A program made the translations under genes and the position numbers. From positions 1-62,609 of the IMG/VR virus record IMGVR_UViG_3300044691_000253: a DNA stretch of 62,609 nt; one strand, given 5' to 3'. The notes under the pieces are model-generated. The model did no database searches and was not told the DNA's origin. It worked only from the letters and a program-made list of their open reading frames with translations. Shown in pieces: positions 1-62,609 of the stretch. Positions within the stretch are counted from its first letter, which is position 1. Each line of letters opens with the position of its first letter. This DNA comes from a virus.

Positions 1-50
1 CGCCAGACTGAGCGCAGCAGCTTGCGTTGCTTCTTGCTGACCTTGATCAC
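1..50 (-). CDS. Partial hypothetical protein (5' end only)
   Basis: A GTG start overlaps the TGA stop of the preceding minus-strand gene by four bases (GTGA), the coupling used throughout this operon. Only the first 16 codons lie in the window (reading VIKVSKKQRKLLRSVW); the rest is cut off by the left edge. Basic N-terminus; function unknown. It shows that the leftward operon continues beyond the window. Confidence 0.5.
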   Translation of the reverse strand, partial: MIKVSKKQRKLLRSVW

Positions 51-331
51 GGCCAGATGATCCTTCGAGGCGTCGCCTTGGCCAATACGGCAGCCGCCTG
101 TCGCGCCGTCACGGCAGCGGCTACCAGCGGCCGGTCCGCCAGCGAACGCGACAGCATGGCTCGGCGCGTGGCCTTACGGCCTTGTGGACCGGAGCCTCCG
201 GTGCCACTGGGGCCGCCTCGCTTGATCCACACGAAGCGGCGATGCTTGTTCATCCCGTCCCGCATGATCTCTAGCCAGTCCGGCTTGGATGCCAGCTTGT
301 TGCCTGCGATCACTCCGCCATGTCCACGCAT
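47..331 (-). CDS. Hypothetical basic protein (94 aa)
   Basis: Small Arg/Gly/Ala-rich protein with no family I recognise. The ATG overlaps the stop of the upstream gene (TAATG) and a GAGGA lies about 10 bases upstream, so translation is probably coupled. Last complete gene of the leftward operon in this window. The run MNKHRRFVWIKRGG followed by a Gly-rich stretch suggests a nucleic-acid-binding tail, but that is inference only. Confidence 0.6.
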   Translation of the reverse strand: MRGHGGVIAGNKLASKPDWLEIMRDGMNKHRRFVWIKRGGPSGTGGSGPQGRKATRRAMLSRSLADRPLVAAAVTARQAAAVLAKATPRRIIWP

Positions 332-549
332 TACATCAAATCCTCTATGTCGTCTTCTGGTTTCAGTTCTTCGAACCGCTTGCGTTGGTCCTCGATCTCG
401 TTGGGGTGCACCGGAGTAGTGATGCAGTAGAGAAGGAAGTCGGGGTCGTCACGGACAAGCTTGACCAATTCGGCGCAGCGCTCGCGCTCTTCGCCGATAT
501 AGCTCGTGATCCAACGATCTTCGTTCTCTGCTCTCATGTGCCTAGCCAT
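331..549 (-). CDS. Hypothetical acidic protein with EDLM C-terminal tail (72 aa)
   Basis: The ATG was chosen because it overlaps the stop of the exonuclease gene upstream by a few bases. The protein is charged and mostly helical and ends in DDIEDLM. Two other small proteins of this phage (19215-19511 and 9168-9491) end in very similar acidic-hydrophobic tails, so the tail may be a docking peptide. No known domain seen. Confidence 0.7.
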   Translation of the reverse strand: MARHMRAENEDRWITSYIGEERERCAELVKLVRDDPDFLLYCITTPVHPNEIEDQRKRFEELKPEDDIEDLM

Positions 550-1156
550 TGATCCAGTGCGCCCATACCTGATACGCCTGCACGATGCAGTCGTACACCG
601 GCTCATGCGGCACGCCCGGGATGTCGATCGCGTCACCGATGGGGACGAGGCGCGTCTGCGGCGTCTCGCGAACGAACGTCCGCATGTCACGCGGGGCCTG
701 ATAGTGCCAGAGGTCTTTGCCGCCGGTCACCCGGTTGAGTTCTTCGAGGTTGGCGAGATCGAATTGGTTTCCGTTCGCCCACACGCGGGACTTGCCGCGG
801 CAAAATTCGCGGATGAGATCGCAGACCGATACGAGGCTCATCCGTTCGCCGCCATAGTTCAACCAGTGGTCGGATGCCTCGGGCTTCTGATCCTTCCAGA
901 ACTTTTGCGTGCTCTGGGACACCTCGCGGCAGAGCGATAGCTGCTCTGCGATGCGCGGGATCAGCAATGAGCGCTTGCCAAACGTCGGGCCGTCAAGCGG
1001 CTCGGGATCGAACTCGATCATGCCCACGGACAGGATCAGCGCGTTGTGCCGCGACAGCGACATACTTTCGATATCGATCATCACGTGATCGAAGCTCGGC
1101 GCAGGCTCACAATCGTCGGTACCCTTGACGCCGCCCTGCTCAAAAGATTTTACCAT
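542..1156 (-). CDS. DEDDh 3'-5' exoribonuclease-like protein (Rv2179c type)
   Basis: A 204-residue protein with the RNase H-fold exonuclease signature. Motif I is MIDIES (D28, E30), motif II is GNQFDLAN (D133), motif III is HEPVYD (H184, D189), which together give the DEDDh set that binds two metal ions. This arrangement matches the Rv2179c-like 3'-5' exoribonuclease family common in phages, expected to trim RNA or single-stranded DNA. The ATG lies inside the 3' end of the upstream 58-aa gene and has GGAG eight bases before it; an upstream TTG in the same frame lacks a ribosome site. Likely role: nucleic-acid turnover during infection (inference). Confidence 0.85.
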   Translation of the reverse strand: MVKSFEQGGVKGTDDCEPAPSFDHVMIDIESMSLSRHNALILSVGMIEFDPEPLDGPTFGKRSLLIPRIAEQLSLCREVSQSTQKFWKDQKPEASDHWLNYGGERMSLVSVCDLIREFCRGKSRVWANGNQFDLANLEELNRVTGGKDLWHYQAPRDMRTFVRETPQTRLVPIGDAIDIPGVPHEPVYDCIVQAYQVWAHWING

Positions 1157-1326
1157 GACACACGCTCCAGATTTTGCAGTGGAAAGAGGAATGAGTTCCC
1201 CTTCATCGATATGTCGAGCCAGATACAACGCGCGAAATCACCTTCGATGGACTTGACGACCATCTGTTGATTGCAGCCGACCAGCCGCACAACAGAGCCA
1301 TCTCGGATTTCATCGCGCGTTGCCAT
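1150..1326 (-). CDS. DUF2158/YodC-like small protein (58 aa)
   Basis: Short gene between the lipoprotein and the exonuclease. It begins MATRDEIRDGSVVRLVGC, contains MVVKSIEGDFARCIWLD and ends in FPLQNLERV. The pattern GxVVRLxSG..MxVxxIxGxxxxCxWFD...F....LxxV is that of the DUF2158 (YodC-like) small beta-barrel family, of unknown function and frequent in proteobacteria and phages. Starts 5 bases after the lipoprotein stop and overlaps the next gene by 7 bases, so it is translationally coupled on both sides. Confidence 0.8.
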   Translation of the reverse strand: MATRDEIRDGSVVRLVGCNQQMVVKSIEGDFARCIWLDISMKGNSFLFPLQNLERVSW

Positions 1327-1331
1327 TGGCG

Positions 1332-1709
1332 TCAGCGAACGTCGAAAGTCGGAACGATGACAGACGGGTTGAACGTCACCTTGTAGTGGTAGACGCTGAC
1401 GTTCGCGCTATCCATCTGCTCGGAAAAATACGTGACGTTGTCGCTGAGGCCCAAGAAGTGCTTCTTGAATTGGGCGTCGCCGATCTTGCACGTGACCTCC
1501 AGCTTCTTGTCCTTCGGCTCCTGCGAGCACCGACCTTCGATGGTCAGCAAATAGCCGCCGGTGATGCCGTTGTAGAACACGATACGCCGATTGATCTGGA
1601 AATTGTCCGCGGCCTGCGACAGGTTCGATGAGGCGACCTCGGCCTCGGTGCAAGAGGCGAGACTGAGCGCCGCCAAAGCAATCATCGCGATCTTAGAAAG
1701 GGATATCAT
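1332..1709 (-). CDS. Putative lipoprotein (125 aa)
   Basis: N-terminal Lys, hydrophobic stretch and a lipobox LASC with Cys20 form a type II signal peptide, so the mature protein should be lipid-anchored in the envelope. The remainder alternates polar and hydrophobic residues, consistent with a beta sandwich, and has two further Cys (in EGRCS and VTCKI) that could pair. The second ATG is chosen: GGAGG sits six bases before it, while the first ATG abuts the ribosome site. An early-expressed phage lipoprotein could act in superinfection exclusion; that is inference. Confidence 0.75.
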   Translation of the reverse strand: MISLSKIAMIALAALSLASCTEAEVASSNLSQAADNFQINRRIVFYNGITGGYLLTIEGRCSQEPKDKKLEVTCKIGDAQFKKHFLGLSDNVTYFSEQMDSANVSVYHYKVTFNPSVIVPTFDVR

Positions 1710-2085
1710 CGTCATCCTCCAGTTGGGACCGCTGATGAAACTCAGCGCGCTTTAGCACTAGGTCGATGCTCTCGGTCCGCATTGATGTTGGCTTGCGATG
1801 ACCATCGACCTCTTCGACCTTGTATCCATAGAGCAGGGCGGCTGTCAACCATCGATGCGCGATAATTTTATTTCTGATCTCGAAGCCGACCTTGTCCTTA
1901 ACAGACCAGCCGTATTCGACGGGGCACGGCACGCACTTCGGCGGCCTGATGTCATGGTTGATCTGGTAGCGATAGACATCAGTGTTCTTCGCGTAGAAGA
2001 GCATCTTGTCCGCGATCAGCGTCGCGACCTTGCGGTCGTCGTCGTCGGCAGGCGTGACCGTGAGAAGCTTCTCGGCGGGGTTCAA
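1693..2085 (-). CDS. Hypothetical protein with SSB-like DDDDIPF C-terminus (130 aa)
   Basis: Starts at TTG: GGAGG lies six bases upstream and TTGA overlaps the stop of the preceding gene. The body (with CVPCP, an invariant-looking YGW and many aromatic residues) is not an OB-fold SSB that I can recognise. The last residues EDDDDIPF closely match the acidic tip of bacterial SSB, which recruits exonuclease I, RecO, PriA and Pol III chi. A phage SSB-mimic or an unusual SSB is plausible. Function otherwise unknown. Confidence 0.75.
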   Translation of the reverse strand: MNPAEKLLTVTPADDDDRKVATLIADKMLFYAKNTDVYRYQINHDIRPPKCVPCPVEYGWSVKDKVGFEIRNKIIAHRWLTAALLYGYKVEEVDGHRKPTSMRTESIDLVLKRAEFHQRSQLEDDDDIPF

Positions 2086-2543
2086 TGGCGACCTCCCCGG
2101 CCGACATCGCCGCGCTCGCACGATTGCCACGATCCGCAGTCCATCGGCACGACACACTTCGGGCAGGGCATCCACGCATCGACCGTATGGAGCGAGGGGT
2201 CACCATCAACGCCGGTTCGCAGAACAACCATCTGCTCGGCGTCGCGCTCGTGAGGCTGGAGCTTGCGCGGGTCGTAGCCCATGCGGATGCAATGGGCGAC
2301 AAGGCGCAGACCGTGCGCGGCGCGATCCAGCACTCGTGCGTCACGCTCCCATTGAAGCCTGACATACCTCACCGGCTTGAACCAAAGGAAGCGCGTGGTG
2401 TACGAGCCCTCGGCGCGCAGCCTCGCCGCGCTGGCCTCATGGATGGTGGCCAGTTGTTCGTTGAGCAGCGCGCAGCGCTCGGTCTCGTCGGCGCGATGCG
2501 CTCGCTCCATGGCAAACAGTTCGTCTTCACTGAGGTCAGCCAT
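2082..2543 (-). CDS. Hypothetical Cys-containing protein (153 aa)
   Basis: Begins MADLSEDELFAMERAHRADE after a GGAGG with five-base spacing, and TGATG overlaps the upstream stop. The N-terminal half is charged helix. The C-terminus carries MPCPKCVVPMDCGSWQSC, four Cys spaced like a small zinc-binding knuckle. No named family recognised. Confidence 0.7.
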   Translation of the reverse strand: MADLSEDELFAMERAHRADETERCALLNEQLATIHEASAARLRAEGSYTTRFLWFKPVRYVRLQWERDARVLDRAAHGLRLVAHCIRMGYDPRKLQPHERDAEQMVVLRTGVDGDPSLHTVDAWMPCPKCVVPMDCGSWQSCERGDVGRGGRH

Positions 2544-2836
2544 CAACGCCTCCATGCATAGCCGAGAGGCTGGCCGAGCGCGCCAAGCTCCAGCGGATAG
2601 ATATCGTCGGTCGGGATGTTGCACCATACCGGCTCGACATCGTCGCGGCTCTGGATCAATCGACACCGCGCCATGTAAATTTTCTGGGACCCGGGGATGT
2701 ACTTCGTCTGGCATCCGAACTCGACAAGCTCCCACACATTTTTGAGCACGTGGGTCTCGGCCATGCAGCCGCGCATCTCATATTCGATGACGATCTTGCC
2801 GAACATCCTCATCTTGTCGATGAACCCGATCTTCAC
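2543..2836 (-). CDS. Hypothetical protein (97 aa)
   Basis: GTG start chosen because GTGA overlaps the previous stop and GGGAG lies eight bases upstream. Contains several beta-like segments and three Cys, and ends LGALGQPLGYAWRR. No recognised domain. Part of the leftward overlapping operon. Confidence 0.65.
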   Translation of the reverse strand: MKIGFIDKMRMFGKIVIEYEMRGCMAETHVLKNVWELVEFGCQTKYIPGSQKIYMARCRLIQSRDDVEPVWCNIPTDDIYPLELGALGQPLGYAWRR

Positions 2837-3021
2837 CTGTTGCACTCCCTGTCCTTGCGAAGACACGAGCCAATCGGCAGGAACCAAAAATCGTTGCCGA
2901 GCGTGCGATGGCACTCGCACGTGTAGCCGTGGTCGTCGCGCTCTTGTCGGGGCAACATGGTGCGCTGCTCTGTGTCCGGCATGTGCAGAATTTTTCCGTC
3001 GCCGAGTTTCACTTCACGCAT
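2833..3021 (-). CDS. Hypothetical protein (62 aa)
   Basis: Starts MREVKLGDGKILHMPDTE after GGGAG at seven bases. Contains a YTCECHR run and two more Cys near the C-terminus, so a small metal site is possible. Overlaps both neighbours by short stretches. Function unknown. Confidence 0.65.
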   Translation of the reverse strand: MREVKLGDGKILHMPDTEQRTMLPRQERDDHGYTCECHRTLGNDFWFLPIGSCLRKDRECNR

Positions 3022-3155
3022 CGCATCACTCCCGTGACCCACTCAAGGTACCGTGTCGTCCCGACGAGTATCCACGGCAGGATCAAGACGAGGCCAGCCA
3101 TAACAGCGGACATGATGGCAGTGTAGCGCACCCAAAATTTTACTTCGCCGCGCAT
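3009..3155 (-). CDS. Single-pass membrane microprotein (48 aa)
   Basis: Begins MRGEVKFWVRYTAIMSAVM after GAGG at five bases and contains one hydrophobic helix (AVMAGLVLILPWILVG). Basic N-terminal flank predicts the N-terminus inside. Overlaps both neighbours. Function unknown; small inner-membrane proteins of this sort are common in phage early operons. Confidence 0.65.
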   Translation of the reverse strand: MRGEVKFWVRYTAIMSAVMAGLVLILPWILVGTTRYLEWVTGVMRCVK

Positions 3156-3340
3156 CGCAGCCTCCGATCTTCGTCCAATGCAAGCTCCAGCCGTTGCAGC
3201 CAATCATCTAGGAAGCGATGATGACGATCCAGCGCACAATCGATGCTGCTGGCCGCGCTGCTTATGGTTTCGGCCGCCGATCGCATCGTGCTGGCCGCGC
3301 TGCGAACATCCTCGGCTCCATGGAGATGAATGCTATCCAT
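3140..3340 (-). CDS. Hypothetical helical protein (66 aa)
   Basis: Ala/Ser/Arg-rich with repeated small-residue heptads (VRSAASTMRSAAETISSAASSI), which predicts a coiled coil. ATG overlaps the upstream gene by eight bases. Unknown function. Confidence 0.6.
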   Translation of the reverse strand: MDSIHLHGAEDVRSAASTMRSAAETISSAASSIDCALDRHHRFLDDWLQRLELALDEDRRLRCAAK

Positions 3341-3749
3341 GATGCCGCCCCCGCTTCAATCTCGCTACCGCTTCATCTTGAGTGAGACCGTGCTTCGTTG
3401 CGTATCGCATCAGACTGGCACGCCGCTTGTCGCGTCGGACCTCATATATCACTTTCGCATCCTCCACCGGGATGCCCTTATGGGAAGCGATATGCGATAT
3501 CTTTGCTTCGATCTTCGCGCGCTTGGCCGCTCGTGCTATCGATGGAGGCGGACCCTCGACCCGGGGCTCCGGGGTCGGCGGATCACAGGGCTCGCCAGTG
3601 ATGGTGCAAGTTGCGCCGGGGTATCTGATCGCAAGGACCTCGCGACATCTCTCCAGCGCGCTCTCGACAGACAAGTGCTGCATCTTAGTCGAGAACGGGC
3701 CTAGCGCCTTCTTGCCCTTCCGGATGTCGTATGTGACAGCGATCCACAT
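3333..3749 (-). CDS. Hypothetical basic protein (138 aa)
   Basis: The chosen ATG begins MWIAVTYDIRKGKKALGPF. The N-terminal part has beta-like segments and the C-terminal half is Arg/Lys-rich helix (EVRRDKRRASLMRYATKHGL), compatible with nucleic-acid binding. No family recognised. No strong ribosome site; probably translated by coupling with the upstream gene, whose stop is three bases away. Confidence 0.65.
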   Translation of the reverse strand: MWIAVTYDIRKGKKALGPFSTKMQHLSVESALERCREVLAIRYPGATCTITGEPCDPPTPEPRVEGPPPSIARAAKRAKIEAKISHIASHKGIPVEDAKVIYEVRRDKRRASLMRYATKHGLTQDEAVARLKRGRHHG

Positions 3750-3751
3750 TG

Positions 3752-4054
3752 TCAGTTGTTCCCGTGGCTGACCTCGGCATCGATCACGAACAGCGGCTTG
3801 ATGCTGATCAGCGTATGCCGTTGAAATTTGCTGCCCCATCGCGCCTGATACAGCGCGCGGGCGAACTCTTCGCTCACCGCGATGATGTGGTAGACGCGCT
3901 GCTCGACCACGGTCTCACCGGTCTTGACGACCTCGTTGAACTCGCTCTTGCATACGTCGAGCACCACGCTCGTCGTGATCTCATAGACCTTGCGCCGGTC
4001 ATGGACCATGCAATTCGTGACCGTGCGACCGCCGCCCTCTGCAATAAAAGTCAT
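3752..4054 (-). CDS. Hypothetical protein (100 aa)
   Basis: Starts MTFIAEGGGRTVTNCMVHD; ATGA overlaps the preceding stop and GGAG lies eight bases upstream. Mixed alpha/beta composition, with a helix near EEFARALYQARWG. Function unknown. Confidence 0.65.
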   Translation of the reverse strand: MTFIAEGGGRTVTNCMVHDRRKVYEITTSVVLDVCKSEFNEVVKTGETVVEQRVYHIIAVSEEFARALYQARWGSKFQRHTLISIKPLFVIDAEVSHGNN

Positions 4055-4260
4055 GACGTATGCTCCGTCCACCATGTTGCGATCTTGCGCGCCTGCGCCT
4101 CGTCCGCGACGATCTCGTCTTGGATCACCGTGCAGCCGATGTTCCACGCATATGCGCGGAAGTCATCATAGAGTTTGCCCGCACGCCAAGCTTGCTGACG
4201 TAGCGCCGCGATATCGACGCGCATTGCCAGCGGATGAGGGTCGCGCCATGGCTTCGTCAT
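4051..4260 (-). CDS. Hypothetical protein (69 aa)
   Basis: ATGA overlap with the preceding gene. Sequence MTKPWRDPHPLAMRVDIAAL followed by predicted helices, one Cys, and a tail ending TWWTEHTS. No recognised family. Confidence 0.65.
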   Translation of the reverse strand: MTKPWRDPHPLAMRVDIAALRQQAWRAGKLYDDFRAYAWNIGCTVIQDEIVADEAQARKIATWWTEHTS

Positions 4261-4508
4261 CGCGCCCTCGCATATTGAAGCTGGCGCGAAAGCGATGGCG
4301 TCGGCGTGATCTTGTTACCGACGAGCTTTGCCCTAAGCGCGTCCCTGACAGGCTTGTCGGGGAAGTCCGGGTTGGGCGCATACCATGTGCGCCAGAACCG
4401 CTTCGAGCAATACTCTCCATCGCCGTCGCGCACGACGACCTGATGAGCATCGTCGTCGCTCATGCGAACCGGCACACCCTGACCCACAACTCTAAAGCAC
4501 TTCGCCAT
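4257..4508 (-). CDS. Hypothetical protein (83 aa)
   Basis: Starts MAKCFRVVGQGVPVRMSDDD; GAGG lies eight bases upstream (a GTG one codon earlier is the alternative). The segment EYCSKRFWRTWYAPNPDFPD is rich in aromatic residues. Unknown function. The 76 bases between this gene and the next upstream one hold no convincing gene. Confidence 0.65.
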   Translation of the reverse strand: MAKCFRVVGQGVPVRMSDDDAHQVVVRDGDGEYCSKRFWRTWYAPNPDFPDKPVRDALRAKLVGNKITPTPSLSRQLQYARAR

Positions 4509-4584
4509 CACCTAGTCCTCTGGGTTCGCCGTCGCTCAGCAACAGCAGTTTCTCCGCGTTAGCATCGATCATGATGCCCGTCAA

Positions 4585-5085
4585 CTATTCATCTTTGTCA
4601 TCGTTAAAGATGCGATCACCGCTGATTGGCTCATAGTCTTCCCGACGGTATTCGCTGTTGCGAGGATGTTGGTTTTGCCGATCCATCTGTCCGCAGCGGT
4701 ATGCGTTCAATTCTGTAACGTGACGCCAAGCAAAGCGCTTATGCAGCGTCGCGGGATTATCGTAGCCCAGATTATAGATGCTCTGTTCGCCGACTGGCGG
4801 TCGCTCGACCTTGTGATGGACAAGGTCGCCGCCCATGATGATCTCGATCTCGCAACCGGGCACCATCGACGCATAAGCCATCACCTGCTCATGGCCTTCG
4901 CCGATGTGGTGGTCGCGTACATGGTAGTGACCGGTCATCACGCGCTCGATCTCTTGGTGCACGCGCGTGCCCAACTCCAGCGCGGTCATGTTGCGGACCT
5001 CGTAGTCGATGGCGCACATTATCTTGGCCTGCGCGCGTCGCCGCGCTCTGACCTTGCGTGCTCGCTTGCTGTGGGTCTTGCTCAT
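4585..5085 (-). CDS. Hypothetical protein with basic N-terminus (166 aa)
   Basis: Begins with a strongly basic leader (SKTHSKRARKVRARRRAQAK), then a helical and His-rich middle (GHYHVRDHHIGEGHEQ), and ends in an acidic tail (FNDDKDE). Starts by ATGA overlap. The His cluster could bind metal. Not recognised. Confidence 0.7.
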   Translation of the reverse strand: MSKTHSKRARKVRARRRAQAKIMCAIDYEVRNMTALELGTRVHQEIERVMTGHYHVRDHHIGEGHEQVMAYASMVPGCEIEIIMGGDLVHHKVERPPVGEQSIYNLGYDNPATLHKRFAWRHVTELNAYRCGQMDRQNQHPRNSEYRREDYEPISGDRIFNDDKDE

Positions 5086-5438
5086 TCGATATCCAGTCCT
5101 GAGAAGCGATTGCCCTTGGGCACATCGGATATAGGTGGCTCGGCTAGTGCGCGTCGCACGCGCTCGCTCATGCTCATCAAGCGATCGGCGCGCTGCGCCT
5201 CGACCATCATCACCTCTTCGCGTGTGAGCGTGCGTGGCGGAGCGCCACGAGGATCAGGCGCAGCGGGCGGCCGCATCATCGACCTCTGCGGTCTCACCTC
5301 GCGATCAATGAACGCGGCGATCAGGTTCGCCTCTTCGCGGGTCAGGTTCATGACGCCCAACGAGTATGGGCAATCGCGGTTGGTCGCCGTGGGCGTGCGA
5401 TACTCGTGGGTCTCTATCGATGGCATCTTGATCGGCAT
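5082..5438 (-). CDS. Hypothetical protein with RFSGLD C-terminal tag (118 aa)
   Basis: Contains LTREEANLIAAFIDREV, closely similar to a segment of the neighbouring 86-aa protein (LTRDEVATLVDAVIKIE), so the two are paralogues. A proline-rich linker and a helix follow, and the protein ends GNRFSGLDIE. The same terminal peptide occurs on three other proteins of this phage. Function unknown. Confidence 0.7.
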   Translation of the reverse strand: MPIKMPSIETHEYRTPTATNRDCPYSLGVMNLTREEANLIAAFIDREVRPQRSMMRPPAAPDPRGAPPRTLTREEVMMVEAQRADRLMSMSERVRRALAEPPISDVPKGNRFSGLDIE

Positions 5439-5447
5439 GTTGCTGGC

Positions 5448-5708
5448 TCAGGTAAGATCGAGGCCGGAGAACCTATTTCCATATTCTGTCGGTGTCAACA
5501 CGTTGCCAGTGCGCGCCTGCTCGATCTTGATCACGGCATCGACCAGCGTCGCGACCTCGTCCCGTGTGAGGCCATTGAAGCTCACCGCGAGATTGCGATA
5601 ACCACCATCAGCGGATCGGCTTTGCCATATGGGCAACTTGATCACGTTGATCTTGATCTCGCCGTCGAGGTCTATCGGCCCGGGGCCGAGCTTGGGCATG
5701 CGTGACAT
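5448..5708 (-). CDS. Hypothetical protein with RFSGLD C-terminal tag (86 aa)
   Basis: Starts MSRMPKLGPGPIDLDGEIKI. Shares the LTRxEvxxLvxxxi helix and the GNRFSGLD ending with its downstream neighbour. A weak AGGA ribosome site precedes the ATG. Function unknown; paralogue pair produced by local duplication (inference). Confidence 0.7.
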   Translation of the reverse strand: MSRMPKLGPGPIDLDGEIKINVIKLPIWQSRSADGGYRNLAVSFNGLTRDEVATLVDAVIKIEQARTGNVLTPTEYGNRFSGLDLT

Positions 5709-5711
5709 TGT

Positions 5712-5963
5712 TCAATATCCTAGTTGCTGTAGCTCGTCGGCCGTGTGTATCCGCGTGACCTTGACACCGCTGACCCGGCGGCCAACCGTGTGGATCACGA
5801 GCTTGGTCTTGAACCGGCGGCCTCGGGTCCGACCAAAGTGATTGACCGCGTTGTGGACGTTGCTCGCATGCCGCTCGGGCGAGGTGTCGGCCGGGACGGA
5901 TAGGATCACGCTTTCGCCGCGCTCCAGCTTCGCGATCTCGGGGTAGTCTCCGCGGTATTTCAT
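5712..5963 (-). CDS. Hypothetical protein, first gene of the leftward operon (83 aa)
   Basis: GGGAG lies eight bases before the ATG. The protein (MKYRGDYPEIAKLERGESVI...) is basic, with an RTRGRRFKTK patch, and would suit DNA or RNA binding. It is promoter-proximal, next to the control region with an inverted repeat at 5997-6010, so a regulatory role is possible. No family recognised with certainty. Confidence 0.7.
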   Translation of the reverse strand: MKYRGDYPEIAKLERGESVILSVPADTSPERHASNVHNAVNHFGRTRGRRFKTKLVIHTVGRRVSGVKVTRIHTADELQQLGY

Positions 5964-5996
5964 CTCTCAGGCTCCCTGCGAGTTTTTGAGTGAGAT

Positions 5997-6010
5997 GGTG
6001 AGTTATCACC
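5997..6010. promoter_or_regulatory. Inverted repeat, candidate operator of the leftward operon
   Basis: GGTGA-GTTA-TCACC is a perfect palindrome with 5-bp arms, 34 bases upstream of the first leftward gene. On the minus strand a weak TTGCAA...TAACTC promoter would overlap it. The operator role is inference. Confidence 0.4.
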
Positions 6011-6303
6011 TCTTATTTGGCTTTGCAAGCCATTTTCACGTCGAAAACCGATACCCGTGCACGCTTGTCGTAGGCGGGTGCATGGGGGTCGAAAACAGGG
6101 TTGCGCGAGGCTGTTCTCGCCGCGGATAAGTGGTGAGACCCAGAGGGCCGCAATTAACCTAAACCGGGTTTAACCTACTGACGGATCAGCGGTATCGGCT
6201 CGGCCGGAGGGCTAGTTGCACGCTTCTCACCTTATTCGATTTCTCAACCCCCTACTCACCGCTCTGCTGAACTCTTACCGTTGATAACACTACAATTTCT
6301 CAG

Positions 6304-6373
6304 CTTCTCAGGTCTTTAGTATATTCTAGGTTAAAGGTTGTTATTATATGGAGTGTGGAATTGACCTGAGAAG
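6304..6373. repeat. 11-bp inverted repeat flanking an AT-rich core
   Basis: CTTCTCAGGTC at 6304-6314 is the exact reverse complement of GACCTGAGAAG at 6363-6373. The 48 bases between are AT-rich (TTATTATATGG and similar). Resembles an unwinding element bracketed by protein sites. No function shown. Confidence 0.55.
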
Positions 6374-6473
6374 GCTAGAAGAGGTCTCTTTTTGTGGCCT
6401 ATGGCTGACCTCGTCCCCTACCTAGCAAGGGCACTAATTTAGAGTTATGATTAATGCCCTCTAGGGGCGCGCG

Positions 6474-6497
6474 TTAACCTTAACTATTAATCTTAAT
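6474..6497. repeat. TTAACCTTAA palindrome, copy 1 (imperfect)
   Basis: Left arm TTAACCTTAA is intact; the right arm reads TTAATCTTAA with two mismatches. Followed by ATGCC like the other copies. Starts exactly 47 bp before copy 2. Confidence 0.7.
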
Positions 6498-6519
6498 GCC
6501 CGCGACCCGCCCAGCCCCT

Positions 6520-6544
6520 ATTAACCTTAATTATTAAGGTTAAT
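6520..6544. repeat. TTAACCTTAA palindrome, copy 2 (perfect)
   Basis: Two perfect 12-bp arms, ATTAACCTTAAT and its complement, around a single central T. A 25-bp dyad of this quality is a typical protein-binding site (repressor operator or replication iteron). Confidence 0.8.
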
Positions 6545-6566
6545 GGCGGGCTAAGTACCTGATTTC

Positions 6567-6591
6567 ATTAACCTTAATCATTAAGGTTAAT
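6567..6591. repeat. TTAACCTTAA palindrome, copy 3 (perfect)
   Basis: Same two 12-bp arms around a central C, starting exactly 47 bp after copy 2. Confidence 0.8.
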
Positions 6592-6722
6592 GGCCCAGAC
6601 CCCCTATTGGTGCATACCTCGCGTACCGCACACAGGCTAAGTGTTTGATATCGTTTCACTATTACCCTTTTGTTCCATAATACACGTTATGCGTTATGTG
6701 ATGTCCATACGCAACCTATACG

Positions 6723-6745
6723 TTAACCTTAATAGTTAAGGTTAA
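6723..6745. repeat. TTAACCTTAA palindrome, copy 4
   Basis: Arms TTAACCTTAA and TTAAGGTTAA around TAG; 155 bp after copy 3. Followed by TGCC as in copy 1. Confidence 0.8.
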
Positions 6746-6816
6746 TGCCAGCTAGGCGCTGGCGCAGGCCTTGACCCCCTCGAAAGGTTGGTGCTACCGT
6801 GGCCCCGCAGAGATAC

Positions 6817-6835
6817 GGGGTAGGACCCCATTTTT
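6817..6835 (+). terminator. Terminator-like hairpin in the control region
   Basis: GGGGT-AGG-ACCCC followed by A and five T. It would stop rightward transcripts that begin in the palindrome region, so it may act as an attenuator or end a short leader RNA. Confidence 0.5.
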
Positions 6836-6887
6836 GTTGCAGTGCGCCATATGCTATGTCCCCTAGCTCATACACTCCGTTTGCGAT

Positions 6888-6917
6888 TTGAGTGAAATTT
6901 AGAAAAAATAAAAATAT
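6888..6917 (+). promoter_or_regulatory. Candidate promoter of the rightward early operon
   Basis: TTGAGT at 6888 with an A-rich -10 (AAATAT at 6912, 18-bp spacer) just after the terminator-like hairpin. An alternative start site is TTGTCC at 6964 with TAGGCT 17 bp further on. Both are weak matches to sigma-70 promoters. Confidence 0.3.
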
Positions 6918-7027
6918 GGGGTTAGGAAAAATTAACCACGCCGATCGGATTTAGAAAAAGACCTTGTCCGTGACGAGGTCATGCGGTAGGCTACTTCATA
7001 GGGGCATCCCGCCCCGGAGAACCGTAG

Positions 7028-7252
7028 GTGAAAACCAGTATCGCGATCAAGACCAAGCAGGCGCGAGCCGAGGCCGCCTTCAAGAGGGCCAACCCCGGAT
7101 GGACCGTGCTGCAACCGTGGACCGCACCGCTCGCGCCGCAGTTCAATAAGGCCGAGCCAATGCTCGCAGGGAAGTTCGATGCAGTCGGGCCACTCGGCAA
7201 CCGGCGCAACGTATGGGCGACAGTTTATGAGGATGGCATTCGCATCTTCTAA
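7028..7252 (+). CDS. Hypothetical basic protein (74 aa)
   Basis: First rightward gene. GTG start with GGAG eight bases upstream. MKTSIAIKTKQARAEAAFKR... has a basic helical N-terminus and a beta-like C-terminus. No family recognised. Confidence 0.65.
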   Translation: MKTSIAIKTKQARAEAAFKRANPGWTVLQPWTAPLAPQFNKAEPMLAGKFDAVGPLGNRRNVWATVYEDGIRIF

Positions 7253-7284
7253 TGGAAAACGACCCCGGGCCTTCGCGCTCGGGG

Positions 7285-7313
7285 TTGACACCATCGTAAT
7301 TTTGAATTAGGAA
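7285..7313 (+). promoter_or_regulatory. Candidate sigma-70 promoter upstream of 7350
   Basis: A perfect TTGACA at 7285-7290 is followed after 17 bp by TAGGAA, a poor -10. A GC hairpin with CCCCG/CGGGG arms ends just before it and could separate this unit from the preceding gene. Confidence 0.35.
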
Positions 7314-7349
7314 AAAGTCCGACGCTGTCCCGTATGAGGTGACCCACAC

Positions 7350-7667
7350 ATGCCCCCGTCCCCGATCCAGCATTTGGCCAGAGCCCTTGGCACGGACGCG
7401 GCCGTCCGCGTCCTCGACGAGGTGCACGCGCAGCACGAAGACCTCGGGCTCGACACGGCGATCATGGCGCGCGATCGTATGCAACTGACGAAGCGGCTCG
7501 ACCATCGCGACCTCAAGACGACCCACGTCGTTGTCGGCGATCACACCGCTGAGCCGAAGGCCAGCGGCCCGGAGCGCCGAGCCGTGCACAGCTACCGCGA
7601 CAAGATCACCGGCCTCATGTGTCACACGGATGCAGATGGCTACCAGCGCGTGGACCCCAGCCCATGA
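7350..7667 (+). CDS. Hypothetical protein (105 aa)
   Basis: GAGGTGA lies seven bases before the ATG. Mostly helical (HLARALGTDAAVRVLDEVHAQ...), His-rich, no recognised domain. Stop overlaps the next start as ATGA. Confidence 0.6.
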   Translation: MPPSPIQHLARALGTDAAVRVLDEVHAQHEDLGLDTAIMARDRMQLTKRLDHRDLKTTHVVVGDHTAEPKASGPERRAVHSYRDKITGLMCHTDADGYQRVDPSP

Positions 7668-7846
7668 ATGATCGACAAGAGAAGATGATGCTTGAGAACG
7701 ACATCGCGATGATGTTCGCGCTGCTCAGTCTCGATTGCACCATACGCGAGCGCGGGCACATCGCCGAGCGGATCGCGATCAGCGCGCAGCGGGTCGAAGA
7801 GATCAGCGCGCGGGAACGTAGCGACAAACGTGACGGAGCCATGTGA
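7664..7846 (+). CDS. Hypothetical helical protein (60 aa)
   Basis: ATG at the ATGA overlap reads MNDRQEKMMLENDIAMMFAL, a single long amphipathic helical region. Not recognised. Confidence 0.6.
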   Translation: MNDRQEKMMLENDIAMMFALLSLDCTIRERGHIAERIAISAQRVEEISARERSDKRDGAM

Positions 7847-8337
7847 TGCCTGCCTACCATGTCGAGATCGAGCACCGCGATACTGATCAGGTGTTCTCCT
7901 ACCACCATGGCGACGCCATGCTGCACTTCAACGCGAGCCTGCTCGCGCGGCTGCACAAGTCGATGCCCGGTGAGTTTCGCCGGATCACCATGGACCTCAG
8001 CGAGGACGAGTACACGCTGTGCATGGCGCATCGCGGGATCGAAGAGGCACGGGTCACGGCCCTGTCCCCGACGACGTTGCGCGACCCCGGCTATGGCGTG
8101 CTCTTTGACAATGGCTTGTTCACCATCGTCGATGGACACCATCGCCTCGTGCGACGGTACCGCGGCGGCGTCCGCGTGATGGACTTCTGGGTCACGCACC
8201 GCGATGTCTGGCAGCACTGTCTCGTGCAGTACAGCGCCGAAGGCGAAGCACTCTTGGCCGCGGGCATGCCGCCGAAGGCTGAGGACCCGGTGTCGATCGC
8301 GTCGCGCATCACTCTGCATCCGAAGGACCGCAAATGA
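7846..8337 (+). CDS. ParB/Srx-like fold protein (163 aa)
   Basis: Residues 92-100 read FTIVDGHHR, the motif of the ParB/sulfiredoxin fold (DGHHR at 96-100), which in ParB proteins binds nucleotide and in some phage relatives is a nuclease. No helix-turn-helix follows, so this is a stand-alone catalytic-type domain rather than a full ParB. ATG chosen with GGAG seven bases upstream (TGATG junction). Encoded 1.1 kb from the palindrome cluster; any link is inference. Confidence 0.65.
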   Translation: MPAYHVEIEHRDTDQVFSYHHGDAMLHFNASLLARLHKSMPGEFRRITMDLSEDEYTLCMAHRGIEEARVTALSPTTLRDPGYGVLFDNGLFTIVDGHHRLVRRYRGGVRVMDFWVTHRDVWQHCLVQYSAEGEALLAAGMPPKAEDPVSIASRITLHPKDRK

Positions 8338-8531
8338 GTTGCCCGCCCGACGCAAAGCACTATGCCCTTCGTCAGCAGCTTCGTGCTGTTGCGGGCAGCG
8401 CTCCGGCCGCGATCGGCACGAGCATGGTCGGAGTGCTGGCGACGGACCTGATCCCTCTGCTCGACTACATCGACGAGCTCGAAGAGGCGCAGGACGCCGC
8501 GTGGGAAGCGTCTCAGGGGGAAGACATATGA
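8334..8531 (+). CDS. Hypothetical protein (65 aa)
   Basis: ATGA overlap with the ParB-like gene. Helical with an acidic C-terminal half (LLDYIDELEEAQDAAWEA). Unknown. Confidence 0.6.
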   Translation: MSCPPDAKHYALRQQLRAVAGSAPAAIGTSMVGVLATDLIPLLDYIDELEEAQDAAWEASQGEDI

Positions 8532-9016
8532 GCCATCGCGAGAACAGCCTGATGCCGTGGATCACCGACGCCTCAGTACGCGAGGCGAAGCACGCGGACT
8601 GTGTCAAGCGCACCGGGCACCACTGCATCATCCTGTCGCCGTACCTCTATCGCGCAGCCGAAGAGGCGGGCCTCGATATGCGCGACTACGTCATGGCGTT
8701 CCTGATGCCGACGCACGGCGAGGTCCTGACCATCGATCACCCGATGCCCACGAGCGCGCAGATGCGCGACGCTGTCCGGGACAAGCTCGCGAAGGGCGAG
8801 CCGCTCGGCGCGTCGCACGTTCCGGAGATCAAGCCCGGCGTCTATGCGAACGGCTCATCAATCGAGTGCAGCCCGTTCGCGCCGAGCACCAAGGCACGAT
8901 GGATGGGCTGCCCGCCCGCGCGCAAACACATCACGGAAAGGACGTGTCATGGCAAAGAAGTCGCATGCCTCCCCGGGCTCAACGGGCACTGCACGGCGTG
9001 CTTCGACGACGACTAA
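8528..9016 (+). CDS. Hypothetical Cys-rich protein (162 aa)
   Basis: ATGA start (MSHRENSLMPWITDASV). A folded N-terminal domain is followed by a Cys/His-rich C-terminus (CPPARKHITERTCHGK, then CLPG and HCTAC) that suggests a zinc site. Function unknown. Confidence 0.65.
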   Translation: MSHRENSLMPWITDASVREAKHADCVKRTGHHCIILSPYLYRAAEEAGLDMRDYVMAFLMPTHGEVLTIDHPMPTSAQMRDAVRDKLAKGEPLGASHVPEIKPGVYANGSSIECSPFAPSTKARWMGCPPARKHITERTCHGKEVACLPGLNGHCTACFDDD

Positions 9017-9164
9017 GAGGACGACCATCTCTATCGCGAGTTCGGTATGTGCGATGTCCATTGGGCTCATCGTCATCCTCGTGACGCCGGACGCGCTCAC
9101 GGGCTTCATCATCGCAAGCGCGGGGCTCTTCACGCTCGCCGTTTGCATTTTACGAAAGGGCTGA
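8949..9164 (+). CDS. Small membrane protein (71 aa)
   Basis: AAGGA six bases before ATG. Ser/Thr/Lys-rich cytoplasmic N-terminus then two adjacent hydrophobic segments (ASSVCAMSIGLIVILV and FIIASAGLFTLAVCIL). Overlaps the end of the previous gene by 68 bases in another frame. Function unknown. Confidence 0.6.
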   Translation: MAKKSHASPGSTGTARRASTTTKRTTISIASSVCAMSIGLIVILVTPDALTGFIIASAGLFTLAVCILRKG

Positions 9165-9167
9165 CCC

Positions 9168-9491
9168 ATGAGAAGCGGACGACCGATCAACGAAGACCGC
9201 CAGAACGCAATCGCGCTCGGGCTCCGCGAATACACCGGTACGCGACACGCGCGGTGCGGCACAAACCAGCGGTATGTCGCGGGCGGCGGTTGCGCACATT
9301 GCGCGCGGCTCATCTCGGCCGAGCAGCGGGCGGCGCTAAACTATTTGAAGCGGCAGACGACCCTCGTGCTCGACGATATCAGCGAAGAGAATATTCGCGC
9401 CGCGTTTCCTCTTGACAGCACCGAAGAGGATGGCTTAGAAGCTGACGACGCGGCGGCTCGCGAAGAGGCGGCCATCGACGAATTAATGTAG
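9168..9491 (+). CDS. Hypothetical protein with Cys cluster and acidic DELM tail (107 aa)
   Basis: RCGTNQRYVAGGGCAHC resembles a treble-clef zinc knuckle of the kind found in small phage recruitment proteins. The C-terminal third is very acidic and ends AAIDELM, close to the EDLM tails of the 72-aa and 98-aa proteins at 331 and 19215. Function unknown. Confidence 0.65.
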   Translation: MRSGRPINEDRQNAIALGLREYTGTRHARCGTNQRYVAGGGCAHCARLISAEQRAALNYLKRQTTLVLDDISEENIRAAFPLDSTEEDGLEADDAAAREEAAIDELM

Positions 9492-9521
9492 ACGGGCGAA
9501 CGCCCAATCGACCTAATGTGA

Positions 9522-9539
9522 GATCGGCATGGGCCGATC
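9522..9539 (+). other. Hairpin in the leader of the 9560 gene
   Basis: GATCGGC-ATGG-GCCGATC, a 7-bp stem with a tetraloop, 21 bases before the GTG start and outside the ribosome site. No T-tract, so not an intrinsic terminator. Confidence 0.45.
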
Positions 9540-9559
9540 GCTGCCATGGAGCAAATCAC

Positions 9560-9943
9560 GTGACCAACTACCACGAGCACGCAAATTTCGAACATGACCA
9601 TGACGGTCATCTGCTCCCGCGGCCGGTCCGGCTCTCTGACGGGACGGATATCTCGCGCATGACCATGGACGAGATCGCCGTCCGTCAGCGCAAGCTCTCA
9701 CCAAAATTCCCTGACATTGCGACGGTGGAGTTGCGTCGTCAGCAGATGCACGAGACCATCGCAGCGCGGGCTCATCTCGTGCTCGCCGTCTGTGTCGGCC
9801 CGCTGCTCGGCATGTTCTATGACTTGGTCTCCGGGCTCGTCGTCACCGGGTTCGGCTCGGTCGGCTTCATCACCACGTGCATCGTCGCGGGCAACCGCGC
9901 GCACGTTCGCGCAGGAGGGTCCCATGGACGCCCGGGAGCCTAA
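9560..9943 (+). CDS. His-rich membrane protein (127 aa)
   Basis: GTG start with GGAG eight bases upstream. N-terminus NYHEHANFEHDHDGH is His/Asp-rich (possible metal binding). A cytoplasmic linker is followed by two hydrophobic segments (VLAVCVGPLLGMFYDLV and VVTGFGSVGFITTCIVAG). Function unknown. Confidence 0.65.
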   Translation: MTNYHEHANFEHDHDGHLLPRPVRLSDGTDISRMTMDEIAVRQRKLSPKFPDIATVELRRQQMHETIAARAHLVLAVCVGPLLGMFYDLVSGLVVTGFGSVGFITTCIVAGNRAHVRAGGSHGRPGA

Positions 9944-10124
9944 GACACCACTCGACAGCGCCATTGACAACGATGAGAAAGTCTGGCGAGACGAGCGCCA
10001 CCGTCGCCGCCTCGTGCTGATGCGCGCAGAGGGCGACATCAATCGTATGGAGACGCGCGTGCATGTCCTCTGGGGCATTGTGCTTGTGCTCGGCGTTGTC
10101 GCGCTGATCCTATCGGCTCTGTGA
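9924..10124 (+). CDS. C-tail-anchored membrane protein (66 aa)
   Basis: GGAGG five bases before ATG. Charged, coiled N-terminal part (RDERHRRRLVLMRAEGDINRM) and one C-terminal transmembrane helix (VLWGIVLVLGVVALILSAL). Topology resembles small XhlA-like proteins but the match is too general to name. Confidence 0.6.
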   Translation: MDAREPKTPLDSAIDNDEKVWRDERHRRRLVLMRAEGDINRMETRVHVLWGIVLVLGVVALILSAL

Positions 10125-10132
10125 GGGACGAG

Positions 10133-10717
10133 ATGCCACGCTGCGATATTTGCTACGACAGTAAGCGCGTGCGTCTGCCGACGCATCGGGAGCTTGGCGT
10201 CGTTGAACCCAACAACGACGTGCCGGATGTCATGGACGCGGGATACAAAGAGTTCGATTGTCCGCAGTGCGTGCCGATGGTCCCCTATCGTCGCGTGCGA
10301 GCGATGAAGGTGACGACCGGGTATCCGGCAGAGGTCTTTGCCAACATGCAAGTGCCGATCGAGCGCGGGCTCGCGGCGCGGTTCGGTGAGTACCTGATGC
10401 GCGAGGGCCTGATAAAATTCTCGACCAGCGGCTCGACGGACAATGGCGGCTATGACAAAAAGATCACCGTGACCGCGCACCTCGGCGTCGTCTCGCGCGC
10501 TGGCACGATCAAGAGCGGGGCTATCGAAGAGGTCGCCATGACCGCGCGCCCGCCGCTGCCCGAGCGCATCCGCAAGGGTGCCCGGGCATCGCCGAGCGCC
10601 GTGCGGTGGACGCCACCGACATTGAAGGATGCGCCCGTTGATCCCGCGGTCATGGACGAGTTCGATGAGCCGAAGGATGCCATCGGGTCCCGCTTCTCTG
10701 GACTGGACATCGGATGA
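10133..10717 (+). CDS. Zinc-knuckle protein with RFSGLD C-terminal tag (194 aa)
   Basis: Two CxxC pairs (CDICYD at 4-9 and CPQC near residue 43) form a probable zinc ribbon. A mixed alpha/beta domain and a proline-rich linker follow, and the C-terminus is GSRFSGLDIG, the same tag seen on two leftward-operon proteins. ATG chosen with GAGG at six bases; a GTG 12 bases earlier overlaps the previous stop and is an alternative. Confidence 0.7.
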   Translation: MPRCDICYDSKRVRLPTHRELGVVEPNNDVPDVMDAGYKEFDCPQCVPMVPYRRVRAMKVTTGYPAEVFANMQVPIERGLAARFGEYLMREGLIKFSTSGSTDNGGYDKKITVTAHLGVVSRAGTIKSGAIEEVAMTARPPLPERIRKGARASPSAVRWTPPTLKDAPVDPAVMDEFDEPKDAIGSRFSGLDIG

Positions 10718-10911
10718 CGATCGACTATGGTAAGGTCTCGGCCTTCTACTCCTACATCAGGGTGAGGAAGGTGCTCGCGCACAATGAAAGCTTCAAGCGG
10801 CCGGGCCAAGCAATCTTCATTCGCTATGGTCGGGAGCGCGTCGCTGCGCTCGAAAAAGAGTTTCCCGACTTCCGGGCAGAGTTCACCAAGTGCGGGTACG
10901 ACAAGCCATGA
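10714..10911 (+). CDS. Hypothetical protein (65 aa)
   Basis: ATGA overlap. Basic, with IRYGRERVAALEKEFPDFRA helix; unknown function. Confidence 0.6.
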   Translation: MTIDYGKVSAFYSYIRVRKVLAHNESFKRPGQAIFIRYGRERVAALEKEFPDFRAEFTKCGYDKP

Positions 10912-11036
10912 AGACCGCCTATGATCACCACGCGGCGGAGGTCGCAGCGATCTATGCAGGCAGGCCGTTCTCGCGACTGCCGCGCATCGACGTGCACAAC
11001 TGGGTCCACGGCATGATAAGGCTGCTGTCATCGTGA
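10908..11036 (+). CDS. Hypothetical microprotein (42 aa)
   Basis: Short frame filling the gap between its neighbours exactly: ATGA overlap at the start and GTGA overlap at the end. Reads MKTAYDHHAAEVAAIYAGRP then a helix ending MIRLLSS. The two coupled junctions are the evidence that it is translated. Confidence 0.6.
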   Translation: MKTAYDHHAAEVAAIYAGRPFSRLPRIDVHNWVHGMIRLLSS

Positions 11037-11263
11037 GCCACGTCTACGAAAAAGCCGCGCTGCACATTCTGGATTGGCTCCATCATGCGGAGCGCGATCT
11101 CTTGGGCAAGGGCGTCATCACGTTCAACGGCGAGACCGGGACCGTGAAGGCGATCAAGCTTGACGAGCATCACGGATTGTGCTTCACAATCGACACCAAT
11201 TCGTATCAAACCCAAGAGCGGCGGTTCTATCCAGTCTCGACCATCAAGCAGAAAGAAAGCTGA
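11033..11263 (+). CDS. Hypothetical protein (76 aa)
   Basis: GTG start in a GTGA overlap. Helical N-terminus (LHILDWLHHAERDLLGKG), then beta-strand pattern (VITFNGETGTVKAIKLDE and similar) resembling a small barrel. Unknown. Confidence 0.6.
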   Translation: MSHVYEKAALHILDWLHHAERDLLGKGVITFNGETGTVKAIKLDEHHGLCFTIDTNSYQTQERRFYPVSTIKQKES

Positions 11264-11265
11264 TC

Positions 11266-11469
11266 ATGACCTCGTGGCAATATGCTGCTATCCCGTTCTG
11301 GGTATCCGGTTTCATAATCGCCTTCGTCGCGATCTCAGTCGGGCTAGGTGTGGGAAAGAAACCCGGCGAGACGGCCGCTGACCTTTTGGGCCAGTCCGGC
11401 ACGGGCTTAGTGATGGCCCTCCCCCTCCTGATCCTCGCAGCGTGGTTGGCTCATGCCCCAGTATGTTAA
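11266..11469 (+). CDS. Two-helix membrane protein (67 aa)
   Basis: Two hydrophobic segments (IPFWVSGFIIAFVAISVGLG and GLVMALPLLILAAWLAHA) joined by a KKPGE-containing loop, an N- and C-terminus same-side hairpin. Small holin-like architecture, but far from the lysis genes. Function unknown. Confidence 0.6.
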   Translation: MTSWQYAAIPFWVSGFIIAFVAISVGLGVGKKPGETAADLLGQSGTGLVMALPLLILAAWLAHAPVC

Positions 11470-11734
11470 CGACGCGCGGCTCGACCGCATGAACGCGCTG
11501 TATGTCATCGAATACGACCGATGGTGCTCGCGGTACAACGAACTAGCGCTCAAGGGGCGCGGCCGATGGGAGCTTGTCCGCAACTCATCGCCGAACAATG
11601 ACATCAACGCCGATGAGTATTTTGAGATCACCGGCTTCACCAGACGCGAGTGCCGCGACAGGCACGACGCCGAGATGTGGCTAGAGACATTCGCACGACG
11701 CGCCGCGATGCGCGCCGCACTGGAGACGCTATGA
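11453..11734 (+). CDS. Hypothetical protein (93 aa)
   Basis: Starts MPQYVNDARLDRMNALYVIE; helical, Arg-rich, no recognised domain. Overlaps the membrane protein by 17 bases and the next gene by ATGA. Confidence 0.6.
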   Translation: MPQYVNDARLDRMNALYVIEYDRWCSRYNELALKGRGRWELVRNSSPNNDINADEYFEITGFTRRECRDRHDAEMWLETFARRAAMRAALETL

Positions 11735-12159
11735 TCATCAAGCGCAATCGCCCAGAGCAGGGCATCCGCTTCGCGTGGCTGCCCGTATGGACCGGCGAGG
11801 GCAGGGTATGGTTTGAGTATGTCCACTTCAACTGGGTCGAAGGCTGGGGCTGGGGCTCTGACGGCCACTACGAATATAAGCGCTGGGTCCCGGAAGCTCG
11901 TTACGGACAGGGCGAGCGAACGCAGTCGAAGTTCACGACGCCGCCGGTCCGGCTCTCGTTTCCGTACCTCATTGCGCCGAAGGGCGACATAGTTGAGACG
12001 GACGCGCAGGGTCGCGAATTTTTCGGGCAGGATGCGTATCACTACGCGACGCCGCCGGACCATTCGAAGTGCGGCAAGCTCCGCGCCGATGGCCCGACAC
12101 CCTGTCATTATCCGCACTGCACGTGCATGAACGTCGGGGGCTCGAAGTGCCCGGAGTGA
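11731..12159 (+). CDS. Hypothetical Trp- and Cys-rich protein (142 aa)
   Basis: ATGA start. The N-terminal half is aromatic-rich (WVEGWGWGSDGHYEYKRW) and the C-terminus is a Cys/His cluster (CGKLRADGPTPCHYPHCTC), probably zinc-binding. Unknown function. Confidence 0.65.
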   Translation: MIIKRNRPEQGIRFAWLPVWTGEGRVWFEYVHFNWVEGWGWGSDGHYEYKRWVPEARYGQGERTQSKFTTPPVRLSFPYLIAPKGDIVETDAQGREFFGQDAYHYATPPDHSKCGKLRADGPTPCHYPHCTCMNVGGSKCPE

Positions 12160-12542
12160 TCGTTCACATGGTCGGCGACGAGATCGCCGAGGGCGAGATC
12201 GCCTCGCTGCGAACCCGATGTGGACGGACCATTGATCATCCGGTTGTCACGGCCGGTCCCGCGCGCTACGATCTCGTCGCCCGCAATGGCAATCGGTTTT
12301 ACTGCACGACGCAAGATGACCTCGCGACGTGCATCAAGTGCATGAACCTCATCACGACTGGAACGAGATATGCTAAATCGATCTATGCTAAATCGAGAGA
12401 CACGATCCCTGACCCGCAAGTGGGTCGAGACGCAACGAGCCATCGAACGAGCAGGCCCGCCAACGCCCAGAAGCGAGCCGTGGCGAGCGCCAGTGCCGCC
12501 CCTGCCAGAACAGCCCGGCCGCACGCCCGTCCCGTCCCGTGA
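12156..12542 (+). CDS. Hypothetical protein with CxxC (up to 128 aa)
   Basis: GTGA start (alternative ATG at 12168). A conserved-looking domain ends at TCIKCMNLITTG; the remaining ~45 codons overlap the next gene in another frame and look unlike protein (Arg/Ala/Pro-rich), so the true product may be shorter or the overlap may reflect a recent loss of stop. A 15-bp tandem repeat (ATGCTAAATCGATCT and variant) lies at the junction. Confidence 0.5.
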   Translation: MIVHMVGDEIAEGEIASLRTRCGRTIDHPVVTAGPARYDLVARNGNRFYCTTQDDLATCIKCMNLITTGTRYAKSIYAKSRDTIPDPQVGRDATSHRTSRPANAQKRAVASASAAPARTARPHARPVP

Positions 12543-12687
12543 GGCTGGCTGGCGCGTGGCATGGCGGGAATTTCACGACACTCATTGCGCCAGTTGGACC
12601 CCGCGTGGCACCACGCTCATCAAGGCCGGGTTCATGGCTGGTTGGGCCGCGTGCAACCGTTCCCGCATAGATGGAGCTTGGCGATGA
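12370..12687 (+). CDS. Hypothetical protein (105 aa)
   Basis: Starts at the first ATG of the 15-bp tandem repeat (a second in-frame ATG is 15 bases later). Charged helix, Pro-rich linker, then a C-terminal helix typical of small phage proteins (GTTLIKAGFMAGWAACNR). Shares 173 bases with the previous gene in a different frame. Next start overlaps as ATGA. Confidence 0.6.
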   Translation: MLNRSMLNRETRSLTRKWVETQRAIERAGPPTPRSEPWRAPVPPLPEQPGRTPVPSREAGWRVAWREFHDTHCASWTPRGTTLIKAGFMAGWAACNRSRIDGAWR

Positions 12688-12764
12688 CGTTTGAACATGC
12701 TATTGGCATCCTGTTCGCCCTCGTGGTTCTCGGGGGCCTGTACGGGTTCTGGAGACTGCGATGA
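12684..12764 (+). CDS. Single-helix membrane microprotein (26 aa)
   Basis: MTFEHAIGILFALVVLGGLY and a basic end FWRLR: one transmembrane helix. ATGA overlaps on both sides make real translation likely. Confidence 0.55.
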   Translation: MTFEHAIGILFALVVLGGLYGFWRLR

Positions 12765-12853
12765 ATATCGACCATGCTGTCTGGCGGCTCCGCGCGCTCA
12801 TCGGCTTCGTCGCGCTCGACCTCGTCGTCTGGGGGCTCGTGCACTCGTGCTGA
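12761..12853 (+). CDS. Membrane-associated microprotein (30 aa)
   Basis: ATGA start; MNIDHAVWRLRALIGFVALD followed by a hydrophobic end with VVWGLVHSC. Second of three consecutive hydrophobic microproteins. Confidence 0.5.
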   Translation: MNIDHAVWRLRALIGFVALDLVVWGLVHSC

Positions 12854-12954
12854 TCATCGCAACGATATGCTTTGCGCCCTTCGCGATCATGGGTACCCTG
12901 ATCGTAGTGGTCGGCGTGTGGGGAGTTTATACGGGGCATCTCGAATGGATTTGA
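12847..12954 (+). CDS. Single-helix membrane microprotein (35 aa)
   Basis: GTG start inside the end of the previous gene; MLIIATICFAPFAIMGTLIV then VVGVWGVYTG: one long hydrophobic helix. Start is uncertain (a CTG follows directly). Confidence 0.45.
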   Translation: MLIIATICFAPFAIMGTLIVVVGVWGVYTGHLEWI

Positions 12955-13172
12955 ACAGCGCAATTCAGATCGCGGAGGCGGGCAAGTCTGTCCGTGACGA
13001 CGCGACGATGACGCCCGGCTGGAGCGTCCGCTACATCAAGGCCGAGAAGCTTCTGTACTATTTCAATCCAAAGGGCGAGCGCGCTCACAAGGTCCGCTTT
13101 AGCGACGCTCATCGTGCCTCCTACCAATGGCGGACTATCACCGAAAAGGAAAATGAAGATGACGCCCTTTGA
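12945..13172 (+). CDS. Hypothetical protein (75 aa)
   Basis: ATG overlaps the previous stop. Soluble, with beta-like WSVRYIKAEKLLYYFNPKGE and an acidic C-terminus. Unknown. Confidence 0.55.
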   Translation: MDLNSAIQIAEAGKSVRDDATMTPGWSVRYIKAEKLLYYFNPKGERAHKVRFSDAHRASYQWRTITEKENEDDAL

Positions 13173-13989
13173 TATTATGGGATGGGTTTTCGCTGCCGTG
13201 ATGGCAACGATCCTCATCCGCCTCGTGATCGGTCACAAGCGGCCCGCCCCTGTCACGGACGAGGTCGAGACCACGCGCGCGGACGCTACCGCGATCGGCT
13301 CTCAGAACTATCGCGAGATCGCAGGAGGCTCGCGCGCCAACATGACCTTCGAGAAGATCAACAACTTGCCGCGCGCTGTCGGCAAGAGCCCAGCGCTGAG
13401 CGCGCCATACGGCGGCCAGCGCAAGCCGCTCGTCGTCTTGACCCATAGCATGATCGAACGGGCCAATGTCGAGCGTCGCCGCCGCGGATACCCGGCGCTC
13501 AATCGCGCGGGCATCCAGAACGCCATCGCGCATCCGTGGGACCGCGCCAATCGATCGCAGCCGACCACGAGCAGCCAATGGTTGACGTACCTCATCTTGT
13601 ACGAAGTATTTCTTACCAACCATCAGCAGGCGCACTGCTCTGGGACCGGCGGCTTCACCATCGATCCTAACCAGCCATACAATGGACAAGGCGGCGAGTT
13701 CGCTGGGGCTGGAGCATCCGGCAACTGGGAAAGCTCCCCGGTAACGACGGAGATCGCCGCGGGCATCGCCGTGGGCGCAAGCGCAGGCTATCTAGCATCG
13801 GGCCTCAACGACGGTCCCGGGCCATCTTTCGGCGGGGATAGCACGTACAAGAACGACGGCGGATCAGTGTCGTCGGCTCCGGACCCGAGCCCGAGCTCGG
13901 CTCCAGACCCGAGCCCGAGCTACTCGGCACCGTCGAGCGATAGCGGGCCGTCCGGCGGCGGCGGCGGCGGCGGCGGCGACGGCTCATGA
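13159..13989 (+). CDS. N-anchored protein with Ser/Pro/Gly-rich tail (276 aa)
   Basis: One N-terminal transmembrane helix (IMGWVFAAVMATILIRLVI), a middle region of about 150 residues with no recognised fold, a glycine-rich hydrophobic stretch (EIAAGIAVGASAGYLASG), then repeats SSAPDPSPS and an uninterrupted run of eight Gly. ATG chosen with AAGGA eight bases upstream; another in-frame ATG lies two codons earlier. Largest protein of this early cluster; envelope location is likely, role unknown. Confidence 0.6.
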   Translation: MTPFDIMGWVFAAVMATILIRLVIGHKRPAPVTDEVETTRADATAIGSQNYREIAGGSRANMTFEKINNLPRAVGKSPALSAPYGGQRKPLVVLTHSMIERANVERRRRGYPALNRAGIQNAIAHPWDRANRSQPTTSSQWLTYLILYEVFLTNHQQAHCSGTGGFTIDPNQPYNGQGGEFAGAGASGNWESSPVTTEIAAGIAVGASAGYLASGLNDGPGPSFGGDSTYKNDGGSVSSAPDPSPSSAPDPSPSYSAPSSDSGPSGGGGGGGGDGS

Positions 13990-14192
13990 AATGCCTTGAC
14001 GCGAGCGAACGAAAAGATTTGCTTGACCTCATAGTTGAGGCTCGGCTAATAGACCTCGTGTACGCTCGCGTCGAGGACGGCTCCATCTATCTCACCATCC
14101 AACGAAGGAAAAATGACCATGGCAACATCAGCCGAACAACTGATACTGCGCGGATTGAACCTCGTGATCCGAGCGAGCTTTTCGCCGAATGA
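13986..14192 (+). CDS. Hypothetical protein (68 aa)
   Basis: ATGA start. MKCLDASERKDLLDLIVEAR helix then a strand-rich segment; its last 80 bases overlap the next gene in another frame. Unknown. Confidence 0.55.
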   Translation: MKCLDASERKDLLDLIVEARLIDLVYARVEDGSIYLTIQRRKNDHGNISRTTDTARIEPRDPSELFAE

Positions 14193-14349
14193 CGCGGTCG
14201 CGTCCGCGAAGCACTTCAAGAGCATCCAAGACGACATCGGGCCGTGGTTCACCGACTACGCCGAAGAGATCGAAAAGCCCGCCATCGACTTCACCATCAC
14301 GCGGCTCGACGAGCCCAGCGATGGCGGCGGGTATCAGAGCGCGCAGTAA
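14113..14349 (+). CDS. Hypothetical protein (78 aa)
   Basis: AAGGA precedes two close ATGs (14113 and 14119). Sequence (SAEQLILRGLNLVIRASFS, later IGPWFTDYAEEIEKPAIDF) looks like a folded small protein. Unknown. Confidence 0.55.
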   Translation: MTMATSAEQLILRGLNLVIRASFSPNDAVASAKHFKSIQDDIGPWFTDYAEEIEKPAIDFTITRLDEPSDGGGYQSAQ

Positions 14350-14392
14350 ATCCCCGCCCCCAACCAAAACCCTCAACTGGAGACCCAGCCCA

Positions 14393-14779
14393 ATGGCTAA
14401 GACACGTCGCACCAAGCAGAACCGGTCGCCCGGCCGCGCATACCGCAACGCGAAGACCTACATCGTCGAGCAGGGCGACAAGGTCACGACCATCGGCATC
14501 CGGGGCCGCACCAAGGTCAAGCGCGTCACGGATGAGGCCGGGAAGCGTCTGACCTCGATCCGTGTGGTCGAGGAAGCCGTACAGACGCCCGCCAAGGGGG
14601 TCGGCGATCTCAAGCCCAAGGGCGTCTTCGTCGGCCGCGTCTACACAGGCGTGGCGCGCAGCAAGCCCTACCCCTATCGCAGCGTGAAGCGAGGGGCGGT
14701 CCCGGTTCCCCAGTCGAAGGGGCTGCTGGCGCGGGCGCGCAGGGCCGTCAAGCGCGTGGTCGTCGGAGAGGTCGCATGA
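14393..14779 (+). CDS. Hypothetical very basic protein (128 aa)
   Basis: GGAG ten bases before ATG. Lys/Arg-rich throughout (MAKTRRTKQNRSPGRAYRN and KRGAVPVPQSKGLLARARRA), compatible with nucleic-acid binding. Not recognised. Confidence 0.65.
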   Translation: MAKTRRTKQNRSPGRAYRNAKTYIVEQGDKVTTIGIRGRTKVKRVTDEAGKRLTSIRVVEEAVQTPAKGVGDLKPKGVFVGRVYTGVARSKPYPYRSVKRGAVPVPQSKGLLARARRAVKRVVVGEVA

Positions 14780-14853
14780 TCCCCGACTGGGTTTATCTGC
14801 TCGCGGGTTTCGCCGGGATAGCAGCACTCATCGCGCTAGGATGTGGCCAGTGA
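14776..14853 (+). CDS. Membrane microprotein (25 aa)
   Basis: ATGA overlap; MIPDWVYLLAGFAGIAALIA then LGCGQ: one hydrophobic helix ending in a lipobox-like LGC. GTGA overlap with the next gene. Confidence 0.5.
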   Translation: MIPDWVYLLAGFAGIAALIALGCGQ

Positions 14854-15059
14854 AACGGACCCAGTTCCAAGTCCTGCGGTCCATAGACTGCCTCGCCTCC
14901 GACCTGACGCTGTCGGGGCTACACGGCTACGCCCGGCGTCTCCGCCGGGCGCGAACCGAGATCGCAAATTTCGGAAAAATAGACCCGCGAAAAATCCAGC
15001 AATCAGCGGGGAAGTTCAGCCGGGCTGAGCGTGCTATTCTCCGGACCATCATGGAATAG
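14850..15059 (+). CDS. Hypothetical basic protein (69 aa)
   Basis: GTG start with AGGA eight bases upstream and a GTGA overlap. Helical, Arg-rich (YARRLRRARTEIANFGKID). Last rightward gene before the convergent cluster. Confidence 0.55.
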   Translation: MKRTQFQVLRSIDCLASDLTLSGLHGYARRLRRARTEIANFGKIDPRKIQQSAGKFSRAERAILRTIME

Positions 15060-15070
15060 CCCGACCCACG

Positions 15071-15150
15071 CCTCGCCCAACTGTTGCGAGGCGACCTTCC
15101 TTCGAACTCGATCGGTCGCCTCACGCTGGAGCCTAGCAAGCTCCAGCGTG
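15071..15150. other. Three clustered hairpins between convergent genes
   Basis: Arms GCCTCGC/GCGAGGC, GAGGCGACC/GGTCGCCTC (15088-15096 and 15114-15122) and CACGCTGGAGC/GCTCCAGCGTG (15122-15132 and 15140-15150) lie head to tail in 80 bases. The first two share bases, so they are alternatives. No T-tract follows on either strand. May terminate or stabilise the convergent transcripts, or encode a structured RNA. Confidence 0.5.
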
Positions 15151-15165
15151 ATCTCGTCTTGAAGG

Positions 15166-15351
15166 CTACCCATTTTTGTAGCAGTTCACTTGACCGCCCA
15201 CGCTCGCGCAATAGTAGGCGATGCAGTCGGCCTCGGGGTGCTGCTCGATCAGCTTGTTGAAATGCTTGTCGGCATAGGGACGATTGAAGTAGTGGTCTTG
15301 CGTGAAGTGCGCCTCGGGCGTGATCACGAGAAAGGTGAAACGTTCGGCCAT
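15166..15351 (-). CDS. Hypothetical protein, paralogue A (61 aa)
   Basis: GGAG seven bases before ATG; TGATG overlap with the gene upstream. Pattern FTFLVIT...YADKHFNKLIE...YCASVGGQVN matches its neighbour (FTLITLT...AAEKHFEACCA...YGASVGIVN), so the two are tandem duplicates. Function unknown. Confidence 0.65.
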   Translation of the reverse strand: MAERFTFLVITPEAHFTQDHYFNRPYADKHFNKLIEQHPEADCIAYYCASVGGQVNCYKNG

Positions 15352-15527
15352 CACTTTGCTCCAGTCTTAGAGTTGACGATGCCAACGCTGGCACCGTACA
15401 GGAAAACGGCGATCGGGGCCGGGGATTGCGCGCAGCACGCTTCGAAGTGCTTCTCCGCGGCCTCGCGTTTGCAGTAGAGCGTCTCGATTGCGAAGCTCTC
15501 ATCGGTCAGTGTGATCAACGTGAACAC
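15351..15527 (-). CDS. Hypothetical protein, paralogue B (58 aa)
   Basis: GTG start four to five bases after GGGGG. Reads MFTLITLTDESFAIETLYCK and ends ASVGIVNSKTGAK. Same length and same conserved positions as the downstream gene. Confidence 0.65.
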   Translation of the reverse strand: MFTLITLTDESFAIETLYCKREAAEKHFEACCAQSPAPIAVFLYGASVGIVNSKTGAK

Positions 15528-15538
15528 GGAACCCCCTT

Positions 15539-15850
15539 TCAGAAGTTGGCGCTGTCATCGAACGCGAACTCACGCACGGGTTGGGTCTCGTCTCCCTCGG
15601 CGAAGAAGACGACATCACCCGGGGCGACCTCGTCCCGGGCTCGGCGATCCCAAAAGCGGTGGACGAAGTCCGGCTTGCCGAACGTCTTCACCGCAGTCAG
15701 GTAGCGATCATCTTTGAAGCCCACGAAGTGATAGCAGCCGCGCTCTTCGTATCGCGTGCCCATCACCGAGTTGTTCCAAGCCTGTCGGGTCATCACGACC
15801 GCACCATCGGCGCGGACCTCGATCACCCCATCAGCTATTAACTTTTCCAT
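15539..15850 (-). CDS. Hypothetical protein (103 aa)
   Basis: MEKLIADGVIEVRADGAVVM start; strand-rich N-terminus, Trp/Phe-rich middle, ends FAFDDSANF. Overlaps the upstream gene by 20 bases. Unknown. Confidence 0.6.
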   Translation of the reverse strand: MEKLIADGVIEVRADGAVVMTRQAWNNSVMGTRYEERGCYHFVGFKDDRYLTAVKTFGKPDFVHRFWDRRARDEVAPGDVVFFAEGDETQPVREFAFDDSANF

Positions 15851-16100
15851 TGTAGCGTTCCTCGATCGTCTCGCAGGCGGCCTTGCACCTCGTCAGGGTT
15901 CTCCCCCCCCCCCACGTGATGCTGTGGCCTCCGTGGATGTAGCCCTCCGTCGCGTCGCGAGCGGTGTATCCGAACGTCCCGCCATAGTCGCTGGCCCAGA
16001 CGATGTGATACGTCCGATCGGCAGACTTCGCCGTGTACTCATAGATCGGCTTGCCAAAGTGCTCGCCGTCGCGCTCGCGTGTCCATGTCAACATAGTCAT
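15831..16100 (-). CDS. Hypothetical protein containing a poly-G tract (89 aa)
   Basis: ATGA start (MTMLTWTRERDGEHFGKPIY). Looks like a small strand-rich domain. Codons for WGGGR near residue 67 form an unbroken run of eleven G on the coding strand (11 C at 15903-15913 of the given strand), a likely slippage site; a one-base change would truncate or alter the last ~20 residues. Confidence 0.6.
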   Translation of the reverse strand: MTMLTWTRERDGEHFGKPIYEYTAKSADRTYHIVWASDYGGTFGYTARDATEGYIHGGHSITWGGGRTLTRCKAACETIEERYNGKVNS

Positions 16101-16321
16101 TTCTCGCCTGTCCCTCCCGTCATGAAAACGTATTCGATTGCGTAGGCCAGATAGCCCGGAACGTTCTCTTGCTTGAGCTTGCGGTTGATCTCGGGCATGC
16201 CCGGGATGATGACCTCGGCGAGTATGCGCGTGTGAAAGTTCGCGCGATCAGTCCGCCAAATCTTGACAGCAGTGCTAATCTGCTCAGGCGTCAGGAACTC
16301 GCGGAGACTGGTCATGGTCAT
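16097..16321 (-). CDS. Hypothetical protein (74 aa)
   Basis: GGAGGG immediately upstream of the ATG, which overlaps the preceding stop (ATGA). MTMTSLREFLTPEQISTAVK begins a helical protein with no recognised family. Confidence 0.6.
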   Translation of the reverse strand: MTMTSLREFLTPEQISTAVKIWRTDRANFHTRILAEVIIPGMPEINRKLKQENVPGYLAYAIEYVFMTGGTGEK

Positions 16322-16488
16322 GAGCCCTCCAGTGGTGTCACGTAGTAAATCTCTCGGGCCACGAGCCGGGGCTTCCCGGCCACACTCAAGACCCGCGTGT
16401 CTAGCTCGCGGACGATCCGAACAAGCCCCCTCGCCTCTTGACGCCGGGCCTTGGCCTTCTCCGCGGAAGTCGTTGCTATCGTTTCCAT
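16318..16488 (-). CDS. Hypothetical basic protein (56 aa)
   Basis: Promoter-proximal gene of the minus-strand cluster: METIATTSAEKAKARRQEAR then a helix and LVAREIYYVTPLEGS. Ends in ATGA overlap with the next gene. The ribosome site is weak (GGTCTC region). Confidence 0.55.
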   Translation of the reverse strand: METIATTSAEKAKARRQEARGLVRIVRELDTRVLSVAGKPRLVAREIYYVTPLEGS

Positions 16489-16539
16489 GGAGAGACCATA
16501 CCGGACAGGGCCGGGAGTGCAAGAAGGAACCCGGCCTAT

Positions 16540-16551
16540 GGTTTACAAACC
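16540..16551. promoter_or_regulatory. Inverted repeat between divergent genes
   Basis: GGTTT-AC-AAACC, a perfect 5-bp-arm dyad midway between the minus gene at 16488 and the plus gene at 16666. Candidate operator for the divergent promoters. Confidence 0.35.
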
Positions 16552-16585
16552 CTAAAGACTGTTGCAGGATGGCTGTTAGGGAGGT

Positions 16586-16654
16586 GTTAACCATTGCCAA
16601 CGGTTTGCCTTGTGCCCCCGTCAGGGACAGGCTACATCAGGGCATCAGCAACGA
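16586..16654 (+). repeat. 69-bp duplicated leader, copy 1
   Basis: Begins GTTAACCATTGCCAACGG and ends GGGCATCAGCAACGA, 11 bases before the ATG at 16666. 60 of 69 positions match copy 2 exactly 480 bp downstream. Both copies could hold TTGnnn, 17 bp, TACATC, a promoter-like pair. The position directly before two genes points to a shared promoter or regulatory leader. Confidence 0.75.
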
Positions 16655-16665
16655 AGGACTACCCG

Positions 16666-17070
16666 ATGTCACAGTTTCGCGTCTACTTCTACAACGCCGT
16701 GACCCGTCAGGAGATGACGGACTACGAGGGCAACGGCAAAACGTGGATGTCGCTCGGCGGCAACGCCCTGAATGCCAAGGGCCAGTTCGTGCGCGGCACT
16801 GCCACCGAAGTCGGCTTCGCGAACTACGCGAGCCTCTCGAAGGTGAGCGGCGAGAAGCGCGTCACGGCGGCGGACTTCGATCATCCGGTCGCGGTCAAGG
16901 TTTGGTATGGCCCCTCGCGTGAGGACAACGAGAGCGTCGAATGGCGCAAGCTCGTCGCCTCGAATGCGTTCGCCACTTCGGACGCGGTCCACGTGTTCAA
17001 GCCGGGGAGCCGCGACGCGAAGGCCGCCGAGGCCGAGTATGCACCCAAGAAGGCGTTAAGGAAGCGTTAA
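16666..17070 (+). CDS. Hypothetical protein (134 aa)
   Basis: ATG after the duplicated leader: MSQFRVYFYNAVTRQEMTDY. Strand-rich with Lys/Ala-rich C-terminal tail (EYAPKKALRKR). Its stop codon is the first part of leader copy 2 (GTTAACC). No recognised fold; an abundant DNA-binding or virion protein would fit, but there is no direct evidence. Confidence 0.65.
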   Translation: MSQFRVYFYNAVTRQEMTDYEGNGKTWMSLGGNALNAKGQFVRGTATEVGFANYASLSKVSGEKRVTAADFDHPVAVKVWYGPSREDNESVEWRKLVASNAFATSDAVHVFKPGSRDAKAAEAEYAPKKALRKR

Positions 17071-17134
17071 CCACCGCCAGCGGATTGGCTTGCGGCCCCG
17101 TCAGGGACGGGCTACATCAGGGTATCAGCAACGA
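17066..17134 (+). repeat. 69-bp duplicated leader, copy 2
   Basis: Begins GTTAACCACCGCCAGCGG, ends GGGTATCAGCAACGA, 9 bases before the ATG at 17144. Contains CCCGTC-AGG-GACGGG, a 6-bp hairpin that has one mismatch in copy 1. Confidence 0.75.
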
Positions 17135-17143
17135 GGCGACCCA

Positions 17144-17419
17144 ATGACCAATGAAAAAGAGCTTCCCTACACCGTCGATCTCACGGAGCTTCGCCTCGCC
17201 GACATTGTCGAGCTTTTCGATGGCCCCTTCGGGACCGCCGTCGTGACGCAAATCACAGCGGACGAAGTGATCCTCCACCGCCCCTTTGGCGTGACTGGCG
17301 ATTTCAGTTACACGGGCGGCGTCCCCTACTCGGTCGGCAACGAGGTTTGCAAATACCTTCTTGCCAGCACCAAGGGTCACTACAAGTTCAAAGTCTGGCA
17401 GAGGAAGGACCTCCGCTGA
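17144..17419 (+). CDS. Hypothetical protein (91 aa)
   Basis: MTNEKELPYTVDLTELRLAD...; strand-rich small domain with a Cys near the C-terminus. Preceded by leader copy 2 and ends in TGATG with the RHH gene. Unknown. Confidence 0.65.
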   Translation: MTNEKELPYTVDLTELRLADIVELFDGPFGTAVVTQITADEVILHRPFGVTGDFSYTGGVPYSVGNEVCKYLLASTKGHYKFKVWQRKDLR

Positions 17420-17625
17420 TGGTAGGCCGCCCGCGCATATACAAAACGGATGAAGAGCGCTTGGCCGCGAAGAAGGCGGCCAAGCAGAAGTTCAAGAACG
17501 TCACCCTAGACGCTGACCTCGTGGACGCGCTCAACCTCGTCTCCGACAAGCTGGAGCCCGAACTCGGGTTTCGGCCGACGCTATCTCAAACCGTTCGCCA
17601 CCTCATCAAGAAAGACCACCGATGA
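17419..17625 (+). CDS. Ribbon-helix-helix type regulator with AT-hook-like GRPR (68 aa)
   Basis: Starts MVGRPRIYKTDEERLAAKKA; GRPR resembles an AT-hook and is common at the N-terminus of phage and plasmid RHH proteins. Then FKNVTLDADLVDALNLVSDK forms the strand and first helix and PTLSQTVRHLIKK the second helix, as in Arc/CopG-type repressors. Likely dimeric DNA-binding regulator; its targets could include the palindromes at 6.5 kb or the leaders just upstream (inference). Confidence 0.65.
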   Translation: MVGRPRIYKTDEERLAAKKAAKQKFKNVTLDADLVDALNLVSDKLEPELGFRPTLSQTVRHLIKKDHR

Positions 17626-18089
17626 CCAACATTTTTGATCAGCTTGCACGATGCAAGCCTGTCAACAAGCAGGCGGGGATCGTCACGAGCGGCGCGACGA
17701 AGGCCCCTGTCTGGAATGATGACGTGATCAAGTACAACGCGGAGAAGCTTCGCCTGCAACAGCAAGAGGCGTTCAACCGGGTTGCGAACACCTACGTCAA
17801 AGAACTCGCCCGCGCATCCCATGGCAACTACTACGCCAAGGACTTCGTCGGGTTCGCGCGAAAGAAGATCAGAAAGGGTGAGTGGACCCCCGGCATCGAC
17901 GCGCACGCGCCGAAGAAGTGGGTCGGCTTGAACCCCAAGAAGGCTAGGGCCGTGGCCACAAGCCCGGGTCCGGGTCGGATCAACAAGAAGGCCAGACGCG
18001 AAGCCCGCGTTATGGCTGCGATGAGTGTAACCTGTCCGGGGCTCGCCGAGCAATGGACCAACGCGGAGACTATGACATGCGACGCCTGA
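17622..18089 (+). CDS. Hypothetical basic protein (155 aa)
   Basis: ATGA overlap with the RHH gene. Helical, Lys-rich (ARKKIRKGEW, INKKARREARVM). No recognised family. Confidence 0.6.
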   Translation: MTNIFDQLARCKPVNKQAGIVTSGATKAPVWNDDVIKYNAEKLRLQQQEAFNRVANTYVKELARASHGNYYAKDFVGFARKKIRKGEWTPGIDAHAPKKWVGLNPKKARAVATSPGPGRINKKARREARVMAAMSVTCPGLAEQWTNAETMTCDA

Positions 18090-18457
18090 TCCTCGCGGCT
18101 CTCGCCGCAACCGCCCTGCTCGCCACTCCGGCCAGCGCGCGGGACTACTGGAATGGTTCGGGCTTCTCGCTCGACCATAACTTCCACTCGCCCTATGACA
18201 ACCTGTTCCGGTCCTATGGCGGCGTCGGCGGCCGGGGCTACTCCGGTCCGTCACACGGTGGCACTATCAACGTGCCGAGCGGATACTTCGAGACCGACCG
18301 ACCCGGTGTCGAGGTTCCGGAGCTTCAATCGGAGCGCGCTGCTCGTGAGGACAACGAGCGCGCAATCGCGAAGGCCCGAGCCGGTCAACTCGAATGTCGG
18401 CCCGTGGTCATCTATGGCGACACGGTCGTCGTGCATCGCGCGCTGGGATGTCGGTGA
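18077..18457 (+). CDS. Exported protein with signal peptide (126 aa)
   Basis: Begins MRRLILAALAATALLATPAS with cleavage expected after ASA (type I signal). The mature part is Gly/Tyr/Ser-rich (YGGVGGRGYSGPSHGG) and has a Cys pair (LECRP, ALGCR). GGAG eight bases before ATG. Probably periplasmic; role unknown. Confidence 0.7.
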   Translation: MRRLILAALAATALLATPASARDYWNGSGFSLDHNFHSPYDNLFRSYGGVGGRGYSGPSHGGTINVPSGYFETDRPGVEVPELQSERAAREDNERAIAKARAGQLECRPVVIYGDTVVVHRALGCR

Positions 18458-18669
18458 TGATCAAGATCACAACCGACCTCGTCGTTGACGCTGCGCGCAT
18501 CACACAGAAAATCTATGAAGCGAACGCCATCAAGTTGGCGTCGCACAACCACATGGACAGCGCTCTCGTCGAGATCAAACGCGCCGTGGTCATGATGTCG
18601 CTTGCCAACGACGATGATCTGTGCGAGATGCTCGCCGGGCGTATCCACCAACTAGGACACGGAACATGA
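18457..18669 (+). CDS. Hypothetical protein (70 aa)
   Basis: TGATG junction; MIKITTDLVVDAARITQKIY and a His-containing helix. Unknown. Confidence 0.6.
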   Translation: MIKITTDLVVDAARITQKIYEANAIKLASHNHMDSALVEIKRAVVMMSLANDDDLCEMLAGRIHQLGHGT

Positions 18670-18968
18670 GCCTCTGGATGAAACCGAAATATTTCGGCGA
18701 CGCTGTTCGTGGCAAGCTACTCAAGCGCGGTACCGGGCGCGGTACCGAGCTTGGCGGCATCCGGATCGAGCAGTACGAGGCCATCGTGCGCGTCGCGGCG
18801 TTCCTTCCGAGGCTGACCAAGGAACGGCACTTCCTGCACGCCGAACCGGCCGACGAGTTATTTGATAAGTGGCTCGGCGAGGCCTACGAGGCGGGCTGGC
18901 AAAACGTGCTGGAAGATACGCCCGGCGACGAGTTGACCATCGACTGGAGCACAGGAGGGCGCGGGTGA
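18666..18968 (+). CDS. Hypothetical protein (100 aa)
   Basis: ATGA start (MSLWMKPKYFGDAVRGKLLK). Alpha/beta protein ending DWSTGGRG. Unknown. Confidence 0.6.
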   Translation: MSLWMKPKYFGDAVRGKLLKRGTGRGTELGGIRIEQYEAIVRVAAFLPRLTKERHFLHAEPADELFDKWLGEAYEAGWQNVLEDTPGDELTIDWSTGGRG

Positions 18969-19234
18969 TGGCTGATCTTCTGAAAGCGGGCGCACGCAAA
19001 CCGCGCATCCTCAAGGGCGTATGCTACACCGGCAACAACTACGACAGCAACGAAGCGCACGAGCCCGGCGTCATGCCCGGGATGTGCTACGAATTGACCG
19101 TGGACGGCAGCGACGCCCGCTACACGGCACGCCTGACCGAGGTCGAGATGCTACACACAATTCAGGAATGGTTGACAAAGTTCAACGCGCATCAGGCGCA
19201 TCAGCGGAGGAAAAATGTCGAACGCAAATCTTGA
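18968..19234 (+). CDS. Hypothetical protein (88 aa)
   Basis: TGATG start; two Cys in strand-like regions (GVCYTG, GMCYEL) and a C-terminal helix. Unknown. Confidence 0.6.
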   Translation: MADLLKAGARKPRILKGVCYTGNNYDSNEAHEPGVMPGMCYELTVDGSDARYTARLTEVEMLHTIQEWLTKFNAHQAHQRRKNVERKS

Positions 19235-19511
19235 AGAGACGATCCGCGATCTCGCGGCGCGTGGCGAGCTAAGTCACATATCGTTGTCGCCGTCGCAAAA
19301 CGGAAAGCTCTGGCGCGCATCGTTCACAATGTGCTCGAAGTTCGGCGTCAGTTTCGGCGAGGACGAGGACCCGATCAAAGCCTTGATGCTCGCATGCACG
19401 ACGGCGAAGATGGCGCCGAGGCACGTCGGGAAGCACTCGCCGATCATCGATCACAACCCGCACGAGGTCAGCGCTCCCCCGGTGACCGAGGATGTCGAAG
19501 ACCTGATGTAG
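19215..19511 (+). CDS. Hypothetical protein with EDLM C-terminal tail (98 aa)
   Basis: GGAGG four bases before ATG. The middle (FTMCSKFGVSFGEDEDPIKALMLA) looks like a small alpha/beta domain. Ends VTEDVEDLM, nearly the same tail as the 72-aa protein at 331-549. Confidence 0.65.
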   Translation: MSNANLEETIRDLAARGELSHISLSPSQNGKLWRASFTMCSKFGVSFGEDEDPIKALMLACTTAKMAPRHVGKHSPIIDHNPHEVSAPPVTEDVEDLM

Positions 19512-19548
19512 GATGCTAGTTGTTCGGATGTCGCGTCTGGGGTATTCT
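19511..19548 (+). promoter_or_regulatory. Late-promoter-like element 1
   Basis: GGATGCTAGTTGTTC, 17 bp, TATTCT. First of five sites with identical 38-bp architecture. Predicted start about 25 bases before the 19581 gene. A 7-bp hairpin (TCTGGGG/CCCCAGA) overlaps the -10. Confidence 0.7.
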
Positions 19549-19580
19549 CTGCCCCAGATTTGACATCCGGGAGGCCGATC

Positions 19581-19820
19581 ATGGCCAAGCTCACTGCCAA
19601 GAAGCGCGACGCGCTGCCCAAGGGGAAGTTCGCGCTCCCCGGCAAGATGGGCAAGCCCGGGAAATACCCGGTCGAAGACAAGGCCCACGCGGCCGACGCG
19701 AAGGGCCGTGCGACCCAGATGGTCGCCAAGGGCAAGCTATCCCCCGCGCAGGCGTCGAAGATCAAGCACAAGGCCGACGCTGTCCTCGGGAAACACGATT
19801 GCTCTTACCACAACGCCTGA
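19581..19820 (+). CDS. DUF6582-like small protein (79 aa)
   Basis: MAKLTAKKRDALPKGKFALP, then the pattern YPVEDKAHAADAKGRA and LSPAQASKIKHKADAVLG: this LPxxxFAxP..YPIxDxxHAxxA layout is that of small phage and bacterial proteins in the DUF6582 family, often encoded next to head genes. GGGAGG six bases before ATG. First gene behind promoter element 1. Biochemical role unknown. Confidence 0.7.
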   Translation: MAKLTAKKRDALPKGKFALPGKMGKPGKYPVEDKAHAADAKGRATQMVAKGKLSPAQASKIKHKADAVLGKHDCSYHNA

Positions 19821-19846
19821 CCGCACAAGCTCAAAGGATTAGATCG

Positions 19847-20224
19847 ATGAAAGACCCATTGGGACACGGCAGCAATGCCGGAGCGCACGCCGCGGGCACC
19901 GTAAGCACGCCGAAGCTACAGCGTCGCCACTTCGAGGCGATTGCCGCGGACTTGAAGGCCAAGAACGCCTCGCCGGACGAAGTCAAGGCGATGGCCGACA
20001 AGCTCGCCACGACCAATCCCGGCTTCCGGCGCGATTTCTTCGTTGCTGCTGCGACCGGCGGCGATTATCGTTTCAAAGGACCGGGCAAAAATTCGGCAGC
20101 CGTGCAGAAGAAAGTGTCCAAATTGACCCCGGTGCAGTCAGAGAACGCGCCGTTCCATTCGCGGCTCGGCAAAGCAGCGGGGCACTCGTACCTTGATCCC
20201 CACGATCCGAGGGCAAAACGATGA
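19847..20224 (+). CDS. MKDxxGHGSN-tagged protein 1 (125 aa)
   Basis: N-terminus MKDPLGHGSNAGAHAAG, the first of five proteins with this opening. The body has a helical segment (HFEAIAADLKAKNASPDEVK) and ends in a His/Pro-rich tail. AAGGA eight bases before ATG. Position just before the terminase genes suggests a virion or morphogenesis role (inference). Confidence 0.7.
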   Translation: MKDPLGHGSNAGAHAAGTVSTPKLQRRHFEAIAADLKAKNASPDEVKAMADKLATTNPGFRRDFFVAAATGGDYRFKGPGKNSAAVQKKVSKLTPVQSENAPFHSRLGKAAGHSYLDPHDPRAKR

Positions 20225-20544
20225 AGGACGCGCTCGGACATGGAAGCAATGCGACCGGCGCTGCCGCGCTCGCCAGCGGGCCGAAGTCAGCGCCCGTACC
20301 CGTTCACTCGGCGATGGCCAACGTCATCCCGGACAAGGCGTGGCGGCTGACGATGCCGCTTTCGAACTACACCGGACAGGTTCAAGACATGCTCGGCATG
20401 TGGGCCGGTACTCAGACCCCAACGAAGCTAACCGCCGCTGAGACCAAGCAAGTCAGCGACGCATACGAGAGTGGCTTTCGGGACTGGCGAACCTTGGCGG
20501 GCAACCTACATTCACAGCGCCACGCCTCCGGGGCACCCCACTGA
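20221..20544 (+). CDS. MKDxxGHGSN-tagged protein 2 (107 aa)
   Basis: ATGA start; MKDALGHGSNATGAAAL then LASGPKSAPVPVHSAMA, a second peptide also present in the 131-aa protein at 20741. C-terminal helix (KQVSDAYESGFRDWRTLAG). Unknown function. Confidence 0.7.
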   Translation: MKDALGHGSNATGAAALASGPKSAPVPVHSAMANVIPDKAWRLTMPLSNYTGQVQDMLGMWAGTQTPTKLTAAETKQVSDAYESGFRDWRTLAGNLHSQRHASGAPH

Positions 20545-20561
20545 GATGAAGGGTACCCAAG

Positions 20562-20744
20562 ATGGCCCGCAAGAAAAAGACGGCGAAAGAAATCAGTGAC
20601 GAAGTCGCGGCGGATGCACTACGCGGAGGCGGCCAGTCTGGCCCGATGCCTACGCATCCTGCAATGGCGACGACCGATCCCGACGCCGACGCAACCGATG
20701 CCGCTCAAGACGACGGCGACTTTGACGAGGATAGAACCCAATGA
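20562..20744 (+). CDS. Small acidic protein with PxPTHPAMA motif (60 aa)
   Basis: MARKKKTAKEISDEVAADAL, then QSGPMPTHPAMATTDPD (related to the SGPKSAPxPVHxxMA peptide of its neighbours) and an acidic end. Probably disordered. Unknown. Confidence 0.6.
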   Translation: MARKKKTAKEISDEVAADALRGGGQSGPMPTHPAMATTDPDADATDAAQDDGDFDEDRTQ

Positions 20745-21136
20745 AGGACGCAAAAGGCCACGGTAGCAACACGGGCACGCAAGGCATGCGGCTCGTGAAG
20801 ACGCATGTGCTTGGTCCGCACTCGGCGAAGGTCTACAACAACCCGGAGTGGGGCGAGAAGGTCGTCAAGACTTTCCGCGACGGCGTCTATCAGCCGAAGA
20901 ACGATTATCACACTGACGACCTCGCCGACGCGCACGGCACCGCGATGTCGCAATTGAACCGCTGGAGCGATCAGGGTGCCAAGGCATCCCTTGCGAGCGG
21001 CCCGAAGTCGGCCCCGGCCCCTGTCCATGACAGTATGGCTGGCGGACACGGAAGTGACTGGAGCACCGGCCCAGCAAGGCAGTCGCAGCCGCAGCCGCAG
21101 GATGCATGGAGCAAAACCCCGGGCGGCGACCGATAA
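20741..21136 (+). CDS. MKDxxGHGSN-tagged protein 3 (131 aa)
   Basis: MKDAKGHGSNTGTQGM opening, a central folded-looking part, then SLASGPKSAPAPVHDSMAG and a Gln/Pro tail. ATGA start. Shares both peptides with protein 2. Confidence 0.7.
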   Translation: MKDAKGHGSNTGTQGMRLVKTHVLGPHSAKVYNNPEWGEKVVKTFRDGVYQPKNDYHTDDLADAHGTAMSQLNRWSDQGAKASLASGPKSAPAPVHDSMAGGHGSDWSTGPARQSQPQPQDAWSKTPGGDR

Positions 21137-21361
21137 GTGGCGCAGAGATTTCCAAAGCACTCGCACACGACCGGCGTCTCGATCTTGGTGCCACATTCGA
21201 AATTTACTCCAACGCCGACGATGTCGCCGTTGGAGATCGCGTTTCATAAAGGCCGCGAGGCGAAGCGTCTCGGGCGACCGGCGGATAATCCGCACAGCGA
21301 GTTTCTTTTGCCCAACGATGGGGCGCTCGCATCGGAGTGGGACAGAGGATACAATTTATGA
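21137..21361 (+). CDS. Small protein resembling ribosome-modulation-factor-like phage proteins (74 aa)
   Basis: C-terminal half AFHKGREAKRLGRPADNPHS then ASEWDRGYNL follows the A..GxxA...G....NP.....W..G pattern of small RMF-like/CrpP-like phage proteins. GTG start directly after the previous stop; ATG at 21221 is the alternative. Confidence 0.5.
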   Translation: MAQRFPKHSHTTGVSILVPHSKFTPTPTMSPLEIAFHKGREAKRLGRPADNPHSEFLLPNDGALASEWDRGYNL

Positions 21362-21594
21362 AAGACCCATTAGGACACGGCAGCAATGGCAAGGGCGCGT
21401 TCGGCCCGGCCAAGCATCAGTTCAAGGTCGAGAAGCACATCGCTTTTCACGGCTTGACCGCCGCGGGCCAGAAGGTCACCACCACTGGCAACGTCTGGCA
21501 GAAGGTCGGCGCGAGCGGGCGCCGCGCTGTCGCGGAGAAGCTCGCGCTCTTCGAACGCATGGACAACAAAAACTCACGTGTGAGGATCAAATAA
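21358..21594 (+). CDS. MKDxxGHGSN-tagged protein 4 (78 aa)
   Basis: MKDPLGHGSNGKGAFGP and a short basic folded part (KVTTTGNVWQKVGASGRRAV). ATGA start. Unknown. Confidence 0.7.
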   Translation: MKDPLGHGSNGKGAFGPAKHQFKVEKHIAFHGLTAAGQKVTTTGNVWQKVGASGRRAVAEKLALFERMDNKNSRVRIK

Positions 21595-21846
21595 ATGAAC
21601 ACCGCCGTTATCCCATCGGTCATCGCTCTCGCCGTCGTCGCGGCTCTTTCGTATCTTCACACATCCCCTGTTGCTGAGGCCCCTGTCCCGGAGCCCGCGG
21701 TCGTGATCCCCGCGCCGCCGACGCTGCCGACGAAGCCGACGATGCCGCCGGAGCCATTCGCGTATGCGGGGGCTGTTCTCCCGGCCTACGTCCCGACACC
21801 CAAACCTCATCCGCGACATCGGCACGCGAAAGTGTGGACGAAATGA
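21595..21846 (+). CDS. N-anchored Pro-rich protein (83 aa)
   Basis: N-terminal hydrophobic helix (VIPSVIALAVVAALSYL), then a proline-rich rod (PPTLPTKPTMPPEP) and a His/Lys-rich end. Topology like a TonB- or spanin-type periplasmic rod, but far from the lysis genes. Confidence 0.6.
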   Translation: MNTAVIPSVIALAVVAALSYLHTSPVAEAPVPEPAVVIPAPPTLPTKPTMPPEPFAYAGAVLPAYVPTPKPHPRHRHAKVWTK

Positions 21847-22289
21847 AGGATGCACTCGGTCACGGCAGCAACGCGCACAACGCGGGCATCGCGAGCCTCG
21901 GCAAGAAGCTTGCGGTCTCGTCGAAGGTCATCAAGGTCGTCAAGAAAAATCCTTACGGCTTCTCGGTAAAACCACAGACCGGCGTGCAGCCCAAAGACGG
22001 CTATATGGTTTCACTGCCCGGACACTCGTTGATCCTCGATCCCAGCCATGTCACGCCCGACACGGTTTCGAGGTACGCGCAGACGTATGCGGACAAGTTC
22101 GCGGACCCGAAGGCGCATATCGGCGGATGGACAGACGGCAACACCGGCCTCACGCATCTTGACGTGTCGCACAACATCATGAGCAGGAGCGCAGCGGTCA
22201 AAGCCGGACGCGCAAATAACCAGATCAAAATCTGGGACGTGAAGCGCAAACGCGAGATCGACACTGGAGGGACCGGCGATGTTCACTAA
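21843..22289 (+). CDS. MKDxxGHGSN-tagged protein 5 (148 aa)
   Basis: ATGA start; MKDALGHGSNAHNAGI then a folded domain with DGYMVSLPGHSLILDPSHVT and a helical stretch. Resembles a small barwin- or papain-like toxin fold only superficially; no catalytic set can be assigned. Confidence 0.7.
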   Translation: MKDALGHGSNAHNAGIASLGKKLAVSSKVIKVVKKNPYGFSVKPQTGVQPKDGYMVSLPGHSLILDPSHVTPDTVSRYAQTYADKFADPKAHIGGWTDGNTGLTHLDVSHNIMSRSAAVKAGRANNQIKIWDVKRKREIDTGGTGDVH

Positions 22290-22461
22290 AGGGGGACCAA
22301 CTGATGAAGACGCCGCAAAAACGTTGGCGAACGGCCATCCTAAAAGCCAGCCTCCGACCATTCATCAAAGCAGTGAAGTCCTACAAGGCAGTCCGGGCTC
22401 GGGCGAGGCTCCGGGCGCAGACGGACCGCCTACGACGGGCGCGGTATTAGGCCTCGGTTAG
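22279..22461 (+). CDS. Small disordered protein (60 aa)
   Basis: Starts MFTKGGPTDEDAAKTLANGH, then PKSQPPTIHQS (a weaker version of the SGPKSAPxPVH peptide) and a Gly/Pro-rich end. GGAGG eight bases before ATG. Confidence 0.55.
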   Translation: MFTKGGPTDEDAAKTLANGHPKSQPPTIHQSSEVLQGSPGSGEAPGADGPPTTGAVLGLG

Positions 22462-22470
22462 CCCCAATGA

Positions 22471-22508
22471 GGATGCTAGTTGTTTGACGCCGTCAAGCCC
22501 TGTAAGCT
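22471..22508 (+). promoter_or_regulatory. Late-promoter-like element 2
   Basis: GGATGCTAGTTGTTT, 17 bp, TAAGCT. Predicted transcript start about 30 bases before the ATG at 22546. Confidence 0.7.
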
Positions 22509-22545
22509 TGGCGGCGAAATCACATCTGTGCGCGAGGGCTATATC

Positions 22546-22863
22546 ATGGTTGCAACTCATCTCGGCATGTCCGATCAGACTTCGACCAACATCGCCCGCG
22601 ATGGCGCGCCGAAGAAGACCCAGACGAACTTCCCGGTCAAGGAAGGCATGAAAAATCAGGTCACGGCCCTGAGCGGCGTCAGCCCGGCGAACCCGGGCGT
22701 CGGCCCCGACGCGGACCCGGCGAACCCGCTGAGCCCGTCTGCGAAGCTCAAGAAATTCCCCGATGCCCCCACCGCGTGGGGCATGAAGGATGCGCATGGC
22801 CAGTCGGCCAACGGCGACATCGGTCACAAGGTGCTCGCGGAGGCCGCGAACCTCGGGCGGTAA
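22546..22863 (+). CDS. Hypothetical protein with internal MKDxxG motif (105 aa)
   Basis: GAGGG seven bases before ATG (an upstream TTG in frame lies inside the promoter element and is rejected). Low-complexity centre (VSPANPGVGPDADPANPLSP), then WGMKDAHGQSANGDIGH near the C-terminus, a divergent internal copy of the MKDxxGHGSN peptide. Confidence 0.65.
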   Translation: MVATHLGMSDQTSTNIARDGAPKKTQTNFPVKEGMKNQVTALSGVSPANPGVGPDADPANPLSPSAKLKKFPDAPTAWGMKDAHGQSANGDIGHKVLAEAANLGR

Positions 22864-22865
22864 AA

Positions 22866-23003
22866 ATGCTGATCATCAAGGTCATCAACCTCTGCTTTTT
22901 GGCCTTGATCTTCGCGATGCCAATTATGTATCCCAACGTTGAGGTGCGGGAGTATCCCAACGGACCCAAACTTCCACGAGAGGGAGATGAAGATGGTCGA
23001 TGA
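22866..23003 (+). CDS. Single-pass membrane microprotein (45 aa)
   Basis: MLIIKVINLCFLALIFAMPI with one transmembrane helix and a charged end (REGDEDGR). Begins three bases after the previous stop. Unknown. Confidence 0.55.
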   Translation: MLIIKVINLCFLALIFAMPIMYPNVEVREYPNGPKLPREGDEDGR

Positions 23004-23286
23004 AGTATTTGTCGCCTCGCGCGAGAAGGCCGAGAATGCATACGGCCAGAACGGTTATCAGGGACCGTCGAGCGACCTTCCCGGACAGAGCACGCGGATG
23101 GCCCGCGACTTCGGTCTCGCGGCCGATCCGACTGCAAGCGCAGGCGACTGGCAGACCCGCAAGGTCGATGCCACGCCCATCGCGACGCACCCCGGCATGA
23201 AGGCCCGCGACAGCAAGATTGATTTCCCGACGAGCAACGCCCACCGCGCGACCAAGCAGGCCGCACCGGGATCGTTTCAGCGCTAA
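22993..23286 (+). CDS. Hypothetical protein (97 aa)
   Basis: GGGAG six bases before ATG. MVDEVFVASREKAENAYGQN and a motif DATPIATHPGMKARDSKID that recalls the PxPxHxxM peptide of upstream proteins. Probably a virion-associated small protein (inference). Confidence 0.6.
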   Translation: MVDEVFVASREKAENAYGQNGYQGPSSDLPGQSTRMARDFGLAADPTASAGDWQTRKVDATPIATHPGMKARDSKIDFPTSNAHRATKQAAPGSFQR

Positions 23287-23295
23287 AAATACGTC

Positions 23296-23324
23296 AACGC
23301 GCATAATCTGAGATTATGCGCGTT
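23296..23324 (+). terminator. Strong hairpin terminator before the terminase genes
   Basis: Perfect 13-bp stem AACGCGCATAATC with loop TGA, ending in TT. Lies ten bases after the last gene of the tagged-protein cluster. The T-tract is short, so efficiency is uncertain. Confidence 0.65.
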
Positions 23325-23396
23325 TCCGTATAGGAGACCGCGGCGCCGCATGTGCGCGCCCCATCGACATGGTCGATGCTACTGGAGGATACCCGC

Positions 23397-24197
23397 ATGA
23401 GCGGCGATGCAGAGCTTGATGATTTGCTTGGCCCAGACCCGGCAGAGACCGAAGAGAAACTAGTTGACGAAGCACCGCCCCTCGATACCTCGGGCAAAGC
23501 CGTCCTAGCCCGCTCGCGCAGCTACCCGGTCAATCGCGCAGCGAAGAAAAACACCCCAGAGAATTTACGCCGAGCCCTATCCTACGTCGCCGAAGTCCCG
23601 GTCGGCGCGGATGTTGCGCGTCGCATGGGCATCAGCTACACGACGTTGAAGTATTGGCTCCAGAAATCGTTCGAAGGCGCACCGGGAGATGGCTTCGACA
23701 TCGTCATGGGCGACGACGATGAGAACGGCACCGAAGACAACACCGTGCGCTTCCATGAGGCGTGGGACGTGGCGATGATGGCAGGCGTCGAGCGCGTCGA
23801 GGTCGCGACGATCCGGCGCGCGACGGGCTACGACGAGGTGCTGACCTATCAGGGTCGCGTGCAGTATAAATATGATCCGCAGAAACTCGCGGATGCGCGC
23901 GATCTCGGCCTGCCCGAGTACGTGCCCGAGAATTATCTGCTCGATCAGTATAGAGCCCCTGTCCCGGAGACTGTCTACAAGATGGACCCGGACCTCGCGA
24001 TGTTCATCCTCAAGAGCCGCAAGCCGCAAGTCTACGGCGCGAAGGCCAGCTTGGACGTGAACGTCAAGGGCGGCGTGCTCGTCGTCGGCATGCGCGCGGT
24101 CACCTCCGAAGCGCTCAATGAACTCGAAGACAAATACCGCAAAGAGGGTCGGCCCGCCGTCACGTTTGAAGAAGGTGACGACGAGGAAGGCAAGTAA
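23397..24197 (+). CDS. Terminase small subunit (266 aa)
   Basis: Directly upstream of and overlapping the large subunit by one base. Residues ~55-80 (YVAEVPVGADVARRMGISYT) form a helix-turn-helix of the type that recognises phage DNA, and the C-terminal part has DPDLAMFILKSRKPQVYGAK, a segment common in terminase small subunits of this group. GGAGG eight bases before ATG. Function: binds the packaging site and hands DNA to the large subunit. Confidence 0.8.
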   Translation: MSGDAELDDLLGPDPAETEEKLVDEAPPLDTSGKAVLARSRSYPVNRAAKKNTPENLRRALSYVAEVPVGADVARRMGISYTTLKYWLQKSFEGAPGDGFDIVMGDDDENGTEDNTVRFHEAWDVAMMAGVERVEVATIRRATGYDEVLTYQGRVQYKYDPQKLADARDLGLPEYVPENYLLDQYRAPVPETVYKMDPDLAMFILKSRKPQVYGAKASLDVNVKGGVLVVGMRAVTSEALNELEDKYRKEGRPAVTFEEGDDEEGK

Positions 24198-25783
24198 TGG
24201 GCTGGCCCTCCGTAGCCAAATTCGTGCGCGAAGGGCCGGAGTACGTCCCCTACGTGCTCGACGACAACAACATGCTCCGCAAAGTCGCGTGGGCACCGCA
24301 GCCGGGCTCGCAGGAATTTTTCCTCGCGGACCCGACAATCGAAGTGCTGTACGAAGGCACGCGCGGCCCGGGCAAGACCGACGCGCTGATCATGGACTTC
24401 TGTCAGGAAGTCGGCAAGGGCTGGGGCGCGGAGTGGAAGGGCATCCTCTTCCGTCAGTCGCATCCGCAGTTGCGCGACGTGATCGAGAAGTCGAAGAAAT
24501 GGATCAAGCGCATCTGGCCGGAGGCCATATACAACGAAGTCAAGACGATGTGGGAGTGGCCTACGGGCGAGCGCCTGTACTTCGCCCACTTCAATGTGCC
24601 CTCGCAATACAGCGACTATCACGGCCACGCCTATCCGTGGATTGGCTGGGAAGAGTTGACGACGTGGGCGACGCCAGACTGCTACAAGGTCATGTTCTCA
24701 TGCTCGCGTTCGACCATGAAAGGGATGCCGCGTAAAATCCGCGCGACGACCAACCCCTACGGCGTCGGCCATAACTGGGTCAAGGCGCGCTGGCGTCTGC
24801 CGATCAACGGCGAGACGATCGACGGGCGCAAGCCGACAGTCGGCCCCCTCATCACGGACAGCGTTGACGCGGCAGGCAATGCAGAGCCGCCGCGCCGCGC
24901 CATCCATGGCTATCTCGACGAGAACGTCCTCTTGTTGCACGCCGACCCCGGATACAAGGGGCGCATCAAGGCGGCGGCCCGTAATGCATCCGAACTCGCC
25001 GCATGGATGGACGGCTCGTGGGACATCGTCGCGGGCGGCATGTTCGATGACATCTGGTATGAATACCGCAACACGATTGTGATGGAGCCCTTCGACATCC
25101 CGGCGGGCTGGAAAATCTATCGCGCCTACGATCACGGATCATCGAAGCCGTTCTCGGTCGGCTGGTACGCCGTCAGTGACGGGACCGACTTGAAGCTCCG
25201 CGATGGTCGCACGCGCGCGACTGTTCGGGGCGACAGGTTTCGCTTCAAGGAATGGTACGGCTGGCGCGGACAGGCGAATGAGGGCTCACGAATGCTCGTC
25301 GCCGACATCTCGAAGGGCATCATTGAACGCGAGATCAAATGGGGCTTGCGCGCAGCCGATGCGTCGTGGACCCGCGTCAGCCGAGGACCGGCCGACAGTT
25401 CGATTTTCGACGACAACACCAATGGCAGCGATGTGTCCATCGCGACGGACTTCGAGAAGCCGATCACGATCAACGGCGTCAAGCACCGTGGCGTATTTTG
25501 GGAGAAGGCGGACAAAGGACCGGGCTCACGCGAGCAGGGCTGGGAGCAAATCCGGAAATGCCTCAAGGCGACTAAACGACCGCCCGGCGGCTTCCGAGAA
25601 ATCCCCGGCCTCTTCGTCACCACCGAATGCGCGCATTGGCTTCGTTGCGTGCCAGTTCTTCCGCGTGACGAGTTGAAGATCGATGACGTGGACGACGAGA
25701 GCGAAGACCATAACGGCGACGAGACCCGCTACATGCTTCGCTTCGAAATTAGAACGATGAAGACCGGCCGCGTAGGCGCGTAA
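24197..25783 (+). CDS. terL: Terminase large subunit (528 aa)
   Basis: DNA-packaging motor. Walker A is GTRGPGKT (about residues 53-60) and Walker B with catalytic Glu is YPWIGWEEL (about 145-153). The C-terminal RNase H-like nuclease begins near residue 308 (YRAYDHGSSKPFSVGW) with its first catalytic Asp in that segment and further acids in DSSIFDDN. Length is typical. It translocates DNA into the prohead through the portal and cuts genome units. Confidence 0.9.
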   Translation: MGWPSVAKFVREGPEYVPYVLDDNNMLRKVAWAPQPGSQEFFLADPTIEVLYEGTRGPGKTDALIMDFCQEVGKGWGAEWKGILFRQSHPQLRDVIEKSKKWIKRIWPEAIYNEVKTMWEWPTGERLYFAHFNVPSQYSDYHGHAYPWIGWEELTTWATPDCYKVMFSCSRSTMKGMPRKIRATTNPYGVGHNWVKARWRLPINGETIDGRKPTVGPLITDSVDAAGNAEPPRRAIHGYLDENVLLLHADPGYKGRIKAAARNASELAAWMDGSWDIVAGGMFDDIWYEYRNTIVMEPFDIPAGWKIYRAYDHGSSKPFSVGWYAVSDGTDLKLRDGRTRATVRGDRFRFKEWYGWRGQANEGSRMLVADISKGIIEREIKWGLRAADASWTRVSRGPADSSIFDDNTNGSDVSIATDFEKPITINGVKHRGVFWEKADKGPGSREQGWEQIRKCLKATKRPPGGFREIPGLFVTTECAHWLRCVPVLPRDELKIDDVDDESEDHNGDETRYMLRFEIRTMKTGRVGA

Positions 25784-25855
25784 ATATTGTCAAGGTCTAT
25801 TTACAAACAGGGTTAATTCGTGCTACGGAGCCCGGACCCCCAGATAGGATCAATC

Positions 25856-27571
25856 ATGGCGCTTTCTGACAAGCATCCCGATTTCATTACGCGGCTAGGT
25901 GAGTGGCTCCAGATGGCCGACACCTACGCGGGCGAGAGGGCTGTCAAGGCGAAGCGTCTTGAATACCTCCCGGCGACTGAGGGCATGGTGCAGGATGGCA
26001 TGACCAACGTCAGCGCCCCGGGCTGGAAAGACTATGAGGCGTATCTGTTGCGCGCCTACTACCACGACGTTGTCAAGGATGCTGTCAAGGCTATGGTCGG
26101 CATCATGCACAATAAGCCTGCCGTGATCAAACTGCCGAAACGTCTCGAAGGCATGCTGGAGAAGGCGACGATCCAAGGCGAAGGGCTCCAGATGTTGCTC
26201 CGCCGGATAAACGTCGCGCAACTCGTCTATGGCCGCTGTGGCCTTCTCGTCGATGTGCCGCAAGCCATGGACGCAAACAAGGCGACGCCGTACCTGTCAT
26301 TCTACAACCCCGAGCGCATCATCAATTGGGACGCGGGCACGCTCAATGAGGGCATGAACGAGCTTGAACTCGTCGTGCTCAACGAGGGCGGCTACCGGCG
26401 CGAAGGCTTCACATGGAAGACCGAACAGAAATATCGCATCCTCACGCGCGGCGGCGCGCCCGAGCTTGCCAGTGGATGGGAACGACCGCCGGTCGGCGCC
26501 CCATTCGGCGTATGCGTGAAGGTCAACGACACGAGCATGCCCCTTCTCGAAGAGTTCATCTATCCAAGCATCGGGGGCAAGACGCTCGACCAAATCCCGT
26601 TCGTGTTCATCGGTGCGAACGATCTCGTGCCCGAGCCCGAGGTCTCCCCGCTGCTCGGCCTATCGAACCTCGCGCTCGCAATCTATCGCGCCGAGGCCGA
26701 CTATCGGCAGACGCTCTATTTGCAGAGCCAGAACACGCTCGTCATCATCGGCGGCGCGGTAGACGAAGCTGCCCCGGACAAACTCCGCGTCGGCAACAAG
26801 GGCCTCATCGATCTCAAGATGGGCGGCGACGCAAAATATATCGGCGCATCGGCGGCCGGGCTCGGCGAGATGCGTCAGTCACTTCAATCCGACAAGGATG
26901 CTGCCGCGGCCGAAGGCGTCGCCTTCTTGGATGTCGGCAACGCCCGCGGCGAAAGCGGTGAGGCTCTTCGTATCCGCGTGGCCGCTCGCACCACCACGAT
27001 CTCATCTGTTGCCCAATGCGCTGGCGCGGGGCTTGAGCAGGCGCTCAAGTTCGCCGCCGAGTGGGTTGGAGAAGACCCGGAAGAGGTTAGCGTCGAGCCG
27101 ACGACGGACTTCGCCGATCAGACCGTCGCTGGCGCTGCTCTGCTCGCCTTCATGCAAGCGAAGCAATTGGGCCTGCCCCTGTCTCTTCGTTCTATGCATC
27201 GCATGATGAAGCTCAACGACATGACGGAGATGGATTTTGAAGAAGAGAACGAACAGATCGAAGAGGAAGCCGCGTCCATGCTCGGCACGATGGTCGGGCC
27301 ATTCCAGAACTCTGTCACCGATGACACTTTCTTGGATGAGGATGTCAGCCCTGTCGCTGATCCGGCTGCGGGCACTACCGGAGGCACAGCCGCCCCGGCT
27401 GCAACTGCACCTCCGGCTGGGACTGCATCGACCGCACCGCCTAATAAAAACGTTCCGATCAAGCCGAACTCGCAAAGCAAGAAGGGGCACACACGCGGGT
27501 CACCCGTCCCCTTGAAGCGCAAGGTCGGCGGCAAGGGCGCGTCGGCCGGGAAGACCAAAGGCGGCGTATGA
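25856..27571 (+). CDS. Portal protein, DUF4055 type (571 aa)
   Basis: MADTYAGERAVKAKRLEYLP near the N-terminus, the central helical region and overall length match DUF4055 portal proteins. The last ~90 residues are a Thr/Ala/Pro-rich tail followed by a Lys/Gly-rich end, probably disordered. ATG chosen (GGA six bases upstream); a GTG 36 bases earlier is possible. The intergenic 72 bases hold TTGTCA and TTTACA boxes without a good -10. Forms the dodecameric DNA gate at one capsid vertex. Confidence 0.85.
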   Translation: MALSDKHPDFITRLGEWLQMADTYAGERAVKAKRLEYLPATEGMVQDGMTNVSAPGWKDYEAYLLRAYYHDVVKDAVKAMVGIMHNKPAVIKLPKRLEGMLEKATIQGEGLQMLLRRINVAQLVYGRCGLLVDVPQAMDANKATPYLSFYNPERIINWDAGTLNEGMNELELVVLNEGGYRREGFTWKTEQKYRILTRGGAPELASGWERPPVGAPFGVCVKVNDTSMPLLEEFIYPSIGGKTLDQIPFVFIGANDLVPEPEVSPLLGLSNLALAIYRAEADYRQTLYLQSQNTLVIIGGAVDEAAPDKLRVGNKGLIDLKMGGDAKYIGASAAGLGEMRQSLQSDKDAAAAEGVAFLDVGNARGESGEALRIRVAARTTTISSVAQCAGAGLEQALKFAAEWVGEDPEEVSVEPTTDFADQTVAGAALLAFMQAKQLGLPLSLRSMHRMMKLNDMTEMDFEEENEQIEEEAASMLGTMVGPFQNSVTDDTFLDEDVSPVADPAAGTTGGTAAPAATAPPAGTASTAPPNKNVPIKPNSQSKKGHTRGSPVPLKRKVGGKGASAGKTKGGV

Positions 27572-27819
27572 GTGATCCCGCTGGACCACACATCGTAAAG
27601 ACCTTTCACGAGGCCATCGATATTCTCGATCAGTGCGAGCCGCAAATTCGCGACCTGATCGAGACCCACCTCATGGACGTGGCGGGCGTCAACAAGACGA
27701 AGGTCAGTCACGCCATGCTGACCAAGGACGAATTGACGAAGCACATCGTTGCGCTTCGTCATCACCACATCAAGGCCGCCTTCCGCCATCTGAGAGAGCA
27801 TCTCCCCAGTGACATATGA
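27568..27819 (+). CDS. Hypothetical small head-region protein (83 aa)
   Basis: ATGA overlap with the portal gene. All-helical (FHEAIDILDQCEPQIRDLIE...). Could assist head assembly from its position; no family recognised. Confidence 0.6.
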   Translation: MSDPAGPHIVKTFHEAIDILDQCEPQIRDLIETHLMDVAGVNKTKVSHAMLTKDELTKHIVALRHHHIKAAFRHLREHLPSDI

Positions 27820-28777
27820 TCCATCAGAGGCCCGCAACAATCACGGCGAGTTCGGCACGACCGACGTAGCCTTGAAGGGGCCGCAAGTTGGCGGCGCGAG
27901 CGCGGTCGTCACTGAGCGGCCGATCAACACGGCGGCCCACAAAGGCGCGGCCACGCCCGAGGAAGCGCAGGCGCAGGCCGCCCTCGTCGCGGACGGGGCG
28001 AAGCCGCTTGAAGGTTTGCCCCAGAAGCCCATCGAACTCGCGGGCCAGTGGTATGTGCCCGGCCCCATCGGCCGCCTACGGGACGCGGCCGACAGCTACA
28101 TGAAGTCGGCCGGGCTGCCGTATTCGCCGCCAACCGACTATGCGAAGCTCGACAAAGATCGCGCCGCGAAGATCGCCGATGAATACGACAAGATGAAAGA
28201 TGATCCGGCCGGTCCCGCCGTCAAGGCGAGCTACGATGCCCTCGTCAAGGAAACGCTCGCGCAGTGGGAGACGATCAAGCAGACCGGCTTGCAAGTCGAG
28301 TGGGTCAAGCCCGGGCAGAAGGACCCCTACGCGCTGTCGCCGCGCCTCGCCGCGATGGACGTGAGCGAGAACAATCATTGGTGGGGATTTCCCACCGACC
28401 TCGGCTACGGCTCCGGCGTCGGCAAGAGCAACACTGGCGAGACGAACCCGATGCTCAAGGCGACCGGCGAAGTGATCGATGGCCGCAAGGTCGTCGCCAA
28501 CGATGTCTTCCGCATTGTGCATGACATGATGGGTCATCTCAAAGAAGGCAATGGCTTTCGTGGCGAAGGCGAAGAGAACGCTTGGCGCTCGCATGCGTCG
28601 ATGTATTCGGACCTCGCTCGACCGGCGATGACAAGCGAGACGCGTGGACAAAATTCGTGGGTCAACTACGGCCCGCACGGGACAACCAACCGCACCGCCG
28701 ACGCCGAGCACACGATCTTCGCTCCGCAGAAGATCGGGCTCATGCCGGAGTGGACTGAGAATGAGGGCCGCAAATGA
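27809..28777 (+). CDS. Head-region protein with HDxxGH...GEExAWxxH motif (322 aa)
   Basis: N-terminus MTYDPSEARNNHGEFGT is the same type as its neighbour's MTFDPNEARDQSGRWT. Around residues 235-265 stands VHDMMGHLKEGNGF then GEGEENAWRSHASMY and TSETRGQNSWVNYGP: His, Asp and Glu spaced like a metal or catalytic site. I have seen this motif only as a conserved block in phage proteins and cannot name the activity. It may be a virion-carried enzyme (inference). Confidence 0.65.
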   Translation: MTYDPSEARNNHGEFGTTDVALKGPQVGGASAVVTERPINTAAHKGAATPEEAQAQAALVADGAKPLEGLPQKPIELAGQWYVPGPIGRLRDAADSYMKSAGLPYSPPTDYAKLDKDRAAKIADEYDKMKDDPAGPAVKASYDALVKETLAQWETIKQTGLQVEWVKPGQKDPYALSPRLAAMDVSENNHWWGFPTDLGYGSGVGKSNTGETNPMLKATGEVIDGRKVVANDVFRIVHDMMGHLKEGNGFRGEGEENAWRSHASMYSDLARPAMTSETRGQNSWVNYGPHGTTNRTADAEHTIFAPQKIGLMPEWTENEGRK

Positions 28778-31029
28778 CCTTCGACCCAAATGAAGCAAGA
28801 GATCAGTCCGGGCGCTGGACCCGCGGCGACACGGCGACCGGCAGGGACGGCGAGGTCGAGCGGCACCTCATTGATCCGCGCGTTGTCGATGTCAGCGGTG
28901 ACGAATGGAATAAGAAAACGGCCGAGCGGCTTGAGCGGGAGTATGCTGCTGTTCGCCCCGAACTAGACGCCCTTGCAAACGAGGGCGTCGAGAAGGGTGC
29001 AAGCGTGGCCCTCGGGAAAAGCGGCGACGACGATAACGAGGATGATACGCCCATCGTCCCAGAGCAGTGGGATGCTCTGACCGGATCGGAACAGGAAGAG
29101 GCCGAGCAGCACTATATCGACAGCCATATCGACAGCGAGAAGGACTACGTTGTCCAAAGCTGGCATGACGATCTTGGTGGCGCGCTGTACGAAGCAAAGC
29201 ACATGCTCGCCAAAGACGACGACTTTAAGAGCGAGTGGCTGAGTGGTTATCTCTCTGCCCGCGACGAAGATGGTGACCCACGTATCCCGTTCAAGGCTGA
29301 TGATCTCTTGGGCGCGATCAATATCGAAGCCGGGGATGACGATGCTGATCCGGAGATCACGTTCGACGAAAAATACTTGGACAAGCCGGATGTTCTCGGC
29401 TCAGAAAACCAGTTGTCTTTTCCCGGTATTGAGCCCCAGAAAGGTTCGGATTTTCTCACGCCCAAGATGCGTGAAGAGATCATTAAAGACCTCATTGCGA
29501 AATTCAACGAAGAGGCCAAGTCCAAAGCCGGCGATATCGAGCCTCCCGAGTACCTCAGCGAGGAAGCGAATACCAACGTCCATGAGGCATGGAACGGTAT
29601 GGACGAGGATGAGCAGTTCAACTACGCCATGAAGAATGTGGACAGTCTGAGTGAGCAGGCAGCCGCCGCCGCAGACGCTCCGCTCAAGTCCGGCGACCTG
29701 ACGCACCTTGCATGGCCCGCCGAATTTGACCCCCTCAATAAGACCTCCGGTACGGACTACCAGAGAACTCAAGCGCTCGCGAAGTACATCGCGGACAGGC
29801 GCGGCGCGCAACTTATCACAGAGCGCGTCGGTAACGCGAAATGGAAGCCGCGCGATCAGTTCCCCGGCTCGGACGATGACTACAACAAGCTGTATGAGCG
29901 TCCCGACAGCGTCGGCCACAAGAAAGATCAGGCGTGGACTGACCGCATGATGAAAGAGCTTCAATCGGCAGATAGCCGATTGTGGTCCGGATGGAAGGGA
30001 AGCTCGACCAACGCGGAGGGGCGGCTGTTGCAAGTCGCATCGGCCGATGAACTCGGCGGGCGCATCCGCGACGCAAAACAGTCCGTCACGAGCCAGCTAT
30101 TCAGCGGCGAGGCAACGGTTTCGGATAGCAAGTACAAAGCGAAGCTCATTCTATCGGATACCGGCGACTACTATTTGCCGGAGCTTAAAGCGGCGGCCCA
30201 GAAGTACATGGACGAGAACAAGTTCTCAGTGGACGAGCCCAACGTGTCCAAAGTGCCGCAGTTGAAAGCGGAGGACGTGACCGTTGAGGGTAAGAACCCC
30301 TTCACTTTGCTGCCCGACGTGAAGATCGAAAAGAACGGGGCCGCCTCGACGACCGTCAGCCCGACAGTGGCCAATGGTTGGAGTGGCACTGCAAACAACG
30401 CGCCCGAGGGCATCAACAAGAAAGAGAGCATTGAATACGCGAACAAGGCATATGCGGCTATCGGCGGATACGAGGGCGTCAAAGCTGCGATCCGCGCGAA
30501 ATGGGAGACGACGCAATATCTGCTCGACAAGGCAGACATCCCGATCGTGCAAGCGTATCGGGGCATCAACATGCCGCACAAACTCATCGGCGTCTCAAGC
30601 GAAGGCGAGTTTAACCCGCCGATCTCCGGACTTGTGAAAACATCATACGCCGGAGAAGTCGATATGACTGAAATCCCGGTTGGGGCCTCGATCCACACCG
30701 CCTCGGGAAAGACGATCACCAAGACAAGCGAGGATAACCCGAGCTACTATGAGGCCCACGGGTACAAGGCGGGCATCGGCACGTGGAAATTCTCTCAGGC
30801 CGTCGCGGACACACAGTCGCGCATTGTGCTGCGCACCGAGGTCCCGCGCACGGCGGTCGTGTCGATCCCGGCGTATGGCATCAACGTGAAGAGCGAGCAG
30901 GAAGTCGTCGTCGTCGGTACGGGCTGGAAAGGCTGGGATGCTTGGTCCGGTCGCGCACCGACGTTCGAAGAAGTCCCGATGCGACATAAGGGGGCTCCGG
31001 CCCCGGAAAAACAAAAGGCAGCCGCATGA
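28774..31029 (+). CDS. Large head-region protein with ADP-ribosyltransferase-like C-terminus (751 aa)
   Basis: The N-terminus MTFDPNEARDQSGRWTRGD carries the RDxxGRW peptide found on many phage head-associated proteins. A long acidic, helical middle region follows. The last ~160 residues look like an arginine-type ADP-ribosyltransferase: VQAYRG near residue 595 (catalytic-type Arg), TWKFSQAVADTQS in place of the S-T-S strand, and KSEQEVVVVG near 707-716 supplying the E-x-E pair. Such enzymes may be packaged and injected, like T4 Alt. The S-T-S motif is imperfect, so activity is unproven. Confidence 0.65.
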   Translation: MTFDPNEARDQSGRWTRGDTATGRDGEVERHLIDPRVVDVSGDEWNKKTAERLEREYAAVRPELDALANEGVEKGASVALGKSGDDDNEDDTPIVPEQWDALTGSEQEEAEQHYIDSHIDSEKDYVVQSWHDDLGGALYEAKHMLAKDDDFKSEWLSGYLSARDEDGDPRIPFKADDLLGAINIEAGDDDADPEITFDEKYLDKPDVLGSENQLSFPGIEPQKGSDFLTPKMREEIIKDLIAKFNEEAKSKAGDIEPPEYLSEEANTNVHEAWNGMDEDEQFNYAMKNVDSLSEQAAAAADAPLKSGDLTHLAWPAEFDPLNKTSGTDYQRTQALAKYIADRRGAQLITERVGNAKWKPRDQFPGSDDDYNKLYERPDSVGHKKDQAWTDRMMKELQSADSRLWSGWKGSSTNAEGRLLQVASADELGGRIRDAKQSVTSQLFSGEATVSDSKYKAKLILSDTGDYYLPELKAAAQKYMDENKFSVDEPNVSKVPQLKAEDVTVEGKNPFTLLPDVKIEKNGAASTTVSPTVANGWSGTANNAPEGINKKESIEYANKAYAAIGGYEGVKAAIRAKWETTQYLLDKADIPIVQAYRGINMPHKLIGVSSEGEFNPPISGLVKTSYAGEVDMTEIPVGASIHTASGKTITKTSEDNPSYYEAHGYKAGIGTWKFSQAVADTQSRIVLRTEVPRTAVVSIPAYGINVKSEQEVVVVGTGWKGWDAWSGRAPTFEEVPMRHKGAPAPEKQKAAA

Positions 31030-31577
31030 TCCTGCGTATTGACCTCAACAGCATGCCCGGCTTGCCCGGGCTCGGCGACCCGCACTGGCTCTCTGGCTCG
31101 GGCAAGGTTGACCGCGTGGGCAACCACAAGCGCGCCGAGGCTGCACATTTCGCAGCACTGCCGCGCACCCCCGCGCGACCGGAGACAATGGCTAATCTGC
31201 GTGCCGTCTCTGAGCGCGTCAAGCATGTCAGCGAGCCTGTCCCGGACGAGCCCGATGACAGTGCCGAACATGAGCACGACGGCGGCGCGTGGGCCAAGCA
31301 TCGCCGCCGTACCGGACAGAAGTTTCCGTTGAAAATTCACGGGCACGAACTCGCGACATGGGCGCGCAACTTCGCTGCCTCGGATGCCGAGCGCATCCAT
31401 ACCGCAATTAGTGTTGGCCTCACCGCAGGCGAAGACAACACTGATATCGCCCATCGCGTCATTGGGTCCCGCCGTTTGAACGGTGTCAATGGTGCGACGG
31501 AGATCACCCGGCAGCATATCCTGCGCCTCGGCAAAGGATTGCTCCACAAGAGGAAGGCCCGCATGGCGGCCCAGTGA
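31026..31577 (+). CDS. MuF-like head morphogenesis fragment (183 aa)
   Basis: ATGA overlap. The C-terminal part (ERIHTAISVGLTAGEDNTDI, HRVIGSRRLNG then TEITRQHILRLGKGL) follows the RIxxxIxxGlaxGxsxxxIxxxI..TRxxA pattern of the SPP1 gp7/MuF domain that follows portals. The N-terminal third is Gly/Pro-rich. Shorter than full MuF proteins. Likely a minor head protein near the portal. Confidence 0.6.
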   Translation: MILRIDLNSMPGLPGLGDPHWLSGSGKVDRVGNHKRAEAAHFAALPRTPARPETMANLRAVSERVKHVSEPVPDEPDDSAEHEHDGGAWAKHRRRTGQKFPLKIHGHELATWARNFAASDAERIHTAISVGLTAGEDNTDIAHRVIGSRRLNGVNGATEITRQHILRLGKGLLHKRKARMAAQ

Positions 31578-31601
31578 TCGGATGTCCGCTCACTGCTTTT
31601 T
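31572..31601 (+). terminator. Intrinsic terminator after the portal/MuF cluster
   Basis: CAGTGA...TCACTG stem with an inner GGA/TCC, followed by CTTTTT. It includes the stop codon of the upstream gene. Confidence 0.65.
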
Positions 31602-31613
31602 AGGAGACATTCT

Positions 31614-32477
31614 ATGTTGAAAACTGTTTATGCTACCGCCGAGGAAATCCCGGAGGGCTACGCCGATCTTTATACCGAGCGCAATGGTCAGTGGGAATTG
31701 ACCGGCGTGCAGGGCGTGAAGACGCAATCCGATATCGATCGCATCCAAGGCGCGCTCGCGAAAGAGCGCAACGACCACAAGATCACCAAGCAGGCGCTCG
31801 CCCCGTATGAGGGCCTCGATCCCGAGGTCATCCATACTCAGGCAAACGAGCTTGAGGATGTCAAGGCCCAGTTGGCCGCCATCAAGAACGATGGCACCAT
31901 CGACGAGACCAAGCTGGAGCCGCTCATCGCGGCCCGCGTCGCGCAGAAGATCGCGCCGCTGGAGCGGGAGCTTCGCAACACAAGCGCGAAGCTGGTCGAG
32001 AAGGACAAGCTCATCGCCGTGAAGGACGGCGAAGTGAGTGGCCTCAAGACCACGATCATCACGGGCAACGTTGACCGCGCCATCCGTGACGCGGCCATCG
32101 AAGCCAAGCTTCTGCCCACGGCTGTGATCGATGCCGTGATGCATGGCAAAACTGTCTTCGAAGTGACCGAGGACGGCCGGATTATCACCAAGGATAATTC
32201 GGGCGCGACCCCGGGCCTGTCCGTCAAGGAATGGCTCACCGACATGAAGGAAAAGGCCCCGCATTGGTGGCCCACTTCGGTCGGCGGCGGTTCGCAGGGC
32301 GGCGGCCCCACCGGAAAGAATGGCTACGGCGGAGCCAACAATCCGTGGTCCAAGGCGGGGTGGAACGTGACCAAGCAGGGCGCGCTCATCACCCAGTTGG
32401 GCGCGATCAAGGCTGGGGAGATCGCGGCGCAGGCCGGTTGTAAGATCGGCGACACGAAGCCCGCCGCGGCCGAGTGA
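31614..32477 (+). CDS. Capsid scaffolding protein (287 aa)
   Basis: Residues ~45-150 are a charged coiled coil (KERNDHKITKQALAPYEGLD...), then a short folded part and a Gly-rich linker, as in gp20-type scaffolds. The C-terminus (from ~238) reads NNPWSKAGWNVTKQGALITQ..., which in many phages is the capsid-binding end of the scaffold. The same C-terminal domain recurs as a separate gene just downstream. Directs capsid assembly and is lost on maturation. Confidence 0.75.
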   Translation: MLKTVYATAEEIPEGYADLYTERNGQWELTGVQGVKTQSDIDRIQGALAKERNDHKITKQALAPYEGLDPEVIHTQANELEDVKAQLAAIKNDGTIDETKLEPLIAARVAQKIAPLERELRNTSAKLVEKDKLIAVKDGEVSGLKTTIITGNVDRAIRDAAIEAKLLPTAVIDAVMHGKTVFEVTEDGRIITKDNSGATPGLSVKEWLTDMKEKAPHWWPTSVGGGSQGGGPTGKNGYGGANNPWSKAGWNVTKQGALITQLGAIKAGEIAAQAGCKIGDTKPAAAE

Positions 32478-32515
32478 GGTTGCTAGTATCTATGACGGCG
32501 CGTCGCCAGTAAAAT
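32478..32515 (+). promoter_or_regulatory. Late-promoter-like element 3
   Basis: GGTTGCTAGTATCTA, 17 bp, TAAAAT. The -35-side half is less conserved than in the others but the spacing is identical and the -10 is good. It overlaps a terminator hairpin. Confidence 0.6.
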
Positions 32516-32531
32516 GGCGGCGCGCATTTTT
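32498..32531 (+). terminator. Intrinsic terminator after the scaffold gene
   Basis: GCGCGTCGCCA and TGGCGGCGCGC form an 11-bp stem with one G-T pair, followed by ATTTTT. Ends readthrough from the scaffold while promoter element 3 restarts transcription. Confidence 0.75.
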
Positions 32532-32546
32532 ATGGGGGTTGCGATC

Positions 32547-32780
32547 ATGGCAGTAGAAAATCCTTGGCTCGCCGAAGGTTGGAACCTCACTGCGCAGGGC
32601 GCGTACATTCGCAAGTACGGGCTCGAAGTCGCGAAGACCAAAGCGAAACAGGCGGGCACTCGGATCGGCGACCTCCAGCCAAAACCTCTTGCGGCGCTCA
32701 TCAAGCAGTACGTCATGATCAAGCATGTCTCGGATGACACCGCGACGCAAGGTAGCTCGGGCAGTGGACCTCCAACCTGA
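32547..32780 (+). CDS. Stand-alone scaffold C-terminal-like domain (77 aa)
   Basis: NPWLAEGWNLTAQGAYIRKY and AGTRIGDLQP align with the C-terminal domain of the scaffold upstream (NPWSKAGWNVTKQGALITQL, AGCKIGDTKP). A free copy of the presumed capsid-binding domain could modulate assembly or occupy the same site on mature capsids. The extra C-terminal tail is Gly/Ser-rich. Has its own promoter element. Confidence 0.7.
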   Translation: MAVENPWLAEGWNLTAQGAYIRKYGLEVAKTKAKQAGTRIGDLQPKPLAALIKQYVMIKHVSDDTATQGSSGSGPPT

Positions 32781-34600
32781 TGGCACGACCTCCCCGCGAC
32801 GGCGACTTCTATATCAACAACGCGAACCAAGATTTTTGGCTGCGCGAAAATGGCGCGTGGGTCCGCAAGGGCAACATCCGTGACGAGGGCACGTCCGGCC
32901 TCGTCGGCGTGCAGCCTATTCTCAATCTGGGGTTTGCCCAAGCCTCCGCTGTGCAGCGCATCCGCCTGCTTGCTCCGGGCGCGCAGGCGATGGGCTTTGC
33001 TACCGCGGTTGCTGTGGATCGCATCCGCCAACTATCCGCGTCGATGACCCTCGGCTATGGCATGCTCTCGCCGCTCGACCGGCTGCGCGCGGTCGCCGCG
33101 GCTATCGATGTCGGCATGGGCCTAGCTGCCGTCGCGGACGCGATCCCCTCGGCCGTGATCAACCTCGCCGCTGCAATGGGTTTCGGCTCCATCGTCAGTC
33201 CTGTCGTGGTGGGACGCGAACGTGACCTCGTTGCTCCGATGAACTTCGGCTCCGACGTGTCGGCGGTCCTCGTTCTTCGCGTTCGGCAACTGACGGCGTC
33301 CATGGCGTTGGGCGTTGACGAGACAGCGGCCATCCAACAGATCAAGGCGGTCGCGGCGTCGATGGCCATGGGCTATGACGAGACCGTAGCACTTCAACGG
33401 ATCAGAGCCCTCACCTCATCGATTGCCGTGGGCTACAGCGAAGCGGCAGCGGTCACCCGTAGTCGCCAGCTTACGGACAGCGTCGCAATGGGCTTCTTGC
33501 AGACTTCGGCCATTCAACAGATCAAGGCCGTCACGGCGTCGCTTGCCATGGGCTACAGCGAAGCGGCGGCGGTCACTCGTATTCGCCAGCTTACAGACAG
33601 CGTCGCAATGGGCTTCGCGCAAGCTTCGACGGTGTCACTCACGGCCCCGTCCGGGAATGTCGTGATCGGGCTCAGTGTGTCACCGTTTACCCTCTGGTAC
33701 GATAGCAACCTCTCATTGCTGACTACCTCGTGGACAGTTCCGGCCGCTTCCATCCAAGCTATAGAATTTAGCCCTGACAAATCGTTGCTCGTCATCGCAA
33801 CAAGCTCTGCGCTGTTCCGATACGATATGACTGGAGCTACTCCGGTGTATAAAGGCGCGATGACTTCTCCCCCGGCTTGGGCTCACATAAGCGCCCTCGC
33901 TTTCAGCGCTGATAGCACGCGTCTCGCGGTCGTGGATAGTCAACTCTCACCGTTCACTTGGGTCTTCAACACGAGCACGTGGACTACAGTTACGGCTCCG
34001 ACCGGGCCAACCGGCACTGGCGTCGCGTTCAACGGCGCAGGGGCTAGTAAGATCGCGGCCCCTATCAGCAGCCCAGTCACGCTTAAGCTGTTCGACACCC
34101 CCGGAATGACTGCATCAGCCACGCAGCCCGGCACACAACCGACGCTGTCTAACGCATACTCCAACATCGATTTCTCGCCAGATGGAAATTATCTAGCGGC
34201 AAACGGCGTCGCGTCGCCGTCCCCTATGCGAGTATGGCAAATGAGCGCGCTGAGCGCGCCGCTCGCTAATCCGGCGTCTATGCCGCACGCCAGCGATAGC
34301 GTGATCGGAAAAGCACTGCGCTGGAACGCGCAGAGCACTAAGTTCGCGGTTTGCGACAACTTCGGGACGTATGGCTATCGCGTATCAGGGACAACAGTGA
34401 CGCAAGATCAGACGATCAGCACGATCCAAGCCGTTGCTCCGGCGTACCGATCAGATGGGGCCAAGCTTTACTTACTTAACGCGAGCGCCCCTCGCTTCCA
34501 AGTTTTCAGCATTAGCGGCAACACATACACCGCTGATACTAACCCGACATCCCAACCAGCGTCCGGGTCAAGCCCAAACTGTATCGCAACCTCCCTATAG
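32780..34600 (+). CDS. Repeat and beta-propeller-like virion protein (606 aa)
   Basis: TGATG start. Residues ~50-290 hold about ten imperfect 20-residue repeats of the type AVxRIRxLTxSxAMGYSEAA (60 bp each; the last ones are near-identical 120-bp pairs). The C-terminal 300 residues have WD40-like blades (IEFSPDKSLLVIATSSALFR, LAFSADSTRLAVVDS, IDFSPDGNYLAANG). Located between scaffold and capsid genes, so likely a head fibre or decoration rather than a tail fibre (inference). Confidence 0.65.
   Translation: MARPPRDGDFYINNANQDFWLRENGAWVRKGNIRDEGTSGLVGVQPILNLGFAQASAVQRIRLLAPGAQAMGFATAVAVDRIRQLSASMTLGYGMLSPLDRLRAVAAAIDVGMGLAAVADAIPSAVINLAAAMGFGSIVSPVVVGRERDLVAPMNFGSDVSAVLVLRVRQLTASMALGVDETAAIQQIKAVAASMAMGYDETVALQRIRALTSSIAVGYSEAAAVTRSRQLTDSVAMGFLQTSAIQQIKAVTASLAMGYSEAAAVTRIRQLTDSVAMGFAQASTVSLTAPSGNVVIGLSVSPFTLWYDSNLSLLTTSWTVPAASIQAIEFSPDKSLLVIATSSALFRYDMTGATPVYKGAMTSPPAWAHISALAFSADSTRLAVVDSQLSPFTWVFNTSTWTTVTAPTGPTGTGVAFNGAGASKIAAPISSPVTLKLFDTPGMTASATQPGTQPTLSNAYSNIDFSPDGNYLAANGVASPSPMRVWQMSALSAPLANPASMPHASDSVIGKALRWNAQSTKFAVCDNFGTYGYRVSGTTVTQDQTISTIQAVAPAYRSDGAKLYLLNASAPRFQVFSISGNTYTADTNPTSQPASGSSPNCIATSL
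33421..33660 (+). repeat. Two near-identical 120-bp tandem repeats in the 606-aa gene
   Basis: Two copies of a two-unit (2 x 60 bp) block starting at GATTGCCGTGGGCTACAGCG and GCTTGCCATGGGCTACAGCG. High identity indicates recent expansion; in-frame. Confidence 0.75.
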
Positions 34601-34610
34601 GAGACTTCAA

Positions 34611-34802
34611 ATGCTCACGATCACCAAAGCTAATCCTCAAGGCCCGCACGTCAAGCTTGAGGCAGATGGTTCAAGAACGCACTTGCTTGGCGAAGTGCAC
34701 ATGAAAGTCAGCGGCCCGCTGCAAACGGAAATCCTCAAGGCCCGCACGTCAAGCTTGAGGCAGATGGTTCAAGAACGCACTTGCTTGGCGAAGTGCACAT
34801 GA
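34611..34802 (+). CDS. Small protein disrupted by a tandem duplication (63 aa as read)
   Basis: MLTITKANPQGPHVKLEADG and so on. A 98-bp exact duplication begins at 34632; because 98 is not a multiple of three, the frame shifts and the product now ends RTCLAKCT. Without the duplication the protein would be 44 aa and end LQTEKKEK. The original was probably a small decoration or tail-associated protein; function unknown. Confidence 0.55.
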   Translation: MLTITKANPQGPHVKLEADGSRTHLLGEVHMKVSGPLQTEILKARTSSLRQMVQERTCLAKCT

Positions 34803-34827
34803 AAGTCAGCGGCCCGCTGCAAACGGA
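34632..34827 (+). repeat. Perfect 98-bp tandem duplication
   Basis: 34632-34729 and 34730-34827 are identical at all 98 positions. Very recent event or an assembly artefact. Confidence 0.9.
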
Positions 34828-34846
34828 AAAGAAGGAGAAATAAGTC

Positions 34847-35221
34847 ATGTCGGATATGTCTGGCTACCTCGGGGATAAGCTCCTGAATTGGATGAAGGGC
34901 ACCGCCTTTGGCACCGCGCCCGTGAGCGTCTTCGCGGCGCTGTACAATGGTGACCCGGATGCAGCGGGCACGGAGTTGACCGGAACGATCAACCTCACGC
35001 GACAGGCAGTGACGTGGGGAGCGGTCGCCACACGAGCATTGGCGAACTCGGCAGAGGTCAACTTCGGCACCGCCAATGCAGGCGGCTCGGCAACCTATGT
35101 CGTGCTCTACGATGCAGCGACCGCGGGCAACGAGCTTTCGAAAAAGCTCATCAGCACGGCATCGATCACGAGCGGCGAAAAGGTGGCGATTGCCATCGGC
35201 GCGCTGACGCTGAGTTACTAA
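34847..35221 (+). CDS. Head decoration/fibre-like protein (124 aa)
   Basis: YLGDKLLNWMKGTAF, VFAALYNGDPDAAGTEL and NLTRQAVTWGA are the conserved blocks of a widespread phage structural family usually annotated as tail fibre or decoration. Strand-rich C-terminus. Its place right before the capsid gene favours a head-surface role. Confidence 0.65.
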   Translation: MSDMSGYLGDKLLNWMKGTAFGTAPVSVFAALYNGDPDAAGTELTGTINLTRQAVTWGAVATRALANSAEVNFGTANAGGSATYVVLYDAATAGNELSKKLISTASITSGEKVAIAIGALTLSY

Positions 35222-35226
35222 AAATC

Positions 35227-35257
35227 ATCGGCCCGGATGTAAAAATTCCGGGCCGAT
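35227..35257 (-). terminator. Hairpin between the decoration and capsid genes
   Basis: Perfect 11-bp stem ATCGGCCCGGA with a TGTAAAAAT loop. On the minus strand it is followed by GATTTTT, so it could end leftward transcripts; on the plus strand no T-tract follows, and it may instead protect the 3' end of the upstream mRNA. Confidence 0.55.
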
Positions 35258-35268
35258 CGTCTTCGCGA

Positions 35269-35306
35269 AGTTGCTAGTTGTTTTCCTTAATTCCGCGATG
35301 TAATCT
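35269..35306 (+). promoter_or_regulatory. Late-promoter-like element 4 (major capsid promoter)
   Basis: AGTTGCTAGTTGTTT, 17 bp, TAATCT. Would start a transcript with a ~130-base leader before the capsid gene. Confidence 0.7.
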
Positions 35307-35441
35307 TCGGGCAGAATTTGCAATGGCTTAATCGCCTCCCGTGACGGGAACGCCGCGAAGTCATCAGCGAGACAAATGCCAAGATACCTCCATGGGGAGG
35401 TGCTTGAAAAAGCTCACCCCATCAAGCCATCGGAGATTATC

Positions 35442-36539
35442 ATGGTCAACGTGTCCACCCAGATCAGTGACGTTATCGTCCCCGCCCTCTTCACGCCGTA
35501 CACTCAGCAGTTGACGATGGAGAAGACCGCGATCATCCAGAGCGGCATTGCCGCGCGCGATGACTTCCTCAACGGTTTGCTCGCTGGCGGCGGTTTGACT
35601 TTCACCGTGCCGTCGTGGCAGGATATCGGCGACCCCGCCGAGAACGTGTCGAGCGATGACCCGAACCAGAACTCGACCCCCAATATCACCCAGACCTCGG
35701 CCGAAGTTTCGGTCCGCCTGTCGCGCAACTCAAGCTGGAGCACCATGCGTCTGGCCACGGCGCTGGCCGGGTCCGACCCGATGCAGTCCATCGCGTCGCG
35801 CGTCTCCGACTACTGGGTCCGCCGGTTGCAGGCCGCCTTCGTCGCGGTTGCCAACGGCATCTTCGCGAACAACGCCCTCGCCGATCCGACCCTCGGTCGC
35901 TCCGGTCAGTTGGGCATCAACGCGGCCTATGGCCATCAGGGCGACCTGACCAACGACATCTCGGGCTCCGTCTTCGTCGCAGGCGTCACCAACTTCTCGG
36001 CGTCGGCCTTCATCGACACCGCGACGCTGCTCGGCGACGCCGCCAGTGATGTTACCGCCGTGTTCATGCACTCCATCGTGTACTCGACGGCTCAGAAGAA
36101 CAACCTGATCGACTTCATCCCGGACAGCGAGGGCAAAATCCAAATCCCGACCTTCCTCGGTCGCCGGGTTATCGTCGATGACGGCATGCCCAACCCCGCT
36201 GGCGCCAGCGGCAACGGTTCCCAGACCCCGGCGGGCATCTACCACACGTGGCTCGTTGGCCCCGCCTCGTTCCGCCTCGGCGTGGGTACGCCCATCGTGC
36301 CGACCGAAATCTTCCGCAACCCGGACCGTGGTAACGGCGCGGGCAGCGACACGCTCTACAACCGCGTCGAATGGATGATCCATCCGGTCGGCCATGCCTA
36401 CGTCGGCAGCCCGGCGACCGAAGGTGGGCCGACCAACGCCGCGACTTCGAACAACCTCGCGCACTCCCATTCGTGGGTCCGCGTGTTCCCGGAGCGCAAG
36501 CAGATCAAGCTTGCTCGCCTGATCACCCGCGAGAGCTAA
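35442..36539 (+). CDS. Major capsid protein (365 aa)
   Basis: ATG with GGAG six bases upstream: MVNVSTQISDVIVPALFTPY. Features of a HK97-fold coat of the coat-protein family with VFMHSIVYSTAQKNNLIDF and the conserved FLGRRVIVDDGMP segment. Preceded by scaffold genes and flanked by its own promoter element and a strong terminator, as expected for the most abundant virion protein. Confidence 0.85.
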   Translation: MVNVSTQISDVIVPALFTPYTQQLTMEKTAIIQSGIAARDDFLNGLLAGGGLTFTVPSWQDIGDPAENVSSDDPNQNSTPNITQTSAEVSVRLSRNSSWSTMRLATALAGSDPMQSIASRVSDYWVRRLQAAFVAVANGIFANNALADPTLGRSGQLGINAAYGHQGDLTNDISGSVFVAGVTNFSASAFIDTATLLGDAASDVTAVFMHSIVYSTAQKNNLIDFIPDSEGKIQIPTFLGRRVIVDDGMPNPAGASGNGSQTPAGIYHTWLVGPASFRLGVGTPIVPTEIFRNPDRGNGAGSDTLYNRVEWMIHPVGHAYVGSPATEGGPTNAATSNNLAHSHSWVRVFPERKQIKLARLITRES

Positions 36540-36559
36540 CGCTCTTCGGTTTGAGGTTC

Positions 36560-36576
36560 GGCTGTTTCGTACAGCC
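36560..36576 (+). other. Small hairpin after the capsid gene
   Basis: GGCTGT-TTCGT-ACAGCC, ten bases before the main terminator. May stabilise the capsid mRNA 3' end. Confidence 0.4.
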
Positions 36577-36585
36577 ACACTGGAT

Positions 36586-36624
36586 AAAATGGCGGGCGGA
36601 TAAACCGCTCGCCATTTTCTTTTT
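36586..36624 (+). terminator. Strong terminator after the capsid gene
   Basis: AAAATGGCGGGCGG pairs with CCGCTCGCCATTTT (one G-T pair), followed by CTTTTT. Confidence 0.8.
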
Positions 36625-36639
36625 GAAGGGATCACGCCC

Positions 36640-36864
36640 ATGTCCAATCAGCTTTCCGGCCAGCCCGGCGCATCGCCCCGCGAGTACAACGCCCATCAGC
36701 GTCACAGCAAGCTTTCGCGTCGGCGTCATGACAATCAAGAAGCCGCGTTCCTCGCCGCGCAGGCCACGCGCCTGTCGAGCACCGCCGCAGTCATCTTTGC
36801 GAAGGTCAAAAAGTACGGCGCGGCCCGCGTCAAGGCCGCCGCCAACCTCGCCGCCATTCCGTAA
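36640..36864 (+). CDS. Hypothetical basic protein (74 aa)
   Basis: MSNQLSGQPGASPREYNAHQ then an Arg/Lys/Ala-rich helix. Between two strong terminators, so expressed by readthrough or a local promoter. Function unknown. Confidence 0.6.
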   Translation: MSNQLSGQPGASPREYNAHQRHSKLSRRRHDNQEAAFLAAQATRLSSTAAVIFAKVKKYGAARVKAAANLAAIP

Positions 36865-36931
36865 CCAGTTCGCGTTGCGCTGAGCGGCGGCTAAGAGGGG
36901 GACACTTTGGGCTGCTGCTCGCGCCACAACG

Positions 36932-36957
36932 GCCCCGAGGCATTCGTGCCTCGGGGC
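36932..36957 (+). terminator. Strong UUCG-loop terminator
   Basis: Perfect 11-bp stem GCCCCGAGGCA with a TTCG tetraloop. Followed by TACTTTCC, a short U-rich tract. Confidence 0.7.
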
Positions 36958-37008
36958 TACTTTCCTGTCCCCACCGGAGCATGCGCTCCGGCTACCATGA
37001 GGTGAACT

Positions 37009-37659
37009 ATGCCTACCGAAAAAGCTGCAATCGCAGAAGTCCTCCAGTCTCTTGACCACACGAAAGACGATCTCTGGACCGACGACGGCTCGCCGCTCGT
37101 CTCCGAAATTCAGCGGCTCGCCAACGACAAGACCATCACGCGTGCCCAGATCAACGACGCCCTCCCCGGCTTTGCCCGCAAGTCTTCGGAGAGCATCGAA
37201 GAGCCCGCCGACGATGGCAAGGATGAGTTTGGTGACCCGGTGGTGGTCGCCGCCGTCGAGGCCGTCGCGGTTGCCAAGCCCCAGTCGAGCTTCGAGGCCG
37301 CGGTCGAGCTTTCACCGGAAGCCGACTACGAACGTCTCCGCCTGATCGCCCGCGGCCGGGTCGAAGACGCCGAGGTGGCAGTCGCCGCCGCGAAGGTCAC
37401 GATCTCGGAAGCGTATCAGAGCCTCGCGGCTGCCGAGGGTCGCTTGACCCGGGCGCTGCAATTGTACTCGGCCCGCTATCCCGCGATCTCCGCGGCAGCG
37501 AATATCAAGCAGCATCTCGCCAGTCAGCAAGAGGCGCTGTACGAGCGAGTGACCGGCAACAAGGCCCCGCCGCGCGCGGGCTCGGCCATGAACCCGATCG
37601 ATGCAACGATGATGGACCGCAAGCGGGACAACGGCCGAAATCGGCAGGCGGTCCGCTAA
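37009..37659 (+). CDS. Hypothetical structural-region protein (216 aa)
   Basis: Acidic N-terminal half and a long helical segment (EDAEVAVAAAKVTISEAYQS...) then a basic tail (RKRDNGRNRQAVR). Position between capsid and head-tail genes. No family recognised. Confidence 0.65.
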   Translation: MPTEKAAIAEVLQSLDHTKDDLWTDDGSPLVSEIQRLANDKTITRAQINDALPGFARKSSESIEEPADDGKDEFGDPVVVAAVEAVAVAKPQSSFEAAVELSPEADYERLRLIARGRVEDAEVAVAAAKVTISEAYQSLAAAEGRLTRALQLYSARYPAISAAANIKQHLASQQEALYERVTGNKAPPRAGSAMNPIDATMMDRKRDNGRNRQAVR

Positions 37660-37675
37660 CGAGGCAACCTTTGAA

Positions 37676-38167
37676 ATGGCTCTTTTTATCTCGGGCAAAG
37701 TGACACCGAAGCGCCGTCGTGCAGCGATGCAGGCGGCGCTTTACCATGCGCGCAAGAACCGCATCGATCTCCTTGGGAAAACGGGCAACCCCATCATCCC
37801 ACCGGCTGCGTTGGGCTTTGTCTATAACAAATCCAAAAAAATCTTCTGTTGGGCGCTCCGGGTCGGAATGATCTTGCGTCGGCAGTTCCGACTGCAACGT
37901 GGCAAGCAAAACTATCAATCGATCGTTGCAAATGGCGTAGCGAATGGCGCGAACGCCGTCCACCTGATGCCGATCCCGGAGACTACGCAGGATCAGAGCG
38001 CGCTCACCGCTTTCATCAATGCGACGTATCCGACCGGCAAAAAGATTGATGTCTCAGGGGCATGGGTAAACGCTACCCATCTTTCGGCAGACGGAACGCA
38101 CCCGAACGCCGCGGGTCACACTCTGATTGCGAACACCATTTTGGCGAACTCGGGATTGTTCGTCTGA
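37676..38167 (+). CDS. Chimeric frame: small phage protein fused to an SGNH hydrolase remnant (163 aa as read)
   Basis: The first ~50 residues (MALFISGKVTPKRRRAAMQA..., GNPIIPPAALGFVYN) look like an independent small basic protein. The last ~70 residues (SIVANGVANGANAVHLMPIP..., DGTHPNAAGHTLIANTI) are the C-terminal end of an SGNH/GDSL hydrolase with the block V DGTHP (Asp-His). The middle is out of frame relative to the hydrolase, so the frame as read is likely non-functional as an esterase. Confidence 0.5.
   Translation: MALFISGKVTPKRRRAAMQAALYHARKNRIDLLGKTGNPIIPPAALGFVYNKSKKIFCWALRVGMILRRQFRLQRGKQNYQSIVANGVANGANAVHLMPIPETTQDQSALTAFINATYPTGKKIDVSGAWVNATHLSADGTHPNAAGHTLIANTILANSGLFV
37852..38167 (+). 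pseudogene. SGNH/GDSL hydrolase remnant with a one-base frameshift
   Basis: In the next frame GAPGRNDLASAVPTATWQA supplies the block III G-x-N-D motif. Removing one A from the run AAAA at 37908-37911 would join it to NYQSIVANG and the block V DGTHP of the current frame. The Ser-nucleophile block (GDS) and the N-terminal half are absent. A decayed depolymerase or esterase fragment acquired by recombination. Confidence 0.6.
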
Positions 38168-38219
38168 CGTTATCCGCGCTCTCTCTCTCTCCACTTTCAA
38201 AGACGAAGGTAAACCGCCA

Positions 38220-39131
38220 ATGACCGCAATATTCTCAGTGCAGGACGAGACTGGCACCGTCACGCAAGTGACGTTGCTGACGTCGCCGTCGCCTTCGCAG
38301 CACATCTCTGTCGGGGATACCGGCTTGTACGCTGGCATCCCCGATGACGGCACGAGCCTAACGCATGCGCCTGTCTTCAACACGCTCGCCTTCACCGTGA
38401 TCCAAGTGCTCGACAACGAGCACTTCTCTGTTTCGACCATCAACGCGAACATGGCTGACTGGCCAGCGTTCGGCGTCATCACGTGGGAGACCGGCGCGAA
38501 CGCGACCGAGACTTCGACCGTGATCGAGATCGATGGCGCGAACGCCTACATCAGCGTGAGCGAGTTCATCAAGTATCATCTGGCGCGCGGCAATGCCGTG
38601 CCTGTCGGCGCGACCAATCTCAGCATAATGCAGGCCATCGTGCAGGGCACCGACTACATCGATCAGAAGTACCGCTTCTCCGGCGTGAAACTGTTGCAGA
38701 CCATGGGCACCGCGATCATGGGCGTCAACGCGACCTTCATCGAAAGTTGGCTCACCCCCTACGCGCTCAGCGGCGTGTCGTACCTCACGCCGAGCACCTC
38801 GAAGCAGAGCACAGAGTTTCCGCGTCAGGGCGTCGTGGACAACAGCGGCGACACGGTCAACGGCATCCCGAAAGCGGTCAAGGCCGCGTGCGCGGAGCTT
38901 GCCATCCGCGTCCTCAACGGCACCGCACTCCAGCCCGACTACGACCCCAACCTCGTCGGCGCGGGCGGCGTCGTGTCCTCGGTCACCAAGAAACTGGGAT
39001 CGCTGGAGACCGTCACGGCATACGACACGAAACTGGGACTTGGTTTCTTTGCGTCTTTTCCCATCGTGGATCGGATGCTCTCGAAGGCCGGGTTGCTTAG
39101 CTCCGGCGGAGGCCGAACGGTCATCAGGTAG
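38220..39131 (+). CDS. Head-tail adaptor, DnaT-like (303 aa)
   Basis: After a ~95-residue N-terminal extension with strand-rich sequence, the C-terminal domain has NAYISVSEFIKYHLARGN, MQAIVQGTDYIDQKYRFSG, IPKAVKAACAELAIRVLNGT and SSVTKKLGSLETVTAYDT, the layout of the DnaT-like ssDNA-binding/adaptor family that forms the head-tail connector below the portal. Preceded by GAAGG. Confidence 0.75.
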   Translation: MTAIFSVQDETGTVTQVTLLTSPSPSQHISVGDTGLYAGIPDDGTSLTHAPVFNTLAFTVIQVLDNEHFSVSTINANMADWPAFGVITWETGANATETSTVIEIDGANAYISVSEFIKYHLARGNAVPVGATNLSIMQAIVQGTDYIDQKYRFSGVKLLQTMGTAIMGVNATFIESWLTPYALSGVSYLTPSTSKQSTEFPRQGVVDNSGDTVNGIPKAVKAACAELAIRVLNGTALQPDYDPNLVGAGGVVSSVTKKLGSLETVTAYDTKLGLGFFASFPIVDRMLSKAGLLSSGGGRTVIR

Positions 39132-39138
39132 GCCGAGA

Positions 39139-39176
39139 GGATGCTAGTTGTTTGGCACCGAGGGATCACATAGAAT
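39139..39176 (+). promoter_or_regulatory. Late-promoter-like element 5
   Basis: GGATGCTAGTTGTTT, 17 bp, TAGAAT, the best -10 of the set. The -10 overlaps the ATG of the 39175 gene, so a transcript from here would start inside that gene and mainly serve the tail genes downstream. Confidence 0.65.
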
Positions 39177-39552
39177 GGCCACTAAATTCGACTATGCGCA
39201 GGCAATTACGGACGCCGACGACCTGATCAAATTCTTTGGTATGGACGCCGTTCTCCGTCGTGCAGGAAGTAGCCCCGAGGATCGACCATGTCGGGTCGCG
39301 ATCATCGACTTCAACCCGCATGAGAAGCCTTCCGATCTTACCAACCCGATGGACCGCAAGGTCATCATGTCGGCGAAGAACTCGGAAGTGCAACTGATGC
39401 CGCCTGACAACGAGCTTGATATTTTGGTGACGTTCGTGCAGCCCCCAACGAACCCGCCGACTGTGCATGAAAAACTACCGCTGACGTGCAAACCGAAGCC
39501 GTTAGCGCCCGCCGGGGTTGTCGTGGATTGGGAATTTACGGTGAGGCGATGA
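39175..39552 (+). CDS. Head-tail joining protein (125 aa)
   Basis: Position (second gene after the adaptor) and size fit a head-closure protein. Strand-rich (RPCRVAIIDFNPHEKPSD..., VVVDWEFTVRR). GAGGG ribosome site ten bases upstream. Family not recognised with certainty. Confidence 0.6.
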   Translation: MATKFDYAQAITDADDLIKFFGMDAVLRRAGSSPEDRPCRVAIIDFNPHEKPSDLTNPMDRKVIMSAKNSEVQLMPPDNELDILVTFVQPPTNPPTVHEKLPLTCKPKPLAPAGVVVDWEFTVRR

Positions 39553-40061
39553 CAGCGAAGGCGGACAGGCGGCAACTGATTTTGACGAGGCTCATGACGA
39601 TCTTGTCAGGCCTCGTCGTTGAACTAACCGATGGGACCACCATCGCGGCAGGCAACATCGTGCACAATCGCGATGAGCTTCCCGCGGAGAAGGTCCCGGG
39701 CATCATCCTCTTGGATGCCGATGAGGTCAGGGACCCACGCTTCCCGCCCAATCAGGGACGGAGCGAACGGACCGGACCCGGCATGATGAGGATGACGCCG
39801 GAGATTTACGTCGTGCTTGAGGTCCGCAAAGGTGCTTTGCAGAACAAGAACGTCGGCGAGGATTTGAACTTGGCCCGGGCCGCGATCTTGAAATTGATCG
39901 TACACGACGCGGCCCTCGCGAAATTCACGGGCTCCGGTGGGGCCATCACTTACGACGCGTGCTACACTGATCTCGCGCGCAACCGCCAGATGAAGGGGCA
40001 GATGGGTTTGTCGATCACGTTCGGCTATCCGTTTATCCCTGACGAATTTTTGACAGCCTGA
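39549..40061 (+). CDS. Tail completion/terminator-type protein (170 aa)
   Basis: ATGA overlap. An N-terminal helix (LILTRLMTILSGLVVELTDG), strands, and a C-terminal NRQMKGQMGLSITFGYPFIP, typical of gpU/gp17-like proteins that cap the tail tube. Directly before the tube gene. Confidence 0.65.
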   Translation: MTAKADRRQLILTRLMTILSGLVVELTDGTTIAAGNIVHNRDELPAEKVPGIILLDADEVRDPRFPPNQGRSERTGPGMMRMTPEIYVVLEVRKGALQNKNVGEDLNLARAAILKLIVHDAALAKFTGSGGAITYDACYTDLARNRQMKGQMGLSITFGYPFIPDEFLTA

Positions 40062-40074
40062 ACGGAGAGCAAAC

Positions 40075-40647
40075 ATGAGTGGTCTCGGCAACGAACATAT
40101 CGAGGGCTCTCTCGTCAGCCCGAACATCGGCAACTATTACATCGGTAAAGGCATCGTCAGCATCAAGCTGCTCGGCGAGACCGTCTTCACTGATTGCGGC
40201 AACGTTCCCCAGTTCGAATTTCTGGCGAAGGTCACGCAACTCGATCACTATTCCAGCCGGACCGGCGTGCGCGTGAAGGACTTCACCGCCGTCATCGAAA
40301 TCGCGGGCTCGCTCACGATGCAGTTGGAAGAGTTGACCGCGCGCAACATGGGCTTCGCCCTGCTCGGCCTTCCGACCGGCGGCCCGTCGCCGACCCCGGA
40401 CACCATCGACATCTTCTCCAACCCGGTTATTTACGGGGCAGTGAAGTTCGTTGGCACCAACGACATCGGCCCGATTTGGACTGTCAACTTCCCGCTCGTG
40501 AAGCTGAGCCCGAACAAGGCGCTCTCGTTGATCGCCAACACGTGGGGCACCATCGATCTCGACGGCGACGTCCTGTTCGATCAGGCTCAGCATACCTTCG
40601 GCACCGCGACCGTTTCGCTGCCGAACTCGCCGAGCACCGTATTCTAA
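40075..40647 (+). CDS. Major tail tube protein (190 aa)
   Basis: Position between the tail terminator and the chaperones, length and strand-rich sequence (YYIGKGIVSIKLLGETVFTD, TGVRVKDFTAVIEIAGSLTM) fit the gpV/gp17.1-type tube protein. Followed by a double hairpin terminator, in keeping with high expression. Confidence 0.75.
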   Translation: MSGLGNEHIEGSLVSPNIGNYYIGKGIVSIKLLGETVFTDCGNVPQFEFLAKVTQLDHYSSRTGVRVKDFTAVIEIAGSLTMQLEELTARNMGFALLGLPTGGPSPTPDTIDIFSNPVIYGAVKFVGTNDIGPIWTVNFPLVKLSPNKALSLIANTWGTIDLDGDVLFDQAQHTFGTATVSLPNSPSTVF

Positions 40648-40656
40648 AAACAGCCT

Positions 40657-40690
40657 CCAGCCTGATTTCCCGCTCGGGATATCAGGCTGG
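40657..40690 (+). terminator. Long hairpin after the tail tube gene
   Basis: CCAGCCTGAT pairs with ATCAGGCTGG around an inner CCCG/CGGG stem. No T-tract follows; acts with the next hairpin. Confidence 0.6.
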
Positions 40691-40700
40691 GGCCTAATGG

Positions 40701-40747
40701 TTTCATACGCCAAAATTGCCCGAACGGGGCATTTTTCGCATATGAAA
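40701..40747 (+). terminator. Intrinsic terminator after the tail tube gene
   Basis: TGCCC-GAACG-GGGCA followed by five T, nested in an outer TTTCATA/TATGAAA pairing. Confidence 0.75.
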
Positions 40748-40810
40748 TATCGTCCCCGCCCGTGAAAACCCGTCACGGACAAGCTCAACCCCTGAAAAAG
40801 GATATCCCCC

Positions 40811-41050
40811 ATGACCGAAGAGACCAAGACCGCCGAACAGATCGCCGCCGAGGCTGCCGTAGCCGCTCAGGGAGCCGCCGCGGCCCCGGCCCCGGAAGTA
40901 GCCCCGGCCCCGGAAGCCTCTCAGGACCCCCTCGCTGCCGTGTCTGAGGCCGTTTCGGAGGAAGTCGCGGAGGAACCGGCCCCGGTCCACAACCCCAACG
41001 CCCTGCGCGGCATCCCGGCAGGCCCCCGGCCCCATCCTCGTACCGTGTGA
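40811..41050 (+). CDS. Ala/Glu/Pro-rich protein (79 aa)
   Basis: MTEETKTAEQIAAEAAVAAQ, then APAPE repeats and a Pro-rich end. Disordered and acidic. Located between tube and chaperone genes. Unknown. Confidence 0.6.
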   Translation: MTEETKTAEQIAAEAAVAAQGAAAAPAPEVAPAPEASQDPLAAVSEAVSEEVAEEPAPVHNPNALRGIPAGPRPHPRTV

Positions 41051-41096
41051 TCAGAATACCACATCAGTCGTCCCCCACTGATAAGGATACCAAATC

Positions 41097-41561
41097 ATGA
41101 GCCAGAAACCCGGTCTTAATCTGACCGACCTCGCGCCGATGTCGGAAAACGTGCCCATCGGCGACAGCTACCTCACCGTCTCCGGCATCAGTGCCAAGAT
41201 GGGCCTCGAAGTCCTCAAGCGCTTCCCCAAAGTTCTGGGGATGGCCACCGGGGGCAAATTCGACCTCGGCGCATTCCTCGTGGTCGCGCCCGACGCCGTT
41301 GCAGCGATCATCGCGGCGGCGACCGGCCAACTCGGCAACGATGCCGCCGAAGAGATCGCGGGCGCACTGGGTATCGAAACCCAGCTTGATGTCCTCGAAG
41401 CAGTCGGGAGGTTGACCTTTACGAAGGGGTTCGCCCCTTTCGCGGAGAGGGTAATGGCCCTCGCCAACGCAGCCAACTCCGGCCTCTCTTCAAAGGGGAC
41501 GGGTATGAAATTGCCGCAAGCATCGAAGCCCTCATCGCCGCTGGACACTCCCCCTCTGTAG
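41097..41561 (+). CDS. Tail assembly chaperone (G-type, 154 aa)
   Basis: Sits between the tube and tape-measure genes. The sequence is helical (VAPDAVAAIIAAATGQLGND...). It ends shortly after a slippery site that allows a -1 shift into a downstream frame, as lambda G does. Binds the tape measure during tail assembly. Confidence 0.8.
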   Translation: MSQKPGLNLTDLAPMSENVPIGDSYLTVSGISAKMGLEVLKRFPKVLGMATGGKFDLGAFLVVAPDAVAAIIAAATGQLGNDAAEEIAGALGIETQLDVLEAVGRLTFTKGFAPFAERVMALANAANSGLSSKGTGMKLPQASKPSSPLDTPPL

Positions 41562-41722
41562 TTTGGGACTACACCCCCAGACAGATGGCTGCTTACACGT
41601 TTCTCGCGACCAAGCGATTGAACCGCGAGCACCATGCTCACCTTGGCATACTCCAGCTATCGCAGAGCGGAGATGAGAAGGCGATCAAAAAGCAGTTTGC
41701 GGATTGGGAGAAAGACACGTGA
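41097..41722 (+). CDS. Tail assembly chaperone GT frameshift product (~208 aa)
   Basis: A AAG GGG at 41492-41498 is a canonical X XXY YYZ slippery heptamer in the reading frame of the shorter chaperone. A -1 slip continues as DGYEIAASIEALIAAGHSPS... and ends KKQFADWEKDT with stop at 41720-41722. The extension frame is open only from 41390 and has no good start of its own until it has entered the shared region. The GT:G arrangement is typical of siphophages. Confidence 0.8.
41492..41498 (+). promoter_or_regulatory. Slippery site for -1 ribosomal frameshift
   Basis: AAAGGGG read as A AAG GGG in the zero frame; after the slip, AAA GGG. Confidence 0.75.
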
Positions 41723-42243
41723 AGCTGTCGTTGCAGATCGACAAAGAGGCGTACAAGAAGAGCGTCGATGAGGTCCGTGATCGGTTCTCTCAGGCGTTCT
41801 CGGTCGCGGAGAACATGGTCGCGTCCATGATCCGCCAAGAGGTGACGGCGGACATCAAGGGCGCGGGCAAATTCAGCGACAAGTACCTCGCCGGGCTGAG
41901 CGTAACGGTCGAGGATCACACGATCACTACTGAGCTTGACGCGCCCGGCGCATCGCTCTTTGAGACCGGAGGCGTCATTCACGGCAGGCCGCTCCTATGG
42001 CTTCCGATCAGCGGCACCGACGCCGAGGGTATTCAGGCGAGCGACTACGGCGGGCAACTGTTTTCGGTCAACCGCACGAGCGGCGTCCCGCTTCTATTCT
42101 CGGTCAAGGACCACGCACCAAAGTATTTCGGCGTCCCCAGCGTAACCATCCCGAAGCTATTCCACATCGAAGAAATCCAGAACCGCGTAGCGGACGGGCT
42201 CCCGGAAATCTTCGAGAACGCACTGGGGGCCGTCAATGCCTGA
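41719..42243 (+). CDS. Tail-region protein (174 aa, DUF6441-like)
   Basis: GTG start overlapping the frameshift product stop (GTGA). Helical N-terminus and a conserved-looking GGVIHGRPLLWLPIS block; resembles a DUF6441-type phage protein placed between chaperones and tape measure. Probable tail protein. Confidence 0.6.
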   Translation: MKLSLQIDKEAYKKSVDEVRDRFSQAFSVAENMVASMIRQEVTADIKGAGKFSDKYLAGLSVTVEDHTITTELDAPGASLFETGGVIHGRPLLWLPISGTDAEGIQASDYGGQLFSVNRTSGVPLLFSVKDHAPKYFGVPSVTIPKLFHIEEIQNRVADGLPEIFENALGAVNA

Positions 42244-44707
42244 GCTTGATCCAATTGTCGCGAAAATCCTGCTCGAAGGCGACGACGAGCTTATCAAGGC
42301 GTTTGAGAAGATCGGGGTCGATGGCGCCGAGAAAATCGGCAAGCTCTTCGAGGCGACCCAGAAGTCGGGAAGCGCACTTGAGGCCCTCGGGGGCTCACTC
42401 GGCATTGTCGAGGGCGCACTCTCTGCCGCGACCGCAGCCCTCATCGTGTTCGTCGAGCAGCAGACCGAGCTATCCCAGAAGACTGAGTTGCTTGCCGAGG
42501 CGTTCGGCACCACCTCCAGTCAGCTTCAACAGGTAGAACAGGCCTTCGCGTCCGCTGGCGTCAAGGTCGAGCAGTTTGAGCGGTTCGCTAACCGTCTCAC
42601 GGTCACCATCGCTCGCGAATGGCCCCAGATCGCGGAGAGCATCAAGAATTACGCGACTGAGAACGACGCGGCGACGCTGCGCGTCTCCAGCGCCATCCTC
42701 CGGGTGCGCGACGCCCAGAACGCCCTCGCCGACAACGCGGAGGACCGCTCCGCGCAGATGTCGAATGACAACAACGCGCTAGAGGCCTCGTATCTCAAGC
42801 TCCAGTTCGCCGCGCAGCATGCTGCTCAGGAACAGATCAGCGCGTTGCAGTCAGTGCGGGGCGCTCAATTGAGCGTCCTCTCCGCCGAGCAGCATCTTGC
42901 CGAATTGGAGGGCCGCCCACCTTCGGCGGCGGAAAAACAGAGCCTCGCTGTCGCGCAGGCGCATCAGGCCCTTGATGTCGCGCGCAAGGCGGAGCGGGAT
43001 GCGCAGATCGCCGCGCGAGAGCAAGCTGCTGGCGCGGCCCTCAAGCAGGCGCAGTTGGAACAGGCATACGACGACATCGCGCGCAAGGCCGCGAAGAATG
43101 CACGTGACGACGCCGAGAACCGCGTCAAGGATGAGAACCGCGTCAAGGAAGCCATCATCGCCCGTGCCGAGGCGGAGGATAAGGCCGAGAAGTTCACGCT
43201 GACCAACATCAAGAGTATCCGTGACGCACTTGACGGCGTGGTCACGGGCCAAAAGGGAGCCGCCACGTCCATCGACCTGACCAAGGTGTCGGTCGAGAAC
43301 TTGACGAAGGCCCTGATTGCTCAAGCGGGAGAGAGCGAAAAATCCGGTCGGCCGCCGAAGGGGTTCGATACACTGATCTCCCTCCGCAATACGCTGACGG
43401 CGGCGACGGAAAACCAGATCACGCAAGAGCAGAAGCTTGCCATCATCAACAAGCTCGCAGGCACGTCGATGCAGGCGCTCGGGGCGTCGGCCGCCGAAAT
43501 CTCCGCTGTGCTGCAAGATGCCAGCATCGATCTTAAAAAATTCGACAAGGCGGCGGAAGAGCTAAACACCGATGAAACCAAGAACAGGATCAAGTCGTTC
43601 CGGGGTGCGCTCGCCGAGCTCCATCTAACCCTTAGCATCCTGTCGCAGAAGTTCGCCATCGCGATCTCCCCCGCGTTCACCTCGTTCCTGAAAACCATTC
43701 AGGAAAGTCTTGAGAGCAACACTGGCACCCTAAAGCTCTTCATTGACGGCATCTCTTCGCTTGGCACCGCGATCTCGACAGTGTTCGGTGAGATCAGGAA
43801 AATCGCCACAAGTGCCACCGATGCACTGGACAAAGCTTTCGGTCTCGAAAAAGGCCGAGCGATGCAGATTTTGCTCGGGGCCATCGTCGTCGCTGTCGGG
43901 AGGTTCGCCAGCGCGTGGGTAGGCGTCCCCCTCGTGATCGCGACGGTCGTCACGTCTATCGGGTACATCTCCGACCATCTGAAAGAGGTCCAACAATGGA
44001 TTGAGAACAATCGCACGAAGTTCGTCATCATGGGCGCGGCCATTGCGGGCATCGCTGCGCTCTTCGCGCCGTGGACAGTCGCCCTTGGCCTGATCATCGG
44101 CGCAGTCGTTTTGATCTATGAAAACTGGGACAAGATCAAGGCCAAGGTCAGCGAAGTTTGGGCGGCTGTTACGGACAACGCCGTCGTGCAGTGGTTCAAA
44201 GAGTTCATCGATAACCTGAAATCGATCTATGATTGGTTTGGCAGGCTCAAGCAGGCTGCCCCGAAGTGGCTCGGCGGAGGCGGGGGTGCGGCCACACCCA
44301 ATCCGGGGGCCTCGTCGGACCCGGCTCACGCTGCGGAAGGCCCGGGCTTTGCGACCGGCGGCGCGGTAGACGGTCCGGGCACGACCACAAGCGACAGCAT
44401 CTTCGCGCGCCTCTCGCGCGGTGAGTTCGTCATCAAGGCGGCGGCGGTTCAAGAGTACGGCGCGGGGCTCTTCCATGCCTTGAACAACATGCAGATGCCC
44501 GGCTTCGCGTCCGGCGGCCTCGTGCCGTCGCCTGTGCGTATGGGCGGCGGAGCAATAGCCCCGGCGACGAGCACGCTCAACCTGTCGCTCGACGGGCGAT
44601 CGTTCGATGGCTTGAAGGGACCGAAGAGCACCATCGACGACCTCTCCAGCTTCGCGGTCTCGCGCCAGACTTCGGCGGCGGGCAAAAACCCCTCATGGGT
44701 AGGATAA
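42236..44707 (+). CDS. Tape measure protein (823 aa)
   Basis: Long helical protein. Residues ~150-330 are coiled coil; two strongly hydrophobic regions near 541-580 and 594-630 may insert in the host membrane. The C-terminus has the usual GGAVDGPGTTTSDSIFARLS then RGEFVIKAAAVQEYG and GFASGGLV blocks. Length would set a tail of roughly 120 nm at 1.5 angstrom per residue (estimate). Confidence 0.85.
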   Translation: MPELDPIVAKILLEGDDELIKAFEKIGVDGAEKIGKLFEATQKSGSALEALGGSLGIVEGALSAATAALIVFVEQQTELSQKTELLAEAFGTTSSQLQQVEQAFASAGVKVEQFERFANRLTVTIAREWPQIAESIKNYATENDAATLRVSSAILRVRDAQNALADNAEDRSAQMSNDNNALEASYLKLQFAAQHAAQEQISALQSVRGAQLSVLSAEQHLAELEGRPPSAAEKQSLAVAQAHQALDVARKAERDAQIAAREQAAGAALKQAQLEQAYDDIARKAAKNARDDAENRVKDENRVKEAIIARAEAEDKAEKFTLTNIKSIRDALDGVVTGQKGAATSIDLTKVSVENLTKALIAQAGESEKSGRPPKGFDTLISLRNTLTAATENQITQEQKLAIINKLAGTSMQALGASAAEISAVLQDASIDLKKFDKAAEELNTDETKNRIKSFRGALAELHLTLSILSQKFAIAISPAFTSFLKTIQESLESNTGTLKLFIDGISSLGTAISTVFGEIRKIATSATDALDKAFGLEKGRAMQILLGAIVVAVGRFASAWVGVPLVIATVVTSIGYISDHLKEVQQWIENNRTKFVIMGAAIAGIAALFAPWTVALGLIIGAVVLIYENWDKIKAKVSEVWAAVTDNAVVQWFKEFIDNLKSIYDWFGRLKQAAPKWLGGGGGAATPNPGASSDPAHAAEGPGFATGGAVDGPGTTTSDSIFARLSRGEFVIKAAAVQEYGAGLFHALNNMQMPGFASGGLVPSPVRMGGGAIAPATSTLNLSLDGRSFDGLKGPKSTIDDLSSFAVSRQTSAAGKNPSWVG

Positions 44708-44713
44708 CAGAAC

Positions 44714-45178
44714 ATGCCCGTCTTCGAGAATATCCTCCCCGCGAACGCCGACACGATCCTGTCGATATCGTCGTTCGGCAATTTGCTGTATCAGGCGCGC
44801 GGCATGACGCAAACCCTGTCCGTGATCGGGGAGGCTCATCAGCAAGAGCGCACGATCAACGGCACGCTCGTCGATCTCTCGGTCGCGCAGTTTCGCAAGT
44901 ACAGTTCGAAGATCAACTCGCCGAGCGATGTCAACGCGCCACCGCTCGACAACGTCTTCCCCGGCCAGACCGTGACCGTGCATTGCGCGGTCGGTCTTGC
45001 CTTCTTGACAGGGACCGTAGGCCTACCGCATAAGACCCCGGTCTCTGGGTCACAATACGTCGATGGCGCGTATACGTTCTATCGGCCCGAACTCACGATG
45101 ATGATCAAGACCGTCGAGACCCAATTCGACGAGTGGAAGAACGTCGTCGGGTGGTCGATGGAGCTTGAGGAAATCTGA
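44714..45178 (+). CDS. Tail tip protein (154 aa)
   Basis: Follows the tape measure by seven bases. Strand-rich, ends VVGWSMELEEI; stop overlaps next start (TGATG). Likely distal tail or minor tail protein. Family not named. Confidence 0.6.
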   Translation: MPVFENILPANADTILSISSFGNLLYQARGMTQTLSVIGEAHQQERTINGTLVDLSVAQFRKYSSKINSPSDVNAPPLDNVFPGQTVTVHCAVGLAFLTGTVGLPHKTPVSGSQYVDGAYTFYRPELTMMIKTVETQFDEWKNVVGWSMELEEI

Positions 45179-47733
45179 TGACCCTTCCCTTTACATTCGC
45201 GTGGGTCGATCAGACCGCCACAACGTTCAACCCGAGCACGATGGACCGGTCCGACGAGGATATCTTCGCGCTCAAAATCCAGCACGACGAGGGTCAAATT
45301 CCGACGCTTGACCTCGTCGTCCGCAATCCGCGCATCGGCCTGCTCGCGCCCGGGCGCAAAGTCTGGGGATGGCTTGGATGGAGGAACGGCAGCAATACGC
45401 TCGTGCCGCTGTTCTTCGGCGTGCTCGTCGGCGTGCCCACGAGCCTGTTCCAAGAGAAGGTCACCCTGAAATTTATCGCGCGCTCGCCCCGGTTCATCGC
45501 GAACAAGCAAGCGCTCGCTGAAACCATGAAGAGCGCGCCCTACTACGATCCCATCTGGACCGATACGGCGAAGCGCGACGATCCGGACACGATCCTCGAA
45601 GGGTGGTCCGCGCTGTGGCACATCGATCGCACGACGCTCGCCATCACCGCCAGCGACATCCTCAGAGGCGAAGACGGCACCGTCACGTTTGATGATAGCC
45701 ACGCACTCTATGACAGCGTTTCGCTGCAACTCGGGCAGCCGCCGCTCTCAAACATCCGCGTCGAGGCGACGGTCAACTGGACCCAGCGCTCGTCCGGCTT
45801 CTTCGACGTGCCGCAGGTCAACGTCTCCAGCTATACGGGCGACAGCCTGCTCTCGGGCTGGCCGAAACCCGGATCGGGCATTGGCGGCGGCTACACGTGC
45901 GAGACGAGCTTCACGACCGATGTGTTCTTCGTCGGTCAGACGCCGAACACGAACTACAACTACTCTTGGTCCAACACTGACCCGAACCCGGGTCAGTGTT
46001 CGAACGCCTCGGCGGCTTCGTCGTCGAGCGGCCCGGCACTGCTCGCGCCGAACCCGTTGACCAACGTGCTGACGAGCTACTTTCAGACCGGCGTCTGTTT
46101 CCCGGACAGCGACCCGCCCATGAACATTCCGATGACATCAACGTCGAGCGGCGTCCTTGTGCCGCTGTGGAATGTGTCGCTGGCCATGACGCTGCGATAT
46201 GACGCGAGCCGCGCGTTCTCCGAAGTGCTTTCGTTCGACATGCTTGCGAACACGCAAGGCATCCTAGCGTCGCCGACCGTATCGCAGAACACTGAATTGC
46301 TGACGATATCTGCGGTCGATGTCGGCCAGCCGCTTCTTCAAGTCCAAGCATGGACAGACTTCGCCGGGCGGCATGTTAGTCTCGCGCAGATCATCACGCC
46401 GAATAACCCGACGACGCCGGGCGGCCTGTCATTCCAGATCGCGGTTGTCGCGGGCACCGCGAGCACGGTCGAGCCGGTATTCAGCGACATCGTCGGCTTC
46501 ACGACGGCTGACAACGGCGTCGTGTGGGCGAGCATGGGCGAGAACCCGCTCACAGATGCCCCGCGCTGGTCGTCGGCCTCCTACGTGCCACTGGGTCAGA
46601 TCACGCTTATGCAGGACCGGGTCTTCAACGTCAACACCGGCAACTTCGAGCTTATCCCGGGCAGCACGAGCTACTATCTGTGCACGGGCGCTGGCATGAC
46701 GAATGATCGGTATGTGATCTTCGACTACACGCCCCCGCCGACGAGCAACACCGAACCGCCGAATGCCATCCGCCACATCAGCGATATCCAGCCGCCGACG
46801 TTCTCGCAAAACGTCGGGCAGACGGTTGGGGATGGCTCAGTGACGTGGACCGTGCTCGGACTTTCGCCCGCGTCGCTCGGCATCCCGATCGGTGGCACGC
46901 CAGACAACGTCACGGCCCGCTCATATTTCCCGAGCGTGCGCGGCATCGCAAGCGTTGAGTATCTGATCAGCAAGGCCCGCGCCCGGCTTCGCATGCGCTC
47001 GCGCGCGGTCAAGATCGGATGGGAGTGCCGCTTCGATGACGCGGTCGCGCTGTCTTGCCGCAAAAATGCGACGCTGTTTGATCCGCGTCTGCCCGGCGGC
47101 GCGGCGACGGGCAAGATCACGAGCTATATCTTGTCGGCCAGCGGCGACGGCGTCCTGCGCGGCAAGGTCGAGATCGGATGCGCCATCGGCTTTGGCAACA
47201 GCATAAATGAGATCACCGGCACACCGGAGTATGCTGCTGCGGGGTATATGCAAGACGGGTATCAGATTTTCGACGGCGCAATGGTCGCGCACGGGAGCGC
47301 CGACACGACGTTCTCGTTGCCGGTCTATGTCCCCTTCGATGATGGTTTGAACTTCCCGTTGCGCTGGCAGGATGTCAGCGACGGCGGCCTCGTCTCGGGC
47401 ACGCTCGCCGAGCAGAAGGCGGCCATCGAAAAATCCTTCGCTGTCGCAGTCCATTTGCAGTACCTCTCGACCTACGGCGGCACTGTCGGCTCGGCGAATG
47501 ACACGACGAAAGTGAGCGGCATCGCCCCGGACGTGGCGTGGAAACTGGAGCGCGAAGAGATCGCGCTGATCACGCAAAACACGCCCTTCGTCATGAACGC
47601 GAACCCGATCTCGTGGTCCTGTCTATTGAAGCCGTGTAACGGCAACGGACCGTTCGGCGGATCATACTCGATCCAAGTCTCGCCGCTCACCGTACCGCAG
47701 GGCATCAATCTCGAAGCTCCGTCGTCACCGTAA
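45178..47733 (+). CDS. Large tail tip/hub protein (851 aa)
   Basis: N-terminus (FALKIQHDEGQIPTLDLVVR, GRKVWGWLGWRNGSNTLVPL, FFGVLVGVPTSLFQEKVTLK) resembles the hub domain of tail baseplate proteins. Long middle with Thr/Ser-rich strand regions, probably inserted carbohydrate-binding or spike domains. A central tail-tip structural protein. Confidence 0.7.
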   Translation: MTLPFTFAWVDQTATTFNPSTMDRSDEDIFALKIQHDEGQIPTLDLVVRNPRIGLLAPGRKVWGWLGWRNGSNTLVPLFFGVLVGVPTSLFQEKVTLKFIARSPRFIANKQALAETMKSAPYYDPIWTDTAKRDDPDTILEGWSALWHIDRTTLAITASDILRGEDGTVTFDDSHALYDSVSLQLGQPPLSNIRVEATVNWTQRSSGFFDVPQVNVSSYTGDSLLSGWPKPGSGIGGGYTCETSFTTDVFFVGQTPNTNYNYSWSNTDPNPGQCSNASAASSSSGPALLAPNPLTNVLTSYFQTGVCFPDSDPPMNIPMTSTSSGVLVPLWNVSLAMTLRYDASRAFSEVLSFDMLANTQGILASPTVSQNTELLTISAVDVGQPLLQVQAWTDFAGRHVSLAQIITPNNPTTPGGLSFQIAVVAGTASTVEPVFSDIVGFTTADNGVVWASMGENPLTDAPRWSSASYVPLGQITLMQDRVFNVNTGNFELIPGSTSYYLCTGAGMTNDRYVIFDYTPPPTSNTEPPNAIRHISDIQPPTFSQNVGQTVGDGSVTWTVLGLSPASLGIPIGGTPDNVTARSYFPSVRGIASVEYLISKARARLRMRSRAVKIGWECRFDDAVALSCRKNATLFDPRLPGGAATGKITSYILSASGDGVLRGKVEIGCAIGFGNSINEITGTPEYAAAGYMQDGYQIFDGAMVAHGSADTTFSLPVYVPFDDGLNFPLRWQDVSDGGLVSGTLAEQKAAIEKSFAVAVHLQYLSTYGGTVGSANDTTKVSGIAPDVAWKLEREEIALITQNTPFVMNANPISWSCLLKPCNGNGPFGGSYSIQVSPLTVPQGINLEAPSSP

Positions 47734-47765
47734 TTCATCTGAGACCAAGATAAGGAATTTGAGAC

Positions 47766-48002
47766 ATGGCCGGTCTTGAACAAGTCATCCGCCCGTTCGT
47801 CGGACAGACGAGCGCGCCCACACCTTTCCACCCGGCAGGCGCTACCAGTGCGCCGATGGTCCGCCTCGCTGTGGGCCTCGTCGGCGGCAACAAGACGTTC
47901 GGCTGGAGCCACTCGACCACGCTGTCATCCTACATGGCCGCGGTGCATACCGAGAAGGCTTCGAACGCATTCGACATGACGACCGGAAAGCTGGCACAGT
48001 AA
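47766..48002 (+). CDS. Small tail-region protein (78 aa)
   Basis: MAGLEQVIRPFVGQTSAPTP... no recognised domain; between two tail genes. Confidence 0.6.
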   Translation: MAGLEQVIRPFVGQTSAPTPFHPAGATSAPMVRLAVGLVGGNKTFGWSHSTTLSSYMAAVHTEKASNAFDMTTGKLAQ

Positions 48003-48003
48003 C

Positions 48004-49617
48004 ATGGCATCAGGCCCGACGCGCAGGACCCACATTGTTCGCATCTCGCCGGACGACCCACCGGTCAAGCCGGGTGACCCGCCGAGCGACAACTACATCG
48101 ACATCGAAGTTCTCGACGCGATTGCGTTTCGCACCGACCGGGGCGAAGAGATGATTTTGAATATGGCAGCGGACACCATAGTTCCGTACATCGTCGATGA
48201 CACGGGCGGCGGTCATGGGAAAACGCCGGGTTCGGACACGACGCGACGCTCCCACATGAAGCGTATTGTCTCCGACGATCAGAAGCTCGACATCGAAGTT
48301 CTTGACGTAGTTGCGTTTCGGGACCAACGCGGCGAAGAGTGGATTTTGGACATGCATGATACCAACGGCGAGCCGAGCGTGTTCAACACCACCGATGGGA
48401 CTGGCGACAACAAGTCAACTCGGCGCACACACACTGAGAAAATCGGTGTCCCCTATGGCACGAAGGACCCGTCTCAGTACATCAAGAGCGAGCGCTGCGA
48501 CGCGATGGCATTCCGCACGATCACCGGCAAAGAGGTCATCATCAAGTGTCCGTCGAATGACGACCCCAACTCAACCGACCCGCGCGCGGATACGCACGTC
48601 TGGTCTCCGGAGGGATACGACCCCAGCAACGAGGATGGGCCGAAGCCACCGAAGAACTCCGACCCGCACAACTACGTCTCTTTTCTCAAGGACGACAAGG
48701 GCGACCCTGTCGGCTTCGCGACCGGCGATGAAAAAATATCCATGGGTCCGCTTTGGTGGGTCAGAAAGATCAGCACGAGTGGCGGCCTCCTAGTGGTCGA
48801 TTGGACAATCACGAGTAATAGTTCGGTACCCCCAATTGGCCAAATCGTTGCAACGCTTTCAGGCCTCGGCGACCTTGGGGCAGTTGGTTTGCTATCTGCC
48901 GGGATTGATGATCCGGCTGGCGGCCCGGGTATCTCACAGCACGTCACAAAAGAGATGCTCGCGTTTTACAATTGCTGGACTAATGAGATATTCGGTCCGA
49001 TTATCCTTCCCCCCTCCGGCCCACCTGTCGTCAGTCCGGGATCATGGCTTGTCTGGGTAAACGGTTTCCCGTATCCGCCGGACCCGAGCAGCACGCAATC
49101 AGGTCTAGTGGCGGCCTTTGACAATGAGGCGGACGCTAACGCGTTGGCCGCGTTTAGGAACGCAGACTTTTTCGGTCGGGTCATTGGATATGTGCATACG
49201 GTCGATCCGATCACGGGCGTCCCGCATGATGAGCCGATCCTCAGCGGTGGCTCGCTGCCCTCGCACGTCATTGCTCTCGGCGGGGTAGCCGCTCCCGATG
49301 TTCGCCGTTACCAGTATAACGGCTCGCAAATTTTCAACTTGACGAAGTTGCGGGCCACTGACCCGAAGGCGAAAAAACTAGTGGTGAGGATCACGATCGC
49401 GGCGACGAGCACGGTCAGCTACGGCTTTGATGTTCGCACCTACAAAACAAAGCATACCGACTTCACGACAGACGCGCAGGGCATCCCCAAGTGGGATACG
49501 AACGATGAGGTCGCTAATTTTGGCATCGGGAACCTATCTGATAAAGGAACACCTATCCTATCGCAGACCCTCGATCTCGAAATTGACTTGGCGAAGCTGA
49601 CGATCACGCAAATCTAA
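48004..49617 (+). CDS. Tail protein with three N-terminal repeats (537 aa)
   Basis: Three copies of TRRTHxxxI....DIEVLDxxAFRxxxGEExIL occur in the first ~185 residues. The remainder has low-complexity Pro/Asp segments and a strand-rich C-terminus. Probable tail tip or fibre-attachment protein. Confidence 0.65.
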   Translation: MASGPTRRTHIVRISPDDPPVKPGDPPSDNYIDIEVLDAIAFRTDRGEEMILNMAADTIVPYIVDDTGGGHGKTPGSDTTRRSHMKRIVSDDQKLDIEVLDVVAFRDQRGEEWILDMHDTNGEPSVFNTTDGTGDNKSTRRTHTEKIGVPYGTKDPSQYIKSERCDAMAFRTITGKEVIIKCPSNDDPNSTDPRADTHVWSPEGYDPSNEDGPKPPKNSDPHNYVSFLKDDKGDPVGFATGDEKISMGPLWWVRKISTSGGLLVVDWTITSNSSVPPIGQIVATLSGLGDLGAVGLLSAGIDDPAGGPGISQHVTKEMLAFYNCWTNEIFGPIILPPSGPPVVSPGSWLVWVNGFPYPPDPSSTQSGLVAAFDNEADANALAAFRNADFFGRVIGYVHTVDPITGVPHDEPILSGGSLPSHVIALGGVAAPDVRRYQYNGSQIFNLTKLRATDPKAKKLVVRITIAATSTVSYGFDVRTYKTKHTDFTTDAQGIPKWDTNDEVANFGIGNLSDKGTPILSQTLDLEIDLAKLTITQI

Positions 49618-49674
49618 AGCGGCTTGACTACGCCGACAATTTATGGTTAACACCCCACTCCCCGGAGAAATCTC

Positions 49675-50526
49675 ATGGTCGCATCCCTCGTATATCGCAC
49701 CGCTGACGGCACACGCTGGGGCGGCGGCCAAGGCTCCAATCTCTCTGCCGTGACAATCGATCTTAATTTCTGGACATTGTTCACAGCGGTCGAAGCACTC
49801 GGAGCCGCGCAGGCGAATGGCGCGGGCATCGACTTCATCAGTCAGCCCACCAATGGCAATATTATTTTCGTCCATCTGACGGACCATCGCGTGCTCGGGC
49901 CGTTCACGCTGCCGACTGCGCAGTGGAACCCGCGTGGCGATTGGACGCCGGTCACGCTTTTCGCGCCATTCGATACCGTCTCCAATAATGGCCAGCTTTA
50001 TCTCGTCACCACACCGCACACGAGCGCCGCAACGTTCTCGCCGTTCGCGACGGACGGTCTAGGCCACGCGCTCTATGTGTTGATCCTTTCGGCCCCGGCC
50101 AGTGCGGTGCCAGTCGGCGGGACCATTGGTCAGCGGATCAGCAAGTCGGCCAGCCCTGACTTCTCACTCGCATGGGTCAGCGACCGCGTTCGCATGTACA
50201 CCTTCGTTGCGGGTCATCCTCTCCCGGGCGAGTTGCTGATGCAGTTTCCCGTGGACAGTTTCATCCTGCTGCCGATCGGGCTGGCAGGCTCGGTATTTTA
50301 CGCGCACACGGGGACCGCGTTGTCGTGCTCCTACACGCTCACCAAGAATGGCTCACCTATCGGCAGCATCGATTTCCATGGGCCATCGCCGGAGACGATC
50401 ACCGCGACATTCCCCGCGAACATCCATTGCATTCCGGGCGACATCATCAGCCTCATCGCGCCCGCCGTCCCGGACGCGGTGCAGGCCGACATCTCATTCA
50501 ACATCGTATCGTTGCTGGAAAGCTGA
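49675..50526 (+). CDS. Tail fibre-region protein (283 aa)
   Basis: MVASLVYRTADGTRWGGGQG... Strand-rich throughout; the C-terminal ~100 residues resemble a jelly-roll-type domain (FILLPIGLAGSVFYAHTGTA...). Likely tail fibre or receptor-binding component. Confidence 0.6.
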   Translation: MVASLVYRTADGTRWGGGQGSNLSAVTIDLNFWTLFTAVEALGAAQANGAGIDFISQPTNGNIIFVHLTDHRVLGPFTLPTAQWNPRGDWTPVTLFAPFDTVSNNGQLYLVTTPHTSAATFSPFATDGLGHALYVLILSAPASAVPVGGTIGQRISKSASPDFSLAWVSDRVRMYTFVAGHPLPGELLMQFPVDSFILLPIGLAGSVFYAHTGTALSCSYTLTKNGSPIGSIDFHGPSPETITATFPANIHCIPGDIISLIAPAVPDAVQADISFNIVSLLES

Positions 50527-50529
50527 TCA

Positions 50530-51720
50530 ATGCCAACGATCTTAGCAACAGAAGGCAAGGCCCGGGCGGCTTGGACCGGAGGCTCCAGCCATACGGGCAC
50601 AACGGACTTCGGAGGCGCGACCCTTACGCGGGCCAATGCCTTCATCACCATGGTCGTTTCGAACGTGGCTCCGACGACTACAGCCGTCAGCGTCACGTCC
50701 ATCACCGACACGGAAGGAAACACGTGGCGTAGACTTACGAGCATCAACCGAAACTCATGGCAAACCAGCGCTCTGGCCGGGGGCCAAGTCGCGGCCGGGC
50801 TAGAAGTTTGGTGGACCATTGCAGCGTCATCCGGTCCGTCTCTGACTTTCACGATCACTTTCGATGGCACCATTGACGCGGGCGTGTGGGTAACCTCGGC
50901 GAAATTGCTGGGGGTGAATGCGGCGCAACCGTTCGACCAACACACGAACGCGACCGTGCTCGTATACCAGAACTCGTCTACCGCAACCGCCCCGACGTTC
51001 ACTGGCCCATCTGGTATCTCGACAAGCAGCGCCAACGTCTTCCCGATGGTCGCCATAACGGGCGTCGGCTTTGGGCAGCAGCAGTCAAGCTGGACGTTCG
51101 ATGGTGTTAGCGCGGGCGTCGCTGAGAGCTTTGCTGTAGGAACGAATGCGTGCGTAGGCGATCTTTGCGATCTCATCTCGTTCTCGTCTAGTCACCCGAC
51201 CGTGCCGTACTCCAGTGCGACGTTTGTTGGCGCTGCCACGCTCAAAAACTGTTTGCTGATCGCGTTCAACGTCACGCCCGACGCATCCACGCCGAGCGGA
51301 ACGTGGGCATCGACCGAGACCAAGGACACCTTCGCGGCGACCGGATACCCCGGCGGCTTCGGCATCACCGGCGATCTGACCTCGACCGAGGCCCGGGACA
51401 TCTTCGCGGCTGTCGGCTACCCGAACAACGTAGGCGTATGGACCACGCTTGAAGCACCGGACCGGTTCTCGGCGTTTGGTTTCCAGCCGCAGACCGCAGT
51501 CTGGCATTCGACTGAGGCCGCCGATGTCTTCCATGGCACCGGCATTGGCTTAGGTGAAAACGGCGTGTGGGCTTCGACCGAGGCCACCGACATCTTCGCA
51601 GCTACCGGCTTTACCCCGGTCTCCGGCACATTCATCGTGACTGAGGCCGCAGATCGCTTCCAAGCATTTGGCGCTGGCGTTATTCGGGTTCGCCGCCGTC
51701 GCACATCCTTTGTAACCTGA
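50530..51720 (+). CDS. Fibre-like protein with WxSTEAxDxFAAxG repeats (396 aa)
   Basis: N-terminal strand-rich domain (~260 residues), then about six repeats of 18-24 residues: STETKDTFAATG, STEARDIFAAVG, TLEAPDRFSAFG, STEAADVFHGTG, STEATDIFAATG, VTEAADRFQAFG. Basic C-terminal end (VRRRRTSF). Repeats of the type ATEAADTxAxxG are known in phage fibre-like proteins. Confidence 0.7.
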   Translation: MPTILATEGKARAAWTGGSSHTGTTDFGGATLTRANAFITMVVSNVAPTTTAVSVTSITDTEGNTWRRLTSINRNSWQTSALAGGQVAAGLEVWWTIAASSGPSLTFTITFDGTIDAGVWVTSAKLLGVNAAQPFDQHTNATVLVYQNSSTATAPTFTGPSGISTSSANVFPMVAITGVGFGQQQSSWTFDGVSAGVAESFAVGTNACVGDLCDLISFSSSHPTVPYSSATFVGAATLKNCLLIAFNVTPDASTPSGTWASTETKDTFAATGYPGGFGITGDLTSTEARDIFAAVGYPNNVGVWTTLEAPDRFSAFGFQPQTAVWHSTEAADVFHGTGIGLGENGVWASTEATDIFAATGFTPVSGTFIVTEAADRFQAFGAGVIRVRRRRTSFVT

Positions 51721-51738
51721 CCAAACGGAGGGCTGAGA

Positions 51739-52116
51739 ATGGCCGTCACCTATAACACCACCTTGAAGAATACGCGCATGACCGCTGTGGTCACTGCGCT
51801 CGGCACGACCGCGTTCCTCAACATCTATACGGCGGGCCTTGGCACGCTGCTCGCCACGGTCCCGTTGCCTAACCCGGCCGGTACCGTCACGGGCGGAGTG
51901 CTCACGTTCTCCGGCATGCCGCTGACGGAAGCGTCGGCGAACGCATCGGGCGTCGCGGCGGCGGCGACGGTCTCGACCTTGACCGGCGGCACCGGCACCG
52001 TAGTCATCTCGGGCCTGACCGTGGCGTCCACCGTGGGCGATATCGTGCTGTCCTCGACGAACATCGTCGCGGGTCAGCCGTTCACGATCACCTCGGCGTC
52101 AATCACGCATGGCTAA
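51739..52116 (+). CDS. Small strand-rich structural protein (125 aa)
   Basis: Thr/Val/Ala-rich (LTGGTGTVVISGLTVASTVG). Resembles the small virion proteins often placed beside fibres. No family named. Confidence 0.6.
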   Translation: MAVTYNTTLKNTRMTAVVTALGTTAFLNIYTAGLGTLLATVPLPNPAGTVTGGVLTFSGMPLTEASANASGVAAAATVSTLTGGTGTVVISGLTVASTVGDIVLSSTNIVAGQPFTITSASITHG

Positions 52117-53059
52117 GCCCGCGCTGCACGTGCAGGGGATGCATGGAATGGGGGACTGCTTGCATCAGCGAGCGGTCCTTCGTCAGTTGATGCAGACACG
52201 CACCGTGACGCTGGAGACCTCGTGGCCTTCGATGTATCACGACCTCATCGCCGAGGGCCTGTCGGTATGCCGACGCCCGGTCGCGCTGCGGACCCAATCG
52301 AAAAACGCGGCGCGTGAGAGCGACAAGTTCTCGCCGCGTCATCCATTCTTGCGCGCGGGCATGCGAGTGTCGTACACCGGCCAGCAAGTGCTCACGATGC
52401 CGAGCAAGACCATCCTAGAAGTGATGTGCAACGTCACCGGCACCGACTACGCGACCGCCGACTACCGGCTCCCTGTCCCGCCAGAATGGTTTGACGTGCT
52501 CACGAAGATCATGAGTTTCGAGCAGTACGTCGCGCTGATCGGCGCACATAAGCCCTTGCTCGTCTATCGGCCGCTCGTCGCCCGCAACGAGTGGCGCGGC
52601 TCCATGGCGCGCAATGCGGACCCGGGCTCTTACGCCGAGGTCTTCAACTCTGTCCGGGACAAGTTCTTCGTCATCTCGGTCGCCGATCTCGCCGAAGGAC
52701 AGGAATGGATCGTCGGCCCGGAAGCTAAAGCGGACCTGACTTTTCACAAGGGCGAGCTTGTATTCGAAGCCCTAGCTGCTCTTTTCGGCATCGCCGATCT
52801 CGTGCTCACCTCCAGCGGCTTCGCGGCTGTGCTCGGCCCGGCGGTCGGTACGCCCACGATCTCGATCGTCGGCGGCTACGAGGACCCACGTTGTCACGAC
52901 AGCGGCGCACGTTTCTCCCCGTACCTTGTCCTCGGACCGAGGACACCGTGCTCGTGCTGGACCTCGGCATGCATGAAAGTCTGCGACAAGAAGATCGAGA
53001 TGCCCGCGGCGCTCGCGGCTGTCGATGCGTTCGTGTCCGAAAACTGTACTCAAACTTAG
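52109..53059 (+). CDS. Glycosyltransferase family 9-like protein (316 aa)
   Basis: GMHGMGDCLHQRAVLRQL at the N-terminus is a GxGD nucleotide-sugar loop; LAALFGIADLVLTSSGFAAV and GPAVGTPTISIVGG at the C-terminal side is the hallmark of GT-B glycosyltransferases of the heptosyltransferase (GT9) type. Cys-rich tail (CSCWTSACMKVC). Begins the sugar cassette. Confidence 0.7.
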   Translation: MAKPALHVQGMHGMGDCLHQRAVLRQLMQTRTVTLETSWPSMYHDLIAEGLSVCRRPVALRTQSKNAARESDKFSPRHPFLRAGMRVSYTGQQVLTMPSKTILEVMCNVTGTDYATADYRLPVPPEWFDVLTKIMSFEQYVALIGAHKPLLVYRPLVARNEWRGSMARNADPGSYAEVFNSVRDKFFVISVADLAEGQEWIVGPEAKADLTFHKGELVFEALAALFGIADLVLTSSGFAAVLGPAVGTPTISIVGGYEDPRCHDSGARFSPYLVLGPRTPCSCWTSACMKVCDKKIEMPAALAAVDAFVSENCTQT

Positions 53060-53067
53060 GATACCCC

Positions 53068-53709
53068 ATGGTCGGATACGTGATGCGCCCCCCAGTCGCG
53101 CCGCTCAACATCGTCGCCCCTACAACGCAAGACATCGCCATCGTAATGTGCGGCGGCGGCGACCCGTTCGCCGAATGGGAACTCGCGCGAGAAATGTGCG
53201 AGCGCGCGGGCAAGGTCACTAGTATCTTTGCCGGAAATGACATGATAGAACATTTTCCGGGAGACATCGATCACGCGATCTCACTTCATCCGGACAAGTT
53301 CAGGCTATGGCTTCCTCGCCGCAAGTCATCAGGCTTCAATGATCCTCCGAAAATTTGGGCACATCGAAACTACGAAGGGGCCGTCACACATTGGACGCGG
53401 GACTGGTCCGGCTCGACCGGACTTTTCTGTGTCAAGATCGCGCGAGAGCACGGTTTCGTTCACATCGTCACGTGTGGCGTGCACATGACGGTAGAAGCGG
53501 ATCACTTCGTCCGCAAGCAGCCGTGGAACTCGGCGCTCGGGTTTAGGCGCGGATGGATGGCCCGGACGCCGGAGCTTCGACCTTACCTTCGAAGCATGGG
53601 CGGATGGACACAACAAGAGTTCGGAGCACCGACCGAAGAATGGCTCCGCACTGATATCGAGGACCAACACCGGGACAACCGGCACTTCAATGGGGGACTG
53701 AAAGCATGA
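53068..53709 (+). CDS. Rossmann-like protein of the sugar cassette (213 aa)
   Basis: VMCGGGDPFAEWELAREM and AGNDMIEHFPGDIDHAISLH, GSTGLFCVKIAREHGF and VTCGVHM follow the pattern of a phage Rossmann-fold family related to DUF115/pterin-diphosphokinase-like glycan proteins. The start is after the AGG before 53068. Ends GGLKA, like two neighbours. Activity unproven. Confidence 0.6.
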   Translation: MVGYVMRPPVAPLNIVAPTTQDIAIVMCGGGDPFAEWELAREMCERAGKVTSIFAGNDMIEHFPGDIDHAISLHPDKFRLWLPRRKSSGFNDPPKIWAHRNYEGAVTHWTRDWSGSTGLFCVKIAREHGFVHIVTCGVHMTVEADHFVRKQPWNSALGFRRGWMARTPELRPYLRSMGGWTQQEFGAPTEEWLRTDIEDQHRDNRHFNGGLKA

Positions 53710-54017
53710 ACTACAAAGACGTTGACCCGAAGGTGAAGCGGCTCTTTCCGTGGGCACTCTTCCTCGTGCTCGCTGCGCTGTTCGCGTTCGCGGCGACGCG
53801 CGTGCATGCCGAAGAGGATGTTTGGGCCTGCTATGGCTCGGCGCGGTACGAAGCCATGTCTTCGGCGTGGACCCCATGCAACGAGATGAGCAGAATTTGC
53901 ATCAAGGTCCGCGAGTACATTTCGCAGGGCCACACCATCGAAGAGGGCCGCGTGCTCGCGCAGTCCAAACACATCCCTCAGTGGATCATCAAGAAAGCTG
54001 AGAGGTGCCTGCCATGA
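53706..54017 (+). CDS. N-anchored Cys-containing protein (103 aa)
   Basis: ATGA start. One hydrophobic helix ([20 protein letters not shown]) ending in HA, possible signal peptide; mature part has four Cys that could pair. Role in the cassette unknown. Confidence 0.6.
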
Positions 54018-55021
54018 AGAGAGCATTGATCACGGGCGTCACCGGGCAGGATGGCAGCTACCTCGCCGAGCTTTTGCTCGACAAGGGCTACGAGGTCCAC
54101 GGAATTAAGAGGCGGGCCAGCAGTTTCAACACTTCGCGCATAGATCACCTCAAACTGTTGAAACTGCATTATGGCGACATGACGGACGGCTCCAGCCTGA
54201 CGCGCATCCTCGCCGAGGTCGTCCCGGACGAGGTCTATAATCTCGCCGCCCAGTCTCACGTGCAAGTCAGCTTCGAGACGCCGGAGTACACCGCCAACGC
54301 GGACGGGCTCGGCGCGATGCGACTGCTGGAGGGCATCCGCAACCTCGATCTCGACACACGGCTCTATCAGGCGTCCACCTCCGAACTCTTCGGCAACTCC
54401 GGCGGCGTCTACCGCAATGAGCACACCCCGTTCATGCCGCGCTCGCCCTACGCCTGCGCGAAGCTCTATGCGTATTGGCTGACCGTCAATTATCGCGAGG
54501 CCTACGGCATGCACGCGAGCAATGGCATCCTCTTCAATCACGAGAGCCCGCGCCGCGGCCCGACGTTCGTCACGCGCAAGATCACCAAGGCGGTCGCCGC
54601 GATCTCGACCGGCGCGCAGGACTGCCTTTACCTCGGCAATCTCGACGCGATGCGCGACTGGGGCCACGCCCGGGACTACGTCCAAGCGATGTGGCTGGCG
54701 CTCCAGCAAGACAAGCCGGATGACTATGTCGTCGCGACCGGCGAGGCGCACTCTGTCCGTGAGTTCGTTGATCTCGCCTTCGCCGAGGCGGGCATCGATA
54801 TTTTCTGGGAAGGCGAGGGCGTCAACGAGCGCGGCTTCATCAAGGGGTCCCGGATCGCTGTCGTCAAGATCGATCCCAAGTATTTTCGCCCAACCGAGGT
54901 AAACCTCTTGCGCGGTGACGCGACAAAGGCTATGGAAAAACTCGGCTGGCATCCGCGTATCGGCTTCCGCGCGCTCGTCAAGGAAATGGTTGCGGCAGAC
55001 CTCAAAGGATCAGGCGCATGA
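54014..55021 (+). CDS. gmd: GDP-mannose 4,6-dehydratase (335 aa)
   Basis: Short-chain dehydrogenase fold with the NADP loop [13 protein letters not shown] at residues 7-19, family signature [18 protein letters not shown], catalytic Thr/Glu region STSELFG and Y146-x3-K150 (SPYACAK). Converts GDP-D-mannose to GDP-4-keto-6-deoxy-D-mannose. Its ATGA overlap with the previous gene and the coupled downstream gene make an operon. Confidence 0.9.
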
Positions 55022-55860
55022 ACGAAGATACCCGGGTCATAATCTGTTGCTACGAAGGCGACATGCATCAACTAAACCTTGGCGCATACCTCCAGCACGG
55101 CTGCCCTGTTACTGTCCTCTCACCCGATGACAGCCGAGCAGTAATAGATCACCCGGGTATCGACTGTAAGTTCGGGGGCAAGCGCGCCTATACCGGACAG
55201 GACAGTCTTGATCGGCAGCACGAGCACTTGAAGCTCATGCTGACGTACCCGGAGAACTTCTTCCTGATCCACGACAGCGATAGTGTCTTGCTCGACGCAA
55301 AAATCCCCGACTACCTATACGCCGAGCCTGATGTGGTTTGGTCAAACCAAGTCGATGACGGCATCCCTGAGCATCAGGCGACCTTCCCGGAGGGATGGCC
55401 GCACATCGCTCTCCAGCCGCCGTATTTCCTCAGCCGGAAATCCATCGAAGCCATGGTCGTGGTTGGCGATGACCCGCGCGTCAAGGCAACGCCGGTCATG
55501 CCGTTCATCGACTACTATATGGTGCAGTTGACCGTAGTGGCCGGACTTCCGTACAAGCGGTTTGCTGACTGCCTGTCGTGTCCGATCACGTGCGACCCGA
55601 GGCAGAGAGACAATTGCAATGCGGGCCAGATCGAAACGTATAAGAGCGGCTACCAAATCGCGATGAACGCCGTCTTGCATGGTGGTGCGACGGTCCTCCA
55701 TTCAGTGAAAGACCCGAGCGCTGTTGAAGAGTTCCTACAGGCGCGTCGGCAATTTCTCGTGGGAAATCCCAACCCTGTTCCGCGTATGTCGCCGCCCCCG
55801 ACAGTCGGCGGACGCCGACGGGGCCGTGTGATCTATGGCGGCCCCGGCCTCAAAGCTTAA
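55018..55860 (+). CDS. Glycosyltransferase-like protein (280 aa)
   Basis: ATGA overlap with gmd. [12 protein letters not shown] holds a D-x-D metal/nucleotide-sugar motif of GT-A transferases. A Cys cluster ([17 protein letters not shown]) follows; ends GPGLKA. Acceptor unknown. Confidence 0.65.
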
Positions 55861-55871
55861 AAGGACTGCCC

Positions 55872-56750
55872 ATGCTTGACCTGTCCCGTGTCACCCTTCT
55901 CTTCGTTGAAACCCGAGCCCACGAGATCACCAAGCGCGTCATTGACGACTGCCTGACCAAGGCGACGTTCGGAGACGTGCTGATCTATTCCGACAAGCCG
56001 GACTTGATCCCGGTCTCCGGCGCTCGCTACATCCAATGCCCCGACTTCGCGAACAAGAAGAAGGCCGGGGCCTTCTACTACGGCCGGGCGATGGAAGCGG
56101 TCGAGACCGACTTTGCGCTCATGCTCGAATGGGACGCGGGTATCTTCGACGAGACGAAGTGGCTCCCGGAATTTTTCGACTACGACTACATCGGCGCGCC
56201 GTGGGTCCGACCGCAAGACGACGGACACAACGTCGGCAACGGCGGCTTCACGCTGATGTCGAAGAAGCTCGGGCACTATGCCGTCGAGCACGTGCGCCAG
56301 TATCCCGTCTACACCGATTGGGACTTCTGTCGGTTTCAGCGGCCGAAGTACGAGGCCGCCGGGTTCAAGTGGCCCAACGCCGACCTCGCATCCTACTTCG
56401 CGTGGGAGCTTGGCACGCGCAACCCGGATCACTTCGGATACCACGGGGCGTTCAACTGGCCCGACGTGCTGCCCCGTGAAGAGATCGTCGAGCGCGCCAA
56501 GATCATGATCAAGAGCGACTACCTGACGCTCAAGATGCGCGACCTCTTTCGCACGGCTCCATGGCTTGATCGCGTGCTGACCGCCGAAGAGATGACGCGG
56601 TATCACGAGGTCGTTCCACACGGCTACACCTTGAGACCGACAATCCCCGGCGGGATGTCTCCGCAACAGCGCTCAGCACTCCTACTGATGCAGGCCCAGC
56701 GCCGCGGCGCGGTCATGCGACCCCAGCCCACCGAAGGATTGAAGGCATGA
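55872..56750 (+). CDS. DUF5672-type glycosyltransferase (292 aa)
   Basis: YDYIGAPWVRPQDDGHNVGN, GGFTLMSKK and EWDAGIFDE match the DUF5672 family, predicted GT-A glycosyltransferases in capsule and O-antigen loci. Ends TEGLKA. ATGA overlap with the next gene. Confidence 0.75.
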   Translation: MLDLSRVTLLFVETRAHEITKRVIDDCLTKATFGDVLIYSDKPDLIPVSGARYIQCPDFANKKKAGAFYYGRAMEAVETDFALMLEWDAGIFDETKWLPEFFDYDYIGAPWVRPQDDGHNVGNGGFTLMSKKLGHYAVEHVRQYPVYTDWDFCRFQRPKYEAAGFKWPNADLASYFAWELGTRNPDHFGYHGAFNWPDVLPREEIVERAKIMIKSDYLTLKMRDLFRTAPWLDRVLTAEEMTRYHEVVPHGYTLRPTIPGGMSPQQRSALLLMQAQRRGAVMRPQPTEGLKA

Positions 56751-57682
56751 AACAGAATAGCTGCATCGTCGTGACCGGCGCGAACGGCCTCGCCGGGTCC
56801 GCCGTCGTCAAGCAATTCCGCAAGCGCGAGTTCACATGCGTCGTGCCGCTCACGCGCGAAGACGCCGACCTCATGCACGCCGAAGAGGTGATGGAGACCT
56901 TCGCCCGGATCAAGCCGGAGTATGTCTTCCATGCCGCTGCCACGGTCTATGGCTTACAGGGCAACATGGACAACCAATACAAATCGCTCTTCGAGAACAC
57001 GCTGATCAACACGAACGTCATTCACGCCTCGCGGCTCGTTGGCGTCAAGAAGATTGTCGCCATGGGGACGAACGCGGTCTATCCGTGGCCAGCGGCTTTG
57101 CCATATCGCGAGGCAACCATATTCGATGGCCCTCCGCATGACGGCGAGTTCGGCTACGCGCACGCGAAGCGCCACATGCTCGCGCTGCTCGAAGCTTCCG
57201 GCATGGACTACACCTATCTCGTGTCGGGCAACCTGTACGGCCCTCGCGACACGTTCGATCCGATCAGCGGGCACGTGCTGCCGTCGCTGATCCACAAATT
57301 CTATGAAGCCTCGATCAGCCCGGACGATGTCGTGTCCATCTGGGGTGATGGTTCGGCGAAGCGAGACTTCCTGTTTAGCGAGGACCTCGCGGACATCGTC
57401 GGCTGTGTGATGGGCAGCGACCTCACGGGCGCGATCAATATCGGCAGTGGCCAGACGGCAAGCATCGAATACGTCGCCAAGCGGCTATGCAGTGTCAGCG
57501 GCGTCGGCTATGACCGCGTGCATTACGACATCACCAAGCCGAAGGGGCGACCGGAATGCTACGCGGACCTCTCGAAGCTTCGCGGCCTCGGCTGGCGGCC
57601 CAGTGTCATGCTAGGAGATGGCTTGAAGGCCGCATATAACTGGTATGCGGCTGACCGGAACTCTCGCAAAATTTGTCCGTGA
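56747..57682 (+). CDS. fcl: GDP-L-fucose synthase (311 aa)
   Basis: VTGANGLAGSAVV (residues ~9-21) is the NADP loop and Y137-x3-K141 (GYAHAK) the catalytic pair. GNLYGPRDTFDPISGHVLPS is the family signature. It epimerises and reduces the gmd product to GDP-L-fucose, completing a two-enzyme pathway in the same operon. Confidence 0.85.
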   Translation: MKQNSCIVVTGANGLAGSAVVKQFRKREFTCVVPLTREDADLMHAEEVMETFARIKPEYVFHAAATVYGLQGNMDNQYKSLFENTLINTNVIHASRLVGVKKIVAMGTNAVYPWPAALPYREATIFDGPPHDGEFGYAHAKRHMLALLEASGMDYTYLVSGNLYGPRDTFDPISGHVLPSLIHKFYEASISPDDVVSIWGDGSAKRDFLFSEDLADIVGCVMGSDLTGAINIGSGQTASIEYVAKRLCSVSGVGYDRVHYDITKPKGRPECYADLSKLRGLGWRPSVMLGDGLKAAYNWYAADRNSRKICP

Positions 57683-57699
57683 CGAGCCCGTTAACCATA

Positions 57700-57728
57700 T
57701 TGACACACCGGTAAAATTCGCCTACACG
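57700..57728 (+). promoter_or_regulatory. Candidate sigma-70 promoter of the lysis module
   Basis: Perfect TTGACA at 57700, 17 bp, TACACG. About 30 bases before the gene at 57763. An upstream TTGTCCGTGACGAG (57674) is shared with the rightward control region at 6965. Confidence 0.5.
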
Positions 57729-57762
57729 TGGGACGGAACCCTCCCCCACGAAAGGCGCACCC

Positions 57763-58074
57763 ATGTTCTCATTTCTCACTGACCTTGAAATCAACGTCGT
57801 CGTCGGCGTCGTCGCCCTCGCGTGTGGCGTAGTCTTCTCGACGAAAATCAAGGATTACTTCAAGGGCGTCCCGGCTCAGGCCCGCGCCGCGCTCAACAAC
57901 GTTGAGGCGAAAGCTCTCACCGATGTCAAGCAGGCTCAGGCCGACGCGCTCGCGAAAATCCCCGGCGCTGTCGCAGTGAAGGTCGCGCTCGCTCCCGCCG
58001 CTCAGCCGCTCGCGCCCGCCCCGGCTCCCGCGCCTGCCCCCGCCCCGGCTCCGGCCCCGGCTCCCGTCGCCTGA
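57763..58074 (+). CDS. Membrane protein with Pro-Ala tail (103 aa)
   Basis: One N-terminal transmembrane helix (INVVVGVVALACGVVFS), a charged helix, then APAPAPAPAPA repeats to the end. First gene of the lysis module; could be a holin-associated or spanin-like protein. Not recognised. Confidence 0.6.
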   Translation: MFSFLTDLEINVVVGVVALACGVVFSTKIKDYFKGVPAQARAALNNVEAKALTDVKQAQADALAKIPGAVAVKVALAPAAQPLAPAPAPAPAPAPAPAPAPVA

Positions 58075-58085
58075 TTTTTGTTACC

Positions 58086-58115
58086 GTTCGCCGACATCTT
58101 CTGATGTCGGCGAAC
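58086..58115 (+). terminator. Perfect 13-bp hairpin after the 57763 gene
   Basis: GTTCGCCGACATC and its complement around TTCT, then ATTTACATT. Weak T-tract, so probably an attenuator or 3' end. Confidence 0.55.
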
Positions 58116-58143
58116 ATTTACATTCTGTCCCCGGAGGTTTCCT

Positions 58144-58983
58144 ATGGCCCTCAACACCTACGTCGCATTCACCGACCGCATGATCAAGAAGTACGAAGGC
58201 GGATACGGCTGGAACAGGAAGGACACTGGCGGTCCGACCAAGTACGGCATCACGTGCTTCGATCTCGCCGAGCATCGCGGCCAGAAGATGACCTCCATGG
58301 CGACGTGGGCTCCCATCGTGCAGGCGATGACCCTCGCCGAGGCCGAAGACATTTATCGCACCAAGTACGCGGCAGCCATCCGCTACAACGATCTCCCGGC
58401 GGGCGTCGATGTCGAGATGTACGACTACGGCGTCAACTCCGGCATCTCGCGGCCCATTCGTTCGGTGCGCGCCATCCTGTCCATCCCCGGCGGCGGCGTC
58501 ATGGATCAGCGGCTTCTCGACGCGATCAAGAAGGCCGACCCCGTCAAGCTCATCGAAGCCATCTCTGCCGAGCGGCTGCATTTCATGCACGCCATTCGCG
58601 GCGGCTCCGCGTGGGCGGAGTTCGGCGGCGGCTGGGGCGCGCGTGTAGCCGACCTCAAGGCCTATGCGCTGCATCTCGCCGCGGCCCCGGGCACTGTCGC
58701 TGAGCCGACCGCTCCCGATCTCACCAATGTCTCGCTGCCCAAGGCGAAGCACGGCGACCCGGAGATCGTCAACAAGACGGTCAAGGGCACCGTCGCCGCG
58801 GGCACCGCTTCCGGCACCGGCTCGCACTTCGCGGGCATGCCGCCGGAGTTGATCGCCATCCTCGTCGGCTTCGTCGTCGTCGGCGGCGTCGGCTACGTCC
58901 TGTATCACAAGCAGAAGGCGGCCAACGACAACGCGACCGTCGTCCTGCCCCCGGCGGTCGTCCCCGTCGCCCTTGCCGCGTAA
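58144..58983 (+). CDS. GH108 N-acetylmuramidase endolysin with C-terminal membrane helix (279 aa)
   Basis: IKKYEGGYGWNRKDTGGPTK begins the glycoside hydrolase 108 domain with catalytic Glu18 and the following YGIT and DYGVNSG blocks; the peptidoglycan-binding partner domain extends to ~170. A Pro-rich linker and a transmembrane helix (ELIAILVGFVVVGGVGYVLY, ~235-256) follow, so the enzyme is membrane-tethered. Cleaves the glycan strands at lysis. Confidence 0.85.
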   Translation: MALNTYVAFTDRMIKKYEGGYGWNRKDTGGPTKYGITCFDLAEHRGQKMTSMATWAPIVQAMTLAEAEDIYRTKYAAAIRYNDLPAGVDVEMYDYGVNSGISRPIRSVRAILSIPGGGVMDQRLLDAIKKADPVKLIEAISAERLHFMHAIRGGSAWAEFGGGWGARVADLKAYALHLAAAPGTVAEPTAPDLTNVSLPKAKHGDPEIVNKTVKGTVAAGTASGTGSHFAGMPPELIAILVGFVVVGGVGYVLYHKQKAANDNATVVLPPAVVPVALAA

Positions 58984-58992
58984 GGAAACATC

Positions 58993-59505
58993 ATGACCGA
59001 CGCCGACATCCATCAACTCGTGGTCTCCTATCTCTTCCCGGCGCTCGTGGTCTTCACGGGCGTCGTCGCGTATTTCTTCGGCATCCGGCCGACGCTCCGG
59101 AAGAACCCGGCCTTCTCGCATTTCTACGAGAACGAGGACACCGCGCTCAACGCCATCAGCGCGAAGCTGTCGGGCGTCAAGCAGAAGCTCACCACCGTCT
59201 TCCTGTCGGCCGCGGGCTTCCTTGTGTTGGCGCATGATCAGATTGCCCCGCTCGTCGCCCAGACCGGCGTGGACCCCACGCTGATCTTGCCGAAGGTGCC
59301 CATGTGGGTTTGGCCCTTGGTCTCCATCGGCGTCCTATGGCTTATCCAGTATTTCCGTGACCTCGCCGACAAGCAAGCCCGTGCGAACGCTGAGGCGCTG
59401 CTCAACGCCGGTCACTCGCTCGTGGCTCCGGCTCCGGGCCTCCCGGTCTCGACCTTGCCGTCGCCCAATCCCGTCCTCAATGCTTTCCCCGACAAGGTAG
59501 GTTGA
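58993..59505 (+). CDS. Membrane protein, candidate holin (170 aa)
   Basis: Three hydrophobic segments (LFPALVVFTGVVAYFFGI; TTVFLSAAGFLVLAHD; VWPLVSIGVLWLIQYF) and a Pro/Ala-rich C-terminal tail. Between endolysin and 3TM holin. Function by position only. Confidence 0.6.
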   Translation: MTDADIHQLVVSYLFPALVVFTGVVAYFFGIRPTLRKNPAFSHFYENEDTALNAISAKLSGVKQKLTTVFLSAAGFLVLAHDQIAPLVAQTGVDPTLILPKVPMWVWPLVSIGVLWLIQYFRDLADKQARANAEALLNAGHSLVAPAPGLPVSTLPSPNPVLNAFPDKVG

Positions 59506-59507
59506 TC

Positions 59508-59960
59508 ATGGGTATCTTCTCTCTCATCATGGGCATCCCGGGCCTGATCTCCGGCGTGTTCGGCACCATCAACGGTCTCACCGCGGCGATCTCAAACCAG
59601 AAGATCGCGGTCATCAACGCCGCGACCGAGGAAGAGCGCATCCACGCCCAAGAGCGGGTCAACACGTTGCAGTCCCGGCGCGACGTGCTGATCGCCGAGG
59701 CCGGGTCCGGCTCCCGGATCAACCTGATCATGCGCTCGTGCTTCGCCGTGGCAGCCCTGATCGTCGTCATCAAGCTGTACGTCTGGGACAAGGTCATCGG
59801 CTCGCTCGTCGGCTGCTCACAGGCCGCGCACGGGACGTGTGGTGCATTCACCACCGACACCATCGACGACAATGGCTGGAAGATCATCACCATGGTCATG
59901 GGCTTCTACTTCATCTCTGAGGTGTCGCTCGGCGTCACGCGGATATGGAAATCGAAATGA
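59508..59960 (+). CDS. 3TM-type holin (150 aa)
   Basis: SLIMGIPGLISGVFGTINGL, a charged helix, NLIMRSCFAVAALIVVIKLY and KIITMVMGFYFISEVSLG match the three-transmembrane holin family related to GTA holins (PF11351 type). WDKVIG motif in the loop. Forms the membrane lesion that releases the endolysin. Confidence 0.75.
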   Translation: MGIFSLIMGIPGLISGVFGTINGLTAAISNQKIAVINAATEEERIHAQERVNTLQSRRDVLIAEAGSGSRINLIMRSCFAVAALIVVIKLYVWDKVIGSLVGCSQAAHGTCGAFTTDTIDDNGWKIITMVMGFYFISEVSLGVTRIWKSK

Positions 59961-60202
59961 ACCTGATCGCGCTCACCGCCTGTTTCCTGTTCGTCTTCTG
60001 CCACGGTCCGCGTCATGCGTCCGTGGCGAAGTCGTCTCCGCCGGTCGTCGTCGGCCAGCAGGATGCCCGCGGCAAGAGTTGCGCGCAGATCACGAAAGAC
60101 TTCGACGGAAATCAGGATGACTGGGTCTCCAAATTTCCCGTAGCGCAGCAACACCGCGTGCTTGTGTGTCTTGGCAAGCTCGTGAAGCCGGGGGATCAAT
60201 AA
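59957..60202 (+). CDS. Small exported protein (81 aa)
   Basis: ATGA overlap with the holin gene; signal-like helix MNLIALTACFLFVFCHG, then a short polar part with two Cys. May be an outer-membrane-associated lysis accessory (spanin-type) protein, unproven. Confidence 0.5.
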   Translation: MNLIALTACFLFVFCHGPRHASVAKSSPPVVVGQQDARGKSCAQITKDFDGNQDDWVSKFPVAQQHRVLVCLGKLVKPGDQ

Positions 60203-60412
60203 ATGAGTGGGCCGACCAACAACACCGACATCTTGCTGGGGCAACTGATCTCCGACACCAAGTCCAATGCGGAGCGGCTTGAGAAGATCGAGAAGAAGCT
60301 TGACGGCGTCGTCGCCATGACGAACCGCTGGAAAGGCGCGACAACCATCTTGATCCTGCTCGGCGGCCTCATCGGATGGGTCACCAACCTCCTGTTCAAG
60401 GGGCACGCCTGA
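60203..60412 (+). CDS. XhlA-like lysis-associated membrane protein (69 aa)
   Basis: Coiled-coil N-terminal half (SDTKSNAERLEKIEKKLDGV) and one C-terminal helix (TTILILLGGLIGWVTNLLF), the XhlA/haemolysin-type layout found next to holins. TGATG coupling. Confidence 0.65.
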   Translation: MSGPTNNTDILLGQLISDTKSNAERLEKIEKKLDGVVAMTNRWKGATTILILLGGLIGWVTNLLFKGHA

Positions 60413-60879
60413 TGGACGAGCCGAACACCACCAAAAGGTCTCTGGCCGTCGCGCTCAACATCGTATCTGGGGCGGCGCTGCTCGCGGCCTCGGCGTGGTT
60501 CGTGAACAACATGCTCACGGCTCGGGATGCCGAGCTTCCGCCGCGCGTCGTGAACAGCATCACAATTGAGCCGTCGATCCTGCTCGCGGGCAAGCCGTTC
60601 ACCGCCCACATCACCGTGACGCTCAACAAGCTGTGTCCCTATGAGGTCCATTGGTCTCTCGTGCGCGCAGGCGACGGCCTCGAAGTCGTCAAGATCATTG
60701 AGCCGATCAAGCAGCCGCCCCTTGCGCTCGGCTTGCAGGAACTCCCGCCTACGCTGCGGTATGTTCCGACGAGCGTCGCACCCGGGGAATATAAATACGT
60801 TTCCGAGGTGCTTGACCTCTGCGAAGGTGGGAAGACGTTCATCTCGGTTCGCAAAAATGCGGATGTCATCATCAGGTAA
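60412..60879 (+). CDS. N-anchored periplasmic protein (155 aa)
   Basis: One N-terminal transmembrane helix (VALNIVSGAALLAASAWFV) then a strand-rich periplasmic domain with two Cys (KLCPYE and LDLCEG) that may pair. Unknown role in lysis or superinfection. Confidence 0.6.
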   Translation: MDEPNTTKRSLAVALNIVSGAALLAASAWFVNNMLTARDAELPPRVVNSITIEPSILLAGKPFTAHITVTLNKLCPYEVHWSLVRAGDGLEVVKIIEPIKQPPLALGLQELPPTLRYVPTSVAPGEYKYVSEVLDLCEGGKTFISVRKNADVIIR

Positions 60880-60941
60880 AAAGTGATTAGCCTCGCCACC
60901 GGTTTTGTGCTAAGTCATGGCTTCACCGGGAGTGGCACGCG

Positions 60942-61340
60942 ATGACGTTACTGCAACACGAAATCGACTTCATCGCCGAACGCATTCTCAGGCGTGTAGG
61001 CGAACACCTCAACGACACCATCCGAGAAACCATCAGAAGGGAAATGAAGCTCATGACCGAACAAGTCGTCACTGACCTCACTGCCGCCACCGACGCCATC
61101 GTGGCCGAGCTTGCGGTCCTCGTCGCGGACCTCCAGTCCGAGGCGAAAGCTCTCGCGGCTGCCATCGCCGGGTCCGCCGCTGCGACCGATCCGCTGATCG
61201 CGGCCCAGACCAAGCGCCTCGTGGATGGAACCACGGCTGCCAAGGCCGCTGTAGCGGTCCTCCAGCCGCCCGCCAGCCCGAGCCCTGCACCGGCCCCGGC
61301 TCCGGCCCCCGCCGCACCGGCAGCCCCGGCTACAGCCTGA
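60942..61340 (+). CDS. Coiled-coil protein with Pro-Ala tail (132 aa)
   Basis: Charged helical N-terminus, then a long Ala-rich coil (TDLTAATDAIVAELAVLVAD...) and APAPAPAPA end. Resembles small fibre- or needle-associated proteins. GGGAG nine bases before ATG. Last gene before a strong terminator. Confidence 0.6.
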   Translation: MTLLQHEIDFIAERILRRVGEHLNDTIRETIRREMKLMTEQVVTDLTAATDAIVAELAVLVADLQSEAKALAAAIAGSAAATDPLIAAQTKRLVDGTTAAKAAVAVLQPPASPSPAPAPAPAPAAPAAPATA

Positions 61341-61359
61341 CGGCCCTATCTAAAAGCGA

Positions 61360-61393
61360 AAGGCCCCGGAGATCGCTCTCCGGGGCCTTTTCT
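61360..61393 (+). terminator. Strong terminator of the late operon
   Basis: AAGGCCCCGGAGA stem, TCGC loop, followed by a T-tract (CCTTTTCTTT). The strongest terminator in the window. Confidence 0.9.
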
Positions 61394-61764
61394 TTGTGCA
61401 GGGTCTCCTAAGAAGCTCCCTTTCCCTCAGAACGCCGCCCCGGTTCCCCGGGTTTAACCACGGCCTACCAGCCGCAGACGACGCTTGAGGGCTGGAGGGG
61501 AACCCCAACGGTCTTTCTATCCCTGCCTTTTGAAGCCGCCGAGGCGACTGCTCTCCTATAGAGCCCGTTCGTGCGAGAAGGCGTTTGTCCGGGCATCAAC
61601 CCGGGGACGCGAGCAGGGTTCTAGCCCGCGTCCCGGACGATGTCAAGCCCAGACAAAAGAGAGGCCCCGGAAGGCATTCCGGGGCCTTAGTTGGAGGTTA
61701 CCGCCCGTCGAAGGGGGGCCATCTAAGGGCGGCGCGGCGAAGGCTACCCTCGGCCCCTTACAAG
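61394..61764. other. Gene-free stretch with GC-rich hairpins
   Basis: No convincing gene in ~370 bases. Contains a long CGGGGACGCG/CGCGTCCCGG hairpin at about 61605-61642 and the terminator-like hairpin at 61662. The region between two convergent units; nothing else recognised. Confidence 0.65.
61662..61688. terminator. Second intergenic hairpin
   Basis: Perfect 11-bp stem AGGCCCCGGAA with GGCA loop. A shorter T-tract on either side; may serve the convergent minus-strand gene or back up the late terminator. Confidence 0.6.
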
Positions 61765-62337
61765 TCAAGCCTCCAGTTCAAGCCCGGCGAACCGGCCTGA
61801 CACCCCTTGCGTCGCCCGGGACCTTGTCCGGTACGTCGCGAGCCGGGCGATCAAGGCTGCCCGGCGCTCGGGGTCGAGCGGCTTGCTCTTCCGGGGCGGC
61901 GCGAACCGGACCCGGTTGAGCTTCATCTCGCGCTTCAAGGCATCATGCGCCTCGCGGCCCATCATGCACAGGACGAGCCGGAGATAGATCGCGCAAAACT
62001 GCCAGCCATGGCCCGCGATCGTCAGCGAGTTATATTCCCGCTGGCAGATCACGTGCGCCAACTCGTGCAGGACGATGCCCTCGTTGCGAGCCCAGAGCGG
62101 AATTTTAATCCCGCCGTACCAGCCGCACGCTTTGCTTCTGCCTCGTCCGTCACTGACTGACGGCAGACCCGAACGCCACTGCATGGACTTCGGGAACGAT
62201 GCTTGCACGCGCCTCGACTTGAAGACCTTCGCCACGTAGCGCTCGACATCGATCACCTTCGGCAATGGCTTCGCCTTCATGATGACGACAGGGTCGCACT
62301 TGTAAAGGCGCGACCGTTGTGTGTCACGTTCTCTCAT
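61765..62337 (-). CDS. HExxH metallohydrolase (TIGR04338-type, 190 aa) with RFAGLEL tail
   Basis: Starts MRERDTQRSRLYKCD after GGAG with six-base spacing; the opening fits the TIGR04338 family of phage and actinobacterial metallohydrolases. VLHELAHVICQREYN holds the HExxH zinc site and a second His in GHGWQF is the likely third ligand (SprT-like geometry). Basic C-terminal helix. Ends GVSGRFAGLELEA, a variant of the RFSGLD tag on three early proteins. Substrate unknown. Confidence 0.7.
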   Translation of the reverse strand: MRERDTQRSRLYKCDPVVIMKAKPLPKVIDVERYVAKVFKSRRVQASFPKSMQWRSGLPSVSDGRGRSKACGWYGGIKIPLWARNEGIVLHELAHVICQREYNSLTIAGHGWQFCAIYLRLVLCMMGREAHDALKREMKLNRVRFAPPRKSKPLDPERRAALIARLATYRTRSRATQGVSGRFAGLELEA

Positions 62338-62396
62338 TGTAGTCTCCACAATTTCAAACAGCCCGCGCCCGGGGATATTCCCGAGCACGTGTGAAG

Positions 62397-62402
62397 AGTA
62401 TA
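62397..62402 (-). promoter_or_regulatory. Extended -10 promoter of the metallohydrolase gene
   Basis: Minus strand reads TGC-TATACT, an extended -10. Upstream the direct repeat GTCGATTTG occurs twice (as GTCGATTTGGC and GTCGATTTGC), a possible activator or repressor site. Leader of ~50 bases to the ATG. Confidence 0.6.
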
Positions 62403-62609
62403 GCAAATCGACTTTTGCCAAATCGACGAATGATACGAAAAGTCGGATACGGCCCCGCTGTTACCAAGGGTTTCTATCACTGAAAAGATTTCCTTGACAC
62501 GGGAATTGCAGGGGCAGAGGTGCGCGGATCGGCGAGCGCGCATCCGCAGAGCCTATGGTTTCAGGCTAACGACTTTGTGATCAGCCGACACTTTCACTCC
62601 GCGCTCGAC

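Follow-up and report, generated by a model that had tools for sequence, protein, structure and literature searches.

A 23-bp TTAA-box element between divergent gene blocks recurs in phages of alphaproteobacteria and may be an operator for a host regulator

What is the function of a cluster of long palindromes in the gap between two divergent gene blocks of a phage? The DNA analysed here is a virus record of 62,609 nt (62.6 kb, hereafter the window, meaning the whole stretch), for which an earlier note had proposed that four palindromes at 6474–6745 mark either a replication origin with iterons or a multi-operator switch. The cluster of four is real, with four matches to the pattern TTAACCTTAANNNTTAAGGTTAA at up to three mismatches compared with a mean of 0.01 in 100 shuffles, and no match to the reversed pattern in the window. 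Each match is a copy of a 23-bp element, TTAACCTTAA-N3-TTAAGGTTAA (general form TTAASSTTAA-N3-TTAASSTTAA), made of four TTAA boxes and standing at set distances from promoter hexamers. Element 1 (6474–6496, TTAACCTTAACTATTAATCTTAA) is imperfect, with two mismatches, and elements 2 (6521–6543), 3 (6568–6590) and 4 (6723–6745) match the pattern perfectly. Viewed as dyads, those at 6520 and 6567 are perfect over 12 bp, as had been claimed, the one at 6723 is perfect over 10 bp and the one at 6474 is imperfect. Successive elements are spaced by 47, 47 and 155 bp, which bears out the exact 47-bp spacing described for the first three, and TTAA offsets within the gap are 6, 7, 13 and 19. All seven exact TTAASSTTAA boxes of the window lie within 6474–6745. 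The description of the region as gene-free and AT-rich also holds: the GC content is 0.475 at 6001–7000 compared with approximately 0.61 in the surroundings, and no open reading frame (ORF) of at least 60 aa lies between 6010 and 6931. Directly left of element 1 is a conserved block, GGCACTAATTTAGAGTTATGATTAATGCCCTCT (6430–6462), common to the related phages L005 and L006 in alignments.

Leftward genes end near 6009 and rightward genes start at 7028. The first leftward gene (5712–5963, minus strand, 83 aa), which has a similar ORF in the related phage L006, and the first rightward gene (7028–7252, plus strand, 74 aa), taken from the ORF list, have no known domain and no Pfam match. The leftward block of the window includes an Rv2179c-like nuclease, and that of the related phage G004 encodes a family A DNA polymerase, a DUF2800/PD-(D/E)XK exonuclease and a ParB-like protein. 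The rightward block consists of small genes of no known function followed by terminase, portal, head and tape measure genes. A repeat search also found a second inverted repeat near the leftward promoter, with its left arm at 6297–6314 (TTCTCAGCTTCTCAGGTC) and its right arm at 6363–6380 (GACCTGAGAAGGCTAGAA). This repeat (TTCTCAGCTTCTCAG / CTGAGAAG) is of a different operator type and flanks an AT-rich, promoter-like stretch; its counterparts in L003, L005 and L006 are related but diverged, and it looks more like the site of a phage-specific protein.

The element is kept in related and in unrelated phages, so the lack of conservation in related phages that the earlier note had named as telling against its reading is not what we found. 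The exact 23-mer has 12 matching stretches in IMG/VR but is missing from 257 Gb of bacterial and archaeal genomes, and the element occurs in at least 20 other phage records, for which the named hosts are Brevundimonas, Caulobacter, Sphingomonas or Erythrobacter. Kin sharing many proteins with the window (L001, L003, L005, L006 and L008) have the same gap at the same divide, with two to four elements at differing spacings, and the unrelated phages L002, L004 and L007 have one or two elements in successive intergenic regions. When the gap was used as the query in a sensitive DNA search, 25 records of annotated phages matched, 23 of which infect Brevundimonas, Caulobacter, Sphingomonas, Sphingobium or Erythrobacter, the other two being unassigned faecal records. 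At up to one mismatch the element was present in 21 of the 22 records tested and the reversed control in 0 of 22; given that these records were chosen for matching, it is the zero control and the host pattern that carry information. In Lacusarx the element is found only at two mismatches. One gap per genome (56–127 kb) holds all TTAASSTTAA boxes of the window, of four kin and of Leszy, Delta, R22L and MMDA13. In eight capsid or terminase relatives from Pseudomonas, Bordetella, Variovorax and Roseobacter hosts, by contrast, there is neither a TTAASSTTAA box nor, at three mismatches, an element. Comparing the carrier hosts with these element-free relatives indicates that the element tracks the host group and not the phage lineage. 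The Roseobacter phage RDJL3, a relative without the element, calls for caution with this pattern. Roseobacter also has CtrA, and the large terminase subunit of the window is nearest to that of a Roseobacter phage.

The hosts themselves do not use the element, given that the exact 23-mer is missing from the 257 Gb and that its inverted form, at up to one mismatch, is absent from 337 alphaproteobacterial genomes. Exact matches to the general form number 47 in the 257 Gb and are mostly chance-like, in AT-rich genomes, with the exception of one conserved promoter in five Rhizobiaceae metagenome-assembled genomes (MAGs; L028, L029, L047, L053 and L070). These contain direct-repeat TTAACCTTAA boxes in 13-bp steps, followed by TTAACCAT, upstream of a gene that its N-terminal sequence suggests encodes an outer-membrane protein.

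On the rightward side, the elements are set at stereotyped distances from a putative early promoter. Its -35 hexamer, TTGACC (6771–6776, plus strand), was aligned in kin, and its likely -10 region, CTACCG (6794–6799, plus strand), follows after a 17-nt spacer in the kin alignment; element 4 ends 25 nt before the -35 hexamer. Across the kin and L082, TTGAC starts 13–14 or 22–25 nt after a site in 11 cases compared with 0.4 in shuffled flanks, although these distance classes had been noticed before they were tested, and the 11 cases include leftward-pointing ones. The two classes are about one helical turn apart and, by standard promoter geometry with start sites deduced from hexamers, would place the palindrome centre near -61 or -71. 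Class I CRP-type activator sites are likewise palindromes about 61 or 71 bp before the start, two positions that differ by one helical turn, but the window sequence is different, corresponds to no known activator and has its starts deduced from hexamers. In L004, the element is followed after 27–28 nt by TTAACCAT or a close variant and after a further 15 nt by a TTGCA-type -35, so that most promoters have 50–51 nt between the element end and the -35 and a single one has 60 nt. L007 repeats this arrangement with the complete CtrA box TTAA-N7-TTAACCAT, the distance being 58–60 nt or 51 nt; one L007 promoter lacks the CtrA box and has a distance of 22 nt. In both phages (L004 2385–8226, L007 3503–10379) each successive gene has its own promoter of this kind, in the order TTAA element, TTAACCAT or full CtrA box, -35, -10, GTCAACA..GGAG and start codon. 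In the window, a leader, GAGATACGGGGTAGGACCCC, follows the rightward hexamers. The block GAGATACGGGGTAGGACCCCA (6810–6830, plus strand), a short hairpin and then a U-rich run with a terminator-like match, is conserved in a six-phage alignment of kin downstream of the putative promoter; its hairpin barely outfolds shuffles (z -1.4), and hence we report it only as a conserved block, possibly an attenuator or small RNA.

A set of 107 sites, scored on the TTAA boxes alone, was used to derive the site grammar. Among 270 TTAANNTTAA boxes in the set of phages, the C/G pair is CC in 108, GG in 103, CG in 50 and GC in one, so that nearly every box (261 of 270 with CC, GG or CG) presents TTAAC on at least one strand and thus has the TTAAC(C) half-site of a canonical CtrA site. 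Box pairs are inverted (CC..GG) in 46 of the 107 sites, direct in 24 and everted in none, and the outer boxes are better conserved than the inner ones (16 compared with 61 mismatches). A simpler form, TTAACC-N7-TTARGG, is also found outside the boxes, for example as TTAACCATATCTGTTAGGG in MMDA13, the divide of which has four matches; Lacusarx, Marchewka and L007 have close variants, and a related form in R22L ends in TTAAGA. Shuffles contain this form rarely or not at all, and most phages tested have it within the gap region or close by. By contrast, the CtrA-type pair (offset 11) repeats directly, and in 19 of 29 cases its second TTAA is followed by CC. The commonest spacing of successive elements is 47 bp, with 15 cases in ten phages (the window and nine others, three being mutually close relatives). 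Several of these phages have a third box exactly seven bases from each neighbour (23 + 7 + 10 + 7 = 47); in the window and L004 the middle box is gone and the 47-bp spacing is retained. Helical phasing between successive elements was considered and dropped, given that spacings of 47, 55, 66, 71 and 155 bp have no common phase.

The window also has CtrA-type promoters outside the gap. Pattern searches located TTAG-N7-TTAACCAT ... CTTGTGC-N17-TACATC at 16576–16637 and TTAA-N7-TTAACCA ... CTTGCGG-N17-TACATC at 17056–17117, both on the plus strand and lying in an 80-bp imperfect repeat of each other. Promoters of the form TTAACCA-N15/16-CTTG-N17-CTA number 2–5 each in the window and four kin compared with 0.05–0.20 expected (two compared with 0.05 in the window, 4–5 in each of the kin), and a search with the CtrA-type promoter repeat returned weak, chance-level matches only. 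Within the gap there is no exact TTAA pair at offset 10 or 11, as the canonical CtrA spacer would give; the sole exact offset-11 pair of the window is the one at 17056.

Gaps rich in TTAA-N7-TTAA have been described in Delta, MMDA13 and phiCbK-like phages (Mascolo et al. 2022, PMC9437464). Together with the Lacusarx gap, they resemble that of the window in being large, AT-rich, intergenic and promoter-linked, in lying between divergent blocks and in being filled with TTAA repeats; they belong to phages of alphaproteobacterial hosts, and Delta and MMDA13 carry the element themselves. In the window, too, the TTAA boxes are gathered in a single intergenic gap that separates divergent blocks. However, the published sites are TTAA-N7-TTAA (PMC9437464), whereas the window gap has none exactly, and no such cluster, and instead has TTAASSTTAA-N3-TTAASSTTAA. 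Without the CtrA spacing, the element is best regarded as a distinct motif within a CtrA-linked kind of gap and not as a CtrA site. In phage Delta, an 81-bp fragment from upstream of DELTA_120 is shifted by phosphorylated CtrA (CtrA~P), and DELTA_120 expression rises when CtrA is lost, CtrA acting from this fragment as a repressor (PMC9437464). The fragment, which we located through its 68-aa ORF, contains both a single one-mismatch copy of the element and N7-spaced TTAA pairs, and CtrA binding there therefore need not be to the element. DNA containing the element is bound by CtrA in this one published case (PMC9437464), in which the share of the element is not separated. Caulobacter CtrA promoters, with full TTAA-N7-TTAA or half TTAA sites (PMC4287350, PMC11264516), are similar in their TTAAC-type half-sites near the -35, in the modulation of a promoter by multiple upstream sites and in repression or activation according to position, but the element is inverted, has a 13-bp box spacing and lies upstream of the -35 instead of over it. 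The 12-bp imperfect direct repeat TGCGTTAACCAT of MMDA13 (PMC7472734) shares TTAACC repeats and a place in the non-coding divide upstream of the early arm, although only the left half of the motif was described there.

The reading that we prefer, and to which we give about even weight, is that the array is an operator through which a host reader of TTAAC gates the divergent early operons of an alphaproteobacterial phage. The window phage most likely infects an alphaproteobacterium, and the reader is most likely host CtrA in a non-canonical arrangement, or else a host factor acting with CtrA. A reader bound at about -61 or -71 would be placed as a class I-type activator of the rightward promoter, the upstream copies 47 bp apart could make occupancy cooperative and threshold-like, and a copy overlying a promoter would have a repressing effect, like that of CtrA in phage Delta. 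Through such a gate, early expression of the small early genes (rightward) and the replication genes (leftward) would depend on the state of the host cell. Both CtrA in a non-canonical arrangement and a partner such as MucR would fit the Rhizobiaceae cousin of the element and its absence from host genomes.

Another proposal, which we hold tentatively and somewhat below an even chance, is that the doubled TTAACC-N7-TTARGG serves a second regulator, other than CtrA and probably of host origin, and that unrelated alphaproteobacterial phages have placed it beside CtrA boxes by convergence. The promoters of L004 and L007, in which the element stands beside a separate TTAACCAT box, suggest such a second protein. 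Phage early promoters would then read two host signals simultaneously through a reusable module with a 47-bp repeat.

It is less likely, although still a realistic alternative, that the array is an ordinary early operator switch read by a small, fast-evolving phage-encoded repressor or activator of the RHH or HTH type. The full inverted element is absent from host genomes, small early proteins of no known fold flank the gap, and the more variable second inverted repeat (TTCTCAG...) near the leftward promoter looks phage-specific, all of which this alternative would explain. However, phage-encoded operators normally diverge along with their repressor, whereas the element sequence is constant in phages without any such common gene, and relatives in other host classes lack it. 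Neither of the binders suggested in the earlier note, an RHH protein (17419) and the first leftward product (5712), gained support, with no Pfam family match for the products of 17347–17622 and 5715–5963. No recognisable small regulator common to the carriers was found by all-against-all blastp or with 183 hidden Markov models (HMMs) of kin families, a search in which the L002, L004 and L007 contigs are partial and very small proteins can escape. The matches of these HMMs elsewhere were to polymerases, nucleases, structural proteins and a few proteins of no known function, none of them in all carriers, and none of the shared proteins has a recognisable DNA-binding domain. One small family (123 aa) without a Pfam match was found in the kin, Leszy, Delta and MMDA13 but not in R22L. 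Early proteins tested against Pfam and PHROGs yielded no DNA-binding regulator, and weak HTH matches proved to belong to the terminase small subunit. A phage-encoded reader of the element is hence disfavoured, and the host pattern and the constancy of the sequence favour a host reader.

Nucleation at the array of the host H-NS-like silencer MucR, which has a preference for AT-rich DNA, is improbable. It would account for the TA steps, 6, 7 and 6 bp apart in the four TTAA boxes, and agrees with the multiple TA steps of MucR sites (PMC10746212), with the coincidence of MucR peaks and CtrA promoters (PMC4287350) and with the host MAGs that have direct-repeat boxes upstream of an outer-membrane protein gene. 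However, MucR sites have little sequence consensus (PMC10746212), whereas C/G pairs, box spacing and orientation are tightly kept here.

The two halves of the original proposal fared differently. The divergent divide, the promoter distances and the conservation support a switch, whereas an origin with the palindromes as iterons or initiator sites is very improbable. An AT-rich stretch with repeated palindromes at the divide, and a leftward replication operon in G004, would suit an origin. However, the GC-skew analysis that had been suggested as a check showed no sustained sign change, with only the AT skew flipping, as the coding strand does, and we found no DnaA-like box; kin differ in the spacing and number of copies, and other phages have the element in front of one gene after another. 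Iterons would moreover be asymmetric direct repeats beside a Rep gene, whereas here the repeats are palindromes and the flanking genes tested have no Pfam match. The array also differs from the scattered, repressor-bound stoperators of mycobacteriophage L5, in that the window boxes are all in one gap and scattered sites occur only in other phages (L004 and L007). That the palindromes work as hairpins in RNA transcribed across the gap, as terminators or processing sites, is barely credible, despite the perfect dyads and an Rfam search of them that gave only sub-threshold microRNA-like matches, one of them to a dyad pair, given that the AT-rich arms lack a U-run, many variants are in direct or mixed orientation and the sites lie upstream of promoters.

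Phage reading of the host cell cycle through CtrA is a recent proposal based on TTAA-N7-TTAA sites. CtrA-bound phage gaps have thus been published already, and what appears to be new, judging from the sequences compared, is a second, stricter motif with its own spacing rules in such gaps; among the matches listed, a literature search gave no record of the TTAACCTTAA palindrome as a regulatory site. If the motif is a further geometry of CtrA binding, existing maps of CtrA sites in phages miss part of them. If it is read by a different factor, the early promoters of these phages have a second host input still to be found, for which the element is a ready-made bait and the isolated phages Leszy, Delta, MMDA13 and R22L are test systems.

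Other repeats and gene structures were seen along the way. At 34632–34827 of the window a 98-bp stretch is present as a tandem duplicate with 100% identity, and four copies of a similar 46-nt stretch including ATGAARGACSCNYTNGGNCAYGG-like sequence, at 19832, 20206, 21343 and 21828, are probably the common start of a small-protein family. In L002 (230–4138) and L007 (12686–14653), the terminase large subunit genes are interrupted by intein or homing-endonuclease domains.
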